Shown here piece by piece: positions 1 to 64,000 of a stretch of DNA of 64,000 bases. The notes beneath the pieces are model-generated. The model saw only the letters and a program-made list of their open reading frames with translations, had not been told where the DNA came from and made no database searches. The first letter of the stretch is position 1. The number at the start of each line of letters is the position of its first letter. A program made the translations under genes and the position numbers. This DNA is from Azospirillaceae bacterium (lineage in GTDB: Bacteria > Pseudomonadota > Alphaproteobacteria > Azospirillales > Azospirillaceae), in contig JARLIO010000034.1 in NCBI GenBank assembly GCA_031291675.1, positions 496,001-560,000 of the forward strand, written 5' to 3'.

Positions 1-1614
1 ATCACCTCGCTGGAATTGCTGCCGGTTCACGCCTTTGTCGACGAACGCCATCTGCTGGAGCGTGGCCTGAAGAACTATTGGGGCTACAACTCGATCGGCT
101 TCTTTGCCCCCGATTCACGTTATTCCGCGAGCGGAACGGTCAACGAATTCAAGGAAATGGTGGCCCAGTTCCATGATGCGGGGATCGAGGTCATCCTTGA
201 TGTCGTCTATAATCACACTGCGGAGGGCAATGAGCGGGGCCCGACCTTTTCCTTCAAGGGCATCGACAACGCGTCCTATTACCGGCTGCTGCCCGACGCG
301 CCGCGCTATTACATCAATGATACCGGAACCGGAAATACCCTGAATCTCAGTCACCCCAGGGTGCTGCAACTGGTCACCGACAGTTTGCGCTACTGGGTGA
401 CCGAGATGCATGTCGACGGTTTTCGTTTCGATCTCGCAACAATTCTGGGCCGTGAATCCCATGGCTTCGACCAGGGTGGTGGTTTCCTTGACGCCTGTCG
501 CCAGGATCCGATCCTGTCGCGGGTCAAATTGATTGCCGAGCCCTGGGACATCGGCCCGGGCGGCTATCAGGTCGGCGGCTTCCCGCCGGGCTGGGCCGAA
601 TGGAATGATCGCTTTCGCGACACCGTCCGGCGCTATTGGAAGGGCGACGAGGGCACCCTGCCCGATCTGGCGACCCGGCTGACCGCATCGGGCGATCTGT
701 TCAACCGTCGTGGTCGCAAGCCCTGGGCCTCGGTGAATTTCGTCACGGCGCACGATGGTTTCACCTTGCACGATCTGGTTTCCTATAACGAAAAACATAA
801 CGCGGCCAACGGCGAGGATAGTCGTGACGGCCACGCCAACAATCATAGTTGGAACCACGGCGCGGAAGGCGCCAGCGATGATCCGGAAATCCGCAAACTG
901 CGCGAGCGGCAAAAGCGCAATATGCTGGCGACGCTGTTGTTCGCCCAGGGCACGCCGCTGATCCTGGGCGGTGATGAATTCGGTCGCTCCCAGGACGGCA
1001 ACAACAATGCCTATTGCCAGGACAATGCCCTGAACTGGTTCGACTGGCGCGCGATTGATGACGATGGCCAGGCCCTGATGGCTTTTGTCCGCGTCCTGAC
1101 GGCGCTGCGTCACAAACACCCGCTGTTGCACCGCAATCGCTTTCGCACCGGGTCGTTCAACCCGGTGCTGGGGGTCAAGGACGTCACCTGGCTGACACCG
1201 GACGCGACCGAAATGACCCCGGATCAATGGCGTGATGCCACGGCGCGTTGTCTGGGTATGGTGCTGGACGGCAGGGCGCAGGCGTCGGGCATCACGCGGC
1301 CCGGCGCCGACACGACATTGCTGCTGATCACCAACGCCCATCACGATGTTGTGCCTTTCAAGCTGCCCAATGTCGTCGGCAGCAGTGCCTGGCAACGGTT
1401 GATCGACACCAACACCCCCGATCAGAGCGAAACCCCGATCTTTGCCGCGGGTGACGACTATCTGGTGACCGGCCGGTCCCTGTTGCTGTTCGCCCTGCAG
1501 TCGCCATCGGCCGGCGACGACAGCCGATGGCGCAATATGCTTGACGATAGCGCCGCGGACGGCACCGCGGCTGACGCGGACGAGGACAGGCCCGACTCGG
1601 TTCCTGCCGCCTGA
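1..1614 (+). CDS. glgX: Glycogen debranching enzyme GlgX, C-terminal part (5' end outside window)
   Basis: GlgX hydrolyses alpha-1,6 branch points of glycogen trimmed by phosphorylase. The frame is open from the first base, so the gene starts upstream; 537 residues are visible. The four GH13 regions are present: DVVYNH near fragment residue 67, GFRFD with the nucleophile Asp near 144, AEPWD with the acid/base Glu near 180, and TAHDGF near 251. The long insert after the fourth region (SYNEKHNAANGE) is typical of GlgX and TreX enzymes rather than alpha-amylases. It lies upstream of glgC and glgA on the same strand, separated from them by amtB on the other strand, so it is not in one transcript with them. 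A strong hairpin follows directly. Confidence 0.93.
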   Translation: MTSLELLPVHAFVDERHLLERGLKNYWGYNSIGFFAPDSRYSASGTVNEFKEMVAQFHDAGIEVILDVVYNHTAEGNERGPTFSFKGIDNASYYRLLPDAPRYYINDTGTGNTLNLSHPRVLQLVTDSLRYWVTEMHVDGFRFDLATILGRESHGFDQGGGFLDACRQDPILSRVKLIAEPWDIGPGGYQVGGFPPGWAEWNDRFRDTVRRYWKGDEGTLPDLATRLTASGDLFNRRGRKPWASVNFVTAHDGFTLHDLVSYNEKHNAANGEDSRDGHANNHSWNHGAEGASDDPEIRKLRERQKRNMLATLLFAQGTPLILGGDEFGRSQDGNNNAYCQDNALNWFDWRAIDDDGQALMAFVRVLTALRHKHPLLHRNRFRTGSFNPVLGVKDVTWLTPDATEMTPDQWRDATARCLGMVLDGRAQASGITRPGADTTLLLITNAHHDVVPFKLPNVVGSSAWQRLIDTNTPDQSETPIFAAGDDYLVTGRSLLLFALQSPSAGDDSRWRNMLDDSAADGTAADADEDRPDSVPAA

Positions 1615-1621
1615 AAACGAC

Positions 1622-1656
1622 AATGGCCCCACCCGACGGGGTCGGGTGGGGCCATT
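1622..1656. terminator. Bidirectional terminator hairpin between glgX and amtB
   Basis: A perfect 16-bp inverted repeat (AATGGCCCCACCCGAC and its complement) surrounds a three-base GGG loop. It begins 8 bases after the glgX stop and lies 70 bases beyond the amtB stop on the other strand. No clear T-run follows on either side, so its role as a terminator for the two convergent genes is inferred from structure and position. Confidence 0.75.
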
Positions 1657-1726
1657 CGGGCGACTCTGCCGTACGGCGCAGCCCCGGGACGGGGTTACCG
1701 TCCGAGGGAAGCGCGACGGGCAAGGA

Positions 1727-3082
1727 TCAGTGGATTGCCTCACCATGCAGGCCGAGATCGAGGCCGTCACGTTCGATATCCTCGTCGACCCGCAGGCCGA
1801 TCACGAGATCGATGGCCTTGAGAATGACGAAGGACGCGATCGCGGTCCAACCGATGGTGTAGGCAATGCCCTGAAGCTGGACCAGCACCTGGCCGGCATT
1901 GCCGTCGATCAGACCACGCTGGGCCTCGACGCCGGAAATGACCTGCTTGGCAAAAACACCGGTCAGCAGGGCACCGACGATGCCGCCGACGCCGTGGACA
2001 CCGAAGCAATCGAGCGAATCATCGTAGCCGAGCGCGCCCTTGACCGCGGTGGCGCTGATGTAGCAGACGACACCGGCAACCAGACCGATCACCAGGCCGC
2101 CGGTGGGGTCGACGAAGCCCGAGGCCGGGGTGATCGCCACCAAGCCGGCAACAGCACCGGAAATGATGCCCAGAACGCTCGGCTTGCCCTTGGTGACCCA
2201 TTCCGAGAACATCCAGGCGAAGGCCGCGGCGGCGGTCGCGATCTGGGTGACGGTCATGGCCATGCCGGCGCGATAATTGGCCGCATTCGCCGAACCGGCA
2301 TTGAAGCCGAACCAGCCAACCCACAGCAACGAGGCGCCGATCATGCTCAGGACCAGATTGTGCGGGCTGAAATTCTCAGACGGGTATCCTTTGCGCTTGC
2401 CCAGAACCAGGGCCGCGACCAGACCGGCGACGCCGGCATTGATGTGAACCACAGTGCCGCCGGCGAAATCAAGCACACCGGCGCTGGACAGGAAGCCGTT
2501 GGGCTGCCAGACCCAATGGGCGATCGGGGCATAGACGACCAGCGACCACAGGCCAATGAACACCAGCATCGCCGAAAATTTCATGCGATCGGCGAAGGCA
2601 CCGGCGATCAGCGCCGGCGTGATGATCGCAAAGGTCATCTGGAACATCATGAAGACGGATTCGGGAATCGTCGTCGCCACCGCCAGATCCTTGCCCAAAC
2701 CATCACCAAGCACGAACGGCGTGGTCAAATTCATGCCGTTCAGGAACAGGCGGGACAGGTCACCGATATAGGCATTGCCATTGGTGAAGGCCAAGCTGTA
2801 ACCGACGACATACCACAGGATGGTGACAAGGCAGGTGATCGCGAAGCTTTGCATCACGGTCGACAGCACGTTCATCTTGCGGACCATGCCGCCATAGAAC
2901 AGGGCCAGGCCCGGGATCGTCATCAGCAGGACGAGGGCAGTCGACGTCAGCATCCAGGCGGTATCGCCAGAGTCGATTTTTGGCGCGTCGGCCGCCGCCT
3001 GGGCAAACGCCCCGCCCGGGCAGACGACGGTCGCGAGGATCGCCGCCAGGAACGGGGCGGCCAATAGGAACAGACGGCTCAT
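1727..3082 (-). CDS. amtB: Ammonium transporter AmtB
   Basis: Inner-membrane ammonium channel of the Amt/Rh family, 451 residues. The chosen ATG is preceded by AGGAG and begins a cleavable signal peptide ending near FAQ, as in other bacterial Amt proteins. Around eleven hydrophobic segments follow. The pore twin-histidine contexts are visible as VVHINAG and FGVHGVGG. The family ends in a cytoplasmic tail that binds the PII protein GlnK. In many proteobacteria glnK sits directly upstream of amtB; here no PII gene is next to it, and the neighbours are glycogen genes. I found no convincing -24/-12 element upstream, so nitrogen control is not shown by the sequence. Confidence 0.95.
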   Translation of the reverse strand: MSRLFLLAAPFLAAILATVVCPGGAFAQAAADAPKIDSGDTAWMLTSTALVLLMTIPGLALFYGGMVRKMNVLSTVMQSFAITCLVTILWYVVGYSLAFTNGNAYIGDLSRLFLNGMNLTTPFVLGDGLGKDLAVATTIPESVFMMFQMTFAIITPALIAGAFADRMKFSAMLVFIGLWSLVVYAPIAHWVWQPNGFLSSAGVLDFAGGTVVHINAGVAGLVAALVLGKRKGYPSENFSPHNLVLSMIGASLLWVGWFGFNAGSANAANYRAGMAMTVTQIATAAAAFAWMFSEWVTKGKPSVLGIISGAVAGLVAITPASGFVDPTGGLVIGLVAGVVCYISATAVKGALGYDDSLDCFGVHGVGGIVGALLTGVFAKQVISGVEAQRGLIDGNAGQVLVQLQGIAYTIGWTAIASFVILKAIDLVIGLRVDEDIERDGLDLGLHGEAIH

Positions 3083-3744
3083 TGAGGCTCCTCTTATTTG
3101 GGGGGCGGCGGGCCGATATCCTGGGGACAGGATCGACACCCGGATCCCGGTCTTTAGTGGTCTCTTTCAAATCGGCTGGGGCAGCCCGCGGTGGTGGTGT
3201 GGGCTGTGGATGCCGCGTCTTTCGCTTCTTCAAGAACCATGCCGGATCACGGATCTCATCATTTCGTCGATTTTCCGGAGGTTTGCGGTCCGGAGGCGCG
3301 ACGGACGGGTCAGCGAAACGCCAGCGATGTCAGGCGCTCAGGTTGTTAATGCCGGTATTTTGAGCACGCCGCAAGGGGGCCGGCGTCGATATTGCCGGGG
3401 CTTGGATGCCATGATCGGCAAGCGATCCGCAGGGAGGAAACCACAACGGTTCAATCCGAGGCAAATGCCTAGATTTTAATCACCTTGATTGGGAGATCTC
3501 AAGCACCAGATCCCATCAGGGGCCAATTGTCGCCTGTGGTGGCTAACGCCTTGTGTCGACCCGGCCGGCTGCGACACTATGAGGTTCGGTGGGTCGGAAC
3601 GGGTTGTGGTCCCCGGCCGGGAATGCCTGCGGCAGCGGTCGGCACATCGGCCAGGACCGAGGTCGCGTCGGGTATTCACCACTGATCTTTCATCGGCGCG
3701 CCCAGGCGCGCGTCGGTGAATCGACAAGACGGGAGGAGGAAATC
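3083..3744. other. Divergent intergenic region amtB/glgC, no gene seen
   Basis: This 662-bp stretch holds the promoters of amtB (leftward) and glgC (rightward). Short open frames here have no recognisable product and no ribosome-binding site. I looked for NtrC-type palindromes and -24/-12 elements on the amtB side and found no good match. The only clear signal is the GGGAGGAGG ribosome-binding site just before glgC. Confidence 0.6.
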
Positions 3745-5007
3745 ATGGAATTCAATCGGGAATTACGCCTGGCACCGCGGCGCGCCGTCACCCTTGTCCT
3801 CGCCGGTGGCCGTGGCAGCCGGCTGAAGCAATTAACCGATAGTCGCGCCAAACCCGCCGTGCATTTCGGCGGCAAGTTCCGCATCATTGATTTTGCCTTG
3901 TCAAACTGCATCAATTCCGGGTTCCGCCGCATCAGCGTGCTCACGCAATACAAATCTCATAGTCTTCTGGTCCATCTGCAGCATGGCTGGAACTGGTTGC
4001 GCGCCGAGATGAACGAATATGTCGATTTTCTGCCCGCGCAACAGCGAATCGATGACACGACCTGGTACCAGGGAACGGCCGATGCCGTTTATCAGAATCT
4101 CGACATTCTCAAGACGCGCAATCCCGAATATGTGCAGATTCTGGCGGGCGACCATATCTACAAGATGGATTATGCGACGATGCTGCAGTCGCATATTGCC
4201 AGCGGCGCCGACGTTACGGTCGGCTGTGTCGAGGTTCCGCGGATGGACGCCACCGGATTTGGCGTGATGCATGTCGACGAGACGGGTCGTGTCATCAGCT
4301 TCCTGGAAAAGCCCGCCGATCCGCCCGCGATGCCCGGGCACCCCGATCTGGCGTTGGCCAGCATGGGGATCTACATCTTCAATGCCAAATTCCTGTTCGA
4401 CGCCCTGGAACGGGACGCCGGCGATACGAATTCGAGCCGCGATTTCGGCAAGGACCTGATCCCGCATATGGTGAAAACCGCCAAGGTCGTGGCGCATCCG
4501 TTCCGGGAAAGTTGCGTTTACAGCGACGGCGGGGTCGAGCCCTATTGGCGCGACGTCGGAACCATCGATGCCTATTGGGAAGCCAACCTCGATCTGATCG
4601 AGGTCACGCCGGCCCTGAATCTCTACGACAATTCCTGGCCGATCTTCACCTATCAGGAGCAGTTGCCCCCGGCGAAATTCGTGTTCGACGATGCCGAACG
4701 GCGGGGCATGGCCGTGGACAGCATGGTTTCGGGCGGTTGCGTCATTTCCGGGGCCACGGTTCGCCGATCGCTGCTGTTCTCTCAGGTTCGGGTCAATTCC
4801 TACGTCAATCTGCGTGAGGCGGTGGTTCTGCCCAACGTCGATATCGGCCGCCATGCCCGCCTGTCGCGGGTCGTCATCGACCGGGGCTGCCATATCCCGG
4901 ACGGTCTGGTCGTCGGCGAGGATCCGGTCGAGGATGCGCGCCGCTTCTATCGAACCGAGAAGGGCGTCACCCTGATCACCCGCGGCATGCTGGCGGCCTT
5001 GAAGTAA
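3745..5007 (+). CDS. glgC: Glucose-1-phosphate adenylyltransferase (ADP-glucose pyrophosphorylase)
   Basis: GlgC makes ADP-glucose from glucose-1-phosphate and ATP, the committed and allosterically controlled step of glycogen synthesis. The protein has 420 residues, the normal length. The nucleotidyltransferase signature [11 protein letters not shown] lies near residues 15-25, followed by [15 protein letters not shown], which contains the regulatory and substrate-binding region. [11 protein letters not shown] and the [14 protein letters not shown] segment are also typical. The C-terminal third forms the left-handed beta-helix. An upstream in-frame ATG exists at 3589, but the ATG at 3745 has a strong GGGAGGAGG site and gives the family-standard N-terminus. 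glgA follows after 223 bp on the same strand. Confidence 0.96.
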
Positions 5008-5230
5008 CGGGCATCATCTGCGGCGGCGTGGATGCCAGCTCATCCCCGGTTCGCCGGAACAGCGGGGAACATTGAACGCCGGGTACGGCTTCCCGATCGG
5101 CGCGGCCGCAGGTCGTGTCCGTCAGGGGCCCCCTGGCCAATTCTGTCTGATGGCGCCGTGCCAACGGGGTTCCCCCCCTTGGTGCCGGGGTTGCCCGGGG
5201 CTCGGTGCGAGCCGCCATCCTTGAGGTCAC

Positions 5231-6664
5231 ATGATGATTCGTGTCCTGTTTGTTGCCTCGGAATGTTATCCCCTGGTCAAGACCGGCGGCCTGGGCGACG
5301 TCGTCGCGGCGTTGCCGCCGGCGTTGCGGCGTTGTGGTGCCGATGTCCGGCTGCTGCTCCCCGGCTATCCCTCGGTGCTGGACGGGGTCCCGGACGCGCG
5401 GCCGGTCTGGACCGTGCCGGATATTCCCGGTGGCGGCGCCGGAATCCTGCTGTTTGGCACCGGACCCGACGGGGTTCCGGTTTACGTGCTGCAGGCGCCG
5501 TGGCTCTACGAACGGCCCGGCAATCCCTATGTCGGACCCGGCGGCGACTGGGCGGACAATCCGCAGCGCTTCGCGGCGCTGTCATGGGCGGCGGCCTGGC
5601 TGAGCGGGACCGATGGCGGGCGACGGTGGCGCCCCGACATCCTTCATGCCCATGATTGGCAAACCGGCCTGGCGCCGGCCTATCTGGCGCTGAGCGGCCG
5701 CGCCAATCGTCCCGGCACGATCATGACGATCCACAATATCGCCTACCAGGGACTGGCCGATCCCGAGCTGCTGACGACGCTGCATCTGCCCGCCGAGAGT
5801 TTCGACGTCGAAGGCGTCGAATTCTACGGTCATATCGGTTTTCTCAAGGCTGGCCTCTATTACGCCGATCGCATCACCACGGTCAGCCCGAACTACGCGC
5901 GGGAAATCCAGACCCTGGAAGGGGGCTGGGGCTTGCAGGGCCTGTTGAGCGGGCGGCGCGACGACCTGAGCGGTATCGTCAACGGCGTCGATGCCGGGAT
6001 CTGGAACCCGATGACCGATCGCCATCTGGCGGCACCATTCGGGATCGAGTCCCTGGATGCCAGACGCGCCAACAAGGCGGCCCTTCTCGCCGAGACCGGG
6101 CTGGACGATCGCCTTGACGCGCCCTTGTTTGCCGTTGTCAGCCGGTTGACGGAACTGAAAGGGTTCGACCTGCTGCTGGCCGCATTGCCCTATCTGATCG
6201 ATCGCGGCGGCCAGTTGGTGGTGCTGGGAACCGGCGATCCCGGGCTTGAGGATGGTTTTCGCGCCGCGGCGGCGCGGTGGCCGGGACGGGTGGCGGCACA
6301 GATCAAATTCGACGAGGCGCTGTCGCATCGCATTCAGGCCGGCGCCGATGTCGTGATCCTGCCGTCACGGTCCGAGCCCTGCGGCCTGATCCAGCTTTAC
6401 GCCCTGGCCTATGGCGCGCTGCCGTTGGTTCGGCGTGTCGGGGGCCTGGCCGACACCGTCAAGGACGGCATGACCGGTTTCGTTTTCGACCATGCCAGTG
6501 CCGATGATCTGGTCGGGGCGATCGGGAGGGCCGCCGATTTGTGGTGGACCGACCCGGCGGAGTGGCGAGTCCGACAGGTCGCCGGCATGGCCGAGGATTG
6601 GAGCTGGAGTCGCTCTGCCGCGGACTATATGGCGCTTTATCAGGCGTTGTTCCCATCAGTTTGA
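5231..6664 (+). CDS. glgA: Glycogen synthase (ADP-glucose dependent)
   Basis: GlgA is a GT5 glycosyltransferase that extends alpha-1,4-glucan chains from ADP-glucose. The protein has 477 residues, the family length. The ADP-glucose-binding KTGGLGDV motif is near residues 17-24, HAHDWQTGL near 140, and the C-terminal donor-binding region PSRSEPCGLIQLYALAYG near 379. Two ATG codons are adjacent at the start (5231 and 5234); either is possible. The 223-bp gap from glgC may contain a second promoter or just an untranslated spacer; no hairpin stood out in it. Together with glgC and the upstream glgX this is a normal bacterial glycogen set; glgB and glgP are not in the window. Confidence 0.95.
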   Translation: MMIRVLFVASECYPLVKTGGLGDVVAALPPALRRCGADVRLLLPGYPSVLDGVPDARPVWTVPDIPGGGAGILLFGTGPDGVPVYVLQAPWLYERPGNPYVGPGGDWADNPQRFAALSWAAAWLSGTDGGRRWRPDILHAHDWQTGLAPAYLALSGRANRPGTIMTIHNIAYQGLADPELLTTLHLPAESFDVEGVEFYGHIGFLKAGLYYADRITTVSPNYAREIQTLEGGWGLQGLLSGRRDDLSGIVNGVDAGIWNPMTDRHLAAPFGIESLDARRANKAALLAETGLDDRLDAPLFAVVSRLTELKGFDLLLAALPYLIDRGGQLVVLGTGDPGLEDGFRAAAARWPGRVAAQIKFDEALSHRIQAGADVVILPSRSEPCGLIQLYALAYGALPLVRRVGGLADTVKDGMTGFVFDHASADDLVGAIGRAADLWWTDPAEWRVRQVAGMAEDWSWSRSAADYMALYQALFPSV

Positions 6665-6668
6665 TCCG

Positions 6669-6694
6669 GATTGCGATCCGCGGCGGATCCAATC
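6669..6694 (+). terminator. Possible terminator hairpin after glgA
   Basis: Directly after the glgA stop the sequence can fold as GATCCG-CGG-CGGATC, extended below an asymmetric internal loop by four more pairs (GATT with AATC). No T-run follows, so terminator function is only likely from position. Confidence 0.4.
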
Positions 6695-6859
6695 GGGACG
6701 CAACGGATCGCCAACCGTCATCAAAAGGTCAGGAAAAGACACTATGGTAGGCTTCCGCCGATCATCGCGGCTGGTGCCGTTGATGGTTGCGCCGGCTGTC
6801 AGCCGTGACGATGACGCCGGATGTGGCGCCAGGCTTGTTTTGTTCCGGGAGACCATTCC

Positions 6860-7984
6860 ATGACCCGCCCGCCTGTGCTGCTGACGCCGGGACCGTTGAC
6901 GACGTCTGACGAAACCAAGCGCGCCATGCTGGTGGACTGGGGATCGTGGGACAGCGATTTCCGTGCCCTGACGGCCGAAGTCCGGCGGCATCTGCTGGCG
7001 ATCGCCGGCGGTACTCCCGAGCATGCCGTGGTTTTGATGCAGGGCAGCGGCACCTTCGCGGTCGAGGCCGCGATCGGCACCCTGGTGCCGCAGGATGGCA
7101 AGCTGCTGGTCCTGGTCAACGGTTCCTACGGCCGGCGCATGGCGAAACTGACCCGGCAGATGGGCTGCGCGCTCGCCCTGCTCGAGGTTGCCGAGGATCA
7201 GCCGATCACGGGCCGCGCGGTATCCCAGGCCCTGGCCACCGATGCCGAAATCACCCATGTCGGCGTGATTCATTGCGAGACCTCGACCGGAATCCTCAAT
7301 CCGCTGACGGAGATTGCCGCGGCGGTTCAGGCCGCGGGACGCGCGTTGATTGTCGATGCGATGAGCAGTTTTGGCGCCTTGCCGCTCGATATCAGCGCCC
7401 TGCCCGCCGTGGCGGTGATCGCATCGGCCAACAAATGTCTCGAGGGTGTCCCCGGGCTTGGCTTCGTCGTCACCGAAACCGCGGCCTTGACAGCGGCGGC
7501 GGGCAACTCGCCCTCGCTCAGCCTCGACCTGACCGACCAGTGGCGTTACATGGAAGAAACCGGCCAGTTTCGTTTCACGCCACCAACCCATGTCGTCGCG
7601 GCCCTGGCGCAGGCGCTGCGTGATTATGCGGACGAGGGCGGTCGTGTGGCGCGGCAACGGCGTTATCAGCGCAATTGCGCTGTTCTGGTCGATGGCATGG
7701 CCGGGCTCGGCTTTGTGCCTTTGTTGCCGGCGGCGCTTCAGGCTCCGATCATCGTCACCTTCCACGCCCCGCGCGATCCGGCCTATCGCTTCGACGCGTT
7801 GTATCAGGCCCTGAAGCGGCGCGGCTTCATCATCTATCCCGGCAAGACGACCGAGGTCGAAAGTTTTCGCATCGGCTGCATCGGCCATTTCGACGAAACC
7901 GTGATGCGTGAGGTCGTCGAGGCTGTGGCCGGGGCGATCTCGGAGCTGGGCCTGCATGATCTGGGCCCGGCGGTGGCGTCGTGA
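6860..7984 (+). CDS. phnW: 2-aminoethylphosphonate:pyruvate aminotransferase
   Basis: PhnW is a PLP-dependent class V aminotransferase that converts 2-aminoethylphosphonate and pyruvate to phosphonoacetaldehyde and alanine. The 374-residue protein starts with TPGPLTTS, typical of PhnW, and carries the PLP lysine in SANKCLEGVPG near residue 195. VDAMSSFGALP contains the cofactor-binding Asp. The ATG at 6860 is preferred over an in-frame upstream start at 6821 because family members begin close to the TPGPLT motif. Its stop overlaps the phnX start (TGATG), so the two are translationally coupled and encode consecutive steps. No phosphonate transporter or regulator lies beside them. Confidence 0.95.
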   Translation: MTRPPVLLTPGPLTTSDETKRAMLVDWGSWDSDFRALTAEVRRHLLAIAGGTPEHAVVLMQGSGTFAVEAAIGTLVPQDGKLLVLVNGSYGRRMAKLTRQMGCALALLEVAEDQPITGRAVSQALATDAEITHVGVIHCETSTGILNPLTEIAAAVQAAGRALIVDAMSSFGALPLDISALPAVAVIASANKCLEGVPGLGFVVTETAALTAAAGNSPSLSLDLTDQWRYMEETGQFRFTPPTHVVAALAQALRDYADEGGRVARQRRYQRNCAVLVDGMAGLGFVPLLPAALQAPIIVTFHAPRDPAYRFDALYQALKRRGFIIYPGKTTEVESFRIGCIGHFDETVMREVVEAVAGAISELGLHDLGPAVAS

Positions 7985-8829
7985 TGGCGACCGCGGCACC
8001 GGCAGGCGCCGGTCCCCGCCGCTATAGCGGAACGCTGAAGGCGGCGATTTTCGATTGGGCTGGAACCACGGTCGATTTCGGCAGCCGGGCGCCCATGGGC
8101 GTGTTCGTCCGGGCCTTCCGTGAAGTCGGAATCAACATTTCGGTCGAGCAAGCCCGTATCCCGATGGGCCTGCCCAAATGGGACCATATCAAGGCGGTCG
8201 GGATGCTGCCGGACGTCGCCGCCCAATGGCGCCAGGTTCATGCCCGGCCGTTCGAGGATGGTGATGTCGCGCGGATCTATGAGATCTTCGTGCCCTTGAA
8301 CGTCGCCGTGGTCACCGATTTTGCCGATCTCATCCCGGGCACGCTCGAGGTGGTCAACGCGCTGCGCGCACGCGGGCTGCGGATCGGTTCGACGACCGGC
8401 TACAACCGGCCGATCATGGAAGCCCTGTTGCCCGTGGCCGCGGCACGGGGCTACGCCCCGGAGATCACGGTCTGCGCCGGTGATCTGGCCCAGGGGCGGC
8501 CCAGCCCGTTGATGATCTGGCATATTCTGGTGCAGTTCGGACTGTGGCCGGCGGCGGCCGCCGTCAAGATCGATGACACGGTTCCCGGGATCGAGGAGGG
8601 GCGCAATGCCGGGACCTGGACGGTCGGCGTCGCCTTGACCGGCAACGAGGTCGGCTTGTCCGAGACCGAACTGGCGCTGGTCACCGGGCCCGACCTGATC
8701 ACCCTGCGTCAGCGCGCGGCGACGCGGCTGCTGGCGGCGGGGGCCCACTATGTGATCGACGGCATTGCCGATCTGCCGCCGGTGATCGAGGATATCGAAC
8801 AGCGGCTGCGCCGTGGGGAACAGCCCTGA
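7984..8829 (+). CDS. phnX: Phosphonoacetaldehyde hydrolase (phosphonatase)
   Basis: PhnX is a HAD-superfamily enzyme that cleaves the C-P bond of phosphonoacetaldehyde to acetaldehyde and phosphate through a Schiff base. The 281-residue protein has the HAD nucleophile motif FDWAGTTVD near residue 25, the lysine-bearing cap motif MGLPKWDHI near 60, and the acidic motif KIDDTVPGIEEG. The start ATG overlaps the phnW stop by one base; a GTG one codon earlier is an alternative. With phnW it forms a complete route from aminoethylphosphonate to acetaldehyde and phosphate. Confidence 0.95.
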   Translation: MATAAPAGAGPRRYSGTLKAAIFDWAGTTVDFGSRAPMGVFVRAFREVGINISVEQARIPMGLPKWDHIKAVGMLPDVAAQWRQVHARPFEDGDVARIYEIFVPLNVAVVTDFADLIPGTLEVVNALRARGLRIGSTTGYNRPIMEALLPVAAARGYAPEITVCAGDLAQGRPSPLMIWHILVQFGLWPAAAAVKIDDTVPGIEEGRNAGTWTVGVALTGNEVGLSETELALVTGPDLITLRQRAATRLLAAGAHYVIDGIADLPPVIEDIEQRLRRGEQP

Positions 8830-8929
8830 GATGACGTTGCCGCCCCCGGTTACCCACCACGGAAATCGATCGCCGCGTCGGGGCCGACCGGCTATAAGCG
8901 GATCGGCAATTCACCATCCCGAGGCGACA

Positions 8930-9640
8930 ATGATCGAATTGTTCTATTGGCCCACCCCCAATGGTCATAAAATCACCTTGTTCCTGGAAGAGGCCGGGCT
9001 TGACTACCAGATCACGCCCGTCAATATCGGCGCCGGGGATCAATTCAAGCCGGCTTTTCTGGAAATTTCTCCGAATAACCGCATGCCGGCAATCATCGAC
9101 AACACGCCTGCCGACGGCCAGGAGTCGATATCGGTATTCGAATCCGGTGCGATCCTGCTGTATCTGGCGGAAAAGACGGGCCAGTTCCTGCCGGGCGATC
9201 TGCGGGGCCGAGTCGAGGTGCTGCAATGGCTGTTCTGGCAGGTCGGCGGCCTGGGCCCGATGGCCGGACAGAACCACCATTTCTCGCAATACGCCCCGGA
9301 ACGCATTCCCTATGCGACCGAACGCTACGTCAAGGAAACCAATCGGCTTTACGGCGTGATGGACCGGCGCCTCGCCGATCGGGAGTTCCTGGCCGGTGCC
9401 TATTCGATCGCCGATATGGCCAGCTATCCCTGGGTGGTCCCTTACGAGCGCCAGGGCCAGGATCTCGATCAGTTTCCCCATCTGAAGCGCTGGTTCCACG
9501 CGATCGCCGAACGCCCCGCAACCGTGCGGGCCTATGACAAGGGCAAGGCGGTCAATGCCACGCCCACGGTGACACCGGAAAGCCGGAGCATCCTGTTCGG
9601 GCAGACCGCCGCAGTGGTCAAACCGCCAGCCCACGACTGA
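8930..9640 (+). CDS. Glutathione S-transferase family protein (YghU/YfcG-like)
   Basis: A 236-residue cytosolic protein with a thioredoxin-like N-terminal domain (LFYWPTPNGHKITLFLEEAG) and an alpha-helical C-terminal domain ending in FPHLKRWFHAIAERPA. The motif NNRMPAIIDN and the ESGAILLYLAEK segment form the glutathione site. The NPNGxK-like opening and the region VGGLGPMAGQNHHF resemble the nu-class enzymes YfcG and YghU, which act as disulfide-bond reductases. The start at 8930 places the beta strand at the very N-terminus; an in-frame upstream ATG at 8813 overlaps phnX and is less likely. It may be transcribed with phnWX but has no obvious link to phosphonates. Confidence 0.88.
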   Translation: MIELFYWPTPNGHKITLFLEEAGLDYQITPVNIGAGDQFKPAFLEISPNNRMPAIIDNTPADGQESISVFESGAILLYLAEKTGQFLPGDLRGRVEVLQWLFWQVGGLGPMAGQNHHFSQYAPERIPYATERYVKETNRLYGVMDRRLADREFLAGAYSIADMASYPWVVPYERQGQDLDQFPHLKRWFHAIAERPATVRAYDKGKAVNATPTVTPESRSILFGQTAAVVKPPAHD

Positions 9641-9682
9641 TATCGACCCGTCCCGTCGTTCAAGGCGGCTGTCAAACAGGGT

Positions 9683-9706
9683 GGGGTGGGCCTCCGCGCC
9701 CGCCCC
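9683..9706. terminator. Terminator-like hairpin between convergent genes
   Basis: GGGGTGGGC pairs with GCCCGCCCC around a six-base loop, with one G-T pair. It sits between the glutathione transferase gene and the oppositely oriented membrane-protein gene, so it could end both transcripts. There is no T-run. Confidence 0.5.
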
Positions 9707-9727
9707 TGCCCCGGGTCGCGGTGCCGG

Positions 9728-10021
9728 TCAGAAACCGCGCCGGCCGGGTCCATCGCGCCAGTCCCCGAGCATCATGATCGCGGCGACCAGGGCGATGAAC
9801 GCGAACAGCACGATCATGCCCCAGCCCAGCACCAGAACCGCCCACCAGTCGCCGCCCGGGCGCAGTGCGATCGACCGGATGCCACCGACATCGGTGGCGA
9901 CGATGGCGGCTGTGGTGACCAGGCCACCGATCGCGCCCGCCGCGAACGCGCGCAACAACCGCGCCAGGATCGGCCGGTCCTGAGGATGCGGCCGGAAGCG
10001 GTGCTGTTTCGGATCTGCCAT
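9728..10021 (-). CDS. Small two-helix membrane protein, unknown function
   Basis: A 97-residue protein with a basic, proline-containing cytoplasmic head (about residues 1-25) and two hydrophobic segments, near 27-48 and 57-85, ending in a short charged tail. I do not recognise a family. The start at 10021 is a choice between that ATG and an upstream one at 10057; neither has a convincing ribosome-binding site, and the first is followed by the more natural N-terminus. The poly-G/C run just upstream (nine bases) could be slippage-prone. It lies 54 bases after the SET-domain gene on the same strand, so co-transcription is possible. Confidence 0.55.
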   Translation of the reverse strand: MADPKQHRFRPHPQDRPILARLLRAFAAGAIGGLVTTAAIVATDVGGIRSIALRPGGDWWAVLVLGWGMIVLFAFIALVAAIMMLGDWRDGPGRRGF

Positions 10022-10075
10022 CGGGGGGGGGTCGTTTCCTGTGACAAGGCGCGCCATAGCCGGGCAACCCAGGGA

Positions 10076-10531
10076 TCAGTCCGGATCGAACCAAAGATCC
10101 ATCTGGTAATCAATGGTGATTTCGTCGCCGGCGCGAATCGCGGTCTCGCTCCAGATTTCCAGGATCCGCTCATCAATATGGCGCACGAAACGGGCGTTGG
10201 GCGTGTAGGAGTGGTTCAGCAGACTGGTCAGCCCCAGCGCAATCGCGGCACGCCCGCGATGCTGGTAGAGATCCTGCTCGGTGGTGCCGTGCTCCCACAT
10301 GAAGACATAGGTGAACACGATGGTGGGATCGACGGCCTGGCGATCACGATCGGGAATGATCAGCACCGGGCATCGTTCCAGCAGCGTGTCGGCGGGGAGA
10401 TCGACCAGGGCGACGACACCGCGGCCCTTTCCCGGGAATTCAGCCGAACCGATGCCGGCGCGAAAGGGTTTGAAGATGCGATAGTGGTGTTCGGCTTCAA
10501 GCGGGGTCGGCACCAGTTGGTCAGGACTCAT
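10076..10531 (-). CDS. SET domain-containing protein
   Basis: A 151-residue protein made almost entirely of a SET fold, the catalytic domain of lysine methyltransferases. Visible landmarks are GKGRGVVALVDLPADTLLE near the N-terminus, the SAM/pseudoknot motif LLNHSYTPNARF near residues 105-116 and EITIDYQ near the C-terminus. The start at 10531 follows AAAGGTGA at a suitable distance. Bacterial proteins of this type are short and lack pre-SET and post-SET cysteines, as here. The substrate is unknown. Neighbours give no clue: a small membrane protein downstream and an exporter upstream. Confidence 0.85.
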   Translation of the reverse strand: MSPDQLVPTPLEAEHHYRIFKPFRAGIGSAEFPGKGRGVVALVDLPADTLLERCPVLIIPDRDRQAVDPTIVFTYVFMWEHGTTEQDLYQHRGRAAIALGLTSLLNHSYTPNARFVRHIDERILEIWSETAIRAGDEITIDYQMDLWFDPD

Positions 10532-10780
10532 CGGCGTCACCTTTTCGTGGTGTCCATGATGGAGGGGCACACCTGTCAACCACGGGCGGGCCCCGGTGAT
10601 AGACCAAAAACGCGAAATACCCTTTTCCCGTCCTCTGAGGCGGTTCACAAACACCGGTCCTTTGGACCGTGCCGCCGACCTGTCGAGCCGCTTCTCTCGA
10701 ACGGCGTCTGCCCTCGATCCGCCCTTCTGATGGACCCCGACCCTAACGGGCCGGAATCGTTACCTGCAATCGGAACCCTA

Positions 10781-11992
10781 TCATTGTCGCCGTAGCAACA
10801 AAATATTCACCAACAAGGTGAGAATCCCAGATGCCGCCATGATGGCGGCGAGTGGAATCGCCGTCCCGTTTGCCAGCCAGCCAACGGCCAGGCCGGCGAT
10901 GGCACCACCACCGAATTGAAGCAACCCGGCCAGGGCCGAGGCGGCGCCGGCGGCTTGCGGATGAACCCCCATCGCGCCGGCGCTGCCGTTGGCCCCAATC
11001 ATCGAGACGGTGGACATGAACAGGATGATGCCGGCCACCAGGCCGGCCAGCCCGCCAGCCCCGGTGAGGGCCGCCGCGAGCAACAGAATGCCCGTCGCCG
11101 CCGCGGCGATACAACCGACTCGCAACGCCCGGTCGATGCCGACGCGCATCACCAGTGATCGATTGATCGTATTAACCAGCATCATGCCAACAATATTGAC
11201 GCCGAACAGATAGCCATAATTCTCGGGATGGACCCCGTAAAGGTCGATATAAACGAAGGGAGACCCTGAAATGAAGGTGAACATCCCGGCGAACATCAAG
11301 CTTGTGGACAGGGCGTAACCCAGGAAGCGACGGTTGCGCAGCAGGAAGACATAGGTGCTCAGCATGTCAAACAGGCGCGCCGGTGAGCGTCGCTCCTCGG
11401 AAAGCGTCTCCGGCAGACTGAACAGCCCGATCGTCGCCACCGCGCCGAACGCCGCCTGGGTCAGGAAGATGCTACGCCAGCCCCCGATCATCAGAATCTG
11501 CCCGCCGACCAACGGCGCCATCATGGGGGCAACACCCATGATCAGCATCAGCAGCGACAGAATACTGGCGCTGCGGTCGCGGCTGAACAAATCGCCGACC
11601 ATGGCGCGCGCGACCACCGGGCCGGCACACGCGCCCAGGGCCTGAAGGAAGCGCCATTCCGCGAGTTGGGTGATGCTGCCGGCAAAACAGCAGCCGATGC
11701 ACGCGGCGACGTAGATCAGGATGCCGGCGACGCCGGGCCAGCGCCGACCCAGCGCATCGCTGATCGATCCCCAGAACAGCTGGCCGACCCCGAAACCGAG
11801 GAAAAATGCCGACAGCGACCATTGCACCTGATCCTGGCGGGCGTGGAAGGTCGTCCCGATCGTCGGCAATGCAGGCAGATACATATCCACGGCCATCGGC
11901 CCAAAGCACATCAGAATGGATAGGGCGATCAGAAACAACGGCCCCCCTGCAGGCTGACCGGGAACGGCCTGCCTGCCGAGACGTAACAACAT
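10781..11992 (-). CDS. Bcr/CflA-family multidrug efflux MFS transporter
   Basis: A 403-residue major facilitator with twelve hydrophobic segments, of the DHA1 branch to which Bcr (bicyclomycin resistance) and CflA belong. The typical start of this branch, MAVDMYLPALP, lies near residues 32-42, and GQLFWGSISDALGRRWP is the motif-A loop after helix 2. The ATG at 11992 follows TGGAG; a much longer upstream frame to 12322 has no support. It probably exports a hydrophobic drug or metabolite by proton antiport. It lies downstream of the GntR gene on the same strand, 256 bp away, and could be read from that promoter, but a functional link is not shown. Confidence 0.88.
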   Translation of the reverse strand: MLLRLGRQAVPGQPAGGPLFLIALSILMCFGPMAVDMYLPALPTIGTTFHARQDQVQWSLSAFFLGFGVGQLFWGSISDALGRRWPGVAGILIYVAACIGCCFAGSITQLAEWRFLQALGACAGPVVARAMVGDLFSRDRSASILSLLMLIMGVAPMMAPLVGGQILMIGGWRSIFLTQAAFGAVATIGLFSLPETLSEERRSPARLFDMLSTYVFLLRNRRFLGYALSTSLMFAGMFTFISGSPFVYIDLYGVHPENYGYLFGVNIVGMMLVNTINRSLVMRVGIDRALRVGCIAAAATGILLLAAALTGAGGLAGLVAGIILFMSTVSMIGANGSAGAMGVHPQAAGAASALAGLLQFGGGAIAGLAVGWLANGTAIPLAAIMAASGILTLLVNILLLRRQ

Positions 11993-12248
11993 GGTTGGCT
12001 CCAGATGAAAAAAACAAGGAACGGGCGACACCACGATGGTCACCCGCGCGCCGCCGGGACTGCGCATGGATTCCGCATCATTGTCCGCACCGGAACGGTC
12101 GGAGGGCACGCGTCCGATGCCAAAACAACATTTCAGGACGTTCTGGTCGCCTTTCAGGCGCTGCCCTAAACAATAGGGATCGCCGGAGCGATGACAAGGG
12201 GGGATCGTGCGGGGGGGGGGGATCGCGCAGGGGGCCGATCGCGTGCGA

Positions 12249-13013
12249 TCAACGCGTCGGACGTCCCCTCGGCACCAGGCCGGCGAAAATCTGATGGAGG
12301 TCGAGGGGCGTGCCCGGGGCACCGCCGAGATTGAGTTGCTCGAAGACGGCCTCGAGATGGCGGCTCATCTCCGCAACCGCCTGGTCGGAATTGCCGGCTT
12401 CGACGGCAGCGATCAGCGCCGCATGTTCATCGTGACTGCACGCGGTTTCGATCGACGGCGGATAGACGGCGATGATCAGGGAACTGCGCGACACCAGGGT
12501 CCGCAGGAATTCCGTCAGCATCGCATTGCCCTGAATGCCGGCGAGCAGCAGATGAAATTCACCGGAAAGCCGAATCGTCGCCCGCCGGTCGCCGCGCTGT
12601 CGCGCCTCCGCCTCCGCCTTGACGTGACGGTGCAAGGCGCGGGTCGCGCCGGAGCCATGGTCGCTCGCGATACTGCGGATAATGGCCTGTTCGACGACCT
12701 GGCGCGCCTCGAACACCTGGCGCGCCTCCTCCTGTGACGGACGGGCGACAAAAGCGCCGCGGTTCCGTTCCAACCGGATGATCCCGGTATGGGCCAGGTT
12801 GGCCAACACCTTGCGGATCCGCGCCCGGCTGACGCCGAACACCTCGCCGAGCTGCTCCTCGATCAGGCGCGTGCCCGGCACCAGACGCTGTTCCACGATC
12901 GCGGTGAAGATCGCTTCGTAGATGTCGGTCTCGTCGGAGGATCGGATCTCCGGCGTGTTGGCGGTCAGGTCTGCGGCGGCGGTGTGCGGAGGGGTGAGTA
13001 CCGTGGCGGTCAT
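12249..13013 (-). CDS. GntR-family transcriptional regulator, FCD (FadR-like) type
   Basis: A 254-residue repressor-type protein. The winged helix (about residues 20-90) includes LIEEQLGEVFGVSRARIRKVL and a basic wing with NRGAFVARPS. The C-terminal all-helical FCD effector domain (about 95-230) has the usual metal-binding pattern, including GEFHLLL and a late His in EHAALIAAVEAGN. It is transcribed away from the ABC importer genes. Two near-identical palindromes of the TNGT-N2-ACNA kind bound by FCD regulators lie between the two, next to the importer start. I infer that it controls the importer cluster, and perhaps itself, in response to a small carboxylate or ureide. Confidence 0.9.
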   Translation of the reverse strand: MTATVLTPPHTAAADLTANTPEIRSSDETDIYEAIFTAIVEQRLVPGTRLIEEQLGEVFGVSRARIRKVLANLAHTGIIRLERNRGAFVARPSQEEARQVFEARQVVEQAIIRSIASDHGSGATRALHRHVKAEAEARQRGDRRATIRLSGEFHLLLAGIQGNAMLTEFLRTLVSRSSLIIAVYPPSIETACSHDEHAALIAAVEAGNSDQAVAEMSRHLEAVFEQLNLGGAPGTPLDLHQIFAGLVPRGRPTR

Positions 13014-13222
13014 CGGGAAGCCGGCGGTTGCATCAGGAACCGCCAAGTGTACGCAATCGGCGCCAACTTTGTCAGCAATTCCTTGACCGCAAAAACGGCC
13101 CAGGATCCGGGCGTTCGCGGCGTCCTCCGCCCAAGAAAGGGGCGGTTTCACGCCCACCGGGCGCGCAATCACAGGCAAAGCAGCGGCCCCGAGGCTGGCC
13201 CGCAATTTGCTTTGTAGCCTGA

Positions 13223-13238
13223 TGATTGTCGACAATCA
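13223..13238. promoter_or_regulatory. Operator 1, perfect 16-bp palindrome
   Basis: TGATTGTCGACAATCA is a perfect inverted repeat whose core TTGTCGACAA fits the TNGT-N2-ACNA pattern of FCD-type GntR regulators. It lies between the GntR gene and the ABC importer operon, 51 bases before the importer start. Its centre is exactly 22 bp, two helical turns, from a second copy. Confidence 0.75.
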
Positions 13239-13246
13239 CAGTGGTC

Positions 13247-13258
13247 ATCGTCGACAAT
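13247..13258. promoter_or_regulatory. Operator 2, imperfect copy of the same palindrome
   Basis: ATCGTCGACAAT repeats the core of operator 1 with one asymmetric base. It also fits TNGT-N2-ACNA. Two such sites on the same helix face suggest cooperative binding of two regulator dimers just upstream of the importer genes. Confidence 0.65.
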
Positions 13259-13288
13259 CTGAATGATCCCGAGCGGAGGGTGACCGTG

Positions 13289-14314
13289 ATGGCGCGGGTC
13301 TATGATGTCGAATTGGTCGCCGTGACCAAACGCTACGGCGCTACCGTTGCGGTTGACAATATCGCGCTGCGCATCGTCAAGGGCAGCTATTGCTGCCTGC
13401 TGGGGCCCAGCGGTTGCGGCAAAACCACAACGTTGCGCATGATCGCGGGGCACGAGGCGATTTCCGATGGCGATATCCTGATCGCCGGCAAGAATGTCAG
13501 CCTGCTGCCGCCGGCCCGGCGCGGCACCGCGATGATGTTCCAGAATTACGCGCTGTTTCCCCACCTCGATTGCATCGACAATGTCGCCTTCAGTCTGAAG
13601 ATGCGCGGCGTTGCCAAGGCGGAGCGTCGGGCCCAGGCTCTGGAATTCCTCAAGCTGACCCATATGGATGGCTACGCCGCCCGTTTGCCCAGCCAGCTTT
13701 CCGGCGGCCAGCAGCAACGGGTCGCCCTGGCCCGGGCCCTGGTGACACGGCCTCAGGTGTTGTTGCTCGACGAACCGTTGTCGGCGCTCGATCCCTTTCT
13801 GCGCGGCCGGATGCGCGAGGAATTGAAGCGGCTGCAAACAACGCTCGGCATCACCTTCATCCATGTGACGCATTCGCAGGAGGAGGCGATGGCCCTGGCC
13901 GATCTCGCCGTGGTCATGGACGGCGGCCGCATCCAGCAGGCATCGGCCCCGCGTGAGCTGTTTGACCGCCCGCGAACCCCGTTCATTGCCCGCTTCATGG
14001 GCGGTCACAATGTGCTGCCGGCCGACCTGGCGCGGTCCACGCCGGCCGGTGATGACAAGGCGATGATCGCCGTTCGGACCGACCGCTGCCGGCTGGCGCC
14101 CGCGGACGATGTCGCCGTCGGTGGACTGCCGGGCCAGGTCGTGGCCATCGAATATCAAGGGACGCGGGTTCAGGTCACGGTGCGTTCGCCCGCCGGGCTC
14201 GAAGCCATGGCCCTGCTGTCCGACGATCACTTCTACCGCGATCCGCTCAATCCCGGCGACGGTGCCCGGATTGCCTGGTCGCCCGACGACGTCCATCCCC
14301 TGGCGTCGGTTTGA
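13289..14314 (+). CDS. ABC transporter ATP-binding protein, PotA-type
   Basis: A 341-residue ATPase for a polyamine/ferric-ion-type importer. Walker A GPSGCGKTT, Q-loop region MMFQNYALFPH, signature LSGGQQQR, Walker B VLLLDEPLSALD and the H-loop His in THSQEEA are all intact. The last hundred residues form a TOBE regulatory domain, as in PotA. The ATG at 13289 has a GCGGAGGG site and starts the nucleotide-binding domain properly. An earlier in-frame ATG at 13226 overlaps the operators and is rejected. It heads a six-gene cluster: ATPase, binding protein, two permeases, racemase, deacetylase. Confidence 0.93.
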   Translation: MARVYDVELVAVTKRYGATVAVDNIALRIVKGSYCCLLGPSGCGKTTTLRMIAGHEAISDGDILIAGKNVSLLPPARRGTAMMFQNYALFPHLDCIDNVAFSLKMRGVAKAERRAQALEFLKLTHMDGYAARLPSQLSGGQQQRVALARALVTRPQVLLLDEPLSALDPFLRGRMREELKRLQTTLGITFIHVTHSQEEAMALADLAVVMDGGRIQQASAPRELFDRPRTPFIARFMGGHNVLPADLARSTPAGDDKAMIAVRTDRCRLAPADDVAVGGLPGQVVAIEYQGTRVQVTVRSPAGLEAMALLSDDHFYRDPLNPGDGARIAWSPDDVHPLASV

Positions 14315-14396
14315 ACCGGCGGGTTCCGGCCCCTCGCCCTCCCTTTTCTTCCTCTTCAACGGCCCCGAGAACGGCATCAAAAGCAGCGGAGATCCC

Positions 14397-15722
14397 ATGA
14401 CAGAGATGATCAACAAGCCTGAAACGGTTCAGTCGGCCCCCGAAGCTCCCACCGCCTGGTCGCGGCGCACCCTGTTGAAGGGCGCTGCCGCCGCGGCCGG
14501 AACCGTCATCGGCAGCGGGGCGATCACCGGCTTTCCGACGATCTGGGCCCAGAATATCAAGGATGTCACCCTGCGCCAGTTCGGCACCGGCGTGTCCAAC
14601 CTCAATGCCGTGGCTGACAAGGTCAAAGAGGATCTGGGTTTCACCCTGCAGATGACGGCGCTCGATTCCGATGCGGTGTCACAGCGCGCGGTAACCCAGC
14701 CCAAATCCTATGACATCGCCGATATCGAATATTGGATCTGCAAAAAGGTCTTTCCGGCGGGCGTGATGCAGCCGATGGATACGACCCGGATCACCAATTT
14801 TGACAAGATCGTTCCGATCTTCACCTCCGGAAAACTAACCCCGGACTCCAAGATCGCCCAGGGCACGGCCCCGCATACCGTTGGCTTTGTCGCCAGCCAG
14901 GATGCGACGACCTTTGCTACCAAGCAGACTTCGTGGGTCACCCTGATCCCGACGATCTATAACGCCGACACCCTGGGGGTTCGCCCGGACCTGGTCGGAC
15001 GGCCCATCACCTCCTGGGGTGATCTGTTCGATCCCGCCTTCAAGGGCAAGGCGTCGATCCTCAATATTCCGTCGATCGGGATCATGGACGCCGCGATGGT
15101 GTGCGAGGCCTTGGGCAAGGTCACCTATGGCGACAAGGGCAACATGACCAAGGAGGAGATCGACAAGACGATCGCCGCCCTGATCGAGGCCAAGAAGGCC
15201 GGCCAGTTCCGCGCCTTCTGGAAGTCATTCGACGAGAGCGTCAATCTGATGGCCTCGGGCGAGGTCGTGATCCAGTCGATGTGGTCACCGGCAGTTGCCG
15301 CGGTGCGCGCCAAGGGCATCCCCTGCGTGTTCCAGCCGCTCAAGGAAGGCTACAGGGCCTGGGGCGGTGGCTTGGGTCTGGCCAAGCACCTCACCGGGCT
15401 GGAGCTCGACGCCGCCTACGAATACATCAACTGGTATCTGTCGGGATGGGTCGGCGCCTATCTCAACCGCCAGGGCTATTACAGCGCTGTTCTCGATACC
15501 GCCCGGAAGTTTATGTCGGACGATGAGTGGGGCTATTGGATGGAAGGCAAGCCGGCCCAGGGTGACATCCTCAGCCCCGACGGCAAAGTGATGGAAAAGG
15601 CCGGTGCGGTCCGCGATGGCGGCTCCTTCGCCGATCGCATGGGCAAGGTGGCCTGTTGGAACTCGGTGATGGACGAGGACCGCTACATGGTCCGCAAGTG
15701 GAACGAGTTCATCGCCGCATGA
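14397..15722 (+). CDS. Extracellular solute-binding protein (PotD-like) with Tat signal
   Basis: A 441-residue periplasmic substrate-binding protein of the spermidine/putrescine type. The N-terminus carries a twin-arginine signal (SRRTLLKGAAAAAG near residues 23-36) followed by a hydrophobic stretch ending at IWAQ, so it should be exported folded. Later segments such as LIPTIYNADTLGVRPD and AAYEYINWYLSGW are typical of PotD relatives that bind nitrogenous compounds or small acids. The substrate cannot be read from the sequence; the adjacent racemase and deacetylase suggest a ureide, hydantoin-like or amino-acid derivative rather than a polyamine. The next gene overlaps by four bases (ATGA). 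Confidence 0.92.
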   Translation: MTEMINKPETVQSAPEAPTAWSRRTLLKGAAAAAGTVIGSGAITGFPTIWAQNIKDVTLRQFGTGVSNLNAVADKVKEDLGFTLQMTALDSDAVSQRAVTQPKSYDIADIEYWICKKVFPAGVMQPMDTTRITNFDKIVPIFTSGKLTPDSKIAQGTAPHTVGFVASQDATTFATKQTSWVTLIPTIYNADTLGVRPDLVGRPITSWGDLFDPAFKGKASILNIPSIGIMDAAMVCEALGKVTYGDKGNMTKEEIDKTIAALIEAKKAGQFRAFWKSFDESVNLMASGEVVIQSMWSPAVAAVRAKGIPCVFQPLKEGYRAWGGGLGLAKHLTGLELDAAYEYINWYLSGWVGAYLNRQGYYSAVLDTARKFMSDDEWGYWMEGKPAQGDILSPDGKVMEKAGAVRDGGSFADRMGKVACWNSVMDEDRYMVRKWNEFIAA

Positions 15723-16714
15723 CGGACGCGCCGTTGCATCGTCCGTCCACCGGGCGGACGATCACCGGTCAGGCCAACCCCGGCGCCGTGGTCGGCGCCG
15801 GCCAGCCTGGCACCGGGATCGCAAGGGATCCTCGCCGGTTGCCGCCCGGGGCCGGCGGCCGGCTGGGTGGAAATCCGGTCGGTCCGTATCTTCAGGTCGC
15901 ACCGATGGCGCTGACCTTCGCCCTGTTTCTGGTGCTGCCGATCCTCGCGATCGTCGTGGTCAGCTTCTGGGACTATGATTCGGTGCGGGTGATCCCTGAT
16001 TTTCTGGGAACGAACTACAGCGAACTGCTGTTCTCGTCGGTCACCTGGCGGATCTATCTCAACACGGTGAAATTTGCCGTTCTGACCTGGGCTCTGACAC
16101 TGGGGATCGGCTTTACCGTCGCCTATTTCGTGGCCTTCCAGGTTCGCAGCGCGACATCGCAGATGGTGCTGTTCCTGGTCTGCACGGTTCCGTTCTGGAC
16201 CTCCAACGTGATCCGGATGATCTCATGGATTCCGTTTCTGGGACGCAACGGCCTGCTCAACAGCGTGCTGCTGAAGCTGGGCGTGGTCCATCAACCGCTG
16301 GAGTTCCTGCTGTTTTCGGACTTCGCCGTGGTGTTGGCGCTGGTGCACATCAACACCGTGTTCATGGTCGTGCCGATCTTCAATTCGATGGCGCGGATCG
16401 ACCGGGCCCTGATCGAGGCGGCGCGGGATGCCGGGGCCAACAGTTTCCAGATTCTGCTCAATGTCGTGATTCCGCTGTGTCGTTCCGGTATCGCGATCGG
16501 CTCGATCTTCGTCGTGACCCTGGTCATGGGCGACTTCATCACGGTGCGACTGATGAGCGGCGGCCAGAGTGCCTCGGTCGGTCTGATGATGGCCAATCAG
16601 ATCTCGCTGCTGCAATACCCGGCCGCGGCGGCCAATGCCGTCGTCCTGCTGGTCATTGTGTTGATCATGGTGACGGCGATGCTGCGGATCGTCGATATCC
16701 GCAAGGATTTGTGA
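15719..16714 (+). CDS. ABC transporter permease, PotB-type
   Basis: A 331-residue inner-membrane permease. After a Pro/Gly-rich head of about 60 residues, six hydrophobic segments follow, starting at MALTFALFLVLPILAIVVV. The cytoplasmic EAA-type loop that contacts the ATPase reads EAARDAGANSFQILLNVVIP. The head is longer than usual for PotB and has no recognisable domain. The gene overlaps the binding-protein stop by four bases, so translation is coupled. Confidence 0.92.
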   Translation: MTDAPLHRPSTGRTITGQANPGAVVGAGQPGTGIARDPRRLPPGAGGRLGGNPVGPYLQVAPMALTFALFLVLPILAIVVVSFWDYDSVRVIPDFLGTNYSELLFSSVTWRIYLNTVKFAVLTWALTLGIGFTVAYFVAFQVRSATSQMVLFLVCTVPFWTSNVIRMISWIPFLGRNGLLNSVLLKLGVVHQPLEFLLFSDFAVVLALVHINTVFMVVPIFNSMARIDRALIEAARDAGANSFQILLNVVIPLCRSGIAIGSIFVVTLVMGDFITVRLMSGGQSASVGLMMANQISLLQYPAAAANAVVLLVIVLIMVTAMLRIVDIRKDL

Positions 16715-16724
16715 GGGCACGGAC

Positions 16725-17567
16725 ATGCAAGACGGTCGCCGTTCGCTCGGTTATTACCTGTTGGCCGGGTTCTTCGGCCTTTATGTGCTGTTTCTCTATG
16801 GGCCGACCCTGACCATCGCGGTGCTGTCGTTCCAGGGACCCGATGGCGGGCTGACCTTTCCGATGAATGGCATGTCGCTGCACTGGTTTCGCAACCTGTT
16901 CGCCCGACAGGCCGTTGGCGATTTTGGCGGCTCGCTGCGTCGTTCGCTGGCGCTGGGGGCGATCGTGATGGGCTTGACCGTGACCTTTTCGGTGGCCGCG
17001 GGCCTGGCGTTTCGCCGGCGGTTCCGTGGCGCGACCCTGCTGTTCACGCTCGCGGTTGCCAGCCTGATCGTGCCGTCGATTCTGGTCAGCCTGGGGATCG
17101 GACTGCTGTTCAATCTGCTGGGGTTTGAACCGGCGTGGTACAGCTCGGCGCTGGGCGCCCATCTGACCTGGACGCTGCCGTTCGGGTTGCTGATCATGCT
17201 GGCGGTCTTCAACCGGTTCAATCCGTTCTACGAAGAGGCGGCCCGGGACCTCGGCGCGACATCCTGGCAGTGTTTTCGCCATGTCGTTCTGCCGATCATC
17301 GCCCCCAGCGTGATCGGCATCGCGCTGTTTGGCTTCACGCTGTCCTACGACGAATTCGCGCGGACCCTGATGACGGCGGGCAGCTTCAATACCCTGCCGC
17401 TCGAAATCTACGGCATGACCACCAACATCACGACACCGGTGCTCTATGCGCTGGGGACGCTGACCACCGTGTTTTCTTTCCTGGTGATCGGAACAAGCCT
17501 GGGCGCCGTTCTGCTGCTGCGGCGGCGCCGGGCCCGCCTGGGCAACGACGCCGGCAAGGGGGTCTGA
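16725..17567 (+). CDS. ABC transporter permease, PotC-type
   Basis: A 280-residue second permease of the same importer, with six hydrophobic segments and the EAA loop EEAARDLGATSWQCFRHVVLP. The segment SYDEFARTLMT near residue 205 is the usual PotC-type signature following the loop. It starts 10 bases after the first permease and ends 6 bases before the racemase gene, so all are one operon. Confidence 0.92.
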   Translation: MQDGRRSLGYYLLAGFFGLYVLFLYGPTLTIAVLSFQGPDGGLTFPMNGMSLHWFRNLFARQAVGDFGGSLRRSLALGAIVMGLTVTFSVAAGLAFRRRFRGATLLFTLAVASLIVPSILVSLGIGLLFNLLGFEPAWYSSALGAHLTWTLPFGLLIMLAVFNRFNPFYEEAARDLGATSWQCFRHVVLPIIAPSVIGIALFGFTLSYDEFARTLMTAGSFNTLPLEIYGMTTNITTPVLYALGTLTTVFSFLVIGTSLGAVLLLRRRRARLGNDAGKGV

Positions 17568-17573
17568 GGCGCG

Positions 17574-18311
17574 ATGCGCATTCTGGTGGTCAATCCCAAT
17601 ACCAGCGCGGCAATGACGGCGCGAATCGGCGCCGCGGCGCAGGAGGCCGCCGCAGCCGATACCATGATCACGGCGGTGAACCCGTCGATGGGCCCGGCCA
17701 GCATTGAGGGCTACTACGACGAGGCTTTCGCGGTCCCCGGCCTGCTGGAGGAAATCGCCGCCGGGGAACGTGCCGGCTGTGACGGCGCCGTGATTGCCTG
17801 CTTCGACGACACCGGGCTTGACGCGGCCCGGAGCCTCGCTGCGATTCCGGTGGTCGGGATCTGCGAGGCGGCGCTGGCCCTGGCTGCGTTGCTCGGCACG
17901 CGGTGTTCCGTGGTGACGACGCTGTCGCGTTCGATTCCGCCGCTGGAAGCGTTGGCGCGGCGCTATGGCATGGCGGAGCGCTGCCGGATTCGCGCCGCCG
18001 AGGTTCCGGTCCTGGCCCTTGATGATCCGGGTTCGGGCGCGGTTGCGCGGGTTCGCGACGAGATTGCCCGCGCCATTGCCGAGGACCGTGCCGAATGCAT
18101 CGTCCTGGGCTGCGCCGGCATGGCCGATCTGGCGCGTACCCTGTCGCGTGAATTTGGCCTGCCCGTGGTTGACGGCGTCGGCGCCGCGGTTAAACTGGTC
18201 GAAGCCCTCGTCGGGCTGGGTCTTCGAACCAGCAAGCGTGGCGGTTACGCGTCCCCCTTGCCCAAACCCTATGCCGGGTTGCTGGGCCGTTTTGCGCCAC
18301 CCGCTGCGTGA
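17574..18311 (+). CDS. Aspartate/glutamate/hydantoin racemase family protein
   Basis: A 245-residue cytosolic enzyme of the Asp/Glu racemase superfamily, closest by its opening RILVVNPNTS to hydantoin racemases (HyuE). The two catalytic cysteines are present: Cys76 in VIACFDDTGL and Cys180 in VLGCAGMADL. Hydantoin racemases interconvert 5-substituted hydantoins, and relatives act on allantoin or maleate. No hydantoinase, allantoinase of the amidohydrolase type or N-carbamoylase gene is adjacent, so the true substrate is open. Its place between the importer and the deacetylase suggests it processes the imported compound. Confidence 0.88.
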   Translation: MRILVVNPNTSAAMTARIGAAAQEAAAADTMITAVNPSMGPASIEGYYDEAFAVPGLLEEIAAGERAGCDGAVIACFDDTGLDAARSLAAIPVVGICEAALALAALLGTRCSVVTTLSRSIPPLEALARRYGMAERCRIRAAEVPVLALDDPGSGAVARVRDEIARAIAEDRAECIVLGCAGMADLARTLSREFGLPVVDGVGAAVKLVEALVGLGLRTSKRGGYASPLPKPYAGLLGRFAPPAA

Positions 18312-18354
18312 TCGGTTCCGGCCCGCCCCGCCTTTCCCGCCGGAGACCGTCGCG

Positions 18355-19239
18355 ATGCCTGCCGCCGATCATGGCCGCTACCGCTATTCGCCCATCCTCA
18401 GCCGTCCCGACTATGCCTGGCCGGGTGGCGCAAGGCTGGCGGTCTATATCGCGATCAATCTCGAGCATTTCCGCTTCGGCGAGGGCCTCGGTGCCGAACT
18501 GGCCCCCGGCGGGCCACAGCCCGATGTCCTGAATTACGGCTGGCGCGACTATGGCAATCGGGTCGGGATCTGGCGGCTCCTGGCGCTGCTCGACGATCTG
18601 GCGTTGCCGGCGTCGGTCCTGGTCAACAGCGCGATCTATGAATACTGCCCTGAGGTGATGGTGGCGGTCCGGGCGCGCGGCTGGGAGGTCGTCGGCCACG
18701 GCCGCAGCAATGCCGAACGCCAGGGCATCCTGCCGGAGGATGAGGAGGAGGAACTGATCGCCGATACCACGACAGCGATCCGGCGCCACGAAGGGACGGC
18801 GCCGGCCGGGTGGCTGGGGCCATGGATCTCCGAGAGCCCTGTGACCCCTGATCTGCTCCAGGAAGCCGGCTATCGCTACCTGCTGGATTGGTGCGCCGAC
18901 GATCAACCGATCTGGTTCAACACAAGGCGCGGCCGGATCCTGTCGGTGCCTTATCCCCAGGAACTCAATGATATCCCGGCGATCGCGGTGCGTCGCACCG
19001 ACGCCGCGACCTTCGCCGACATGATTGTCGATCAGTTCGACGAAATGCTAGACCAGAGCCGCGACCAGCCGCTGGTGTTTGCGCTGGCGCTGCATCCCTA
19101 TATCGTCGGCCAGCCGTTCCGCCTGCGCCAGCTGCGCCGGGCGCTGCGCCATGTCGCCGGCACGCTCCATCCGGTATGGCATAGCACCGCCGGCGCGATC
19201 GCCGATCATGCCATCGGTCTGGGATCATTGATCGTCTGA
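18355..19239 (+). CDS. Polysaccharide deacetylase-family protein (PuuE/allantoinase-like)
   Basis: A 294-residue protein of the NodB/CDA1 fold, in the branch that includes the PuuE-type allantoinase rather than sugar deacetylases. Landmarks are LAVYIAINLEHF near residue 30, the metal motif region VVGHGRSNAERQG near 120, and WLGPWISESPVTPDLLQEAGY near 160. The second histidine of the classical HxxxH motif is Asn here, as is usual in this branch. Such enzymes hydrolyse C-N bonds in ureides. Being last in the importer/racemase operon and followed by a strong hairpin, it probably completes the catabolic step. Product naming is uncertain. Confidence 0.82.
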   Translation: MPAADHGRYRYSPILSRPDYAWPGGARLAVYIAINLEHFRFGEGLGAELAPGGPQPDVLNYGWRDYGNRVGIWRLLALLDDLALPASVLVNSAIYEYCPEVMVAVRARGWEVVGHGRSNAERQGILPEDEEEELIADTTTAIRRHEGTAPAGWLGPWISESPVTPDLLQEAGYRYLLDWCADDQPIWFNTRRGRILSVPYPQELNDIPAIAVRRTDAATFADMIVDQFDEMLDQSRDQPLVFALALHPYIVGQPFRLRQLRRALRHVAGTLHPVWHSTAGAIADHAIGLGSLIV

Positions 19240-19282
19240 CCCCCAACCTGCGATGAGCTTTTCTCATCGCAGGTTGGGGGTC
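19238..19282 (+). terminator. Strong terminator hairpin overlapping the deacetylase stop codon
   Basis: A perfect 20-bp stem (19238-19257 with 19263-19282) closes a CTTTT loop. The left arm begins inside the TGA stop codon of the deacetylase gene. It ends the importer operon; on the other strand it lies downstream of ridA and may also stop that transcript. Confidence 0.8.
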
Positions 19283-19328
19283 GCAAGGGCCGAGGTTCAG
19301 GCGCCGCGGATTCGGCGTTTCACACGAT

Positions 19329-19362
19329 GAAACAGGGCGGGTTGGGAAACAGGGCGGGTTGG
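19329..19362. repeat. Perfect 17-bp tandem duplication
   Basis: The unit GAAACAGGGCGGGTTGG occurs twice with no gap, in the spacer between the deacetylase and ridA genes. It looks like a slippage duplication without an evident function. Confidence 0.8.
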
Positions 19363-19423
19363 CGATCGGCGGCACGAAACCGGCTGGGGCGGACCGGCGC
19401 GCCCGCCCCTTTCGGCCCCCGCC

Positions 19424-19798
19424 TCAGGGCAGGCGGGCGATCAGCTCGATTTCGACCAGAACGTCACGCGGCAGACGGGCGACCTCGACGGTCGAACGCG
19501 CCGGCTTGTGATCCCCGAACGCCTGGGCATAGACCGCATTAAGGCGGGCGAAATCATTGAGGTCCTTGACGAACACGGTGGCCTTGACGACCCGGTCCAG
19601 CGTCGTCCCCGCCGCAGCCAGAACCGCGCGCAAATTGTGGAACACTTGTTCGGTCTGGGCCTCGATCCCGCCCTCGACCAGCGCGCCCGCCGGGGTCAGG
19701 GCAATCTGGCCCGAGGTGAACAACCAGCCATCGATCGCGACGGCCTGGGAGTAAGGGCCAATCGCGGGCGGTGCGTCGTTGCTGTGGACGATTGTCAT
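19424..19798 (-). CDS. ridA: RidA family enamine/imine deaminase
   Basis: RidA hydrolyses reactive 2-aminoacrylate and imino acids. The 124-residue protein is a full-length YjgF/YER057c/UK114 domain: [19 protein letters not shown] near residues 14-32, the active-site Arg in [12 protein letters not shown] near 105, and the late Glu in VEIELIA. Its start overlaps the dadA stop by four bases, so it is made together with D-amino-acid dehydrogenase. DadA produces 2-iminopropionate from D-alanine; RidA would speed its hydrolysis to pyruvate and ammonia, a logical third step. Confidence 0.93.
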
Positions 19799-21093
19799 GC
19801 TTCCCTCAATTTCAATTTGGGTCGGGTGCCGACCATCTCGGGACGATAGCGGTCGATTGTCAATCCCGCGACATCGATTTCCGGCTGACGCGCGGAAACC
19901 AGGTCCGCGAGCAGCCGCCCCGATCCACAGGCCATGGTCCAGCCCAGCGTGCCATGACCGGTGTTGAGGAACAGATTGTTGATCGCGGTCGGGCCGAGGA
20001 TCGGGGTGCCGTCGGGCGTCATCGGGCGCAGGCCGCACCAGAATTCGGCGCGGCCGATGTCGCCGGCACCAGGGAACAGATCGGAGACGACGAATTCGAC
20101 GGTTTCCTGGCGCGCCGGGCGCAGGGATAGATCAAAACCAGCCAGTTCGGCCATTCCGGCGACCCGGATGCGCTCGCCCAGACGGGTGATCGCGACCTTG
20201 TGCGTCTCATCCATCACCGTCGAAACCGGGGCCTTGTCGGCATTGACGATCGGCACCGTGATCGAATAGCCCTTGACCGGATAGACCGGGATCTTGATGC
20301 CCAGCGGCCGCAGCAGCCGGCGCGAATAGCTGCCCAGCGCCATCACCACCGCATCACCCCGGAAATGACCCTTGTCGGTATCGACACCGACGATCCGATC
20401 GCCATAGCGCACCAGACGCTCGATCGCGGTACCATAGTGGAAGGCCACGCCCAGATCGCGCGCCCGTTCCGCCAGGGCGGTGGTGAATTTGAAACAATCG
20501 CCGGTCTCGTCGTCCGGCAGGCGCAGGCCGCCGGCGATCTTGTCGCCCGCGGCGGCCAGCCCCGGCTCCGCCGCAATGCAAGCCTTGCGGTCGAGCACCT
20601 CGAACGGCACGTCGAATCGCTTCAGAATTTCGATGTCCTCGGCCGCGTGATCGATCTGTTGCGCGGTGCGGAACACCTGCAAGGTTCCCTGGGTGCGCTG
20701 GTCGTAAGCGATGCCGGTTTCGGCGCGCAATTCCTGCAGCACGGTGTGGCTGTAGTTCGCCAGGCGCAGCATCCGCCCCTTGTTGAGATCGTATCGTTCT
20801 GCCGTGCAGTTGCGCAGCATGCTGAGCATCCATTGCCACTGGAACAGGTCCAGTTTCGGCCGGATGATCAGCGGGCTGTGGCGCTCGAACATCCATTTGA
20901 TCGCCTTGAGCGGGATGCCCGGCGCCGCCCAGGGTGCCGAATAGCCGGGTGACACCTCGCCGGCATTGGCAAAGCTGGTTTCGAGGGCCGCGCCCTCCTG
21001 GCGATCGATGACCACGACCTCGTGTCCCGCTTTGGCGAGATAATAGGCGTTGGTGACACCGATCACGCCACTTCCCAGAACGATGACCTTCAT
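19795..21093 (-). CDS. dadA: D-amino acid dehydrogenase small subunit
   Basis: DadA is an FAD-dependent, membrane-associated dehydrogenase that oxidises D-alanine to an imino acid, passing electrons to the respiratory chain. The 432-residue protein starts with the Rossmann motif [37 protein letters not shown] near residue 50 and the C-terminal [15 protein letters not shown] are hallmark DadA segments. It lies 71 bp downstream of alr on the same strand and is coupled to ridA. Together they convert L-alanine through D-alanine to pyruvate and ammonia. Confidence 0.95.
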
Positions 21094-21164
21094 GACTTGG
21101 ATCCCTTAGCGCGCAGAGCGGTATTGGCGTCGATGACGACAGACGAAAACGGAGCGGGAGCGGA

Positions 21165-22364
21165 TCAGGCCGCGGCTTCCGATGGGGGTTGGGGTGGATT
21201 GGCACCGGGGCTGTCGCGATAATGGCGGTGATAGCGCGTCCCCAGACTGGTCAGGATTTCGTAGCCGATCGTGCCACCACGCGCGGCAAGCGCGTCGACG
21301 GTTTCGCCAGACCCGCCGATCAGATCGATCAGGCTGCCATCGGCGAGGCGCCCCTCGTCCAGGGCCGTGACATCAAGGGTGATCAGATCCATCGACACGG
21401 CGCCGACGATCGGCAGCGTGACGCCCGCGAAACCGGCCATCGCGCGGTTGCCCAGACTGCGCAGAAAGCCATCGGCATAGCCCACCGCAACCGTCGCGAT
21501 GCGGCAGGGGCGCTCGCTGGTGAAGCGGCCATTGTAGCCCACCGGGGTTCCGGCCGGGATGGTCCGCGACTGGATCACCCGGCCCTGAAGCCGGACCACC
21601 GGGCGCATCGGGTTGGTGGCGCCGACAACCGGCGCGATGCCATAGAGTGCGGCACCGGGGCGGACCAGATCGAAATGATAGTTCGGGCCCAGGAAAATTC
21701 CCGAGGAATTGGCGAAGCAGGCCGGGGCCGCCGGCAGATCGCGACGCGCGGCCTGGAACGCGGCCAGGGCGGCGCGATTGGCCGGATGATCGGGGTTTTC
21801 GGCCCAGGACAGATGACTGAGGACGTAACGCAGCGCCAGCCCCTCAAGGCGCCGCGGGTCAGCGGCCAGCACGCCCCGCTCGGACGGGCTCAGGCCCAGC
21901 CGGGACATCCCGGTATCGACCTGGATCACCGCGGGCAGGATCGTGGCGCGGCGACGGGCCAGCGCGGTCCAGGCCTCGATCTGTGTCAGGCTGTTGTGCA
22001 CCGGGGTCAGGTTCGCCGCGACCGCCGCCGCCTCGGCGCCGGCGGGTAACCCGTGCAGGACATAGATCGCACAATCCGCCGGCACGATCGCGCGCAACGC
22101 CAGAGCCTCGTCGATATGCGCGACAAAGAAATCGCGGCATCCGACAGCGGCCAGGGCGGGCGCGACCCGGGCGGCACCCAGGCCATAGGCATCGGCCTTG
22201 ACCACGGCGGCACAGCGTGAGGCGGCAACGCGATGGCACAACAGCCGATAGTTGTCGACGATGGCGGTCAGATCAATGGTCAGGATCGCGCCGGCATGGA
22301 CAGCCGAGCCCCGGGACGTCAGCGGCTCGGCCGCGGGAGGCGTGGTCCGAAGCGGGGTGGTCAT
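21165..22364 (-). CDS. alr: Alanine racemase, catabolic type
   Basis: PLP-dependent racemase that interconverts L- and D-alanine. The 399-residue protein has the cofactor lysine in AAVVKADAYGLG near residue 60 and the second catalytic base in the VGYNGRF segment of the C-terminal domain. The first 30 residues form an extra Pro/Thr-rich head. The chosen ATG follows AAAGG at a usable distance. Because it is first in an operon with dadA and ridA, it is probably the catabolic (DadX-like) enzyme rather than the cell-wall one. The leader contains a -24/-12-like promoter, an IHF-like site and three TyrR-like boxes. Confidence 0.95.
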   Translation of the reverse strand: MTTPLRTTPPAAEPLTSRGSAVHAGAILTIDLTAIVDNYRLLCHRVAASRCAAVVKADAYGLGAARVAPALAAVGCRDFFVAHIDEALALRAIVPADCAIYVLHGLPAGAEAAAVAANLTPVHNSLTQIEAWTALARRRATILPAVIQVDTGMSRLGLSPSERGVLAADPRRLEGLALRYVLSHLSWAENPDHPANRAALAAFQAARRDLPAAPACFANSSGIFLGPNYHFDLVRPGAALYGIAPVVGATNPMRPVVRLQGRVIQSRTIPAGTPVGYNGRFTSERPCRIATVAVGYADGFLRSLGNRAMAGFAGVTLPIVGAVSMDLITLDVTALDEGRLADGSLIDLIGGSGETVDALAARGGTIGYEILTSLGTRYHRHYRDSPGANPPQPPSEAAA

Positions 22365-22402
22365 CGGCGGGATTCCTTTCGCGGAAAATCGTTTGGGATA
22401 TA

Positions 22403-22418
22403 TGCAAACACCGGGCCG
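22403..22418 (-). promoter_or_regulatory. Candidate sigma-54 (-24/-12) promoter of alr-dadA-ridA
   Basis: Reading leftward, CGGCCCGGTGTTTGCA has GG and GC exactly ten bases apart, and TTGCA at the -12 side, close to TGGCACG-N4-TTGCA. Transcription would start near 22392, about 28 bases before the alr ATG. The match at the -24 side is five of seven bases, so it is a strong candidate and not proof. Confidence 0.65.
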
Positions 22419-22436
22419 ACATAGAAAATGCAATAA

Positions 22437-22449
22437 AATCAATTGTTTG
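22437..22449. promoter_or_regulatory. IHF-like site between enhancer boxes and promoter
   Basis: AATCAATTGTTTG matches the IHF consensus WATCAANNNNTTR at every position. It lies between the -24/-12 element and the TyrR-like boxes, where IHF bends DNA in sigma-54 promoters. The surrounding bases are locally AT-rich. Confidence 0.6.
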
Positions 22450-22480
22450 ATCAACAAAGCCCGATTGTGTCGGACCAGGC

Positions 22481-22498
22481 TGTAAACATTTCGCTACA
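22481..22498. promoter_or_regulatory. TyrR-like box 1
   Basis: TGTAAACATTTCGCTACA: left half matches the TyrR consensus TGTAAA-N6-TTTACA fully, right half in four of six. It is the box nearest the alr promoter, about 70 bp upstream of the -24 element. Confidence 0.6.
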
Positions 22499-22558
22499 CG
22501 CGGTGGCGCCGCAGCGGCGAAGTCGTGGCCAACGGCGGAAAACCGGGCTCCCGACAAC

Positions 22559-22576
22559 TGTAAACATTGACGTACG
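22559..22576. promoter_or_regulatory. TyrR-like box 2
   Basis: TGTAAACATTGACGTACG has a perfect left half and a weak right half. It shares the first ten bases with box 1 and is 78 bp from it, start to start. Confidence 0.5.
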
Positions 22577-22577
22577 G

Positions 22578-22595
22578 CGTAAATATTTCGGTACA
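22578..22595. promoter_or_regulatory. TyrR-like box 3
   Basis: CGTAAATATTTCGGTACA matches in five of six left-half and four of six right-half positions. It begins one base after box 2, giving a tandem pair, and ends 19 bases before the stop codon end of the regulator gene. Confidence 0.5.
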
Positions 22596-22613
22596 CGCCT
22601 GATTGCGCATGGG

Positions 22614-24185
22614 TCATCCCTGACGGGCGATGCCGTATTTGCGTAATTTATTGGCAATCATCGTGTGTGAGGTCTGGAGCCGTGCCGCAAGCTTTCGGCT
22701 CGAAGGATAGAGCGGGTACAGTTGATCCAGCACTGAACGCTCATAGCTGGCGATCGCGCTGCTCCAATCGGCCGGAGCCTCCCCCGGTTCGGCAACCCGC
22801 GGACGGCTTTGCCCCGATGCGCCCAGATCGAAATCATCGGCATCGAGAACCGGCGCGCTGGTCATCGCGACGGCACGGAAGATCACATTCTCCAGTTGGC
22901 GGACGTTGCCGGGCCAGGGGTGGGCCATCAGCGCCGCCTCGGCCGCGGCGCTGAGGACCGGCTCCGCGCGCTGGACCTGGGCGCTGGCATGCGCGATGAA
23001 ATGATGGGCCAGCAGCAGGATATCCGTGCCCCGGTCCCGCAACGGCGGCAGATGCAGCTGCAGCACATTGAGCCGATAGAACAGATCTTCCCGAAAGGTG
23101 CGCTCGGCGACCATGCGATCGAGATCGCGATGGGTTGCGCTGATAATGCGGACATCAACCTTGAGCTCTCGCTCGCCGCCAACGCGCCGGAAACTGCCGT
23201 CATTGAGGAAGCGCAGCAGCTTGGCCTGGAGATAAGGTGACATCTCGCCGATTTCGTCGAGAAACACGGTTCCCTGGTCGGCCATCTCCATCAAGCCGGG
23301 TTTGCCGCCGCGCTGGGCGCCGCTGAAGGCGCCCGGAGCGTAACCGAACAATTCGCTTTCGGCGAGATTCTCCGGCACCGCCGCGCAGTTGAGCGCCAGA
23401 AATGGCGCGGCGCGGCGCGGGCTGGCCTGGTGGCAGGCCTGGGCGATCAGTTCCTTGCCGGTTCCGGTTTGTCCCAGCAACAGCAGAGGCGCATTGACCC
23501 CGGCCATGCGGGCCGCCCGTTCCTTCATGGCGCGGACGGGGGGCGACACGCCGATGATGCTGTCGAGGCCGCCAGCCTGGAAATGTTGCAGGCCGTGCAT
23601 CCGTTCGCCGAGACGATGCGGGGCGTAAAAGGTCAGGACCCCACCGGCCAGATCCCCGACAATCCGGTGGTCGCGATCCGGGTCGCCATTTTCCGACACC
23701 GGCGTCACGTCAAGCTGAAAGGCCTTGCCGGCCAGCGTCACTTCGCGGGGCGTAGAGCGAAACCCACTGGCCACCAGTTCGTCATGCAGCCGGGCATTGC
23801 CGAACAGGGCGGCGAGCGACAGGCCGGTCAAGGCCTCCTCGCTGAGCCCGGTGACCGCGGCGGTCGCGCGATTGGCCACCAGGATCGTGCCCACGGAATC
23901 GACCAGCAAAACCGGATCGGCCATCGCGCGCAACAGGGCATCGAGATGCAGCCGTCTCCGGGCGCCGGGCAGGATATCGACAACACGGGTCAGCGTGACA
24001 CCATCAACCGCCAGCAGGGTCGCCTGAAGATCGCACCATCCGGGTTCTGTCAGGGTCGGGGCATCGATGAAAATATGCGGCGGATCGACCTCGACGGCGG
24101 CGACGTTGAAACGGCGTGCCGCCAGCAAGGCCAGGATTTCCTGAGCAATGCCGACCCGGTCGCGGAACTGAACATCGATACGCAT
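22614..24185 (-). CDS. TyrR/PhhR-like enhancer-binding regulator (ACT-PAS-AAA+-HTH)
   Basis: A 523-residue regulator with the TyrR domain order: ACT-like sensor (about 1-75), PAS (about 80-150), AAA+ domain (about 205-440) and a C-terminal HTH containing SSRKLAARLQTSHTMIANKL. Walker A GQTGTGKE is at 238-245 and Walker B TVFLDEIGE at 306-314. The loop that contacts sigma-54 reads GAFSGA at 285-290, near the GAFTGA of true activators; E. coli TyrR lacks this motif. The gene lies upstream of alr on the same strand, and TyrR-like boxes sit between them. I infer that it senses an amino acid and activates alr-dadA-ridA with sigma-54. Confidence 0.88.
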   Translation of the reverse strand: MRIDVQFRDRVGIAQEILALLAARRFNVAAVEVDPPHIFIDAPTLTEPGWCDLQATLLAVDGVTLTRVVDILPGARRRLHLDALLRAMADPVLLVDSVGTILVANRATAAVTGLSEEALTGLSLAALFGNARLHDELVASGFRSTPREVTLAGKAFQLDVTPVSENGDPDRDHRIVGDLAGGVLTFYAPHRLGERMHGLQHFQAGGLDSIIGVSPPVRAMKERAARMAGVNAPLLLLGQTGTGKELIAQACHQASPRRAAPFLALNCAAVPENLAESELFGYAPGAFSGAQRGGKPGLMEMADQGTVFLDEIGEMSPYLQAKLLRFLNDGSFRRVGGERELKVDVRIISATHRDLDRMVAERTFREDLFYRLNVLQLHLPPLRDRGTDILLLAHHFIAHASAQVQRAEPVLSAAAEAALMAHPWPGNVRQLENVIFRAVAMTSAPVLDADDFDLGASGQSRPRVAEPGEAPADWSSAIASYERSVLDQLYPLYPSSRKLAARLQTSHTMIANKLRKYGIARQG

Positions 24186-24296
24186 CGCAAACGCCGTCCT
24201 GGATAACCGCCGTCGCCACGGCCCGGTTGGAGCCCAAGCTCCGCGTGCCCTGCTGCCGCGATGATACGCCCGCCCCGCATTGGCGCGGCAAGAGCA

Positions 24297-25016
24297 TTAC
24301 CGGGGCAAGGTGCCGGGGTCGGAACGTCGGGGTGGCGGCACCGCGCTTTCCTGGATGCCGCGCAGGAAGATCCCGATCGCCCGCTCGACCCGCGTCGCGA
24401 TCTCCGCCTTGGTCGGCGGCTGGATCTTCCCCAGCAGCGAGCCGAACAACCAGTCGCCGGCGACCATGCCGATCAACATCCCGGCCGCCCGTTCCGGATC
24501 ATCAAGGGTCAGGTTGCCGCGCGAACATTGCAAGGTCAGCCATCGGGCCACCGAAATCCTGCCCGAGGCCGGGATGGCCCGGGCCAGGGCCTCGGTCAGT
24601 GCCGGCGAGCGATGATATTCCGAGATCATTAACCGGGCCATCGCGATCTGCCTGGCGCCCAGCAGGAATTCGGCGGTCCGGCACAGAAGGTCCGCCAGCG
24701 CCGTCTCGATCGGCTGGTTGGTATCCTCGATCGGCAGATGCAGGATTTTCATCCGATCGGCGAGCAGCGCCTCAAACAGCACCTCCTTGGTCGGGAAGAC
24801 CTGATAGAGCGTCTTCTTCGACATGCCGGCGCGCCGCGCCACCTCGTCCATCGTCGTCGCCCGATAGCCCTCGACCAGGAAGATCGCTTCGGCGGCGTCG
24901 ATGACACGACGGCGTCGTTCGGCGTCGTGAAAGGCCGTGGCAGCGCCGGTATGACGTCGGGACGCCGCCACGACGGCGGGTTGCAGCGGAGGGACCCGAT
25001 CCCGTATCACCATCAT
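24297..25016 (-). CDS. TetR family transcriptional regulator
   Basis: A 239-residue repressor-type protein. The helix-turn-helix (about residues 35-80) reads RATTMDEVARRAGMSKKTLY followed by QVFPTKEVLF, a textbook TetR N-terminus. The C-terminal ligand domain resembles the AefR-like class (hydrophobic helices with GMVAGDWLFGSLLG). The first 30 residues are an extra basic head. Two ATG codons and a GTG are adjacent at the start, and the exact one cannot be decided. No efflux pump or enzyme is directly divergent, so the target is unknown. Confidence 0.88.
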   Translation of the reverse strand: MMVIRDRVPPLQPAVVAASRRHTGAATAFHDAERRRRVIDAAEAIFLVEGYRATTMDEVARRAGMSKKTLYQVFPTKEVLFEALLADRMKILHLPIEDTNQPIETALADLLCRTAEFLLGARQIAMARLMISEYHRSPALTEALARAIPASGRISVARWLTLQCSRGNLTLDDPERAAGMLIGMVAGDWLFGSLLGKIQPPTKAEIATRVERAIGIFLRGIQESAVPPPRRSDPGTLPR

Positions 25017-25301
25017 CACGCTCTATCAAGGGGCTGCGATTGCCGGAAACCAACCGGTTTACTATACAAGACTGACACGATGCCGCAAGGCTCACCGCGG
25101 CCAGAGTGGCGTAAAATCCCGATCGCGCGGCACAATCAGGCCGGCCATGAAGGTCCTGCCGATTTCTTTGGAAAAACAACGACAAGCGAAGGGGGTCGGC
25201 GCGACCGTCGTCCCGGTTCCGCTCGCGTCGCGGCCACCGCCGGCCGCGATCAAGAAACCCATAGGTTTTTCGCAGGCGGCGCGGCCGGCGTGCCTTATAC
25301 T

Positions 25302-25351
25302 GATCCGCTTTGATCGTGACCGATCAAAGCGAGGCCTCAGGCGCCGGCGCG
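25302..25351 (+). repeat. REP-like element, family 1, copy A
   Basis: A 50-bp element whose first part is an 11-bp perfect hairpin (CGCTTTGATCG, TGAC loop, complement), followed by a GC-rich tail. An inverted copy at 48632-48681 differs at three of 50 positions. It looks like an extragenic palindromic repeat. Confidence 0.75.
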
Positions 25352-25366
25352 CGCATCCGGGCGCTT

Positions 25367-25427
25367 GGCTCCGCGCCCCCCGTGGCGCCCCCGTGGCGCG
25401 CGGTCGCCGTCGCGACCGGTACCAGCC
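25367..25427 (+). repeat. REP-like element, family 2, copy A
   Basis: A GC-rich element containing GGTCGC-CGTC-GCGACC, a small hairpin, preceded by a GGCTCCGCGCCCC/GTGGCGC block. A shorter copy in the same orientation occurs at 52982-53030. Copy A has an extra internal block in which the CCCGTGGCGC part is repeated. Confidence 0.65.
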
Positions 25428-25458
25428 CGCCATGAGTCAAGATCATGGCGGGCTGGTA
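25420..25458 (-). terminator. Hairpin at the 3' end of the GH17 gene
   Basis: A perfect 16-bp stem (25420-25435 with 25443-25458) with a seven-base loop starts at the base after the stop codon of the leftward GH17 gene. It has no T-run but is well placed as a terminator or 3' stabiliser. Confidence 0.65.
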
Positions 25459-27213
25459 TTACAGGGTCGCTTCGCGAACCCCTGGCGGCGTTGCCACGGC
25501 TTCGGTTCGCCCGCCGCGGCGGACCCGCCAGACCGTTGCCAGGAACGGCGTCGCCAGCGACAGGTTGAGCGACGCCCAGATCAAGGCCTCACGGTTGGCG
25601 ACACCTTCGCTGATCACGGTGCCGACCGTTGTAAACAGAAGGATCACCGTCAGCACCGCCTCGACCGGGACGCGGCACAGCGTGTGCCGCCAGCTCAGCG
25701 CCCCTCCGGAGACCGGGACCTGCCGGCCGTTCGACAACAGACGGTCGAAGGTCAAGCCACCCGTCCCGGTCAGGGCCCGGCACAGCCCGACCAGAAGAAC
25801 GCCACCCGCGGGGATCAGGTAATCGGGAACCGGGAAATCCTGATACCGCCCGCGCAGCACGATATGAACACCGGCAACGACGGCATACGCCACCAGGCCG
25901 ATCATCGCGCCCTCGCCCAGCGCGGTCACGGACAGGCGATCACGACGGCGCTTCAACCCGCTCAGGATCGTCACCAGCGTGCGCAGGCCCCCGGTCGCCG
26001 CGGCGACCGGGGGCCGTGACAGGATGATCGACAGTGTCCGCAGCACCGCGAGCCCGGTCAGCAGCTCCAGCCCCCACAGGATCGCCTGGCCGAACGCGGC
26101 GGCGCTGGTATAGGATTCCGCCCAACCGGAGAGCGCCGCGCCCACCAGGCATCCGGCGATCCCCTGGGCGGCGAAGGCCAGGGTCACGACGCCGGGGGCC
26201 GACAGCGGCGATGTCAGGGCAAAGCCGGCGAACAGCGCCAGGCCGATCAGGACCGAGATCCCGGCATGACGCTGCCACGCCGGATCTTCGACGATCGCCC
26301 CGCCCAGGGTCGATTTCGGCGTGCGATCCAGCGTATAAAGCCCCCAATTGGCGCCGACGGTTCCCTCAAGGGCATGTTTCCAGGGCTGGTCGAAGCTTTC
26401 GATGATGTTGTAATCGAAGCCCTGTTGCGCGGCCAGGGTGACGAAGCTGTTGATGAAGCGGGCCTTGTTGACCATGCCGGGCACGGCGGGACCGCGCGAG
26501 CGGCCGGCGGTGGGCCAGCCGGCTTCGCCGATCATGATCGGTTTGCCGGGGAAGGCCGTCTGAATCTGGTGATAAACCTGTAGAATGTGTGGACCGACAT
26601 CGGCGACGCCCGTCGGAATATCTTCCCAATAGGGCAGCATATGGATCGTGATGAAATCAACATCCTGCGCGATTTCGGGGTATTTCAGCCACCATTCCCA
26701 GACATCGGCATAGCTGACCGGCTGTTTCACCGCCGCTTTGACTTTTCGAATATAGGCGCGAAGCTGATCGACGCTCAGGTCACGGCGCAGCAGGACCTCA
26801 TTGCCAACGATGACCCGGGTGATCACGGTCGGGTAGCGGTTGGCCAGATCGATCAACGAGGCCACTTCCTGATCGTTGAGCGCGGTCTTGACGCCCAGCC
26901 AGGCCCCCATGGTGACCGTAAGACCATATTTGCCGGCGATCGCCGGAACCACCTCAAGCCCCTCGCGGCTGGTATAGGTCCGGATGCCGGCAACCTGGTT
27001 TGCCAGAACACGAATGTCCTCCTCGATCTGCGCGGCGCTGGGATAGACCCGCGTCAACGGGCTCTGCCCATCGCGGAACGGGGCAAAAGACACGCTTTGC
27101 AGCTTGCCACCCGGGGGTTCGGCAAGGATGTAAGGACGGTTCGGGAGGGCCCAAATCAGCCATTGAGCCAATCCGGCCACAAGCAGGGCAACGAGGAGTG
27201 TGACGGCGCGCAT
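25459..27213 (-). CDS. Membrane-anchored glycoside hydrolase family 17 protein (beta-1,3-glucan active)
   Basis: A 584-residue protein with one N-terminal membrane segment (about 4-24), a GH17 domain (about 35-315) and a C-terminal region of about eight hydrophobic segments. The two catalytic glutamates are visible: Glu139 in VIVGNEVLL (acid/base) and Glu230 in IMIGEAGWPT (nucleophile). Bacterial GH17 proteins with membrane tails are known to act as beta-glucan transglycosylases in cyclic or branched glucan synthesis. No GT2 beta-glucan synthase is adjacent here, so it may act on a glucan made elsewhere. Its 3' end is followed directly by a hairpin. Confidence 0.85.
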   Translation of the reverse strand: MRAVTLLVALLVAGLAQWLIWALPNRPYILAEPPGGKLQSVSFAPFRDGQSPLTRVYPSAAQIEEDIRVLANQVAGIRTYTSREGLEVVPAIAGKYGLTVTMGAWLGVKTALNDQEVASLIDLANRYPTVITRVIVGNEVLLRRDLSVDQLRAYIRKVKAAVKQPVSYADVWEWWLKYPEIAQDVDFITIHMLPYWEDIPTGVADVGPHILQVYHQIQTAFPGKPIMIGEAGWPTAGRSRGPAVPGMVNKARFINSFVTLAAQQGFDYNIIESFDQPWKHALEGTVGANWGLYTLDRTPKSTLGGAIVEDPAWQRHAGISVLIGLALFAGFALTSPLSAPGVVTLAFAAQGIAGCLVGAALSGWAESYTSAAAFGQAILWGLELLTGLAVLRTLSIILSRPPVAAATGGLRTLVTILSGLKRRRDRLSVTALGEGAMIGLVAYAVVAGVHIVLRGRYQDFPVPDYLIPAGGVLLVGLCRALTGTGGLTFDRLLSNGRQVPVSGGALSWRHTLCRVPVEAVLTVILLFTTVGTVISEGVANREALIWASLNLSLATPFLATVWRVRRGGRTEAVATPPGVREATL

Positions 27214-27519
27214 GGCGCCACGTCTACACGAAAATCGCGGCGGGCCCCAGACAAAAAACTGACGGAAATCGGTGGTTTAAGCCCGGCGCGGCGGCACGAA
27301 TGCCGGGCGTTCCGGGCAAAAAGCCGAGGGTGGCGCCCGGGGATACGGACATCCGCCCGCATATCGTGATTCCGCGATTAACGAAATGTTGCATTCGAGG
27401 GGCAGATTCGTGCGTTTCGTGCCCCTCGGACGCAGGATGGCGGTTTCACCCTCGACCGGACGGCGCTAAGCTTGCAGCATCAGCGGCTCGATACGTTGAA
27501 CAGTGGAGCGGAGGATAAG
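27214..27519. other. Divergent promoter region between GH17 and aminotransferase genes
   Basis: A 306-bp spacer with no supported gene. It contains an inverted repeat CGAGGGGCA (27396-27404) and TGCCCCTCG (27420-27428), with 15 bases between the arms, 91 bases before the aminotransferase start. This could be an operator or a leader stem. The aminotransferase ribosome-binding site GGAGCGGAGG is at the right edge. Confidence 0.5.
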
Positions 27520-28395
27520 ATGGCCATGCACGCGAATGACGCGCCTGGGGCCTGGAATTACATGGGGGGGCGGTGGCTGGCGGGAAATCCGCCGATACTC
27601 GGGCCTCTCAGTCATGCCATGTGGCTTTCCTCGGTGGTCTTCGATGGTGCCCGGGCGTTCGAAGGGGTCGCACCAGACCTTGAGCTGCATTGTGCCCGAT
27701 GCCTGCGTTCGGCGCGTGTTCTCGGCCTCGAACCGATGGTGTCCGCCGGCGAAATGGTCGAACTGGCCTGGGACGGCATCGCCCGTTTCCCCCGCGGTTC
27801 CGCGCTCTATATCCGACCGATGTTCTTTGCCGAGTCGGGTTGGGTGGAACCCGATCCGTCTTCGACCGCTTTCTGCCTGACCCTGACGCTGTCACCCTTG
27901 CCCGGGACCGAGGGTCTGAAAACCGGCCTGTCGACGCGGCGCCGGCCATTGCCCGACACGGCGCCGACCGACGCCAAGGCATCCTGCCTGTATCCCAATG
28001 TCGGTCTGGCCCTGCGCGAGGCCCGGCAACGCGGCTTCGACAGCGCGGTGATGCTGGATCCCCTGGGCGGCGTCGCCGAATTCGCGACCGCCAACCTGTT
28101 CCTGGTCAAGGACGGCGTCGTCCATACGCCGGTCTGCAATGGCACCTTCCTGAACGGGATCACCCGCCAGCGCATCATCCATCTGTTGCGCGGCGCCGGG
28201 CATGAGGTCCATGAACGGACCATCAGCCTGGCGGAGTTGCGCGAGGCGGACGAATTCTTCGCCACCGGCAATTATGGCAAGGTGCAACCGGTGATCCAGT
28301 TCGAGGATATCATCCGTGAGCCCGGCCCGGTCGCCGCCGCTGCCCGGGCGCTCTATTGGGAATTCGCCCACCGCAAACAGAGTTGGGCCGCCTGA
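27520..28395 (+). CDS. Branched-chain amino acid aminotransferase-like protein (class IV PLP)
   Basis: A 291-residue fold-type IV PLP enzyme. The cofactor lysine lies in TDAKASCLYPNVG near residue 153, and the class signature is EFATANLFLVKDG near 187 followed by LNGITRQRII. The start has a strong GGAGCGGAGG site. Family members transfer amino groups between branched-chain amino acids and 2-oxoglutarate (IlvE), or act on D-amino acids or aminodeoxychorismate; the RPMFFAESG segment and overall length fit the IlvE group found in alphaproteobacteria. A LivH-type permease gene follows after 22 bp, consistent with branched-chain amino acid use. Confidence 0.85.
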   Translation: MAMHANDAPGAWNYMGGRWLAGNPPILGPLSHAMWLSSVVFDGARAFEGVAPDLELHCARCLRSARVLGLEPMVSAGEMVELAWDGIARFPRGSALYIRPMFFAESGWVEPDPSSTAFCLTLTLSPLPGTEGLKTGLSTRRRPLPDTAPTDAKASCLYPNVGLALREARQRGFDSAVMLDPLGGVAEFATANLFLVKDGVVHTPVCNGTFLNGITRQRIIHLLRGAGHEVHERTISLAELREADEFFATGNYGKVQPVIQFEDIIREPGPVAAAARALYWEFAHRKQSWAA

Positions 28396-28417
28396 AGCGC
28401 GATTTGAATCCCCTGCC

Positions 28418-29734
28418 GTGACCGCTCTCGACGCCACCGCGACGCGCCGGCCCGGCCGTAGCCCTTACCGCCTGGTCGCGGCTCTCCTGCTGATCGTGAT
28501 CGCCGGGTGCGGCGGTGATCGCCGTCAGGTCGACATTTGTCGTCGGGCCCTGTCGGTGCTGGCCGAGGACAGCCAGAAAACCGATGTTACCGGGGCCGGC
28601 GGGTCGACGGTGGCGATCGGCTATCGCGACGCCACCATGACCGCCCACCGCCTGCAATGCCGGTTCGAGGACACCCCCAATCAGGACGGCATGCCCGCAC
28701 CGCGTGAATTTGCGATCGATGGCCGGCCCCTGACGCCGGTGCACTTTGCCCTGCTGGTGCGCTGGCTGGGTCTTGAGCTGCCGGAAAGTCTGCTGACCGC
28801 CGATCAGCCGGTCACGCGGGCCGGTTTTTCGGCGGCCTATCTGATGCAGGCGCTGCTGAACGGCCTGTGTGGCGGGGCGGTGCTGGCCTTGATCGCGGTC
28901 GGTTATTCCCTGGTCTATGCGGTCTCAAGGACGATCCAGTTCGCCTTCGGCGAAATCTTCATGACCGGCGCCTATCTCATGATCATCCTGACCGTCACCC
29001 TGACCGGGATCTCCGCGGCACTGGGCGGGGCGTCGGCCCTGACCCTGATTCCGATTCTGGCCGGGACGGTCGCGGTCGCCGCGGCGCTGGGTTGGACGAT
29101 GGAGCGCGTTGTCTATCGCCCGGTTCGCCGCACCGGCAGCCCGCTGTCGATGGTCGGGGCGATCGGTCTGTCGGTGTTCCTGCAGAATGCCGTGCAACTG
29201 GTTCAGGGCTCCGACAACAAATGGATCGGCCCGGTGACCGAGGGCGCGGTGGTGTTCTACCAGGGGGGTGACTTCACCGTGTCGCTGAGCCGGGCGCGGG
29301 TTCTGGCGCTGCTCTTTATTCTGGTCACGGTGCTGATCGCCCGGCGGATCGCACGCTCCCCCTTCGGGCGCAGTTGGCGGGCCTGTGCCGAGGACCAGCG
29401 AACCGCGGCGCTGCTGGGCGTTGATGTCGACCGGATCATCACGGTCAGCTTCGTGCTCGGTGCCATCCTGGCGGCGGTCGCCGGCCTGCTGACCGTGCTG
29501 CAGTTCGGCGAGGCCGACTTCACCATGGGCTTGCTGATCGGGTTCAAGGCCCTGACCGCCGCGGTGATCGGCGGCATCGGCTCGCTGCCCGGCGCGGTCG
29601 CCGGCGGGGTGCTGGTCGGCCTGACCCAGGCCCTGTGGGCCGCATATTTTGATCACGCCTACCAGGATGTCGCCGTGTTCGTGCTGCTCTGCGCCGTCGC
29701 CCTGGGCCGCCGCAGCCAAACACAGCCGCCATGA
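28418..29734 (+). CDS. Branched-chain amino acid ABC permease LivH with lipoprotein-like N-terminal extension
   Basis: A 438-residue inner-membrane permease. Residues from about 145 on form a standard LivH domain with hydrophobic helices, GYSLVYAVSRTIQFAFGE near the start and the GGIGSLPGAVAGG loop near the end. Ahead of this sits an extension of about 140 residues. It opens with a hydrophobic stretch and lipobox-like VIAGC, then a polar, Cys-containing region. The start is taken at GTG 28418 because the upstream in-frame ATG at 28316 lies inside the aminotransferase gene; no clear ribosome-binding site is visible. LivM, LivG, LivF and the binding protein are absent here, so this permease is an orphan or partners with genes elsewhere. 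Confidence 0.82.
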   Translation: MTALDATATRRPGRSPYRLVAALLLIVIAGCGGDRRQVDICRRALSVLAEDSQKTDVTGAGGSTVAIGYRDATMTAHRLQCRFEDTPNQDGMPAPREFAIDGRPLTPVHFALLVRWLGLELPESLLTADQPVTRAGFSAAYLMQALLNGLCGGAVLALIAVGYSLVYAVSRTIQFAFGEIFMTGAYLMIILTVTLTGISAALGGASALTLIPILAGTVAVAAALGWTMERVVYRPVRRTGSPLSMVGAIGLSVFLQNAVQLVQGSDNKWIGPVTEGAVVFYQGGDFTVSLSRARVLALLFILVTVLIARRIARSPFGRSWRACAEDQRTAALLGVDVDRIITVSFVLGAILAAVAGLLTVLQFGEADFTMGLLIGFKALTAAVIGGIGSLPGAVAGGVLVGLTQALWAAYFDHAYQDVAVFVLLCAVALGRRSQTQPP

Positions 29735-29847
29735 ACGGACAGCAACAGACAGCGCGCGGAAATTCATTTATTGAGGGTCGCGATCGCGATTGAGGCTGCC
29801 GGCCGGCGGTGCCGCCGCCCCGGGCGCCAACAACCAGAGAGTGACTG

Positions 29848-30540
29848 ATGAAACGATCACTGCCGGTGCTTCTGAGCTTCAACGGCGGTTACGTCGACAC
29901 GGCCGGTTTTCTGTCCCTGCACGGCCTGTTTGCCGCCCATGTCACCGGCAACTTCGTGACCCTGGGCGCGGCACTGGCGCTGGGGACTTCCGGAATTCTG
30001 GCCAAGCTGCTGGCGTTGCCGCTGTTCTGCGCCGTCGTGATCCTGGCGCGGCTCTATCGTTACGCGCTGCTGCGGCTGAACCTGCCGGTGCTGCGCATGA
30101 TGCTGGGGCTCAAACTGCTGATCCTGATCGCTGCGGCCGTGATGGCGATCCGGCTCGGGCCGTTCGCGACCGGCGATGGCTGGCCGGCGCTGCTGACCGG
30201 CATGACCCTGGTCACCGCGATGGCGATCCAGAATGCGGCGCACCGGGTTCATCTCGGCGATTCCCCGCCGACGACGATGGTGACCGGCACCACGACCCAG
30301 GTGATGATCGACCTTGCCGACCTGCTGCACGGCCTGCCCGCCGAAAGCGCGACGGCGATGCGGGCGCGGGTGCTGCGGATGTCGGCGAGCGTCGTCAGTT
30401 TCGCACTGGGCTGCGCCGCCGCGGCCTTGTTGTACAGTGCTGTCGATGTCTGGTGTTTCGCGGTACCGCCGCTCGTCGCCGTGGTGGCCCTGGTGATAAC
30501 GGAAGCCAATCCGGCGCCCGTGGCACCGCACCGGGCCTGA
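29848..30540 (+). CDS. DUF1275 (YoaK-like) membrane protein
   Basis: A 230-residue inner-membrane protein with about six hydrophobic segments. The family marks are FNGGYVDTAGFLSLHGLFAAHVTGN-type sequence in residues 10-34 and GMTLVTAMAIQNA plus TMVTGTTTQVM in the middle. DUF1275 proteins are common in bacteria but have no established transport substrate. It stands between the LivH gene and a quinone oxidoreductase on the same strand, with 50- to 115-bp spacers. Confidence 0.88.
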   Translation: MKRSLPVLLSFNGGYVDTAGFLSLHGLFAAHVTGNFVTLGAALALGTSGILAKLLALPLFCAVVILARLYRYALLRLNLPVLRMMLGLKLLILIAAAVMAIRLGPFATGDGWPALLTGMTLVTAMAIQNAAHRVHLGDSPPTTMVTGTTTQVMIDLADLLHGLPAESATAMRARVLRMSASVVSFALGCAAAALLYSAVDVWCFAVPPLVAVVALVITEANPAPVAPHRA

Positions 30541-30592
30541 CCGGCTCCCTGCGGTGCATTGTTTTGGTCGTGGCGATGCAGGAGTGTTCCCG

Positions 30593-31567
30593 ATGAAGGC
30601 CTTGCGATTCGAGCGTTTCGGCGATCCCGACGTCCTGCGACAGGTCACCGTGGCGACGCCCCGGGCCGATGGCGACACCGCGATCGTTGCGGTCCGCGCC
30701 GCGTCGATCAATCCTTCCGACCTCGGCAATGTCGCCGGCCGGTTTCCCCAAACCACGCTGCCCCGGATCCCGGGCCGGGATTATTCCGGCGTCGTCGTCG
30801 ACGGGCCGGCGGCCTGGATCGGTGTCGAGGTCTGGGGCACCGGCAATGCCGGCTTCGCGCGCGACGGCAGCCACGCCGAGGCGATCGCGGTGCCGGTCGC
30901 CAGCCTGCGCCGCAAGCCTGCGACGCTGAGCCATGCCGAGGCGGCGTCAATCGGCGTCAATTTCGCCGCGGCGTGGCTGGGCGTGGTCGACTATGCCCGG
31001 CTGGCCGCGGGCGAGACGCTGGTCGTGATCGGCGCCGCGGGTGGCGTTGGCGGTGCCGCCGTCCAGATCGGCCACCGGATCGGGGCGCGGGTGATCGGCA
31101 TCGACCGGGCGGCGCCGCATCCGGAGTCGCCCGCGGCCCGTCTGGCCGACCGGATCGTGACCCCGGAGCCGGCGGAGTCCGCTGCGATGATCCGGGAGCT
31201 GACCGGGGGACGCGGCGCCGCGGTCGTGCTCAATGCGGTGGGCGGGGCGACCTTCGAGCCCTCGCTGGCGATGCTGGCGCCGCGCGGCCGGCTCGCGGTC
31301 CTGGCCTCGCCCGGACAGCGGCGGGCCAGCTTCGACCTGCTCGATTTCTATCACAATGAGAGCCAGCTGTTCGGCGTCGATACGCTGAAGCGCGACATGG
31401 TCGAGTCCGCGGCGCTGCTTGAGGCGCTGACCCCGGGGTTCGAGGCCGGCGGGTTTCAGCCGCCGGTGATCGAACGCGCGGTCGGCCTGGACCAGGCGGT
31501 CGAGGCCTATCGCGCCGTCGCGGCGGGAACCCGCGGCCGGGTGGTTCTGCTGCCTGACGCGGGGTGA
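30593..31567 (+). CDS. Quinone oxidoreductase-like zinc-independent MDR dehydrogenase
   Basis: A 324-residue medium-chain dehydrogenase/reductase. The N-terminal GroES-like fold contains SINPSDLGNVAGRFP and GRDYSGVV; the NADPH-binding Rossmann motif is VIGAAGGVGGAAVQ near residues 144-157. The Cys and His zinc ligands of alcohol dehydrogenases are missing, so it belongs to the quinone oxidoreductase (Qor) group. Substrate unknown. The ATG at 30593 follows GGAGTG. It is the last gene before a patch of duplicated and broken sequence. Confidence 0.87.
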   Translation: MKALRFERFGDPDVLRQVTVATPRADGDTAIVAVRAASINPSDLGNVAGRFPQTTLPRIPGRDYSGVVVDGPAAWIGVEVWGTGNAGFARDGSHAEAIAVPVASLRRKPATLSHAEAASIGVNFAAAWLGVVDYARLAAGETLVVIGAAGGVGGAAVQIGHRIGARVIGIDRAAPHPESPAARLADRIVTPEPAESAAMIRELTGGRGAAVVLNAVGGATFEPSLAMLAPRGRLAVLASPGQRRASFDLLDFYHNESQLFGVDTLKRDMVESAALLEALTPGFEAGGFQPPVIERAVGLDQAVEAYRAVAAGTRGRVVLLPDAG

Positions 31568-31636
31568 TGGTGCGAAGGCCCGCCCCGCCCGAAATTTCCG
31601 AGGATCCCTGAGACCACGGCCTTGTTGCAGCCGGCT

Positions 31637-31805
31637 GATGCCGCTGGTGACACGCGGAGGGGAACGCCATGAACGATCTGAAGCGTTCGCGCCTGATCGA
31701 TCGGCTGGGACGCCCGGGGGACCAGCGAGTGCGACTGTTCTCCGCGGTTGATTGTGAGCGATTTTTCGACGGCTGGCGGGTTCACAAAGCGATCGAGGGA
31801 TGGCT
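31637..31805 (+). repeat. 169-bp direct repeat, copy 1
   Basis: This segment and 32866-33034 align over 169 bp without gaps and with about 14 mismatches by my count. Each copy holds the ribosome-binding region and the start of the same tiny gene. Copy 1 ends at GGATGGCT, after which the two sequences are unrelated. Confidence 0.88.
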
Positions 31806-31809
31806 CTAA
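31669..31809 (+). CDS. Tiny protein, truncated paralogue (copy 1)
   Basis: A 46-residue product, MNDLKRSRLIDRLG at the start and KAIEGWL at the end. It matches the first 46 residues of the 67-residue protein at 32898-33101, apart from scattered substitutions, then stops where the duplication ends. The upstream region is duplicated too, with GGAGGGGAA as ribosome-binding site. Substitutions fall largely at third positions or keep charge, suggesting past selection for the protein. It is unclear whether this shorter copy works. Its TAA overlaps the stop of the DUF2019 gene on the opposite strand. Confidence 0.55.
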   Translation: MNDLKRSRLIDRLGRPGDQRVRLFSAVDCERFFDGWRVHKAIEGWL

Positions 31810-32183
31810 GTCAAGAGGCTGGTTCCCTCATCAAGGTTCCCGATCGATAGCCGCGCATCGGCCGCCTGAGGGTACATCTCGGTTTCGGCGATACCCTCAA
31901 GGCAGTCTCGGGCCTCGACGGGGGCAGCGCCATAGCTGCGTTGAGCCGCCTTCAGGCGAACCTGGACATTGGGGTGGTCGTACAGGCGCATCAGCGCCCG
32001 CCGTGCTTCGAGGCCGCGTCTGCGCAGCTCCTGGGCGATCGCGTCCATCCTGGCATAGAGCCAGTTGAATTTTGTCGTGTTATAGTCCCAAAGAGCCTCG
32101 TATTGGGCAATGCCGATTTCCTCGAACATTTCGACCAGGCGGTCCATTGTTACATTCTTCAAGTCTTTTTTCTTCATGACCAT
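31806..32183 (-). CDS. DUF2019 domain-containing protein
   Basis: A 125-residue, probably all-helical cytosolic protein. The start region VTMDRLVEMFEEIGIAQ and the later VRLKAAQRSYGAAPVEARDCL fit DUF2019, a small HEAT-like domain of unknown role. The start is uncertain between the ATG at 32183 and the one two codons later. It lies downstream of the broken gene at 32231-32773 on the same strand and inside the interval between the two 169-bp direct repeats. Local base composition is less GC-rich than the backbone, which suggests acquisition. Confidence 0.72.
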   Translation of the reverse strand: MVMKKKDLKNVTMDRLVEMFEEIGIAQYEALWDYNTTKFNWLYARMDAIAQELRRRGLEARRALMRLYDHPNVQVRLKAAQRSYGAAPVEARDCLEGIAETEMYPQAADARLSIGNLDEGTSLLT

Positions 32184-32230
32184 TGTCCGCCATCCCGTAT
32201 CAGAAAAACTGTTGGATGTCGGAACTTGCG

Positions 32231-32773
32231 CTACAGTCCACAATATCGCCCCGAAAGCGGTGGGTTCCGATCGCTTGGCCCTGGTTCCGGCCCGTCGATC
32301 GCCGGATCCGGCTTCAGGGTCTCAAACTCGATGAGGGCCTTGCGCCCGACCTTCACCCGCTCGTCCCAACTCTTGCCGCGCAGATATTGCCGGGGCGTCA
32401 ATCCACCGTAAGCATCGTTTCGCGTATTGTACCATGCATTGATCTCCCAATGCTTCAATCGGGATATTCGCACCGGGTTTTCCGGAGCATCAATCAGAGC
32501 GCGCGGAAAGCCATCCTGCTCCGCCGGGGTCTGTTCAACGAGATGATGGATATCGGTGCCTTCCCGCGGAATCTAAACATCCTTGCGGAGCTCTTCGAGT
32601 GACTTTGGTTCGGCAAAGTAGGCCGTGACCCACGCTTTGGCCCATGACGCCACTTCCAGAGCTGCGAGGAGGGCAAAGACCCCCGGATGCAGGCCGGGGA
32701 TATAGCGCAGCCCGACCTTGATCTCATTGCGGACAAGGCATCCGTTCCCGTTGCGGCCGCTACGGCTTTTCCG
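32231..32773 (-). pseudogene. Broken gene with in-frame TAG; C-terminal part antitoxin-like
   Basis: Leftward, one reading frame is open from 32773 to 32231 except for a TAG at 32573-32575. The 66-codon upstream part (GLRYIPGLHPGVFALLAALE, ending LRKDV) has no ATG start. The 113-codon downstream part includes AWYNTRNDAYGGLTPRQYL and GKSWDERVKVGRKALIEF, which remind me of the C-terminal toxin-binding region of Xre/MbcA/ParS-type antitoxins; this is recognition by eye and weak. It could be one gene with a nonsense mutation or two remnants. It is most likely non-functional. Confidence 0.5.
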
Positions 32774-32865
32774 TTATGCTTTCCCGCGTTATCAAGGTTA
32801 TTGCCGACAATGACGTCTTGACGGTGTTTCCGGGTGACGCGAGACTCTGTTACGACGAACGCGCC

Positions 32866-33034
32866 GATGCCGCTGGTGACACGCAGAGGGGGACGCCATG
32901 AACGATCTGGAGCGTTCGCGCCTGATCGATCGGCTGGAACGCCTGGGGGAGCAGCGGGTGCGACTGTTCTCCGCCGTCGATTGCGAGCGATTTTTCGGCG
33001 GCTGGCAGGTTCGCGAAGCGATCGAGGGATGGCT
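32866..33034 (+). repeat. 169-bp direct repeat, copy 2
   Basis: Second copy of the segment at 31637-31805, same orientation, offset exactly 1229 bp. It covers the upstream region and first 45 codons of the longer tiny gene. The 1,060 bp between the copies hold the DUF2019 gene and the broken gene. Confidence 0.88.
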
Positions 33035-33101
33035 TGATGGCAAGGAGGCGGCCCGCCGCGGTCCGGTCCGTCGCAGCTTTCGCCTGCTTTCGCTGTTTTG
33101 A
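32898..33101 (+). CDS. Tiny protein of unknown function (copy 2, longer)
   Basis: A 67-residue basic protein, start MNDLERSRLIDRLERLGEQ, middle RLFSAVDCERFFGGWQV, end RRSFRLLSLF. The ATG is preceded by AGAGGGGGA. I do not recognise a family. It is the intact-looking partner of the truncated paralogue at 31669. No transposase lies nearby to explain the duplication. The next gene, an M23 peptidase, starts 206 bp downstream. Confidence 0.6.
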   Translation: MNDLERSRLIDRLERLGEQRVRLFSAVDCERFFGGWQVREAIEGWLDGKEAARRGPVRRSFRLLSLF

Positions 33102-33307
33102 CGGTGGTTGTTCGACAGCCGGCCGGGCGCTCGCCGCGATGCGGCGCGTGGGCTTCAATGCGACAAATTGCTACGGCAGTGACAAAAATTTGCGCGAGTG
33201 TGGCTGATTCGTAACCTTGCACTTGCCTGCCCCCCGCTCCTCCGCCTAAAACGGTTGCGGGGCTGCCATCTGGATCGGGCAGCGCGGACAAGAGATGATG
33301 CGGGGCC

Positions 33308-33955
33308 ATGCTCAAAACAATCCAGAATTACTGCACCGGGATCAGGCGGGTTGGTTCGCTGATGCTGGCCTCGATCCTGGTGTGCAGCGTGGCGCTTCCC
33401 GCCGAGGCCGGCACCGGCAAGCCGTCCTTCACGGTGGCACCGCCCAGCCGCAGCAAACCCAAAGCCGCCCATGCCGGCGAAGCGGCCCTGGCCAAACCGA
33501 TCCGCGGCGCCCGCATCACCTCGCCCTATGGCTGGCGAATCCACCCGGTTCTGGGGGTGCGCAAATTTCATCGCGGTGTTGACTTCGCCGCCCCGCGGGG
33601 AACCCCGGTCACCGCCGCCGCCACCGGTGTCGTCGAAGATATCGGCTGGCACGGCCATTATGGACGCTATGTCCGATTGCGCCATTCCGGGCACGACGAA
33701 ACGATCTACGCCCATCTGCAGGATTTCGCTCACGGGCTTCGCCGTAACAGCCGCGTCACCAAGGGAGAAACCTTGGGCTATGTCGGAACGACCGGCTACG
33801 CGACCGGTCCTCATCTGTATTTCGAAGTGCTGATCGACCACAAACAGGTCGATCCGTTATCGGCCCAGGCGCTGGACATTGACCAGCGCAATGGTCACCG
33901 CTCCCGGCTGCGGGTGACGCGGCACGGGGCGCGCGCGGACGATTCCGAAAGCTGA
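33308..33955 (+). CDS. M23 family metallopeptidase (LytM-like), exported
   Basis: A 215-residue exported murein-hydrolase-type protein. The signal peptide spans about residues 1-34 and ends at AEA. The peptidase domain (about 65-185) has the zinc ligands in HRGVDFAAPRGTPV (HxxxD) and in GPHLYFEV (HxH-type region, here HLY), plus the catalytic HLQDF histidine. It starts with RITSPYGWRIHPVLG, typical of active endopeptidases. Such enzymes cut peptide cross-links in peptidoglycan. It precedes ettA by 118 bp with no operon evidence. Confidence 0.87.
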   Translation: MLKTIQNYCTGIRRVGSLMLASILVCSVALPAEAGTGKPSFTVAPPSRSKPKAAHAGEAALAKPIRGARITSPYGWRIHPVLGVRKFHRGVDFAAPRGTPVTAAATGVVEDIGWHGHYGRYVRLRHSGHDETIYAHLQDFAHGLRRNSRVTKGETLGYVGTTGYATGPHLYFEVLIDHKQVDPLSAQALDIDQRNGHRSRLRVTRHGARADDSES

Positions 33956-34073
33956 CCCGACGCCGGTGTCGGTTGTCGGCGGCAATCAGGTTCCGCAGGT
34001 CACGACGGCCTGAATCTGGTATAAGCAGCCACATCTTCGACGATACCGGTCAGTCAGAAAGGGTACGCGGCGC

Positions 34074-35756
34074 ATGGCGTCATATCAGTATGTCTACGTG
34101 ATGAAAGGCCTGACCAAGGCCTATCCCGGCGGCAAAAAGGTCCTGGAGAACGTCTTTCTCAGCTTCTACCCTGGGGCCAAGATTGGCGTGCTGGGCCCCA
34201 ACGGCGCCGGCAAATCGACCTTGATGAAAATCATGGCCGGGCTCGACAAGGATTACACCGGCGAGGCCTGGGTCGCGGACGGCGCCCGGGTCGGCTATCT
34301 GGCCCAGGAACCCCAGCTTGACCCGACCAAGACGGTCCAACAAAATGTCATGGCGGCGCTGGCCGCGACCAAGGCCCTCGTCGATCGCTTCGAAGCCGTC
34401 AGCCAACGGCTCGGCGAGGTCGAGGACGCCGACGAAATGACCGCCCTGATCGATGAACAGGCGACGCTGCAGGAGCAGATCGAGGCCGCCAACGCCTGGG
34501 ATCTCGACCGGACCGTCGAAATCGCCATGGACGCCCTGCGCTGTCCGCCGCCCGACGCTGATGTCGCGACCTTGTCCGGTGGCGAGAAGCGTCGCGTCGC
34601 CTTGTGCAAATTACTGCTGGAAAAGCCCGACCTGCTGCTGCTCGACGAACCGACCAACCATCTCGACGCCGAATCGGTCGCGTGGCTGGAGCAGCATTTG
34701 CACGACTACGCCGGCACCGTCGTGCTGGTCACCCATGACCGCTATTTCCTTGACCACGTCACCGGCTGGATCCTCGAACTGGACCGCGGCCAGGGCATTC
34801 CCTACGAGGGCAACTACACCGCCTGGCTGGAGCAGAAGCAGAAGCGGCTCGACCAGGAAGGCCGTCAGGAGCAGGCCCGCCAGCGCACCCTGGCCCAGGA
34901 ACTGGAATGGATCCGGCAGTCACCCCGGGCCCGTCAGGCCAAGAGCAAGGCCCGCATCAACTCTTATGAGACATTGCTGGCCGAAAGCAAGGACCAGCAA
35001 ATCGGCGATACCCAGATCGTCATCCCGGTGCCGCCCCGGCTCGGCGCGCAGGTCATTGAGGCCGATCATCTGCGCAAGGGTTTCGGCGATCGCCTGTTGA
35101 TCGAGGATGTCAGCTTCCGCCTGCCGCCGGGCGGTATTGTCGGGGTCATCGGCCCCAACGGCGCCGGAAAAACCACGCTGTTTCGCATGATCACCGGCCA
35201 GGACCAGCCCGATGCCGGGACCTTCAAGGTCGGCGACACCGTGACGCTGGGCTATGTCGACCAGTCGCGCGACTCCCTGTCGCCCAACAAAACGGTCTGG
35301 GAAGAGATCTCCAACGGCCTTGATATCATCGAGCTGGGCAAAAGGACCATGCCCAGTCGGGCCTATGTCTCGGCGTTCAACTTCCGCGGACCCGATCAGC
35401 AGAAAAAGGTCGGTCAGTTGTCGGGCGGTGAGCGCAACCGCGTTCACCTGGCCAAGATGCTGAAATCGGGGGCCAATGTCCTGCTGCTCGACGAACCGAC
35501 CAACGATCTCGACGTCGACACCTTGCGCGCCCTCGAGGACGCCTTGACCGCCTTTGCCGGTTGCGCCGTGGTCATCAGCCATGATCGCTGGTTCCTCGAC
35601 CGGATCGCCACCCACATGCTGGCTTTTGAAGGCGACAGCCAGGTGGTTTGGTTCGAAGGCAACTACCAGGACTATGAGGCCGATCGCCATCGCCGGCTGG
35701 GAACCGATGCGGATCAGCCGCATCGCCTCAAATACAAGCCGCTGGTGCGGAGCTGA
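34074..35756 (+). CDS. ettA: Energy-dependent translational throttle protein EttA (ABC-F)
   Basis: Soluble ABC-F ATPase of 560 residues that binds the ribosomal E site and gates early elongation depending on ATP/ADP. Two ATPase cassettes are present: first Walker [10 protein letters not shown] near residue 42, signature LSGGEKRR; second Walker [10 protein letters not shown] near 361 and LSGGERNR. Between them lies the P-site tRNA interaction linker, and the arm region follows cassette 1 signature features of EttA ([16 protein letters not shown]). Length and the opening [13 protein letters not shown] fit EttA closely. Confidence 0.95.
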
Positions 35757-35782
35757 TCCGCCACCGGGGATGATGTCTGGCG

Positions 35783-35804
35783 GGGCGGGCCTTCGGGCCC
35801 GCCC
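35783..35804. terminator. Terminator hairpin between ettA and lutC
   Basis: GGGCGGGCC pairs perfectly with GGCCCGCCC around a TTCG tetraloop, a very stable loop. It lies between two convergent genes and can serve both. Confidence 0.7.
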
Positions 35805-35822
35805 TTCGGCCGCCGGCAAAGG

Positions 35823-36503
35823 TCAAACCGCCGCCGCGCCAGCCTCCTGGTCGCGAACCAGAAGAACGATCAACTCCTTGGGGCCATGCACGCCATAGGC
35901 CAGGGTCTGCTCGATATCGGCGGTTTTGGACGGGCCCGAAATCAGCACGGCATTGGTCGGCATCGCCGCCGCCCAGGATTCGTCCGCCATCAGCGCGGCC
36001 AGACTGTCGGCAATGCGCCACTCCTCGACCAGGGCAACATGGATCGGCGGCAGCAGACTCATCAATCGGGGCTCCGCCGGTGATGGCCACAGCACCAGGG
36101 TCCCGGTTTCGGCGATGGCGCCCCGCGTCATCGTCACCGCCGCATCGACATCGCGGACCAGAACCGGCTTCAACACCTCGACGGGCTGGTCATAGGCGAT
36201 CAGCGCCGGCGCGTCCGCGAGATCGGCCCAGACCGCGGCCAATTGCTGTCCCGCCGCGGTCGTCGGGGCGGTCATGACCCGGCGGACCCCCTTGTTGGCC
36301 AGGATCGAGCGCAGGCGCACCGGCCAGGTGGTCTGGTCGACCTCGTGGACCTCGGCATGGGCGGCCTCGATCATGGCGATGAACCGGGCTCGCCGCTCCT
36401 CGGCCAGATAGGTTGGCGGCGTCCAGGCGGGACGAGGCGGCACCGGGCCGGGCGCGGCGGCGCGCAAACGGGCCAGAATGCGGCTGCGCGCATTGTCACT
36501 CAT
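35823..36503 (-). CDS. lutC: Lactate utilisation protein LutC (LUD domain)
   Basis: A 226-residue LUD-domain protein, third subunit of the iron-sulfur LutABC L-lactate dehydrogenase system. ETGTLVLWPSPAEPRLMSLLPP near residues 140-160 and the C-terminal YGVHGPKELIVLLV are family signatures. The ATG at 36503 lies within the end of lutB (8-base overlap), so translation is coupled. Gene order lutA-lutB-lutC on the minus strand is the usual one. No lactate permease or FadR/GntR-type lut regulator is next to it. Confidence 0.92.
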   Translation of the reverse strand: MSDNARSRILARLRAAAPGPVPPRPAWTPPTYLAEERRARFIAMIEAAHAEVHEVDQTTWPVRLRSILANKGVRRVMTAPTTAAGQQLAAVWADLADAPALIAYDQPVEVLKPVLVRDVDAAVTMTRGAIAETGTLVLWPSPAEPRLMSLLPPIHVALVEEWRIADSLAALMADESWAAAMPTNAVLISGPSKTADIEQTLAYGVHGPKELIVLLVRDQEAGAAAV

Positions 36504-37977
36504 GATCGATCCCCGCGCGCCGCGCCCGTTCATGCAAGGTCTGGCCGGCAAAGTGCGGCCGCGTCCGGTTGCGCGTCCAGGCCCGCAGCAGCGGCGCCCG
36601 GGCCGGGATCCAATTCCCGATCCGGGCCAGCAGGCGGGTGGCCCGATGATGGAGCCACGGCCAGGCATAGACCCAGCGCCACACGGTCCAGACCAGGGCT
36701 TCGGCAATATGGCGGCGGCTGCCGGCGCCTTTGACGGCAGGCGTCGCCGCGCCGGCAGGTTGCGCCGCCTCCTGACGCAACCGAACCAGGATGTCGGCGA
36801 TGGGGATCTTGACCGGACAGACCTCGACGCAAGCGTTACAGAGTGTCGAGGCGTGAGGCAGGTCACCGGCCACGTCGAGACCGGCGATTTGCGGGGTCAG
36901 GATCTTGCCGATCGGACCGGGATAAACCGAACCATAGCTGTGTCCGCCGACCCGCGCATAGACCGGGCAATGGTTGATACAGGCGCCACAGCGGATACAG
37001 CGCAAAGTGTCGCGCAACTGAGCGTCGGCGAACACCCGCGATCGTCCATTGTCCAGCAGGATCAGGTGAACCGCCGCGGGACCGTCCTTTTCCCCCGGTT
37101 TGCGCGGACTGGTGATCATGTTGACATAGGTCGTGATCGGCTGACCGGTCGCCGAGCGCGGCAACAGCGCCAGCAAGGGCGGGATGTCGTCGAGCCGCTC
37201 GACAACCTTTTCGATCCCGGTGATGGCGATATGCAGCGGTGGCAAGGTCGTCGACAGCCGGCCATTGCCCTCATTCTCGATCAGAACCAGCGTCCCGGTT
37301 TCGGCGACAGCGAAATTGACCCCCGAGATCCCGGCATCGGCCGCCGCGAAACGGTCGCGCAGGATACGGCGTGCCGCGGCGGTCAGGGCGGCGACGTCCT
37401 CGGTATAGCCGAGACCGGGAATATTCGCTGCCAGCAACGTGGCGATCTGATCCTTGTTCTTGTGAATGCAGGGCATCACGATATGGCTCGGCAATTCCCC
37501 GGCCAGTTGAATGATATATTCGCCGAGGTCGGATTCGATCGCGGTGATGCCGTGCGCCGCCAGATGATCATTGAGATGCATCTCTTCCGAGACCATCGAT
37601 TTGCCCTTGACCACCTGGCGGGCCCGATGGTGATTGAGAATCCCAAGGACGATCGCGTTGCCGTCTTCGATGGTTTCGGCCCAATGGACCTGGATCCCGT
37701 TGGCGGCGCAGCGGGCCTCCAGCTCTTCCAGCAAATCCGGCAGACGGGCCAGGGCGGCGGCGCGGGCCTGGGCACCGCGCTCGCGCAGGGCGGCCCAGGC
37801 CACCGGATCGGCAAACTGGGCCGCCCGCTTCTCCATCAGGCCATCCATCGCGCGACGGAAATTACGCCGCAATCCCGGATCGATCAGCGCCGCATGGGCG
37901 CGCTGGGTGAAATCCGGCCCCTTGTCCATCGCCGGGTTTTCCACCACCGGGCCGTCCGGCATTGTTTCAAGCGCCAT
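36496..37977 (-). CDS. lutB: Lactate utilisation iron-sulfur protein LutB
   Basis: A 493-residue protein with an N-terminal LUD domain and a C-terminal ferredoxin-like region that carries two [4Fe-4S] motifs: CIRCGACINHCPVY and CNACVEVCPVKIP. KGKSMVSEEMHLN and SGVNFAVAETGTLVLIENEG are LUD landmarks. It transfers electrons from lactate oxidation towards the respiratory chain. The ATG at 37977 overlaps the end of lutA by 11 bases; a slightly longer version from 38016 is possible but lies inside lutA. Confidence 0.94.
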   Translation of the reverse strand: MALETMPDGPVVENPAMDKGPDFTQRAHAALIDPGLRRNFRRAMDGLMEKRAAQFADPVAWAALRERGAQARAAALARLPDLLEELEARCAANGIQVHWAETIEDGNAIVLGILNHHRARQVVKGKSMVSEEMHLNDHLAAHGITAIESDLGEYIIQLAGELPSHIVMPCIHKNKDQIATLLAANIPGLGYTEDVAALTAAARRILRDRFAAADAGISGVNFAVAETGTLVLIENEGNGRLSTTLPPLHIAITGIEKVVERLDDIPPLLALLPRSATGQPITTYVNMITSPRKPGEKDGPAAVHLILLDNGRSRVFADAQLRDTLRCIRCGACINHCPVYARVGGHSYGSVYPGPIGKILTPQIAGLDVAGDLPHASTLCNACVEVCPVKIPIADILVRLRQEAAQPAGAATPAVKGAGSRRHIAEALVWTVWRWVYAWPWLHHRATRLLARIGNWIPARAPLLRAWTRNRTRPHFAGQTLHERARRAGIDHE

Positions 37978-38725
37978 GGCATCGTTCCAGCAGGAATTCG
38001 GCGATATGCCGGCCAACGATCGGCCGGCCCGCCTTGTCGATCGCCCCGGTAATATTCATCAGACAGCCACAATCGCCCGAGATCACAGCCGAGGCCCCGG
38101 TCCGGGCGATCGACGTGACCTTGTCATCCACCATCGCCGCGGCGATCTCGGCGTGCCGAACCGCGAAGGTTCCCCCGAAACCGCAGCATTCGGTTTCGTG
38201 CCCCGCTTCCACCAGCGTCACGCCGCTGAGCTGGCGCAGCAATTGCTTGGGTTCGTCACGCACCCCCATCTCGCGCATCGCGTGACACGAGGCATGCCAG
38301 GTGACCGTGACCGGCTCCCCTTTGTCGGCCAGGCGGATATCGAGGACATGGACCAGGAACCAGGTCAATTCCACCACCCGACCCGCGAAGGCCCGCGCCC
38401 GTTCCGCATCGGGCTGCCCCTCGAACAACGCGGGATAGTGGGTCCGCATCATGCCGGCGCAGGACCCGGACGGCACCACGATGGGCCAATCCTCGACGAA
38501 GGTTTCAATCTGACGGCGCGCCACCGCGCGCGCCTCGTCGAGATAGCCGGAATTTCGCGCCGGCTGGGCGCAGCAGCTCTGGTTCTGCGGAAAAACGACT
38601 CGAAGGCCTTCGCGTCGCAGCAATTCCATTCCGGCCAATCCGGCCTGTGGGTAAAACAGATCGATCAGGCAGGTACCGAAAAAATAGACGGTCTCGGGCC
38701 GCGAGGGCCGTGACGGCTGGGACAT
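37967..38725 (-). CDS. lutA: Lactate utilisation protein LutA (CCG-domain)
   Basis: A 252-residue protein with two CCG cysteine-rich domains, which hold an Fe-S or heterodisulfide-type site: QSCCAQPARNSGY with PSGSCAGMMR in the first half, and TWHASCHAMREMG with ETECCGFGGTF in the second. LutA is the likely lactate-oxidising partner. It is first in the lutABC operon; the 241 bp between it and the divergent methyltransferase gene should hold the promoter, but I see no clear operator there. Confidence 0.93.
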   Translation of the reverse strand: MSQPSRPSRPETVYFFGTCLIDLFYPQAGLAGMELLRREGLRVVFPQNQSCCAQPARNSGYLDEARAVARRQIETFVEDWPIVVPSGSCAGMMRTHYPALFEGQPDAERARAFAGRVVELTWFLVHVLDIRLADKGEPVTVTWHASCHAMREMGVRDEPKQLLRQLSGVTLVEAGHETECCGFGGTFAVRHAEIAAAMVDDKVTSIARTGASAVISGDCGCLMNITGAIDKAGRPIVGRHIAEFLLERCHGA

Positions 38726-38966
38726 GGCGTTTCCTCGACGACGGTATTGATGATGCCGATTTGCCCCCACACCAGAAATGGGAATAATCAGGGCATATTC
38801 CGATCTTGATGTGATGGTTATCCGAACATCCCGGCATGGTAAAGCAGCAAAATTATCTCTCCGCCGATCGACGCGTTCATCCCCGCCACGACCTTCCCGT
38901 CATCTCCGGGGTCATTACCGGGCTGTTTCCGTTACGTCGCGCGGCTGTGCTACAGTCGCAGCCATC

Positions 38967-39896
38967 ATGACCGATGCCGATACCATGACCGTGTTCGACC
39001 GGCGCCTGCACCGGCGCCGGCGCGATCGCAGCGCTCCGACCTGGACGCAGTTCGATTTCCTGTTCCGTGACGTCGCCGAACGCCTTGACGAGCGTCTGGA
39101 CGACATACGCCGTCGCTTTCCGGTGGCGCTCGACCTGTCCTGTCGTGGCGGGGCCCTGGGCGCGCATCTGCGCCGCCGCCCCGGCCTGACCACGCTGTAT
39201 GGCTGTGAATTGTCGCCGGCCCTGGCGCGCCAGGCCGCCGCGACCGGTTGTTACGATGCCGTGGTGGCCGCCGACGAAGAGGCTCTGCCGTTCGGCACCG
39301 CGGGCCTGGACCTGATCATCAGCAATCTGGGACTGCATTGGACCAATGACCTGCCCGGCGCGCTGATCCAGGCGTGTCACGCGCTACGGCCCGACGGCTT
39401 CTTCCTGGCCGCGATGTTTGGCGGCGACAGCCTGATCGAGCTGCGCCATTGCTTGATGGATGCCGAAATCGCGGTGCTGGGCGGCGTCAGCCCCCGGATC
39501 TCGCCCTTTGCCGGGGTCCGCGATGCCGGCGCCTTGTTGCAGCGCGCCGGATTTGCCTTGCCGGTGGTCGACAGCGATACGCTGACAGTCACCTATGACA
39601 ATCCGTTCCGACTGTTCGCCGATCTGCGCGGCATGGGCGAGACCAACAGCGTCCTCGACCGGCGCAAGGTCCCGGCGCCCCGGGCCTTGTTCGTCGAGGC
39701 GGCGCGGCTTTATGCCGAACGCTACGCCGGACCGGACGGCCGCATCCCGGCCACGGTCCAGGTCATCTATCTGGCAGGATGGGCCCCGCATGCCTCACAG
39801 CAGCGACCGCTCAAGCCCGGAAGCGCCCAATTCCGTCTGGAGGACGCGCTGAACCCCGCCGCGGTCCCCGGGTCCCGCCCGGGCAGCGACGTCTGA
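38967..39896 (+). CDS. SAM-dependent methyltransferase-fold protein (NDUFAF5/BioC-like)
   Basis: A 309-residue class I methyltransferase. The SAM site includes ALDLSCRGGALGAHL near residue 52, ADEEALPFGTAGLDLIISNL near 105 and a DLPGALIQACHALRPDGFFL helix-strand typical of BioC relatives. In alphaproteobacteria this version resembles the mitochondrial complex I assembly factor NDUFAF5, which is a hydroxylase rather than a methyltransferase; the assignment is by resemblance. The motif-I glycine pattern is altered (SCRGGALG), which could affect cofactor use. The start at 38967 begins with the usual TVFDRRLHRRRRDR opening. Confidence 0.82.
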   Translation: MTDADTMTVFDRRLHRRRRDRSAPTWTQFDFLFRDVAERLDERLDDIRRRFPVALDLSCRGGALGAHLRRRPGLTTLYGCELSPALARQAAATGCYDAVVAADEEALPFGTAGLDLIISNLGLHWTNDLPGALIQACHALRPDGFFLAAMFGGDSLIELRHCLMDAEIAVLGGVSPRISPFAGVRDAGALLQRAGFALPVVDSDTLTVTYDNPFRLFADLRGMGETNSVLDRRKVPAPRALFVEAARLYAERYAGPDGRIPATVQVIYLAGWAPHASQQRPLKPGSAQFRLEDALNPAAVPGSRPGSDV

Positions 39897-39946
39897 CCGC
39901 GACGGCGCCGACCGCTGTTATCGCAGATCGCAAAGCATCGCGGCTC

Positions 39947-40402
39947 TTACAACAGATCGCGGAGCATCGCGATCAGGGGGACATCGGCCGGCGGCATCGG
40001 GTAATCGGCCAGCCGGTTCGGCCAGACCCAGGCCAGGGTCTGGCCTTCCCGGGCGCAGGGGGTACCGACCCAGGTCCGGCAGACAAAGAGCGGCATCAAC
40101 AGGTGAAACGTCTCGTAGCGATGCGAGGCAAAGGTCAGCGGCGCCAGGCAGCTCCCGGACGTTTCGATTCCCAATTCCTCTTTCAGCTCGCGCACCAGCG
40201 CCGCTTCCGGGGTTTCGCCCTCGTCAACCTTGCCCCCGGGAAACTCCCACAGCCCGGCCATCGCCTTTCCCGGCGGACGACGGGCCAGCAGGACACGACC
40301 ATCGGCATCGACCAGAGCGACGGCAACCACCAGCAGCAGCGGCCGGGGCGATGCCGCGGCCCCAGCGATAGACGCGGCCTCGGGGAGATCGGCGCAGGAC
40401 AT
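39947..40402 (-). CDS. mutT: 8-oxo-dGTP diphosphatase MutT (Nudix)
   Basis: A 151-residue Nudix hydrolase. The Nudix box is complete (GGKVDEGETPEAALVRELKE continuing into ELGI near residues 56-79). It would hydrolyse 8-oxo-dGTP and so prevent mispairing mutations. The ATG at 40402 lies four bases past the argJ stop, so the two are one operon. The opening LLVVAVALVDADGRVLLARRP and ending DYPMPPADVPLIAML match bacterial MutT. Confidence 0.9.
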   Translation of the reverse strand: MSCADLPEAASIAGAAASPRPLLLVVAVALVDADGRVLLARRPPGKAMAGLWEFPGGKVDEGETPEAALVRELKEELGIETSGSCLAPLTFASHRYETFHLLMPLFVCRTWVGTPCAREGQTLAWVWPNRLADYPMPPADVPLIAMLRDLL

Positions 40403-40406
40403 GGCG

Positions 40407-41639
40407 TCAGCTGCGATAGCTGCCATTGATGTCGATATAGCCATGGGTCAGGTCACAGGTCCACACCGTCGCCGCGCCGTCATCCAGGCCGAGCTCGATC
40501 AGAATTTCGATGTTCTGGCCCTTCATATGCGCCGCGACCGGCGCCTCGTCATAACCGGGAACCGCCATGCCTTCGTCCGTGATCAGCGTGCCGCCGATGC
40601 TGATGCGCAACTGGTCACGATCGGCTTTTTCGCCCGATTTGCCGACCGCCATCACGATGCGGCCCCAATTGGCGTCCTCGCCGGCGATCGCGGTCTTGAC
40701 CAGCGGCGAGTTGGCAACCGAAAACGCGATCCGCTTGGCGGCGGCGTCCGACGCGGCACCGCGGACCGTGATGGCCACGAATTTCGTCGCCCCTTCGCCA
40801 TCGCGAATGATCTGCTGAGCCAGGTCGAGCAACACGGCATCGAGCTGGGCGCGAAAATCATCGAGCGCCGGATCACCGGCCTTCTTGATCACCTTGTTAC
40901 CGGCCCTACCGGTCGCACACAACAATACCGTGTCGCTCGTCGAGGTATCACCATCGACGGTGATGCAATTGAAGGAACGATCGGCGCCCTTGCGCAGCAG
41001 CTTCTGCAGCGCCGGCGCGGAAATCGCGGCGTCGGTGAAAACGAACGCCAGCATCGTCGCCATGTCCGGCGCGATCATTCCCGAGCCTTTGGCAAAACCA
41101 CTGATCGTCACGGTCGCGTCGCCGATCCGGGCGGTCCGGGTGGCGCCCTTGGCGAAAGTGTCCGTGGTCATAATGGCCCGGGCGGCGGCTTCCCAATGGT
41201 CGTCGCCCAATCGTTCGGCCAATCCCGGCAGATGACGGGCCACGGCGTCGGCGGGCAGCGGCTGACCGATCACGCCGGTCGAGGCCAGGAACACCTCATC
41301 ATCACGGCAATCGGCGATCTGCGCCGCTTCGCGTACCGTCGCCGTGACGACCGCATCACCGGCAGCACCGGTAAAGGCATTCGAATTGCCCGAATTGACG
41401 ACGATCGCCCGCGCCTTGCCGTGCTTCAGCGCCCTGCGGCACCATTGCACCGGCGCCGATGCGGTCAGCGAGCGCGTGAGCACGCCGGCAACGGTCGTGC
41501 CAGGATCGAGCACACCGAGCATCAGGTCGTCGCGTCCGGCATAGCGAATGCCGGAATTCATGGTCGCGAAACGGACCCCGGGGATTGGCGGCAAGACCGG
41601 GAACGACAACGGGGCAAGAGGCGATGGCTTGGTGACCAT
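40407..41639 (-). CDS. argJ: Bifunctional ornithine acetyltransferase / N-acetylglutamate synthase
   Basis: ArgJ transfers the acetyl group from acetylornithine to glutamate, the recycling step of arginine synthesis. The 410-residue precursor self-cleaves before the Thr in PDMATMLAFVFTD near residue 204 to give alpha and beta chains; GFAKGSGMIAP precedes the site. VNSGNSNAFTG and CITVDGDTSTSD are further signatures. The ATG at 41639 gives the normal N-terminus; a start 15 codons upstream is less likely. It is coupled to mutT downstream and lies 134 bp after the isomerase gene. Confidence 0.95.
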   Translation of the reverse strand: MVTKPSPLAPLSFPVLPPIPGVRFATMNSGIRYAGRDDLMLGVLDPGTTVAGVLTRSLTASAPVQWCRRALKHGKARAIVVNSGNSNAFTGAAGDAVVTATVREAAQIADCRDDEVFLASTGVIGQPLPADAVARHLPGLAERLGDDHWEAAARAIMTTDTFAKGATRTARIGDATVTISGFAKGSGMIAPDMATMLAFVFTDAAISAPALQKLLRKGADRSFNCITVDGDTSTSDTVLLCATGRAGNKVIKKAGDPALDDFRAQLDAVLLDLAQQIIRDGEGATKFVAITVRGAASDAAAKRIAFSVANSPLVKTAIAGEDANWGRIVMAVGKSGEKADRDQLRISIGGTLITDEGMAVPGYDEAPVAAHMKGQNIEILIELGLDDGAATVWTCDLTHGYIDINGSYRS

Positions 41640-41773
41640 TGGCGTGACTTCGAGTCGGGAGGGAAGGGAAGGAACGGCGAACAATCAAATAACAGTGCCA
41701 CCGGGCGACGCAAAGCCGTCCCGGTGGCGGTCAAATCGAACGAATCCGGTCCGGATGAACCGGGGCGCCGTTG

Positions 41774-42646
41774 TTACGGCGTCGGGGTCTTGGCGGCGTC
41801 GGCGGCCGGCTCCGGCGAACCGTCGATCTGGAACTTCTCGATCTTGGCATCCTTGCGCAGATTGTCGACGATCTCACCAACGATCTGCTGTTGCAGTTCG
41901 GATTTCAGCTCGGGAGCGACCTGGTCGAACGGCGGTTGCGTGCTCTTGCGACGGTCGGTCACCTTAATGACGTGCCAGCCGAACTGGCTCTTGACCGGAT
42001 CTTTCGAGATCTCGCCGACCTTCATCGCAAAGGCGGCGTTCGAGAACGGCTCGACCATCTGGTCCTTGCTGAAGAAGCCAAGATCGCCGCCCTGGGCCGC
42101 CGCGACGGTATCGGACGAGGATTCCTTGGCGAGCGCGGCAAAATCGGCGCCGCCGGCGAGCTTCTTGATGATGTCCTTGGCCTTGTCCTCGCTGTCGACG
42201 AGGATGTGACTGGCTTTGACCTCGTCCTGGACCGGATGGTCGGCAAGATATTTCTTGTAGGCATCCTGAAGCTTGGCATCGGTGATCTGCGCGTTGACCT
42301 GGCGCAGCAGATAAACCTGCTGGACGATACGCTCCTCCTGCTGCTTCAAACGCTCCTTGACCTCGGGATCATCCTGCAGCTTCTGCGCATAGGCCACCTT
42401 GGTGATCAGGGCGCTGCTGACCAGCTGATCCAGAACATGCGGATAGATCATCTGCATCGGCATCTGCTGAACCTGCGCCGGCAGCTGGGTAATCGCGCTG
42501 GTCACCGCCGAGCGCCGGATCTCCTGGCCGTTGACCCTGGCGACCACCGGATCATTATCCGCCGCAGGCTGCTGGGCCCAGGCGGATGTGCCGACCGCGC
42601 CGAGAACGGCGGTCAGCGCGGCGACGCGAAGCACTCGTGACAACAT
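41774..42646 (-). CDS. Periplasmic peptidyl-prolyl isomerase (PpiC/parvulin type)
   Basis: A 290-residue exported chaperone. The signal peptide (about residues 1-23) ends at AWA. A SurA-like N-terminal helical part follows, then a parvulin domain (about 150-245) with KASHILVDSEDKAKDIIKKL, GGDLGFFSKDQMVEPF and FGWHVIKVTDRR. Such proteins help fold outer-membrane proteins. It is divergent from secA, which delivers its clients, with a 399-bp spacer. Confidence 0.9.
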   Translation of the reverse strand: MLSRVLRVAALTAVLGAVGTSAWAQQPAADNDPVVARVNGQEIRRSAVTSAITQLPAQVQQMPMQMIYPHVLDQLVSSALITKVAYAQKLQDDPEVKERLKQQEERIVQQVYLLRQVNAQITDAKLQDAYKKYLADHPVQDEVKASHILVDSEDKAKDIIKKLAGGADFAALAKESSSDTVAAAQGGDLGFFSKDQMVEPFSNAAFAMKVGEISKDPVKSQFGWHVIKVTDRRKSTQPPFDQVAPELKSELQQQIVGEIVDNLRKDAKIEKFQIDGSPEPAADAAKTPTP

Positions 42647-43045
42647 ATCGGATGTTTCCTCTGACGGAAGCTGAAAAGGCGATTCCCCGGCACACGCCAC
42701 GGCGGCCCCATGGCTCGGGCAGTTACCACGCTGGTTGGCCGCAGACAAGAGAAGGCACAGCGCAGCGGGCAAAAACGACGTGCCGCATGGGTCTACGCCT
42801 TCGCAATGACGAATTCATGACGTTTTCCCGGCGTTTCGGCGTGCCCCGCGCGCCGTTGCCCGGTACCCGAAAAATCGCGTCACAGCGCCACAAGGCACTA
42901 GAGCGAGTGCATTCGGGCCCGAAAGTTGCTAGAACGCCGGACGACGCGTCGGTTCTCTCAGGGTTTTGTTGACAGCCTTTGCGCATATTCTTATGTGACA
43001 GTCGCGACCCGCCAATGCGCGTGTTCCCCCGTCCCCGAGGTTTCT
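42647..43045. other. Divergent promoter region of the isomerase gene and secA
   Basis: A 399-bp spacer without a supported gene. Its right part contains a TTGACA box and possible -10 facing secA. I see no SecM-type arrest peptide or RNA structure; such regulation is not expected outside enterobacteria. Confidence 0.5.
42969..42997 (+). promoter_or_regulatory. Candidate sigma-70-type promoter of secA
   Basis: TTGACA at 42969-42974 is followed after 17 bases by TATGTG (three of six matches to TATAAT). Transcription would start about 40 bases before the secA ATG. The -35 is perfect, the -10 weak. Confidence 0.4.
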
Positions 43046-45793
43046 ATGTTCGGTGCCATCGCCCGTAAATTGTTTGGCAGCGCCAACGATCGCGTCATCA
43101 AGGGATTCAAGAAATCCGTCGATGCGATCAATGCGCTGGAACCGTCCATGACCGTGCTGTCAGACGAGGCGCTGCGCGCCCGTACCGACCTGCTGCGCGG
43201 ACGGCTGGCCCAGGGCGAGGACATCAATGACATCCTGCCCGACGCCTTCGCCACGGTGCGTGAAGCCGCCCGCCGGGTCCTGGGTCAGCGGCCGTTCGAC
43301 GTCCAGTTGATGGGCGGTATCGTCCTGCATCAGGGCCGCATCGCCGAGATGCGCACCGGCGAGGGCAAGACCCTGGTCGCAACCCTGCCCGTCTATTTGA
43401 ACGCCCTTTCCGGCAAGGGGGTTCATGTCGTCACCGTCAACGATTATCTGGCCGCCCGCGACAGCGAATGGATGGGCCAGATCTACCGCTTCCTCGGCTT
43501 GACGGTCGGCTGCATCGTCCATGGCAAGTCCGACGAAGAGCGCCGCGACGCCTATGCCTGCGATGTCACCTACGGCACCAACAACGAATATGGTTTCGAC
43601 TATCTGCGCGATAACATGAAGTTCCGCCTGAGCGAGATGGTCCAGCGGCCCTTCAATTTCGCGATCGTCGATGAGGTCGACTCGATCCTGGTCGACGAGG
43701 CGCGCACCCCGCTGATCATCTCCGGCCCCTCGACCGACACCTCCGAACTTTACACCCTGCTGAACGGCCTGATCCCCAGTCTGGTGGAAGAGGACTGGGA
43801 GCGGGACGAGAAGAACCGCACCGTCAACCTCACCGAGGTCGGCACTGAAAAGGTCGAGCAGTTGCTGCGCGCCAATGGCGCCATCAAGACCGGCTCGCTC
43901 TACGACATCCAGAATATCGCGCTGGTTCACCACGCCCAGCAGGCGCTGCGCGCCCATACCCTGTTCCAGCGCGACAAGGATTACATCATCAAGGACGGCA
44001 AGGTCGTCATCATCGACGAATTCACCGGCCGCATGATGCCGGGCCGCCGCTATTCCGACGGCCTGCACCAGGCGCTGGAGGCCAAGGAACGCGTCGTGAT
44101 CGAACCCGAGAACCAGACCCTGGCCTCGATCACCTTCCAGAACTATTTCCGCCTCTACCCCAAGCTTGCCGGCATGACGGGCACCGCCCTGACCGAAGCG
44201 GCCGAATTCGCCGAGATCTACAATCTCGACGTCGTCGACATGCCGACCAACCTTCCGGTGCAGCGCCAGGATTACGACGACGAGGTCTATCGCAGCGCCC
44301 GCGAGAAATACGAGGCGATCATCAAGCTGATCGAGGAATGCCGGGAACGCCTGCAGCCCGTGCTGGTCGGCACGATTTCCATCGAAAAGTCAGAGCTGCT
44401 GGCGGATCTGCTGAAGGCCAAGAAGATCCCTCATCATGTCCTCAACGCCCGCTACCACGAGCAGGAGGCGACGATCATCGCCCAGGCCGGGCGGATCGGC
44501 GCGGTCACGATCGCGACCAACATGGCCGGCCGCGGTACCGATATCCAGCTCGGCGGCAATCTCGATATGCGCATCGCCATCGAACTCAAGGATGTCACCG
44601 ACCCCGCCGAACGGGAGCAGCGGATCGCCGCGATCCGGGCCGAGATCGAGGTGGCGCGGGAGAAGGTGCGCCAGGCCGGCGGCCTTTACGTGATCGGAAC
44701 CGAACGCCACGAATCGCGCCGGATCGACAACCAGTTGCGCGGCCGCGCCGGTCGCCAGGGCGATCCCGGGGCCTCGAAATTCTTTCTGTCGCTCGAAGAC
44801 GATCTGATGCGGATCTTCGGGTCCGAGCGGATGGATTCGATGCTGCAACGGCTCGGGCTGGAAGAGGGCGAGGCCATCGTCCATTCCTGGATCAACAAGG
44901 CCCTGGAGCGCGCCCAGAAGAAGGTCGAGGCGCACAATTTCGACATCCGCAAAAATCTGCTGCGCTATGACAATGTCATGAACGATCAGCGCAAGGTCGT
45001 TTACGAACAGCGCCGCGAGATCATGGATGAGGTCGACATCTCCTCAACCATCGAGGCGATGCGCCGCGAAACCATCGCACTGATGGTGGCCGAGGCGATC
45101 CCCAACAACTCCTATTCCGAGCAATGGCACGTCACCGAACTGGACGCCAAGGTGCGCAGCGTCCTGGCGCTGGACCTGCCGATTGTCGATTGGGGCAAGG
45201 AAGAGGGCATCGGCGAGACCGAGATCGAGGAACGGATCCGCCAGGCCGCCGATCAGAAAATGGCGACCAAGGCCGCGAATTTCGGCCCCGACCTGATGCG
45301 GGTCGCGGAAAAGAGTCTGCTGTTGCAGGTCCTTGACGAGCTGTGGAAAGAGCATCTGCTGATGCTCGATCATCTGCGCCAGGGGATCAACCTTCGGGCT
45401 TATGCCCAGCGCGATCCGCTGAACGAGTACAAGCGGGAAGCCTTCGAACTGTTCGAGTCGATGCTGGCGCGCCTGCGCGAAACCGTCACCAGCATGCTGA
45501 TGCATATTGAGATCAGGCCCTACCCTGCCGATGAGCCGCCGCCGGAACTGGCGCCGCGCCGCCCGCTGCCGGTGATGCGCGAACTGCGCCACGATCCCGC
45601 CCTGGCCGATGCCGACCATGATGCCGAGACCGCGCCGCTGCCCGACGGCATGGTCCGTCGCCGCGCGCCGGCCCCGGTTGCCGCCGCGACCACGGCCGAT
45701 CTGCCGGAAGGCTGGAGCCGGACCAGCCGCAATGCGCCCTGCCCCTGCGGCAGCGGCAAAAAGTTCAAGCATTGCCACGGCAAGGTGGCCTGA
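43046..45793 (+). CDS. secA: Preprotein translocase ATPase SecA
   Basis: SecA drives export of unfolded preproteins through SecYEG. The 915-residue protein is full length. Walker A MRTGEGKT is near residue 103, the DEAD-type [12 protein letters not shown] near 209, and the second nucleotide domain holds [12 protein letters not shown] and [13 protein letters not shown]. The C-terminus keeps the zinc-binding SecB-interaction motif [13 protein letters not shown]. The ATG at 43046 is followed by the usual [15 protein letters not shown]; upstream in-frame starts would add an unrelated 40-residue head. Confidence 0.97.
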
Positions 45794-45820
45794 CGACCAC
45801 AGGTCAGACGACTGTTGCCC

Positions 45821-45872
45821 GGGCGGGCCGCCGCGCCCGCTTCCTGGTGGTGGGGCGGGCCGCCGCGCCCGC
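45821..45872. terminator. Duplicated GC-rich hairpin sequence after secA
   Basis: The 20-base block GGGCGGGCCGCCGCGCCCGC occurs twice (45821-45840 and 45853-45872). Each can form a short GGGCG/CGCCC stem and the region as a whole a longer one. It lies between the convergent secA and accA genes, so a terminator role is likely. Confidence 0.5.
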
Positions 45873-45982
45873 CCGGGGGTCACGCGGACGGCGGGTTATC
45901 GCCCCGAGCGGACAAAAGGCCGCACCACGGCCGCAAAGCCGAGCCGGCTGTCTGCCCGTGCGGCTACAATCCGAAGCGCCGT

Positions 45983-46939
45983 TTACGACAGACCCTTGTG
46001 GCCCATCTCCAGGAATTTCTCGCGCCGCCGCGACCGCAGCGTGCCGGGCTCGACCCCGTCAAACTCGCGCAAAGCCGCTTCGATCGCGACCCCGAGCGCG
46101 GCGATTGTTTCGGCCGGATTGCGATGGGCCCCGCCGATCGGCTCGGTCACGATCCGGTCGATGATCTGCAGATCCTTGAGGTCCTGGGCGGTCAGACGCA
46201 AGGCCGCCGCCGCGTCCGGCGCATTGGCGGCGTTGCGCCACAGGATCGAGGCACAGCCTTCCGGCGAAATCACCGAATAGATCGCGTGTTCCAGCATCAT
46301 CACGCGATCAGCGGCGGCGATCGCGATCGCACCGCCCGATCCACCCTCGCCGATCACGGTCGCCACGACCGGAACCTTGATCTTGAGGCAGACCTCGATC
46401 GACCGGGCGATCGCCTCGGCCTGGCCGCGCTCCTCGGCGCCGATCCCGGGATAAGCGCCCGTGGTATCGACCAGGGAGATCACCGGCAAGTGGAACCGAT
46501 CGGCCAGCGCCATCAGCCGCTGTGCCTTGCGATAGCCCTCGGGCTTGGCCATGCCAAAATTGTGCAACACCCGGCTTTCGGTGTCGTTGCCCTTTTCCTG
46601 GCCGATCACGACGACCGCGCGACCTTGGAGCCGTCCGATCCCGCCAATGATGGCGCGATCCTCGCCGAACAGACGGTCGCCCGCCAACGGGGTGAACTCT
46701 TCGATCAAGGCATCGATATAATCGGTGGCATGGGGTCGGCCCGGATGTCGCGCGACCTGGACCTTTTGCGCCGGGGTCAGCTTGGCATAGGTCAACCGCA
46801 GCAACCGGTCGACCTTGGCCTGCAACTTGCCGACCTCGTCGGCGATGTTGATGTTGGCGTCACCGGTCAGATGGCGCAACTCCTCGATCTTGCCTTCGAG
46901 TTCAGCGATCGGTTTTTCAAATTCCAGAAAGGTCTGCAT
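45983..46939 (-). CDS. accA: Acetyl-CoA carboxylase carboxyltransferase subunit alpha
   Basis: AccA is the alpha half of the carboxyltransferase that makes malonyl-CoA for fatty acid synthesis. The 318-residue protein is standard: [19 protein letters not shown] at the start, [20 protein letters not shown], then [12 protein letters not shown] and [19 protein letters not shown]. The ATG at 46939 gives the usual [10 protein letters not shown] start; an in-frame ATG nine codons upstream is less likely. Confidence 0.96.
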
Positions 46940-47079
46940 CGGTAATTCTGTTGACTGCGAGGCCAAAGTTGGTCCCGCGCGCGCCGCGGGAGGCTGACTT
47001 CGTTACCACGGCAACCTCCCACAGCGCCATGCCGAACACCATATCAATTTGTATCCGCGGCTCGGGACGGGCCATCAGC

Positions 47080-47099
47080 CCCGCTGCCGCGGCAGCGGG
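47080..47099. repeat. Perfect 20-bp palindrome after dctA
   Basis: CCCGCTGCCGCGGCAGCGGG is a perfect palindrome located nine bases beyond the dctA stop on the minus strand. As RNA it would fold into a tight stem, so it may act as a terminator; the lack of a spacer loop makes this uncertain. Confidence 0.45.
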
Positions 47100-47108
47100 C
47101 GCCGGTGA

Positions 47109-48422
47109 TCAGATCGTTTGCAGCGTCGGTTCTTTCAGGAAGACACGATATTCCTCCAGGGCCATATCCTGATCGAATTCCCCTTCCATCTTCGAAACCA
47201 CGATCGTCGCGACGCTGTTGCCGATCAGGTTGGTGATGGCCCGGGCTTCCGACATGAACCGGTCGACTCCCAGCAACAGCGCCAACCCCTCGACGGGCAA
47301 GGCATGGGTCGCCGAGAGCGTCGCCGCCAGCGTGATGAAGCCCCCGCCGGTCACAGCCGCCGCGCCCTTCGAGGTCAGCATCAGCACCGCCAGGATCGAG
47401 ATCTGCTGCCAGATGCTGAGGTCGATATTATAGGCCTGGGCAATGAAGATGGCCGCCATCGACAGATAGATCGAGGTGCCGTCGAGATTGAAGCTGTAGC
47501 CCGTCGGGATCACCAGTCCGACCACGGTCTTGGAGCAACCGAATCGTTGCAGCTTCAGCATGATCCGCGGCAGCGCGCTTTCCGACGAGGAGGTGCCGAG
47601 GACAATCAGGATTTCCTCTTTGATATAGCGCAGCATGCGCCACAGCGAGAATCCATACGCCCGGGCGATGACGCCCAGCACGACGAAGATGAAGCCGGCC
47701 ATCGTCAGATAGATCGATACCATCAACAGCCCGAGCGACGTCAGGGACCCGATGCCGAAGGTGGCGACGGTGTAGGACATGGCGCCGAACGCCCCCAGCG
47801 GGGCGAAACGCATCAGATAGCCGATGACTCCGAACAGGGCATGGGCGACCTTTTCCAGAAAATGCTCGACCGGCTTGCCCGGTTCGCCCAAAGCCGCCAG
47901 CGCGGCGCCAAAAAACACCGAGAAGAACAGGATCTGCAGCAGATCACCCTTGGCAAAGGCGCCGACGATGTTGTCGGGCACGATGTTGACCAGGAATTCG
48001 ACAGTCGACTGGTGGCTCGCCAGATCGGCGTATTTGGCGACGTCCGCGTTCTTCGCCGCGCTCCCGGCGGTTGCCGCCACCGCGCCGATCCCGCTTCCCG
48101 GGCGGATCACATTGACGACCACCAGGCCGATCGCCAGGGCAAAAGTCGTCACCACCTCGAAATAGAGCAGGGCCCGCCCGCCGACGCGGCCAACTTTTTT
48201 CATGTCGCCGATCCCGGAAATCCCGGTCACCACGGTCAGGAAAATGATCGGTGCAATCACCATCTTGACCATGCGAATGAAGACATCACCGAGCGGGCGC
48301 ATATCGACCGCGGTTGCCGGCGCCAGCGCGCCGAGCACGACCCCGATCACAATCGCGGTCAGCACCTGAACGGTAAGATTGGTATAAAATGGCTTCCTGG
48401 CAGCAACCGACGCTCCGACCAT
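47109..48422 (-). CDS. dctA: C4-dicarboxylate/proton (or sodium) symporter DctA
   Basis: A 437-residue transporter of the DAACS family, which takes up succinate, fumarate and malate. It has about eight membrane helices and two hairpins; the first hairpin holds [16 protein letters not shown], and [19 protein letters not shown] is the helix 7 ligand and cation region. The ATG at 48422 is preceded by GGAGGAAG, an excellent site. No dctBD two-component genes are next to it. It probably supplies TCA intermediates. Confidence 0.94.
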
Positions 48423-48774
48423 TCCCGCTTCCTCCGCGATCTGTTTTTGACGTGCCGTTTTTCGGCCTGATACCTGAAGCGGCCTCACCCTTCCGGGTGC
48501 AGAATGTCATCGAACGCCGTCCAAGGAACAAGCGGGAATGGTTGTACAGGCCTGGACGATCGTACAAGGCGTGCGCGAACGGAATTCCGATTGACAGATC
48601 TGCTTTTCCGGCGCTGGCGCGTGGTCCCGATCGCGCCGGCGCCCGAGGCTGCGCTTTGATCGGTCACGATCAAAGCGGATCGGTGTCACAGCCGTTAGCG
48701 GCAGCGGGCCGGGCTGCCGTCACCGACTTCGATTCCGTGTTTCCGATCGGGCCCCGTAGCCGCCGCCGGCGTCC
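48423..48774. other. Intergenic region upstream of dctA with a REP-like element
   Basis: A 352-bp spacer between dctA and the 3' end of the citrate synthase-like gene, both leftward. It contains the inverted copy of the 50-bp element seen at 25302. The dctA promoter must lie here, but I could not identify a -24/-12 or -35/-10 pair with confidence. Confidence 0.55.
48632..48681 (-). repeat. REP-like element, family 1, copy B
   Basis: Inverted copy of 25302-25351 with three mismatches in 50 bases. The hairpin CGCTTTGATCG / CGATCAAAGCG is fully conserved (48652-48677 here). Both copies lie in gene-free spacers next to 3' or 5' gene ends. Confidence 0.75.
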
Positions 48775-49953
48775 TCAGGTTGCCGGCCGCGGTCCGACAT
48801 AGCGGGCCCGGGGTCGGATCAGCTGACCCAGGGCACGCTGCTCCAGAGCATGGGCAATCCACCCGACCGCGCGACCCGCGGCAAACAGGCCCAACGCGGC
48901 CCCTTCCGGTAGCCCCAGGCCGCGACGCAGGGCGACCAGCGCGAAATCCAGCGAGGCCCGCCGGCCCGTCAAATCAAACACGGCGTCACTGATCGCATTT
49001 GCCTGAGGAAACCGGGACCCGAGACGATCCAGGATCAGCCGCGCCCGCACATCGCCATCGGGATAAAGCGGGTGGCCGAAGCCGGGGATTTCGGCCCCCG
49101 AGTCCAGCATGCGGTGCAGCACCACCGTGTGATCGGAGTAGCCCTCAAGGTTGCGAAACAGCGCCTCCACCCGGATCGTCGTTCCGCCGTGGCGCGGTCC
49201 CGTCAAGGCCGCGAGGCCGCCGATCAGCGTGGCGCGAAGACTGGCCCCGGTCGAGGCAATGCACCGGGCCGTGAAGCACGATGCGTTCAGCTCGTGGTCG
49301 GCACACAGAATCAGGGCGCTGCGGATCAGGTCGGCACCGGTCGGGTCAAGTCCCCAAACCCAGGCGCATTGTTCGGAAATCGGCCACCGGCTGGGCGATG
49401 TTCCCAGCAAACATGCCACGAGGGTACGGACCAGCGCCCCACAACCGGCGGCGATTCGGCCGGGATCGCTCTGCCAATCGGCGGTCTGATCGTCGTCCCC
49501 GGCCGCCGCGAAACGGGACAGGAGCCAACCAGAATCATCCCGACCAAGGATGACGGATTCGCGGCGCGGGGCCGGATCGCTGTCGCCGGACGGGAAGGCA
49601 TCACGCTCCGGCATCTGCCACAGCAGCGCGGCGACGGCCTCGACGCTGTGGGCCGCGGCCAACCCGACCGCATCCTGGCCGCGATAATAGAGCCGCCCCT
49701 GCTCGATCAGCGTCAGGCCGGATTCGAGAACCGGCAGGCCCCAATCGATCGTTGCCTTGGCGATTTCCTTCGGCTTGCGCCCGCGCCGCCGCTGATGGGC
49801 CAACGCCTCGACCGCATCACGCGCATAGCGCCGCTCGCGCGGATCGGGACCCGGAAACGCCACCAGCAGACCGCGACTGACATAGGCATAGAGCGTTTGC
49901 CGCGTAACGCCCAGTCGTTGGGCCGCCGCGGTCGCCGACAGCAACTTGTCCAT
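48775..49953 (-). CDS. Citrate synthase family protein with N-terminal MerR-like HTH
   Basis: A 392-residue fusion. Residues 1-65 form a MerR/excisionase-like DNA-binding head (LLSATAAAQRLGVTRQTLYA, then ERRYARDAVEAL). The rest is a citrate synthase fold with the active-site segments ADHELNAS, GPRHGG and GFGHPLYPDGD, and a late Asp in SLDFALV, so catalysis looks possible. The first His of the usual LHADHE is Cys. GGGAGG precedes the ATG. A perfect palindrome sits 15 bases upstream and a CoA-transferase gene is divergent. I infer an enzyme, or metabolite sensor derived from one, that regulates its own locus. A housekeeping gltA is unlikely to look like this. Confidence 0.87.
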   Translation of the reverse strand: MDKLLSATAAAQRLGVTRQTLYAYVSRGLLVAFPGPDPRERRYARDAVEALAHQRRRGRKPKEIAKATIDWGLPVLESGLTLIEQGRLYYRGQDAVGLAAAHSVEAVAALLWQMPERDAFPSGDSDPAPRRESVILGRDDSGWLLSRFAAAGDDDQTADWQSDPGRIAAGCGALVRTLVACLLGTSPSRWPISEQCAWVWGLDPTGADLIRSALILCADHELNASCFTARCIASTGASLRATLIGGLAALTGPRHGGTTIRVEALFRNLEGYSDHTVVLHRMLDSGAEIPGFGHPLYPDGDVRARLILDRLGSRFPQANAISDAVFDLTGRRASLDFALVALRRGLGLPEGAALGLFAAGRAVGWIAHALEQRALGQLIRPRARYVGPRPAT

Positions 49954-49967
49954 GCCGAACCTCCCGA

Positions 49968-49983
49968 TATATTGATCAATATA
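49968..49983. promoter_or_regulatory. 16-bp palindromic operator in divergent promoter region
   Basis: TATATTGATCAATATA is a perfect inverted repeat, AT-rich in a GC-rich genome, within the 101-bp spacer between the HTH-citrate synthase gene and the CoA-transferase gene. It is 15 bases from the former's ATG. The obvious candidate binder is the HTH domain encoded next to it. Confidence 0.7.
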
Positions 49984-50054
49984 ATCAAGATTGACGATTT
50001 TTGGCAAACACGACGGAATGGCCCTGCCGGTCGGGCAAGATGGAGGGCGGAGCG

Positions 50055-51452
50055 ATGAAAGAGACCACAAACGATGCCTTTGGGCGCCTGTTGGCCACAA
50101 TCTGGGACGCCGTCGGCGGCGCGACGGCGGACCTCGAGCGGGTTCGCGTCATCGGAACCGGTGATCTGCCGTCCGCCTTTGCCGTGACCGACCTCGCCGC
50201 AGCATCGACCGCGGCGGCCGGTCTGGCGGTCTCGGAATTCTGCGCCGGTCCGGGGTCAACCGGACCGCTGGTGACGATCGACCGGCGCCTCGCGTCATTC
50301 TGGTTCGCAACGTCGCTACGCCCCGAGGGTTGGAGTCCACCGACGCCCTGGGATGCCATCGCCGGTGACTATCGCGCCGCGGATGGCTGGATCCGGCTGC
50401 ACACCAACGCCCCGGCGCACCGCAACGCCGCACTGACGGTCCTGGGGGTCGACGCCGACAAGGACCGCGTCACCGGGGCGGTCGCCTCCTGGTCCGCCGA
50501 CGGCCTGGAGAGCGCGATCGTCGCCGCGGGCGGCTGTGCGGCCCGCCTGCGCAGCGCCGCCGAATGGTCGGCACATCCGCAAGGCCAGGCGATCGCCGGC
50601 GCGCCCCTGATCGACAGCGCGCCGGGCAGTTCCGGGCCGATCCCGTCGCAATCCGTCGACGGGGCGCGCCCGCTTGCCGGGCTGAAGGTTCTCGACCTGA
50701 CCCGCGTGCTGGCGGGGCCGGTGGCCAGCCGCTTCCTGGCCGGATACGGGGCAACCGTGCTGCGCATCGACCCGCCCGATTGGGATGAACCCGGCGTGGT
50801 GCCCGAGGTCACGCTCGGCAAACGGACCGCCCGGCTCGATCTGCACCGGGGCGATGACCACGCGCAGCTCGTGGCACGACTGGCCGAAGCCAATGTCCTG
50901 ATCCATGGTTATCGGCCGGACGCCCTGTCACGGCTCGGGCTTGGTGCGGATGTCCGCCAGAAAATTCGCCCCGGTCTGGTCGATATCACGCTCAACGCCT
51001 ATGGCTGGCGCGGCCCGTGGTGTGGCCGCCGCGGCTTCGACAGTCTGGTGCAAATGAGCAGCGGTCTCGCGGATGCCGGGATGCGCCATTTCGGCAGGGA
51101 CCAACCGACACCGCTTCCGGTCCAGGCTCTCGATCATGCAACGGGCATGATGATGGCTGCCGCCGCGATCCGCGGTCTGCGGAACCAACGCCAGACCGGT
51201 CGCGGGGTCCGGGCCCGGGCGTCGTTGGCCGCGACCGCCGGGCTCCTCGCCGGCTATCCCCTGACAGCGCCCGCGCCGCTGTCAGGGGAAATCGGCGCCG
51301 ACCGTGACGAGCACCGCGAGTTCACGGCCTGGGGCCCGGCCCGGCGCCTGCGCTGGCCCCTGCGGATCGGGGCGATCCCGGTCTCATGGCATCGACCGGC
51401 GTCACCGCTCGGCATGGACACCCCGGGCTGGGGATCGGATGATCCCGAATAG
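50055..51452 (+). CDS. Family III CoA transferase (CaiB/BaiF) with permuted domain order
   Basis: A 465-residue protein. Residues from about 210 on read PLAGLKVLDLTRVLAGPVAS, the usual N-terminal beginning of CaiB/BaiF enzymes, with the GYRPDALSRLGLG motif and the catalytic Asp in GFDSLVQMSSG near 335. The first 200 residues contain DGWIRLHTNAPAHRNAALTV and a segment like the C-terminal part of ordinary members, so the two halves are in swapped order. The ATG at 50055 follows GGAGGGCGGAG; an ATG at 50040 is an alternative. It faces the HTH-citrate synthase gene across an operator, suggesting that both work on the same acyl-CoA. Confidence 0.83.
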   Translation: MKETTNDAFGRLLATIWDAVGGATADLERVRVIGTGDLPSAFAVTDLAAASTAAAGLAVSEFCAGPGSTGPLVTIDRRLASFWFATSLRPEGWSPPTPWDAIAGDYRAADGWIRLHTNAPAHRNAALTVLGVDADKDRVTGAVASWSADGLESAIVAAGGCAARLRSAAEWSAHPQGQAIAGAPLIDSAPGSSGPIPSQSVDGARPLAGLKVLDLTRVLAGPVASRFLAGYGATVLRIDPPDWDEPGVVPEVTLGKRTARLDLHRGDDHAQLVARLAEANVLIHGYRPDALSRLGLGADVRQKIRPGLVDITLNAYGWRGPWCGRRGFDSLVQMSSGLADAGMRHFGRDQPTPLPVQALDHATGMMMAAAAIRGLRNQRQTGRGVRARASLAATAGLLAGYPLTAPAPLSGEIGADRDEHREFTAWGPARRLRWPLRIGAIPVSWHRPASPLGMDTPGWGSDDPE

Positions 51453-51577
51453 CGATCTTTAATTGCAACAGTGCCAGAGATAAAGAATCGATCCGCGGGG
51501 AATCGCGGCGTCGGCACACGGAAATGGGCTAACGTGCCGCACCCAGGGGCGAACATCTCGTCACGAAGGATTGTGCC

Positions 51578-52981
51578 TTGTCTCTGCGCGCCAAACTCGT
51601 GGTGGCTCTGCTTCTCGGTTCGCTACTCTCGATCGCCCTGGTTGGCGTTGTCGCCCACATCCTCCTGATGCAGCGGTTCGACGACATTGTCATGGGCGAT
51701 GCCAGCCGGAATTTTCGCGGCGACGTCGTTTCCTACTATCGGACCTACGGCTCTTTCGAAGCCGCGCTCCGGGCTGAGCCTTTTTCCAGCTTCGTTCGGC
51801 GCCGCAGGGTGGCCCTGAATGTTGTCGCAGGCCGCGAGCCGATCGACATCGCCAATCCGGATCCCCCGGGCGAACCGCCGTCGCTATCCATCCACGAGCT
51901 GGCACGGCAGGATCCCGAAGCGGCGGTGGCGCTGGCGCCGATCACACCGGCGACCGGAACCACCGGCGATCCGAATGAGGCGAACCGCAGCGGGGGCCGC
52001 CCGTTCCATCCGCCCTTTCATTTTCTTCTGCTCGATGCCGATTTTCGCGTGGTTCTGGGCGCTGGCACGCACAAGCCTGGTGTCACCATCCCCCCGCAAG
52101 ATCGGACCCATCTGATGCCGATCCGGGTCGACGGCGCGCGGATCGGATACGCCTCGCTCGACGGCGTCATCCACTATTCGGGTCCCGATATCGACTATCT
52201 GAAGGCGATCCGGCAGGCCCTCCTGTTTGGTTGCGGTGCCGCCACGCTGTTGGCGCTTGGCCTCGGCTTCCTGATGGGCAACCGCCTGAGCGACCCGATC
52301 CGTCAGTTGATCGCCGCGGCGGGGGCCATCGAACAGGGGAAGCTGCACCAACGCGTCAAGATCCGGTCCGGCGACGAGGTCGGCACGCTGGCGCACGCCT
52401 TCAACCGCATGAGCGACGAGTTGGAACGAAATCACCGCGAGATGCAAGTCCTGAACCAAACCATCCAGCAACAGGCCGATCGTCTCAAGGAAACCAGTAT
52501 CCGCGATGCCCTGACGCAGCTCTATAACCGTCGCCATTTTGACGAGCAGGCCACGACGCTGTTCGGGCAGGCCAACCACCATGACCAATCCTTGGCTGTC
52601 ATGGTTGGCGATATCGATTTCTTCAAGACGATCAATGACCGGTTCTCTCACGCCACCGGCGACGCCGTGCTGCGGCAGATCGGCGAAATCCTGCGCATCA
52701 ACACCCGCCCGGGCGACATCATTGCCCGCTACGGCGGCGAGGAGTTCGTCGCCGCCTTCCCGGAGACCGCCATCGACCACGCGGCATCGCTGTGCGAGCG
52801 GCTGCGCCAAGCGATCGAGACCTCTCCCTGGCACACCATTCACCCCGATCTCCGGGTGACGATCAGCATCGGGCTTGACGGCAACAGGACGCTCGGCACG
52901 CTGGAAGCGATGCTGCACGCCGCCGATCAACGGCTCTACCGCGCCAAGCGCAGCGGACGCAATCGGGTCTGCTTCACCTGA
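51578..52981 (+). CDS. Membrane-bound diguanylate cyclase (sensor-HAMP-GGDEF)
   Basis: A 467-residue signalling protein that should make cyclic di-GMP. Helix 1 (about 8-30), a periplasmic sensor of about 180 residues with a Pro/Asn-rich stretch, helix 2 (about 210-230), HAMP (about 230-285), a short coiled coil and a GGDEF domain (about 305-465). The active site is GGEEF at 386-390, and the DxxF-type metal site is DIDFFKTIND. The gene starts with TTG: GAAGGA lies seven bases upstream, and the next ATG would remove helix 1. No RxxD inhibitory site is evident before GGEEF. Confidence 0.92.
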   Translation: MSLRAKLVVALLLGSLLSIALVGVVAHILLMQRFDDIVMGDASRNFRGDVVSYYRTYGSFEAALRAEPFSSFVRRRRVALNVVAGREPIDIANPDPPGEPPSLSIHELARQDPEAAVALAPITPATGTTGDPNEANRSGGRPFHPPFHFLLLDADFRVVLGAGTHKPGVTIPPQDRTHLMPIRVDGARIGYASLDGVIHYSGPDIDYLKAIRQALLFGCGAATLLALGLGFLMGNRLSDPIRQLIAAAGAIEQGKLHQRVKIRSGDEVGTLAHAFNRMSDELERNHREMQVLNQTIQQQADRLKETSIRDALTQLYNRRHFDEQATTLFGQANHHDQSLAVMVGDIDFFKTINDRFSHATGDAVLRQIGEILRINTRPGDIIARYGGEEFVAAFPETAIDHAASLCERLRQAIETSPWHTIHPDLRVTISIGLDGNRTLGTLEAMLHAADQRLYRAKRSGRNRVCFT

Positions 52982-53030
52982 GGCTCCGCGCCCCGTGGCG
53001 CAGGGTCGCCGTCGCGACCGGGACCAAGCC
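52982..53030 (+). repeat. REP-like element, family 2, copy B
   Basis: A 49-bp element directly after the diguanylate cyclase stop, matching 25367-25427 apart from a missing internal block. It contains the GGTCGC-CGTC-GCGACC hairpin. It fills the spacer between two convergent genes and may act as a terminator. Confidence 0.65.
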
Positions 53031-53038
53031 CCTCTGGA

Positions 53039-54046
53039 TCAGGCCGGCGGGATCCGCCCGCGCCGCCGGGCCAACGGATGCGTCGCCATGGCCTGCTTCA
53101 GCCTTTCGCTGACGACATGGGTGTAGATCTGGGTCGTCGCGATATCGGCATGCCCCAACATCTTCTGGACACTGCGCAGATCGGCGCCGTGGTCGAGCAG
53201 GTGGGTGGCAAATGCATGGCGCAGCACATGGGGGCTGACCCGCGCAGGGTCGAGGCCGGCTTCGATCGACAGTTCCTTCAGGATCTGCGCGAAACGCTGA
53301 CGGGTCAGGTGGCCGTCAACCGAAACCCTTGATGGAAACAAATAGCCCGCCTGGCGGCTCTCGCGTCCGGGCACCAGGAACGCCGAACGAATCGCGAGAT
53401 AGGCACGCAACCCGAGCCGCGCCGGTTCCGACAGCGGAACCATACGCTCCTTGCCGCCCTTGCCCCGGACGATCAGATAGCGGCCGTCGCGGGCGATCGC
53501 GCTGAGCGGCAGGCCGACCAGTTCCGATACCCGCAAACCGGTTGCGTACAGCACTTCCAGCAGCGCCACGAGGCGAATGCCGTCGGGTCCATCGCGGCGC
53601 TGGGTCGCGGTGATCAGCGCGTCGACTTCGGCTTCGCTGAGAAGCTTTGGCAGGGAAAGACCTTGTCTCGGGCTGTCAAGCACGCTGGTGGGATCATCGT
53701 CCCGATAGCCCTCGGAGCACTGGAACCGATAAAACTGCCGGAGCGCGGACAACCGCCGCGCAATCGTCCGCACCGCCGCCCGTAACTGCGCCGTCAGAAA
53801 TTCCAGATAGGCCCGCAGATCGTCGCTGACCGCGGCGTCGAGGCTGGTGCCGCGACACGTCAGAAACGCCGCGACATCGGCCAGGTCCCGTTCATAGGCC
53901 TGGCGGGTGTTCGCCGCCGCCCCTCGTTCCGCGGTCAGCATATCAAGAAAGGCCCCGACCCGCGGCGACGGCAGGATACGGGCCTTCGGTGGCCGCCCCG
54001 CCTTGACCCGGCCCCCCCTGGCCCCGGTCGACGCCGCCCCCGTCAT
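53039..54046 (-). CDS. xerD: Site-specific tyrosine recombinase XerD
   Basis: A 335-residue tyrosine recombinase that, with XerC, resolves chromosome dimers at dif. The catalytic residues are all visible: Arg in ATGLRVSELVGL, Lys in GKGGKERMVPL, His-x-x-Arg in SPHVLRHAFATHLL, His in LGHADIATTQ and Tyr in IYTHV. The N-terminal SAM-like core-binding domain starts near residue 27. The ATG at 54046 is preceded by an alternative start at 54085 that overlaps the upstream gene. It lies in the xerD-aroK-aroB block; no integrase-linked mobile element is visible, so this is the housekeeping copy. Confidence 0.93.
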   Translation of the reverse strand: MTGAASTGARGGRVKAGRPPKARILPSPRVGAFLDMLTAERGAAANTRQAYERDLADVAAFLTCRGTSLDAAVSDDLRAYLEFLTAQLRAAVRTIARRLSALRQFYRFQCSEGYRDDDPTSVLDSPRQGLSLPKLLSEAEVDALITATQRRDGPDGIRLVALLEVLYATGLRVSELVGLPLSAIARDGRYLIVRGKGGKERMVPLSEPARLGLRAYLAIRSAFLVPGRESRQAGYLFPSRVSVDGHLTRQRFAQILKELSIEAGLDPARVSPHVLRHAFATHLLDHGADLRSVQKMLGHADIATTQIYTHVVSERLKQAMATHPLARRRGRIPPA

Positions 54047-54056
54047 CGCTCCCCCG

Positions 54057-56060
54057 TCATCGTCCGGTATCCGGAGCCGGATCAAGGACCGTCAACGCGG
54101 CTTCGCGGGCCAGAGCCCGGGCGTCGGCGAGCAAGCCGCTGCGGCGCAGCAGCGACACCGCCGCTTCATTCAGCGCCGCCGGAGCCTGCCACGGTGGCGT
54201 GTTGCCGTACATCGCCACGGTCGCCAACGCGACCACGGCACTGTCACCGGCCATGGCGGCATGATCGGCGAAATGCCACAAGGCCGGCGACGGTTCCGGA
54301 ACCGGCCGCGACACCGTTGCCGCCGGTTCCACCAGGCGCTCCCAGATTGAATCGGGTGCCGGCTCCCCCAGCGCCGCCATGACCGCGAGGATCCCGGCCG
54401 CGCGCTCATGATCCGGCTCGGCGTCAATCCAGGCGCCAACGCCCGGCAGCACGTCATAGGGATCCAGGTCAGGAGCGGTCAGTGCCGCCAGCGGCCACAG
54501 CCGGACCGCCGCTTTGCGCGCCGTCGCGTCCGCTGCGGTCCGTGCCCGGACATACCAGGGATCAGCAACCCGCCACCGCCCGGCCACCAATCCCAGGGCA
54601 CTCGCGGCAACCGGCGCGGTCTCGACCACCGGAGCCACTACATTCGGTGGCGGTGGCGCCGCCGCGGTCGGGGCTTCCCCAATATTGGGGACTGCCGGGG
54701 GCGGCGCGTGCGCCACGTCCGCAGCGGCCACCAGGGCCGGATTATCCAACGGCAGATCGTCCAGGGCCCGGGCCAGCAAGGTGCCCGCCGGACCCACCAA
54801 TGCCGCGGTATCGAACAGGCGGAACGCCAACGGCAACATCAACCCGCGCGCAACGCCTTTCGCCTGCGCCAGGTCATGCTGGAACACGGCGCGGGCATGG
54901 GACGAGGGAGGGACCTCCTTCAGATTGCCCGCCGGGATCTCCGCGGCCGCGGCGTAAACCTTGGCCAGTTCGTCCGCATCCAGGCTGCCGAGCACCGCGG
55001 CCCGCTCACCCGCGGCCGCGCGAACCAGGGCCAGCGTGCCCGGACTCAAGGCAATCGCCCGCAGCATCACCGGGTCGCGCACCGCGGGCAGAGCATCGAC
55101 CGGCACCGGCTGATGCGCCAACAGCAGCAACGCCAGATCGATCGGCAGGGGTGCTGGCATCGTCGTGATCTTGCCGGGACCGCCCTGCAGCGCGTCGACC
55201 AGCGTGAAGAACGCCGGATCGTCGAGCCCCTGATCATGCAGCGTCGCAACGCCCTGTACCGCCGTCGCCGTCTGGCCATTGGCAAGCTGACAGAACACCA
55301 GCCGCTGCACCCAGCCCGAGCCGGTGAAGTGCTGGACCAGGTCCGGCATCCGCGCACAGGGCTCGTCCTTCTGCCCGGCCAGGATGAGGGTGTCGGCCCA
55401 GGTCGCGGCGGCGCTCTCATCGCTGAGCAGCGCGGGTTCGGCGGCAACAACAGCCGCCACACCGGCGAAATCGCCAAGGGCTGCCAGATGGGCAACCTTG
55501 AGGGGCGCCAGCGGGTGCCCGTCGGCGCCGTTTCCCACGATTGGCACCCGAAGCAGGCGACGGGCCAACCGGCGCAGGGCCGGCGACTCCAATCCCGTGG
55601 GCAAACCCCGCCACAGCCGCGCGGCGGCGTCCGAAACCGGCGCCGTCGGATCGCCGCCCCAGGCCAGGGTGACCGTCGACGCCAGTGGCGCCGGGAGCAA
55701 CGACAGGGGCTGTCCCGGCACCGGCTCCCCCGAACCCAAAGACGCGGGAGCCGAAGACGCCGGGCTTGAGGAACCCGGTTTCGCGGTATCCGGAATCAAG
55801 GACCTCGGCGGCCGGGGGCCGGGGATCGGGACAACCGGGGCCGGAGCGACGGGGCCCGGAAATATCGGGTCCGGAGAAACGGCGGCGGCCGGCGGCACCA
55901 GGGACAGCGGTGCCACCGCCGCCGGGGTGGTCGGCATCGGCACCGGGTTGGTTTGTGCCAATGCCGGAAATCCCGCAAGGCACAAGCCCACGGCCGTCGC
56001 GACGACGCGACGCCGACGACCCTGGCCGCGGAGCGAACGATTATTTGGGCAGACGGTCAT
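54057..56060 (-). CDS. Large exported protein of unknown function, Pro/Ala-rich
   Basis: A 667-residue protein. A basic stretch and hydrophobic segment (about 17-35, ending at ALA) form a signal peptide. Residues 36-130 are a low-complexity Pro/Ala/Val region. The rest is an Ala- and Leu-rich helical region of repeat-like character, with a second Pro-rich interruption near 490-520. I do not recognise a domain; it could be a TPR- or HEAT-like scaffold. It overlaps the preceding 46-residue gene by 20 bases and precedes xerD by 10, in a block conserved in related bacteria as far as I recall. Confidence 0.75.
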   Translation of the reverse strand: MTVCPNNRSLRGQGRRRRVVATAVGLCLAGFPALAQTNPVPMPTTPAAVAPLSLVPPAAAVSPDPIFPGPVAPAPVVPIPGPRPPRSLIPDTAKPGSSSPASSAPASLGSGEPVPGQPLSLLPAPLASTVTLAWGGDPTAPVSDAAARLWRGLPTGLESPALRRLARRLLRVPIVGNGADGHPLAPLKVAHLAALGDFAGVAAVVAAEPALLSDESAAATWADTLILAGQKDEPCARMPDLVQHFTGSGWVQRLVFCQLANGQTATAVQGVATLHDQGLDDPAFFTLVDALQGGPGKITTMPAPLPIDLALLLLAHQPVPVDALPAVRDPVMLRAIALSPGTLALVRAAAGERAAVLGSLDADELAKVYAAAAEIPAGNLKEVPPSSHARAVFQHDLAQAKGVARGLMLPLAFRLFDTAALVGPAGTLLARALDDLPLDNPALVAAADVAHAPPPAVPNIGEAPTAAAPPPPNVVAPVVETAPVAASALGLVAGRWRVADPWYVRARTAADATARKAAVRLWPLAALTAPDLDPYDVLPGVGAWIDAEPDHERAAGILAVMAALGEPAPDSIWERLVEPAATVSRPVPEPSPALWHFADHAAMAGDSAVVALATVAMYGNTPPWQAPAALNEAAVSLLRRSGLLADARALAREAALTVLDPAPDTGR

Positions 56061-56181
56061 CCGGGATCGGCTTCTCGATTTGTCGGGTCGGTGCCGGGAT
56101 GTCCCAGGTGGCCAGGAAGATGGCTCCCCCCACCAGGACGATCAGGATCGCGGCAAAAATCAGGGTAACGAGACGGGTCAT
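56041..56181 (-). CDS. 46-residue membrane protein overlapping the 667-residue gene
   Basis: A small protein with a single membrane helix (TLIFAAILIVLVGGAIFLAT, residues 6-25) and a polar tail that begins WDIPAPTRQIEKPIPDDRLP. The start ATG (56181) opens the frame and the stop TAA (56043) lies 17 bases inside the next gene, so translation is coupled. Proteins with this helix and tail pattern occur beside aroK in other alphaproteobacteria, by my recollection. It would anchor in the inner membrane with the tail outside, and could partner the exported protein encoded next. Confidence 0.7.
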   Translation of the reverse strand: MTRLVTLIFAAILIVLVGGAIFLATWDIPAPTRQIEKPIPDDRLPK

Positions 56182-56374
56182 AACGTCTGCTTCATCTGTT
56201 GGGACCGCAGGGTGCGACTGGTCGTAAGATAGGTAGCGGTTAACGACAAGGCACGGAGTCGAAAGAATATGCTATGGATTATTGACCCCCCGCGGATGAT
56301 GCTGCCGGTCACGGCGTGCGACGCCGCTTCCAGCTTGCCAAGCCGCGAGGCACTCTAGTACCCCGATTGAGCCC

Positions 56375-57115
56375 ATGCAACCAAGCCTCCAGATCAACCT
56401 TGCGACAGCTGCCATGAATGCCGTCAACGATCCGGGATCACCCTGGCCGGCCGCCACCTGGCCGGACTCCCCCCGCGGGGCTGTCCCCTCTCCCGCCGTG
56501 CCGAATACCGCTGCCAGACCGAAAATCCCCGGACTGACAAAAACGATTGTGCTGGTCGGTCTGATGGGGTGCGGCAAGACCAGCATCGGGCGCCGTCTGG
56601 CCACGGTGCTGCAACTGCCGTTCCGTGACGCCGACAACGAGATTGAATCGGCCGCCGGCTGCACCGTCGAAGAGATCTTTCAGCGCTATGGCGAGGCCGG
56701 CTTCCGCGATGGTGAGCGCCGCGTCATCGCCCGGCTTCTCGACGAACCGGTCCATGTCCTGGCAACCGGTGGGGGCGCCTATATCGACACCGAGACGCGA
56801 CGCCTGATCCGAGCGCGCGGACTATCGGTATGGTTGCACGCCGATCTCGATCTGCTGCTGGCCCGGACCGCACGGCGCAACAATCGTCCCTTGTTGAAAC
56901 AGGGCGATCCGCGTGACATTCTCGAGCGGTTGATCAAGGTTCGCAACCCGATCTATGCCGAAGCCGACCTGATCGTCGAAAGCGACGACAGCCCGCCCGA
57001 GGAAACCCTGGACCGGGTCGTCGCCGCCCTGCATCAGCATTGGAGCGCTGTCGCCTCACAGCAGGCCGGGGTGACGACCGCCGAGGCCGTCACCGCCAAG
57101 GAAATCCCACGATGA
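56375..57115 (+). CDS. aroK: Shikimate kinase
   Basis: AroK phosphorylates shikimate at the 3-hydroxyl in aromatic amino acid synthesis. The protein is 246 residues from the first ATG, about 55 residues longer than the usual kinase at the N-terminus. The P-loop GLMGCGKTSIGRRLA is near residue 62, DADNEIE near 86, FRDGERRVI near 109 and ATGGGAYID near 129. A second ATG at 56414 would shorten the extra head; the true start is unclear, and the head has no domain. The gene ends with four bases overlapping aroB, so the pair is coupled. Confidence 0.93.
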   Translation: MQPSLQINLATAAMNAVNDPGSPWPAATWPDSPRGAVPSPAVPNTAARPKIPGLTKTIVLVGLMGCGKTSIGRRLATVLQLPFRDADNEIESAAGCTVEEIFQRYGEAGFRDGERRVIARLLDEPVHVLATGGGAYIDTETRRLIRARGLSVWLHADLDLLLARTARRNNRPLLKQGDPRDILERLIKVRNPIYAEADLIVESDDSPPEETLDRVVAALHQHWSAVASQQAGVTTAEAVTAKEIPR

Positions 57116-58257
57116 TCGAAACCATTACCGTCGACCTGGGGCCCCGCAGCTACGACATCATCGTCGGCACCGACGTCCTGGCCGCAGCGGGGTCCCGTCT
57201 GGCACGCCTGCTGCCCGGGCGCCCCCTGATCGTGATCAGCGACAGCACCGTCGCGGAACTGCATCTGTCGACGCTCCTGTCATCCCTGGCGGCGGCGGGA
57301 ATCGCCGAGGCGACGCCGGTGATCCTGCCCCCGGGTGAATCCACCAAGGATTTTGCTCATCTCGAACTGTTGCTGGAAACCCTGCTGGAACGCGGCATCG
57401 ACCGACGCACCGTGCTGGTGGCCCTGGGCGGTGGCGTGATTGGCGACATTGTCGGCTTTGCTGCGGCCATCGCCTTGCGCGGCATCGATTTCGTTCAGGT
57501 GCCAACGACCCTGCTGGCCCAGGTCGACAGCGCCGTCGGCGGCAAGACGGCGATCGACAGCCGCCATGGCAAGAACCTGATCGGCGCCTTCCACCAGCCC
57601 CTGCTGGTCCTTACCGATATCGCAACCCTGGATACTTTGCCGATCCGCCAGCGCCGCGCCGGCTATGCCGAGGTCGCCAAATACGGCTTGCTGGGGGATG
57701 CCGATTTCTTTTCGTGGCTCGAGGCCGAAGGACCGGCGCTGTGCGCCGATGCCCCCGCGGCACCGGCGGCGCGCGACGCCGCTCGCGCGGCGCGGCACCG
57801 GGCAATCGTGCAGAGCTGCCGCATGAAGGCGGCGATCGTCGCGGCCGATGAACGCGAATCGGGCGACCGGGCCTTGCTGAATCTGGGCCATACCTTCGGC
57901 CATGCCCTGGAAGCGGAGGCCGGATTTGGCGATGTGCTGCTCCATGGCGAGGGCGTGGCGCTGGGCATGGTGCTGGCGTTTGAATTGTCTGCCGATCTCG
58001 GTCTGTGCGCCGCCGGCGATGTCGAGCGCGTCCGTCGCCACCTCGCGGCGATCGGTCTGCCAACGCGGATCGCCGACCTGCCGGTGGCGCGGGACTGGAC
58101 GCCGGACGGGCTGATCCGGCCGATGGCCAAGGACAAGAAGGCCTATGACCGCCAGCCGCGTTTCGTTCTGACCCGCGGGATCGGCCGTGCCTTCATGATG
58201 CACGACGTCCCGATCGACGCGGTGCGCGCCGTGCTGGCGCGGTCTCTGGCACGATGA
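57112..58257 (+). CDS. aroB: 3-dehydroquinate synthase
   Basis: AroB converts DAHP to 3-dehydroquinate using NAD and a divalent metal. The 381-residue protein has GGGVIGDIVGFAAAI near residue 104, TTLLAQVDSAVGGKTAI near 130, and the metal-binding His in NLGHTFGHALE near 260 and LHGEGVALGM. The start overlaps the aroK stop (ATGA). Its end is followed by a CorC-like gene after 108 bp. Confidence 0.96.
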   Translation: MIETITVDLGPRSYDIIVGTDVLAAAGSRLARLLPGRPLIVISDSTVAELHLSTLLSSLAAAGIAEATPVILPPGESTKDFAHLELLLETLLERGIDRRTVLVALGGGVIGDIVGFAAAIALRGIDFVQVPTTLLAQVDSAVGGKTAIDSRHGKNLIGAFHQPLLVLTDIATLDTLPIRQRRAGYAEVAKYGLLGDADFFSWLEAEGPALCADAPAAPAARDAARAARHRAIVQSCRMKAAIVAADERESGDRALLNLGHTFGHALEAEAGFGDVLLHGEGVALGMVLAFELSADLGLCAAGDVERVRRHLAAIGLPTRIADLPVARDWTPDGLIRPMAKDKKAYDRQPRFVLTRGIGRAFMMHDVPIDAVRAVLARSLAR

Positions 58258-58365
58258 AACCGCGACAGGCACGATCCGCGGAAACCCGCCGCAGCCCCGT
58301 CCCGGCCGGACCGCGGGGCGCGGCGAGCGCCATTCTTCTGCGCTGAGGTCGGGAACCGCACACTC

Positions 58366-59709
58366 ATGGATTGGACAAAGCTCGATTTTGCTTTCTGGCT
58401 GTCTGGCGGGATGGTCTTTGTGCTCGTGGCCCTGTCGGCGTTCTTTTCCGGATCCGAGACCGCGGTCACGGCCGCGTCGCGCGCCCGCCTGCACCAGATG
58501 GAGCAGGAGGGCAACGCCCGCGCCCGCATCCTCAACCGGCTGCGCAGCCGCAAGGAGCGCGTCATTGGCGCCCTTTTGCTCGGCAACACCCTGGTCAATA
58601 TCCTGGCCTCATCGCTGGCGACCAGCGCGCTGATCCGGCTGGTCGGCGCCGCCGGTGTCGCCTACGCCACGCTGGCGATGACCATCGTGATCCTGATTTT
58701 CGCCGAGGTTCTGCCGAAAACCTACGCGCTCAATTATGCCGATCGGGTCGCCCTGGCCGTGGCCCCGACCCTCAGCCGCCTGATGGTGGTCCTGGCGCCG
58801 GCCATCGTTGCGATCGAAACCGTGGTCGCGTGGCTGCTGCGCTGCTTCGGCGCCGACATCCACAATCTGGCGGTCGCCCCCTCCGACGAGGAGTTGCGCG
58901 GCGCCATCGAGCTGCATCGCGGTGCCGACGAGGAGATCCGCCACGAACGCGCGATGCTGCGTTCGATCCTCGACCTGACCGATGTCGAGGTCAGCGAGAT
59001 CATGACCCACCGCCGCAGTCTGGTCATGATCGATATCGACCAGACGCCCGCGGCGATTCTGGCCGAGGTCCTCGACAGCCCGTTCACCCGGTTGCCGCTG
59101 TGGCAGGGCCAGCCCGACAATATCGTCGGCGTGGTGCACGCCAAGGCGTTGCTGCGCGAGGTCAACGCCCGGGGCGGCAAGGTCGAGGATCTCGACGTGC
59201 TGTCGATCGCCGCCAAGCCCTGGTTCATCCCCGACACGGCAACGCTGTTCGATCAGTTGCAGGAATTTCGTCGCCGACGCGAGCATTTCGCGCTGGTTGT
59301 CGACGAATATGGCAGCCTGATGGGCGTGGTCACGCTGGAAGACATTCTGGAGGAAATCGTCGGCGACATCGCCGATGAACACGACGTCACCGTCCTTGGC
59401 GTGCGCCCCCAGGCCAATGGCAGTTTCATCGTCGACGGCTCGGTCACGCTGCGCGATCTCAACCGCGAATTCGAATGGCGCCTTCCCGATGATCACGCTT
59501 CGACGATCGCCGGCCTGGTGCTGTACGAGGCGCGACGGATCCCCGAGGTTGGCCAGATCTTCACCTTTTACGGCTTCCGGTTCGAGGTGCTGCGTCGTCA
59601 GCGGCACCAGATCACCGGCTTGCGGATCACACCACCCCCGGAATTCTTGTCGATCCCGCCGATCGTTCCGGCCCCTGCGACGCCGCCGCCCGCGGCGCCG
59701 CCCGCATAA
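58366..59709 (+). CDS. HlyC/CorC family CNNM-CBS membrane protein
   Basis: A 447-residue inner-membrane protein, a relative of CorC and YfjD proteins linked to magnesium or cobalt efflux. Residues about 10-165 form the CNNM (DUF21) domain with FFSGSETAVTAASRARL and FAEVLPKTYAL; a tandem CBS region follows (about 205-335, with FALVVDEYGSLMGVVTLEDI), then the CorC_HlyC C-terminal domain. The last 25 residues are a Pro/Ala-rich tail. The hemolysin name is historical. It is next to aroB and DUF2889, as in related genomes by recollection. Confidence 0.92.
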   Translation: MDWTKLDFAFWLSGGMVFVLVALSAFFSGSETAVTAASRARLHQMEQEGNARARILNRLRSRKERVIGALLLGNTLVNILASSLATSALIRLVGAAGVAYATLAMTIVILIFAEVLPKTYALNYADRVALAVAPTLSRLMVVLAPAIVAIETVVAWLLRCFGADIHNLAVAPSDEELRGAIELHRGADEEIRHERAMLRSILDLTDVEVSEIMTHRRSLVMIDIDQTPAAILAEVLDSPFTRLPLWQGQPDNIVGVVHAKALLREVNARGGKVEDLDVLSIAAKPWFIPDTATLFDQLQEFRRRREHFALVVDEYGSLMGVVTLEDILEEIVGDIADEHDVTVLGVRPQANGSFIVDGSVTLRDLNREFEWRLPDDHASTIAGLVLYEARRIPEVGQIFTFYGFRFEVLRRQRHQITGLRITPPPEFLSIPPIVPAPATPPPAAPPA

Positions 59710-59764
59710 ATTCCCGGATGGATCCCCCCCCGCCCCTTCGCGCCCCACCATGACGAGGTTCCCG

Positions 59765-60352
59765 ATGCCGCTCTCCGCGCCCGCCGCCCGTGATCATCTC
59801 CATACCCGAGTGGTGACCTGCCAGGGCTTCCGCCGCGCGGACGGCCTCTGGGACATCGAGGGCCATATCACCGACGTCAAGACCTACCTGTTCAACAACG
59901 AACATCGCGGCACGATCAGCCCCGGCGAACCGCTGCACGACATGTGGATCCGCCTGACGCTTGACGATGATTTCACGGTGCGGGCCATCGAAGCCGTCAC
60001 CGACGCCAGCCCCTTTGTCCCCTGCAGCACCATTACCCCGGTATTCCAGAAGCTGGTCGGGCTGCGCATCACCAAGGGCTGGACGCGCGCGGTCAAGGAG
60101 CGCCTGGGCGGCGTCCTGGGATGCACCCATCTGGTCGAACTGCTGGGGCCGGTTGCGACGACGGCCTTCCAGACACTTTATCCGATCCTGTCTCAGGAGC
60201 GCGCGGCGCGGGACCGCGAACATGGACGTGCCGGAAGCACCGCGAAACACCGTCCCGCGATCATCGACACCTGTCACGCCCTGGCCGCGGACGGGCCGAT
60301 CGTCGCCCGCTACTGGCCGCAATTTGCGACCGGCCCGCGCCCGCCACGCTGA
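59765..60352 (+). CDS. DUF2889 domain-containing protein
   Basis: A 195-residue cytosolic protein matching DUF2889 over its whole length: HLHTRVVTCQGFRRADGLWD near the start, GEPLHDMWIRLTLDDDF, TKGWTRAVKERLGGVLGCTH and LVELLGPVATTAFQTLYP. Members carry conserved Cys and His that look metal-binding, but no function is established. The ATG at 59765 has GAGG six bases ahead; an ATG at 59750 is possible but lacks a site. Confidence 0.9.
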   Translation: MPLSAPAARDHLHTRVVTCQGFRRADGLWDIEGHITDVKTYLFNNEHRGTISPGEPLHDMWIRLTLDDDFTVRAIEAVTDASPFVPCSTITPVFQKLVGLRITKGWTRAVKERLGGVLGCTHLVELLGPVATTAFQTLYPILSQERAARDREHGRAGSTAKHRPAIIDTCHALAADGPIVARYWPQFATGPRPPR

Positions 60353-60492
60353 CCGTCTCGGCCATCTCCGGCCGGCGTTTAAGACCAGCCCGGATCTCTG
60401 GCCCCGTAGAGGAATCGAGAACCACCATGAACAAGGGCGGCGGAACGCCACCCTTCGACACGAAGGCTGGCTTGTCCGCGCCGGGGTCCAGA

Positions 60493-61461
60493 TCAATCAA
60501 GTTCGGGCTCTGACCTTGGTCCGTCATGGCGTGATTTCCAAGCCGCAAGAGCCAACTCGATCTCGTCGAGGTCGTGAAAATACCGCACCCCGGCGATCCT
60601 GGGCGAACGTAACACCCCCTGGCCGCCGGCCCAGACCTCGACCGATGGGGCGAGTCGGCTGCTGAGGTCACGCAGGAATCGCGCGACGTCCCGTACCGGG
60701 TGAGCAATGCTGAATGACAGTCCGACAACATCAATGTGACAGGCATCGACCGCCGCGACGATTTCGGTGGCAGGGGTTTGCGCACCCAACCCGATGCAAT
60801 AGGCGCCATGCAGAGACAGCTCAGCATTCGCCATCAGCAGGCCCATCGTATGAATTTCTTCCGGTGGCGTTGACAGCAGAACACGGGGAGATCCCGACGG
60901 TTCCGTGACCGTACGGATGGCATCGCGCAGGATGCTGCTCACGATCTCAGTGAAAAGATGTTCCTCGAACACCCTGATCGTGCCGCGCAACCACGCTTCG
61001 CCCACCAGCGCGATACTAATAGAAACAGTTTCTCGCACGAACAGAGATAATCCAACCCGAAACAATCTCTGCCGAAACAGGCAGTCCAACCGTATCAGAT
61101 CGTGCCGGGACAAAGCGTCAAGCACCTGCTGCGAAAAATGCTCCGCGCTGGTCGCCGTCGCCTCTGGTGGCAAGAGCTGTCCACTCAGCTGTTCCAGCGC
61201 CGCCAGGTCCAGGCCGACGACCTTCCCCGGGCGCATCCCAGCGCCGAGCAGCCGGCGGATCAGGCGAAGACACACCACCTGTTCCACTGGATAGATGCGA
61301 TCACCATTTTTATCGCGTTTTGGTTGCGGAAAACCATAGCGGCTTTCCCATTTGCGGATGACCTCCCGGGTCAATCCGGTCTCGCTCTCCAACGCGGAGA
61401 TCGGCACCCACGCACCCTGGGCGGGGTGCAGCGGAAGGCCGGATGACACCGGGTCAGCCAT
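60493..61461 (-). CDS. MerR family regulator with cobalamin-binding domain (CarH-like)
   Basis: A 322-residue protein. The MerR winged helix occupies about residues 19-85 (REVIRKWESRYGFPQPKR, then GDRIYP). A four-helix cap and a B12-binding Rossmann domain follow (about 105-310). Both motifs that mark adenosylcobalamin photoreceptors of the CarH group are present: W157-x9-E167-H168, and E202-x-H204-x-x-G207. It could thus be a light-controlled repressor. No carotenoid or other photoprotective gene is adjacent. The start could also be the ATG at 61557, as no strong ribosome-binding site decides. A truncated copy of the gene lies at 63735-64000. Confidence 0.85.
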   Translation of the reverse strand: MADPVSSGLPLHPAQGAWVPISALESETGLTREVIRKWESRYGFPQPKRDKNGDRIYPVEQVVCLRLIRRLLGAGMRPGKVVGLDLAALEQLSGQLLPPEATATSAEHFSQQVLDALSRHDLIRLDCLFRQRLFRVGLSLFVRETVSISIALVGEAWLRGTIRVFEEHLFTEIVSSILRDAIRTVTEPSGSPRVLLSTPPEEIHTMGLLMANAELSLHGAYCIGLGAQTPATEIVAAVDACHIDVVGLSFSIAHPVRDVARFLRDLSSRLAPSVEVWAGGQGVLRSPRIAGVRYFHDLDEIELALAAWKSRHDGPRSEPELD

Positions 61462-61753
61462 CGGTCGGTTAGGTTCTTGAGACAAGCGAATCGTTCCTTC
61501 TTGGTGATAAGGCAACCGCGTGGGACCGACGGCACGCCGGATCAGATCCCCGCGCATCCACCGATTGTTGAATTTGTCCTGGACAATTGCGGAGAAATTG
61601 CCAAATATGCGAAATAGTCTTCATTTTGTCCGGCCAGACAAACAGCTCAGGGTGTGTAGCATCCCGCATGTAATTCATCTGCTGATTGAAATAAATCGAT
61701 GTGACCTCAACCAAACGGCGCTCCAACCTTCGAGGCTAAATGGAGAGCGAGAC

Positions 61754-62287
61754 ATGGTCATGAATATCTTCGGAAGGTGGGCTTCCGCTCGGTTGGCCGC
61801 GATAGACGAATCCGCGGCTTTGATCGAATTCGCGTTAGACGGCACGATCATTACAGCCAATCAGAACTTTCTGAACGCCATGGGGTATCGCCTTGACGCG
61901 ATCAAAGGCCAGAATCACGGCCTGTTCGTCGATCCGGCCTGTCGCGACAGTGATGACGATCGCCGGTTATGGCGAAAACGGCGCCGTGGCGAATTCGCCG
62001 TGATGGAATACAAGCGAACCGGCAAGGGCGACAAACAGGTTTCGCTTGAGGCGTCTTACAATCCCCGCCTCGGGCCGGGAAGCAAACCTACGGTGTGGTC
62101 GAGATTTCCACCAATATTTCACGGAAAAATGTTGAATCGGTCGAGCTTTCGGGAAATATCAGAGGCTATTGTCCGGTCACAGGCGAACATTCAATTCGAG
62201 ATGGCCGGGACGATTATCACCGCCAACAAACATTTCCTCGACACCCCTCCTTATCGCCTGGACGAAACAAAAGGCAATCATGGATAG
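61754..62287 (+). pseudogene. Degenerate tandem-PAS protein with compensating frameshifts
   Basis: The 177-codon frame opens with a PAS domain of the aerotaxis/chemoreceptor type: IEFALDGTIITANQNFL, AMGYRLDAIKGQNHGLFVDP and SLEASYNPRLGP. At about 62088 it loses one base: the adjacent frame continues with VVEISTNISRKN, the expected PAS end. Near 62155 one extra base returns to the first frame, giving EAIVRSQANIQFEMAGTIIT, the start of a second PAS. It then stops within that domain at KGNHG. About twenty residues between the two lesions are out of frame. No kinase, cyclase or methyl-accepting domain remains. Local DNA is AT-richer than the backbone. Confidence 0.8.
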
Positions 62288-62381
62288 ATATGTGACAGCG
62301 CCGGGATGGTGACTTCGTTCTTTCATCGGGCGCGACTAATAATAGCGATTCAGAACTTTAGACTATATTGAAGGATCGCAA

Positions 62382-63602
62382 ATGCCAACGGAATACACGG
62401 ACCACCAAAAGGCACTGGAAGAAAAAATAAATGCCTTCGAAACACAAGTAAAAGATCTTCACCAACGAGATGATAATGAAATCGTTCGAACTCTTGTCAT
62501 GCATCGACGGTGGTTGATCGGAAAGGGCGGGTTCCGCCTTAATCTCGAATTCCGGGACCTCTCGGGTGCCGATCTTCATGGTGCCATGCTCGATTCCGCC
62601 ATGCTTACCGGTGCCAACCTGGCGAAGGTGAATCTCCGGGGCGCCAGTTTGAAGCAGGCGATCCTGGTGGGTGCCGATCTGGAAGAAGCCGATCTCCGGG
62701 ACGCCGATCTGACAGGCGCCGACCTTCGAGGCGCAAATTTTCACCGGGCCTTGCTGGCTGGGGCGACGCTTCATGGTGCCGATCTTTCCTGTCTCGGCAT
62801 CGAGGCGACCGACAGGCGAACCGAGATCGAAGGAAAACCGACGATCTTGACCGAGGCAAATCTCAGCCAGGCAATATTATGCCAGGCAAAGCTGATCGGA
62901 TGCGACCTGTCCGGTGCAGAACTGCACGACGCCGACCTGTCCGGTGCCGACATGACTGATTCCATTCTGCTCGGCGCGGACCTCTCTGGAGCGAACCTGG
63001 CAAATTCTGTCCTTCACAACGCGGTCCTTGACCTTTCGTCCCAGGATCCCGCCACCATGGCCAAAATTGCCGCGATCGGCGGTACGGTTGCACCAACCTA
63101 CCGGGAATTGAGCGTCGGCGGATTCGTCGACGCGATCCGTGACCATGAGCAATGGGTTGATAGTGGCGGCGCTTCCGGGCGGCGCCTCGACCTGGATCGA
63201 GCGCGAATTCCGGCGGTCAAGATGACGGGGCGAAACCTTGCGGGTGCACGCTGTCGTCGGTCCCTCGTCGAAGGAGGCGAATGGATCGAGGTCAATCTGA
63301 GAATGGCGGATTTTTCATTTTCCAACATTGCCGGCATCACGATCAGGGCCGGGGATTTGCGCGGGATCGCCCTGCGCCGATCCAACCTGACGGCTGGAAA
63401 TCTCACCGGTTCCAACCTGGATGTCCATCCGGTGGGGGGCCGCACCTGGCCGTCCAATCTCGAAGGCGCAATCCTGCGCGAGGCCAACCTGACGAACGCC
63501 ACGTTCGGCAATGCGATCCTGCGTCGCGTCGACTTCACGGGATGCACGGTCTCCGGCACCTCCATGCGGGGCGCTGACCTGGAAGGCGCAAAGCGACCAT
63601 GA
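62382..63602 (+). CDS. Pentapeptide repeat protein
   Basis: A 406-residue protein. The head (about 1-55) is charged and probably coiled (KALEEKINAFETQVKDL). Then A(D/N)LxG-type pentapeptide repeats run through about residues 60-220 and again 275-405, giving two right-handed quadrilateral beta-helix blocks. Between them is a helical insert containing TYRELSVGGFVDAIRDHEQW. Such proteins are cytosolic and have varied or unknown roles; some mimic DNA, but nothing here shows that. It starts 95 bp after the PAS remnant and lies between the intact and the broken MerR copies, so it may belong to the same acquired segment. Confidence 0.88.
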   Translation: MPTEYTDHQKALEEKINAFETQVKDLHQRDDNEIVRTLVMHRRWLIGKGGFRLNLEFRDLSGADLHGAMLDSAMLTGANLAKVNLRGASLKQAILVGADLEEADLRDADLTGADLRGANFHRALLAGATLHGADLSCLGIEATDRRTEIEGKPTILTEANLSQAILCQAKLIGCDLSGAELHDADLSGADMTDSILLGADLSGANLANSVLHNAVLDLSSQDPATMAKIAAIGGTVAPTYRELSVGGFVDAIRDHEQWVDSGGASGRRLDLDRARIPAVKMTGRNLAGARCRRSLVEGGEWIEVNLRMADFSFSNIAGITIRAGDLRGIALRRSNLTAGNLTGSNLDVHPVGGRTWPSNLEGAILREANLTNATFGNAILRRVDFTGCTVSGTSMRGADLEGAKRP

Positions 63603-63734
63603 CCGAGGCCTTTTCAGGACTCGGTATCGCAAGGTCGTGGTGAAATTTCAGGGGGCGCCGGGGCTGGCGGCCGCCTCGCTGGGATTACCAAGCGGACGAG
63701 GGACGCGATCACCGGTTCCGCCCCGGTGCTGGCG

Positions 63735-64000
63735 TCAGCCAGCGATCTGGCCTGCCATTCCGAAAATCTGCGCGGCGCGGGTCGCCGTCGCCTCTGATGG
63801 CAAGAACTGTCCGCTCAGCCGTTCCAGCGCCGCCAAATCCAGGCCGACGACGTTCCCCGGGCGCATGCCAGCGCCAAGCAGTCGGTGGATCCGGCAAAGG
63901 CACATCACCTGTTCCGCCGGATAGAGACGATCACCGTTTTTATCTCGTGACAGTTGTAGAGCACCATAGCGGCTTTGCCCTATGCGGATGACCTCCCGGG
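63735..64000 (-). pseudogene. Truncated second copy of the MerR/cobalamin regulator (5' end outside window)
   Basis: Reading leftward from the window edge, the frame encodes part of a MerR head (REVIRIGQSRYG, SRDKNGDRLYPAEQV) and the linker (GAGMRPGNVVGLDLAALERL), then diverges and stops at 63737. It aligns without gaps to 61151-61370 of the intact gene at an offset of 2,630 bp. The B12 domain is missing, and conserved HTH-wing residues are changed: the Trp and Glu of KWESRYGFP are Gly and Gln. This looks like a decayed duplicate, though its N-terminus cannot be seen. Confidence 0.75.

Follow-up and report, generated by a model that had tools for sequence, protein, structure and literature searches.

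The window, by which we mean the whole 64,000-nt stretch analysed here (contig JARLIO010000034.1 of an Azospirillaceae bacterium), contains two divergently oriented genes, one encoding a helix-turn-helix (HTH)-citrate synthase fusion (HTH-CS, P0001) and the other a family III CoA transferase (CoAT, P0002). They are separated by a 101-bp spacer (49954-50054), given a CoAT start at the ATG at 50055. The features of the locus are as follows.

48775..49953, minus strand: HTH-CS gene (392 aa), one open frame with both domains; best 80 of 398 relatives kept
49789..49944, minus strand: HTH_17 DNA-binding head, residues 4-55 (Pfam HTH_17, 34.7 bits, cut-off 27)
48808..49737, minus strand: citrate synthase domain, approximately residues 73-382 (Pfam PF00285, Citrate_synt, 177.9 bits, cut-off 27)
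49960..49965, minus strand: GGGAGG, ribosome-binding-site-like, 6 nt 5' of the HTH-CS ATG, read from the sequence
49968..49983, no strand: exact 16-bp palindrome TATATTGATCAATATA, overlapping the operator and not itself conserved
49972..49988, minus strand: putative operator core TTGAT-N7-ATCAA (gene strand TTGATTATATTGATCAA), conserved across HTH-CS loci
49989..49995, minus strand: operator flank GTCAATC, of which GTCAA is almost invariant in both partner classes
49978..50007, minus strand: candidate sigma-70 promoter of HTH-CS (TTGCCA, 18 nt, TATATT; 10/12 consensus), its -10 inside the operator
50055..51452, plus strand: CoAT gene (465 aa), domain order rearranged; homologue divergent in 39/80 loci

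The initial annotation had described an HTH head and a citrate synthase with intact-looking catalytic segments in a single frame, and both the profile scores given above and the residue columns bear this out. The stretch TLYAYVSRG in the head is invariant or nearly so among 36 aligned relatives; HTH_17 passes its cut-off, while MerR (20.6 bits, cut-off 28.2) and MerR_1 (20.1 bits, cut-off 21.6) are weak matches. The predicted model of P0001 (pLDDT 87.6) displays the two-domain citrate synthase fold and superimposes on 6abv with a Z score of 30.6 (rmsd 2.9 over 298 residues). In PrpC numbering, His200, His235, Arg283, Arg350 and Arg369 are kept in all 81 HTH-CS proteins (our own plus 80 relatives), and His274 and Asp325 in 80/81; in PrpC these are catalytic and oxaloacetate-binding positions. 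The catalytic His, His and Asp are present in P0001 (family counts 81, 80 and 80 of 81), and the catalytic and oxaloacetate-binding residues of the active site are apparently intact.

HTH-CS shares with PF00285 enzymes (GltA, PrpC and mycobacterial CitA, the last being its best PDB match both by sequence and by Foldseek) the fold over approximately 300 residues, the catalytic His/His/Asp and the oxaloacetate His/Arg positions. Unlike them, it has an N-terminal HTH, and it is shorter than PrpC between approximately residues 115 and 190 of the alignment. Its scores also lie far below the cut-offs of the NCBIfam models for individual citrate synthase subfamilies and equivalogs (best PRK12350, 144.9 vs 332), and database annotation usually labels the fusion simply 'citrate synthase family protein'. 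Among 14 control genomes, one passed the PRK12350 cut-off. The home genome encodes another full citrate synthase, GltA-like by reading of its translation, so HTH-CS is not the sole candidate for the TCA-cycle enzyme. Among 289 genomes drawn evenly from the class of the window, taken to be Alphaproteobacteria, HTH-CS was present in 31 (E≤1e-40); this draw is a more even sample than the best 80 of 398 relatives, which lean towards close relatives. L002, the ordinary citrate synthase of its genome, was left out of the family counts.

The divergent gene was likewise correctly recognised as a family III CoA transferase (CoA_transf_3, 151.7 bits, cut-off 23.3), and GGAGGG at 50042-50047, read from the sequence, resembles a ribosome-binding site before its ATG. 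Like FRC, SUGCT and CaiB, P0002 possesses the Rossmann half and the catalytic Asp329, which is invariant in 26/26 sequences and aligns with the Asp region of Rv3272; unlike these enzymes, its domain order is rearranged. Residues 207-406 match profile positions 1-210, a departure from the canonical domain order, and the C-terminal half matches from position 1 to 202-222. When pieces from the N-terminal halves of relatives were scored individually, 5 of 12 matched positions 149-317, one of them over the cut-off; the N-terminal half of P0002 itself returned no score against the CoA_transf_3 profile. In a structure comparison that barely covered residues 1-200, P0002 203-463 spans whole canonical chains minus their middle part, and the best structural matches of the model have Z scores of about 23 over 254-258 residues. 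No convincing solved relative of the N-terminal half was found by sequence profile (best E 0.41).

The 16-bp palindrome was originally placed 15 bases before the HTH-CS ATG; 14 bases lie between them. It is exact at 49968-49983, and 0.01 such palindromes would be expected per window even with 3 mismatches allowed. As a conserved operator it was rejected, since the exact 16-mer occurs in only 2/78 regions (this window and L082). The conserved element is an overlapping 24-bp site, GTCAAT[A/C]TTGAT-N7-ATCAA, located here at 49972-49995, and the dyad is centred within 49972-49988, 4.5 bp from the centre of the palindrome. Around the centre of TTGAT-N7-ATCAA, a mean of 6.1 of 8 flanking pairs are complementary (78 regions, our own included), compared with 3.6 of 8 at the palindrome centre and 2.34 on average over all centres tested. 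These analyses and the operator logo used 78/81 regions, leaving out L018, L075 and L079.

We searched for the core in an interval covering 150 bp upstream and 30 bp downstream of each called start and found it with at most one mismatch at 78/81 HTH-CS genes (our own plus 80), 58 of them exact and 20 with one mismatch. In letter-shuffled regions, an exact core was returned in 0.006 % and a one-mismatch core in 0.44 %. The core was missed at L018, L075 and L079, the last of which carries it only with an 8-base spacer, and the start of L063 is probably wrong because it falls inside the site. A second locus set, which overlaps the first by two loci (L100=L056, L102=L079), has the core at 27 of 33 evaluable loci, although the match at L105, positioned at the start codon, is probably due to chance. 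L124 was left out for want of upstream sequence and L126 was kept despite its misplaced start; it is one of the 5/28 evaluable genome-draw loci above one mismatch. The site also occurs, with one mismatch, in the gammaproteobacterium Ewingella. Chance cannot account for the degree to which the 24-bp site is preserved in three classes of proteobacteria. The proposal of a self-regulating unit would have fallen had orthologue flanks lacked any palindrome; the flanks were inspected and it survived, with the conserved dyad at 78/81 loci. The rarity of the exact 16-mer would fit an AT-rich palindrome arising by chance in a GC-rich spacer, but conservation of the overlapping 24-bp site makes this extremely improbable as an account of the locus; it refutes chance for the site itself and leaves that explanation for nothing but the palindrome's outer TATA arm.

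Within the 5.87-Mb home genome, the site has one exact copy, the next best having two mismatches; no further operator target was found there at 0-1 mismatch. Across the 289 genomes, the exact 24-bp site was detected in 17/31 that encode HTH-CS, in each case directly upstream of the HTH-CS gene, vs 3/258 that do not (Fisher p ~2e-16). It is absent in the other 14 HTH-CS genomes, some of which carry a one-mismatch version. This distribution bears on the idea that another regulator occupies the site, with the HTH of HTH-CS serving something else. Four CoAT genes without an adjacent HTH-CS gave differing results: the site is perfect in one, present as a core with one mismatch in one and absent in two. 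The perfect full site lies 81 bp before a CoAT start on a B. stagnalis plasmid, where it is the sole one at up to two mismatches; a search of that plasmid detected no HTH-CS, which leaves room for binding by a different regulator. The Tolypothrix gene has the core only, with one mismatch and no flank (seen in 0.9 % of shuffles), and the Sphingomonas and Ruegeria genes lack the site. Three loci (L018, L075 and L086) have a recognisable HTH without the site and without a recognised divergent partner, which also favours a different binder. Against it, the exact site tracks HTH-CS, is positioned beside it where both occur and survives changes of partner, and we regard a different occupant as unlikely.

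These changes of partner are extensive. The divergent gene in the 80 loci is CoAT in 39, a second citrate synthase in 33 and something else in 8; DUF2332 and, in one locus, a CitMHS citrate-transporter-like protein also occur as partners. Conservation of the CoAT partner extends over alpha- and betaproteobacteria and one or more gammaproteobacteria, and in A. fabrum the partner citrate synthase passes PRK12350 (454.6, cut-off 332). The site is kept with CoAT, with the second citrate synthase and in most of the 8 others. Beyond the pair, no ORF cluster within approximately 6 kb was found in more than 9/80 loci, the top one being antisense to HTH-CS. A gene for the C4-dicarboxylate transporter DctA (47109-48488) lies just downstream of HTH-CS in the window, a suggestive placement; it is not among the shared clusters. 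The initial annotation had envisaged a self-regulating unit controlling formation of the CoA ester. HTH-CS with its intact active site, the conserved dyad and the conserved CoAT partner fit the first part of this, the exact palindrome being discarded as its operator; CoA-ester formation is not the constant theme, because the partner varies. That HTH-CS may sense acyl-CoA or oxaloacetate, as was also proposed, is plausible.

We consider it fairly probable that HTH-CS is a one-component transcription regulator with a citrate synthase sensor, probably a repressor co-controlling its own gene and its neighbour. What the sequence shows is an HTH head and a citrate synthase domain whose active site is intact, together with a conserved operator that has one exact copy in the home genome and mostly persists when the partner changes; dimerisation, DNA binding by HTH-CS, repression, the ligand and any catalysis are inferred. 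The citrate synthase half would form a dimer whose two HTH heads would contact TTGAT-N7-ATCAA in the divergent spacer, while the intact active site would bind oxaloacetate, an acyl-CoA and/or citrate. Ligand binding would change the grip on DNA, probably via the open/closed movement of the citrate synthase.

The candidate HTH-CS promoter, with its -10 inside the operator, supports this arrangement. By consensus matching, the region 48480-50120 holds two promoter-like sites (mean 0.2 in shuffles). Towards CoAT, the operator flank reads TTGAC, which is possibly the -35 box of that gene; a search for a clear -10 in this direction gave no more than a weak peak, at 16 nt, and the promoter scan gave a different CoAT-direction promoter from the TTGAC-based one. 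Bound HTH-CS would cover its own predicted -10 and adjoin the possible -35 of its neighbour, and would therefore most likely repress both. The MerR-like head, with its weak matches below the MerR and MerR_1 cut-offs, and the overlap of the operator with divergent promoter candidates could instead point to a MerR-type activator, which binds within an over-long -35/-10 spacer, untwists the DNA and turns the neighbour on. MerR promoters hold the operator in a spacer of 19-20 nt, whereas the candidate spacers here are 16 and 18 nt, and no long coiled-coil helix before the citrate synthase domain is present among the listed helices of the P0001 model; activation of this kind seems improbable to us. 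HTH-CS does resemble the MerR family of one-component regulators in joining a MerR-like N-terminal HTH to a C-terminal effector domain. It differs in that the effector is a whole enzyme, in its sub-threshold MerR and MerR_1 scores and in the lack of an elongated spacer in the promoter candidates.

The proposed repressor can also be compared with trigger enzymes such as PutA, which carries its own DNA-binding domain. HTH-CS likewise has, by profile, an enzyme fold and a DNA-binding domain in one chain and, by sequence, a conserved site in the divergent spacer adjoining its own gene; it differs from PutA in its sensor fold, its DNA-binding fold and its partners, and substrate-dependent DNA binding is for HTH-CS a prediction. 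The PutA comparison also suits a reading in which the enzyme comes first: HTH-CS would be a working condensing enzyme that joins a CoAT-made acyl-CoA to oxaloacetate, or cleaves a citryl-CoA-like ester in reverse, its HTH merely limiting its own level. Retention of the catalytic residues in 80 or 81 of 81 proteins, the full citrate synthase fold (Z 30.6), the invariant CoAT Asp329 (26/26) and persistence of the HTH-CS/CoAT pair across families all favour it, and since the catalytic Asp is kept near-perfectly, more than a pure sensor needs, catalysis could be the main job. Yet the site of HTH-CS stays where CoAT has given way to DUF2332, a transporter or another citrate synthase, leaving no constant pathway, and no other nearby ORF cluster is common to more than 9/80 loci. 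We find a primarily enzymatic role doubtful, though better placed than either a different occupant or MerR-type activation.

Data from Caulobacter crescentus bear on the same question. PMC7083601 describes CitB and CitC (CCNA_03757/03758), two additional homologues of citrate synthase whose locus tags are consecutive, reminiscent of the HTH-CS loci paired with a second citrate synthase, and gives them 30 % and 33 % identity to E. coli GltA, respectively. Median identities to Klebsiella GltA are 29.7 % (27.3-32.5) for the partner synthase and 32.3 % (25.7-36.1) for HTH-CS, and although these ranges overlap, the figures weakly suggest that CitC is of the HTH-CS type. CitC failed to complement an E. 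coli gltA deletion and its neighbour CitB succeeded (PMC7083601, section 8), which, if the assignment of CitC is right, argues against a primarily enzymatic role. The terms helix-turn-helix, HTH and MerR do not appear in the main text of that paper. The CCNA_03757 promoter was used as a negative control in PMC11475020. The 'citrate synthase family protein' in PMC12542777, tabled among biosynthesis-type genes, was taken as unrelated. Among the papers listed by our full-text literature searches, none on an HTH-citrate synthase regulator was found.

Central metabolism is entered at oxaloacetate and acetyl-CoA; we know of no transcription factor that reads them through a citrate synthase. Tentatively, and with a little less confidence than in the repressor itself, HTH-CS may represent a new transcription-factor class in which a complete citrate synthase has been turned into a metabolite-sensing repressor, reading oxaloacetate and either acyl-CoA or citrate where the TCA cycle begins. 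The catalytic open/closed cycle would be its switch, and the same 24-bp operator would have travelled with it into pairings with a CoA transferase, a second citrate synthase, a citrate transporter and DUF2332. If Caulobacter CitC is of the HTH-CS type, its failure to act as a 'citrate synthase' would find an explanation here, and the mapped operator makes the regulator idea directly testable.

The initial annotation had read a helix-turn-helix (HTH) and a citrate synthase in one gene (HTH-CS), and both Pfam profiles score above the cut-off of 27 (HTH_17 at residues 4-55, 34.7 bits; citrate synthase domain, 177.9 bits). The family III CoA transferase (CoAT) that it placed divergently was confirmed by a profile match, with a divergent spacer of 101 bp between the two genes. 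The features of the pair are:

49953-48775, minus strand, HTH-CS gene, 392 residues
50055-51452, plus strand, CoAT gene, divergent to HTH-CS
49960-49965, putative ribosome site of HTH-CS
49972-49995, minus strand, full putative operator, from the logo of the relatives' regions

Directly downstream of HTH-CS, and likewise on the minus strand, is the gene for the C4-dicarboxylate transporter DctA (47109-48488); DctA was absent from the neighbours common to other HTH-CS loci.

We fetched the best 80 of 398 relatives, giving with our own gene a set of 81, and sought the operator core from 150 bp before to 30 bp after the called HTH-CS start. The core TTGAT-N7-ATCAA was found with at most one mismatch at 78 of the 81 genes (58 exact, 20 with one mismatch), while letter-shuffled regions gave an exact core in 0.006 % and a one-mismatch core in 0.44 %. 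The three misses are L079, which has only a version with an 8-base spacer, L018 and L075. A logo widens the core to GTCAAT[A/C]TTGAT-N7-ATCAA, near-identical between loci with CoAT and the remaining loci, with far lower conservation in the flanks beyond these 24 bp. The palindrome TATATTGATCAATATA first noted at 49968-49983 is exact; however, the survey beside orthologues upheld the overlapping dyad core and not the 16-mer itself, which recurs exactly in 2/78 regions, our own included. Mean symmetry over the 78 regions is 6.1 of 8 pairs at the operator centre vs 3.6 at the centre of the 16-mer, which was therefore dropped as the conserved site. At a distance of 9.5 bp there is a second, weaker dyad, TCAATNTTGA (mean 5.17 of 8 pairs), making three TTGA half-sites in all, the outermost of which may be bound by a protein or else serve as the neighbour's -35 box (TTGAC).

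The home genome has a single exact copy of the 24-bp site, and the closest other matches there carry two mismatches. Among 289 genomes of the same class, 31 encode the fusion at E≤1e-40, and the exact site is present in 17 of these vs 3 of the 258 without the fusion (Fisher p ~2e-16), each time in those 17 directly upstream of the HTH-CS gene. Several of the 14 HTH-CS genomes in which it is absent have a one-mismatch form beside the gene (e.g. G182, G271, G004 and G266). In a second set, two loci of which also occur in the 81-gene set, the core was present with at most one mismatch at 27/33 evaluable loci; one of these matches, at the start codon of L105, is probably due to chance. The gammaproteobacterium Ewingella carries the site too, with one mismatch. 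At L018, L075 and L086, all without a recognised divergent partner, the HTH is recognisable but the site was not found, and at L070 and L077 it is kept though no divergent ORF of at least 150 aa is nearby.

The divergent partner swaps while the operator mostly stays: among the best 80 of 398, it is CoAT in 39, a second citrate synthase in 33 and another gene in 8. The second synthase (e.g. L044, L082) has Glu at the catalytic Asp position in 33/33, and that of A. fabrum (L083) falls in subfamily PRK12350. HTH-CS faces a CitMHS citrate-transporter-like gene in L024 and DUF2332 in L128 and L130; DUF2332 is annotated at the same place in Roseomonas (L085), making it a third recurring divergent neighbour. 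In a tree of the 81, the CoAT clade stands largely apart from the second-synthase clade (6 label changes vs 32.1 when shuffled). Two distant HTH-CS outside this tree (L119, L121), only 43 % identical to ours, also face CoAT, which may mean that the pairing was gained or lost on more than one occasion. The best segment of their CoAT is 58 % identical to ours, a possible re-pairing. Beyond the pair, no ORF cluster within ~6 kb was common to more than 9 of the best 80 of 398 loci, and the one at that level runs antisense to HTH-CS. Genes for a 2-hydroxyacid or D-glycerate dehydrogenase and an MFS transporter lie near HTH-CS in L168 (Ewingella americana pB61a), L087 and L086, a possible hint at a hydroxy- or oxo-acid substrate.

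Four plasmid-borne CoAT genes were examined, with no HTH-CS found on the same record. On Burkholderia stagnalis plas2 (L166), a perfect full site (7667-7690) lies 81 bp before CoAT, and allowing two mismatches gave no other copy on this 873-kb plasmid; with the HTH-CS search having covered the plasmid, this suggests that CoAT is controlled in trans or that the site has a different binder. The plasmid of the cyanobacterium Tolypothrix PCC 7910 (L169), whose CoAT is 56 % identical to ours, has, ~145 bp before the gene, a one-mismatch core that lacks the flank, a match reached by 0.9 % of shuffles. The operator was absent before CoAT in Sphingomonas insulae and Ruegeria.

Judged from profile matches and alignments, the domain order of CoAT is rearranged. 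Its residues 207-406 match Pfam positions 1-210 (eight relatives match from 1 to 202-222), and residues 203-463 align with whole canonical chains minus their middle part (Z ~23). The relatives' N-halves match positions 149-317 in 5/12 pieces scored singly, one above cut-off, and in 9/19 at E≤0.1 in an alignment scan; our own N-half gave no score against the family profile. Asp329 is invariant (26/26 aligned CoAT sequences). The C-half bears the Rossmann domain and catalytic Asp, and the relatives' N-half resembles the middle part of the profile.

The catalytic segments of HTH-CS, described initially as intact-looking, are indeed kept: in PrpC numbering, His200, His235, Arg283, Arg350 and Arg369 are present in 81/81 and His274 and Asp325 in 80/81 (our own and the best 80 of 398). 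The predicted model (pLDDT 87.6) matches citrate synthases with Z 30.6 over 298 residues. The home genome also encodes a separate citrate synthase, GltA-like by our own reading. According to PMC7083601, Caulobacter has two further citrate synthase homologues, CitB (30 % identity to GltA), which complements an E. coli gltA deletion, and CitC (33 %), which does not. Against Klebsiella GltA, our reference here, median identity is 29.7 % (377 residues) for the second-synthase type, which the CitB figure resembles, and 32.3 % (197 residues) for the HTH-CS type, which the CitC figure resembles; the ranges overlap. From these figures we weakly infer that CitC is of the HTH-CS type. In that case its intact site would act in sensing or on another substrate and would not make citrate for the TCA cycle.

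A promoter scan of 48480-50120 gave two promoter-like sites vs 0.2 in shuffles. The one for HTH-CS (TTGCCA-18-TATATT) matches the consensus at 10 of 12 positions and its -10 falls within the operator; the position of the ribosome site implies that transcription starts within a few bases of the operator edge, or upstream. On the CoAT side, the operator adjoins TTGAC (49991-49995), a possible CoAT -35; however, the corresponding -10 is weak and the promoter scan gives a different CoAT candidate. A dimer bound at the operator would block its own HTH-CS gene. On the simplest reading, HTH-CS would bind there and repress both genes, and a putative ligand in the citrate-synthase site would lift the repression.

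Annotation pipelines already know the fusion, mostly as 'citrate synthase family protein', and the papers listed by our full-text literature searches on HTH-CS showed no account of its HTH, operator or regulation. Likening it to trigger enzymes, we file HTH-CS as a putative trigger-enzyme-like one-component regulator in which a citrate synthase would be the sensor.
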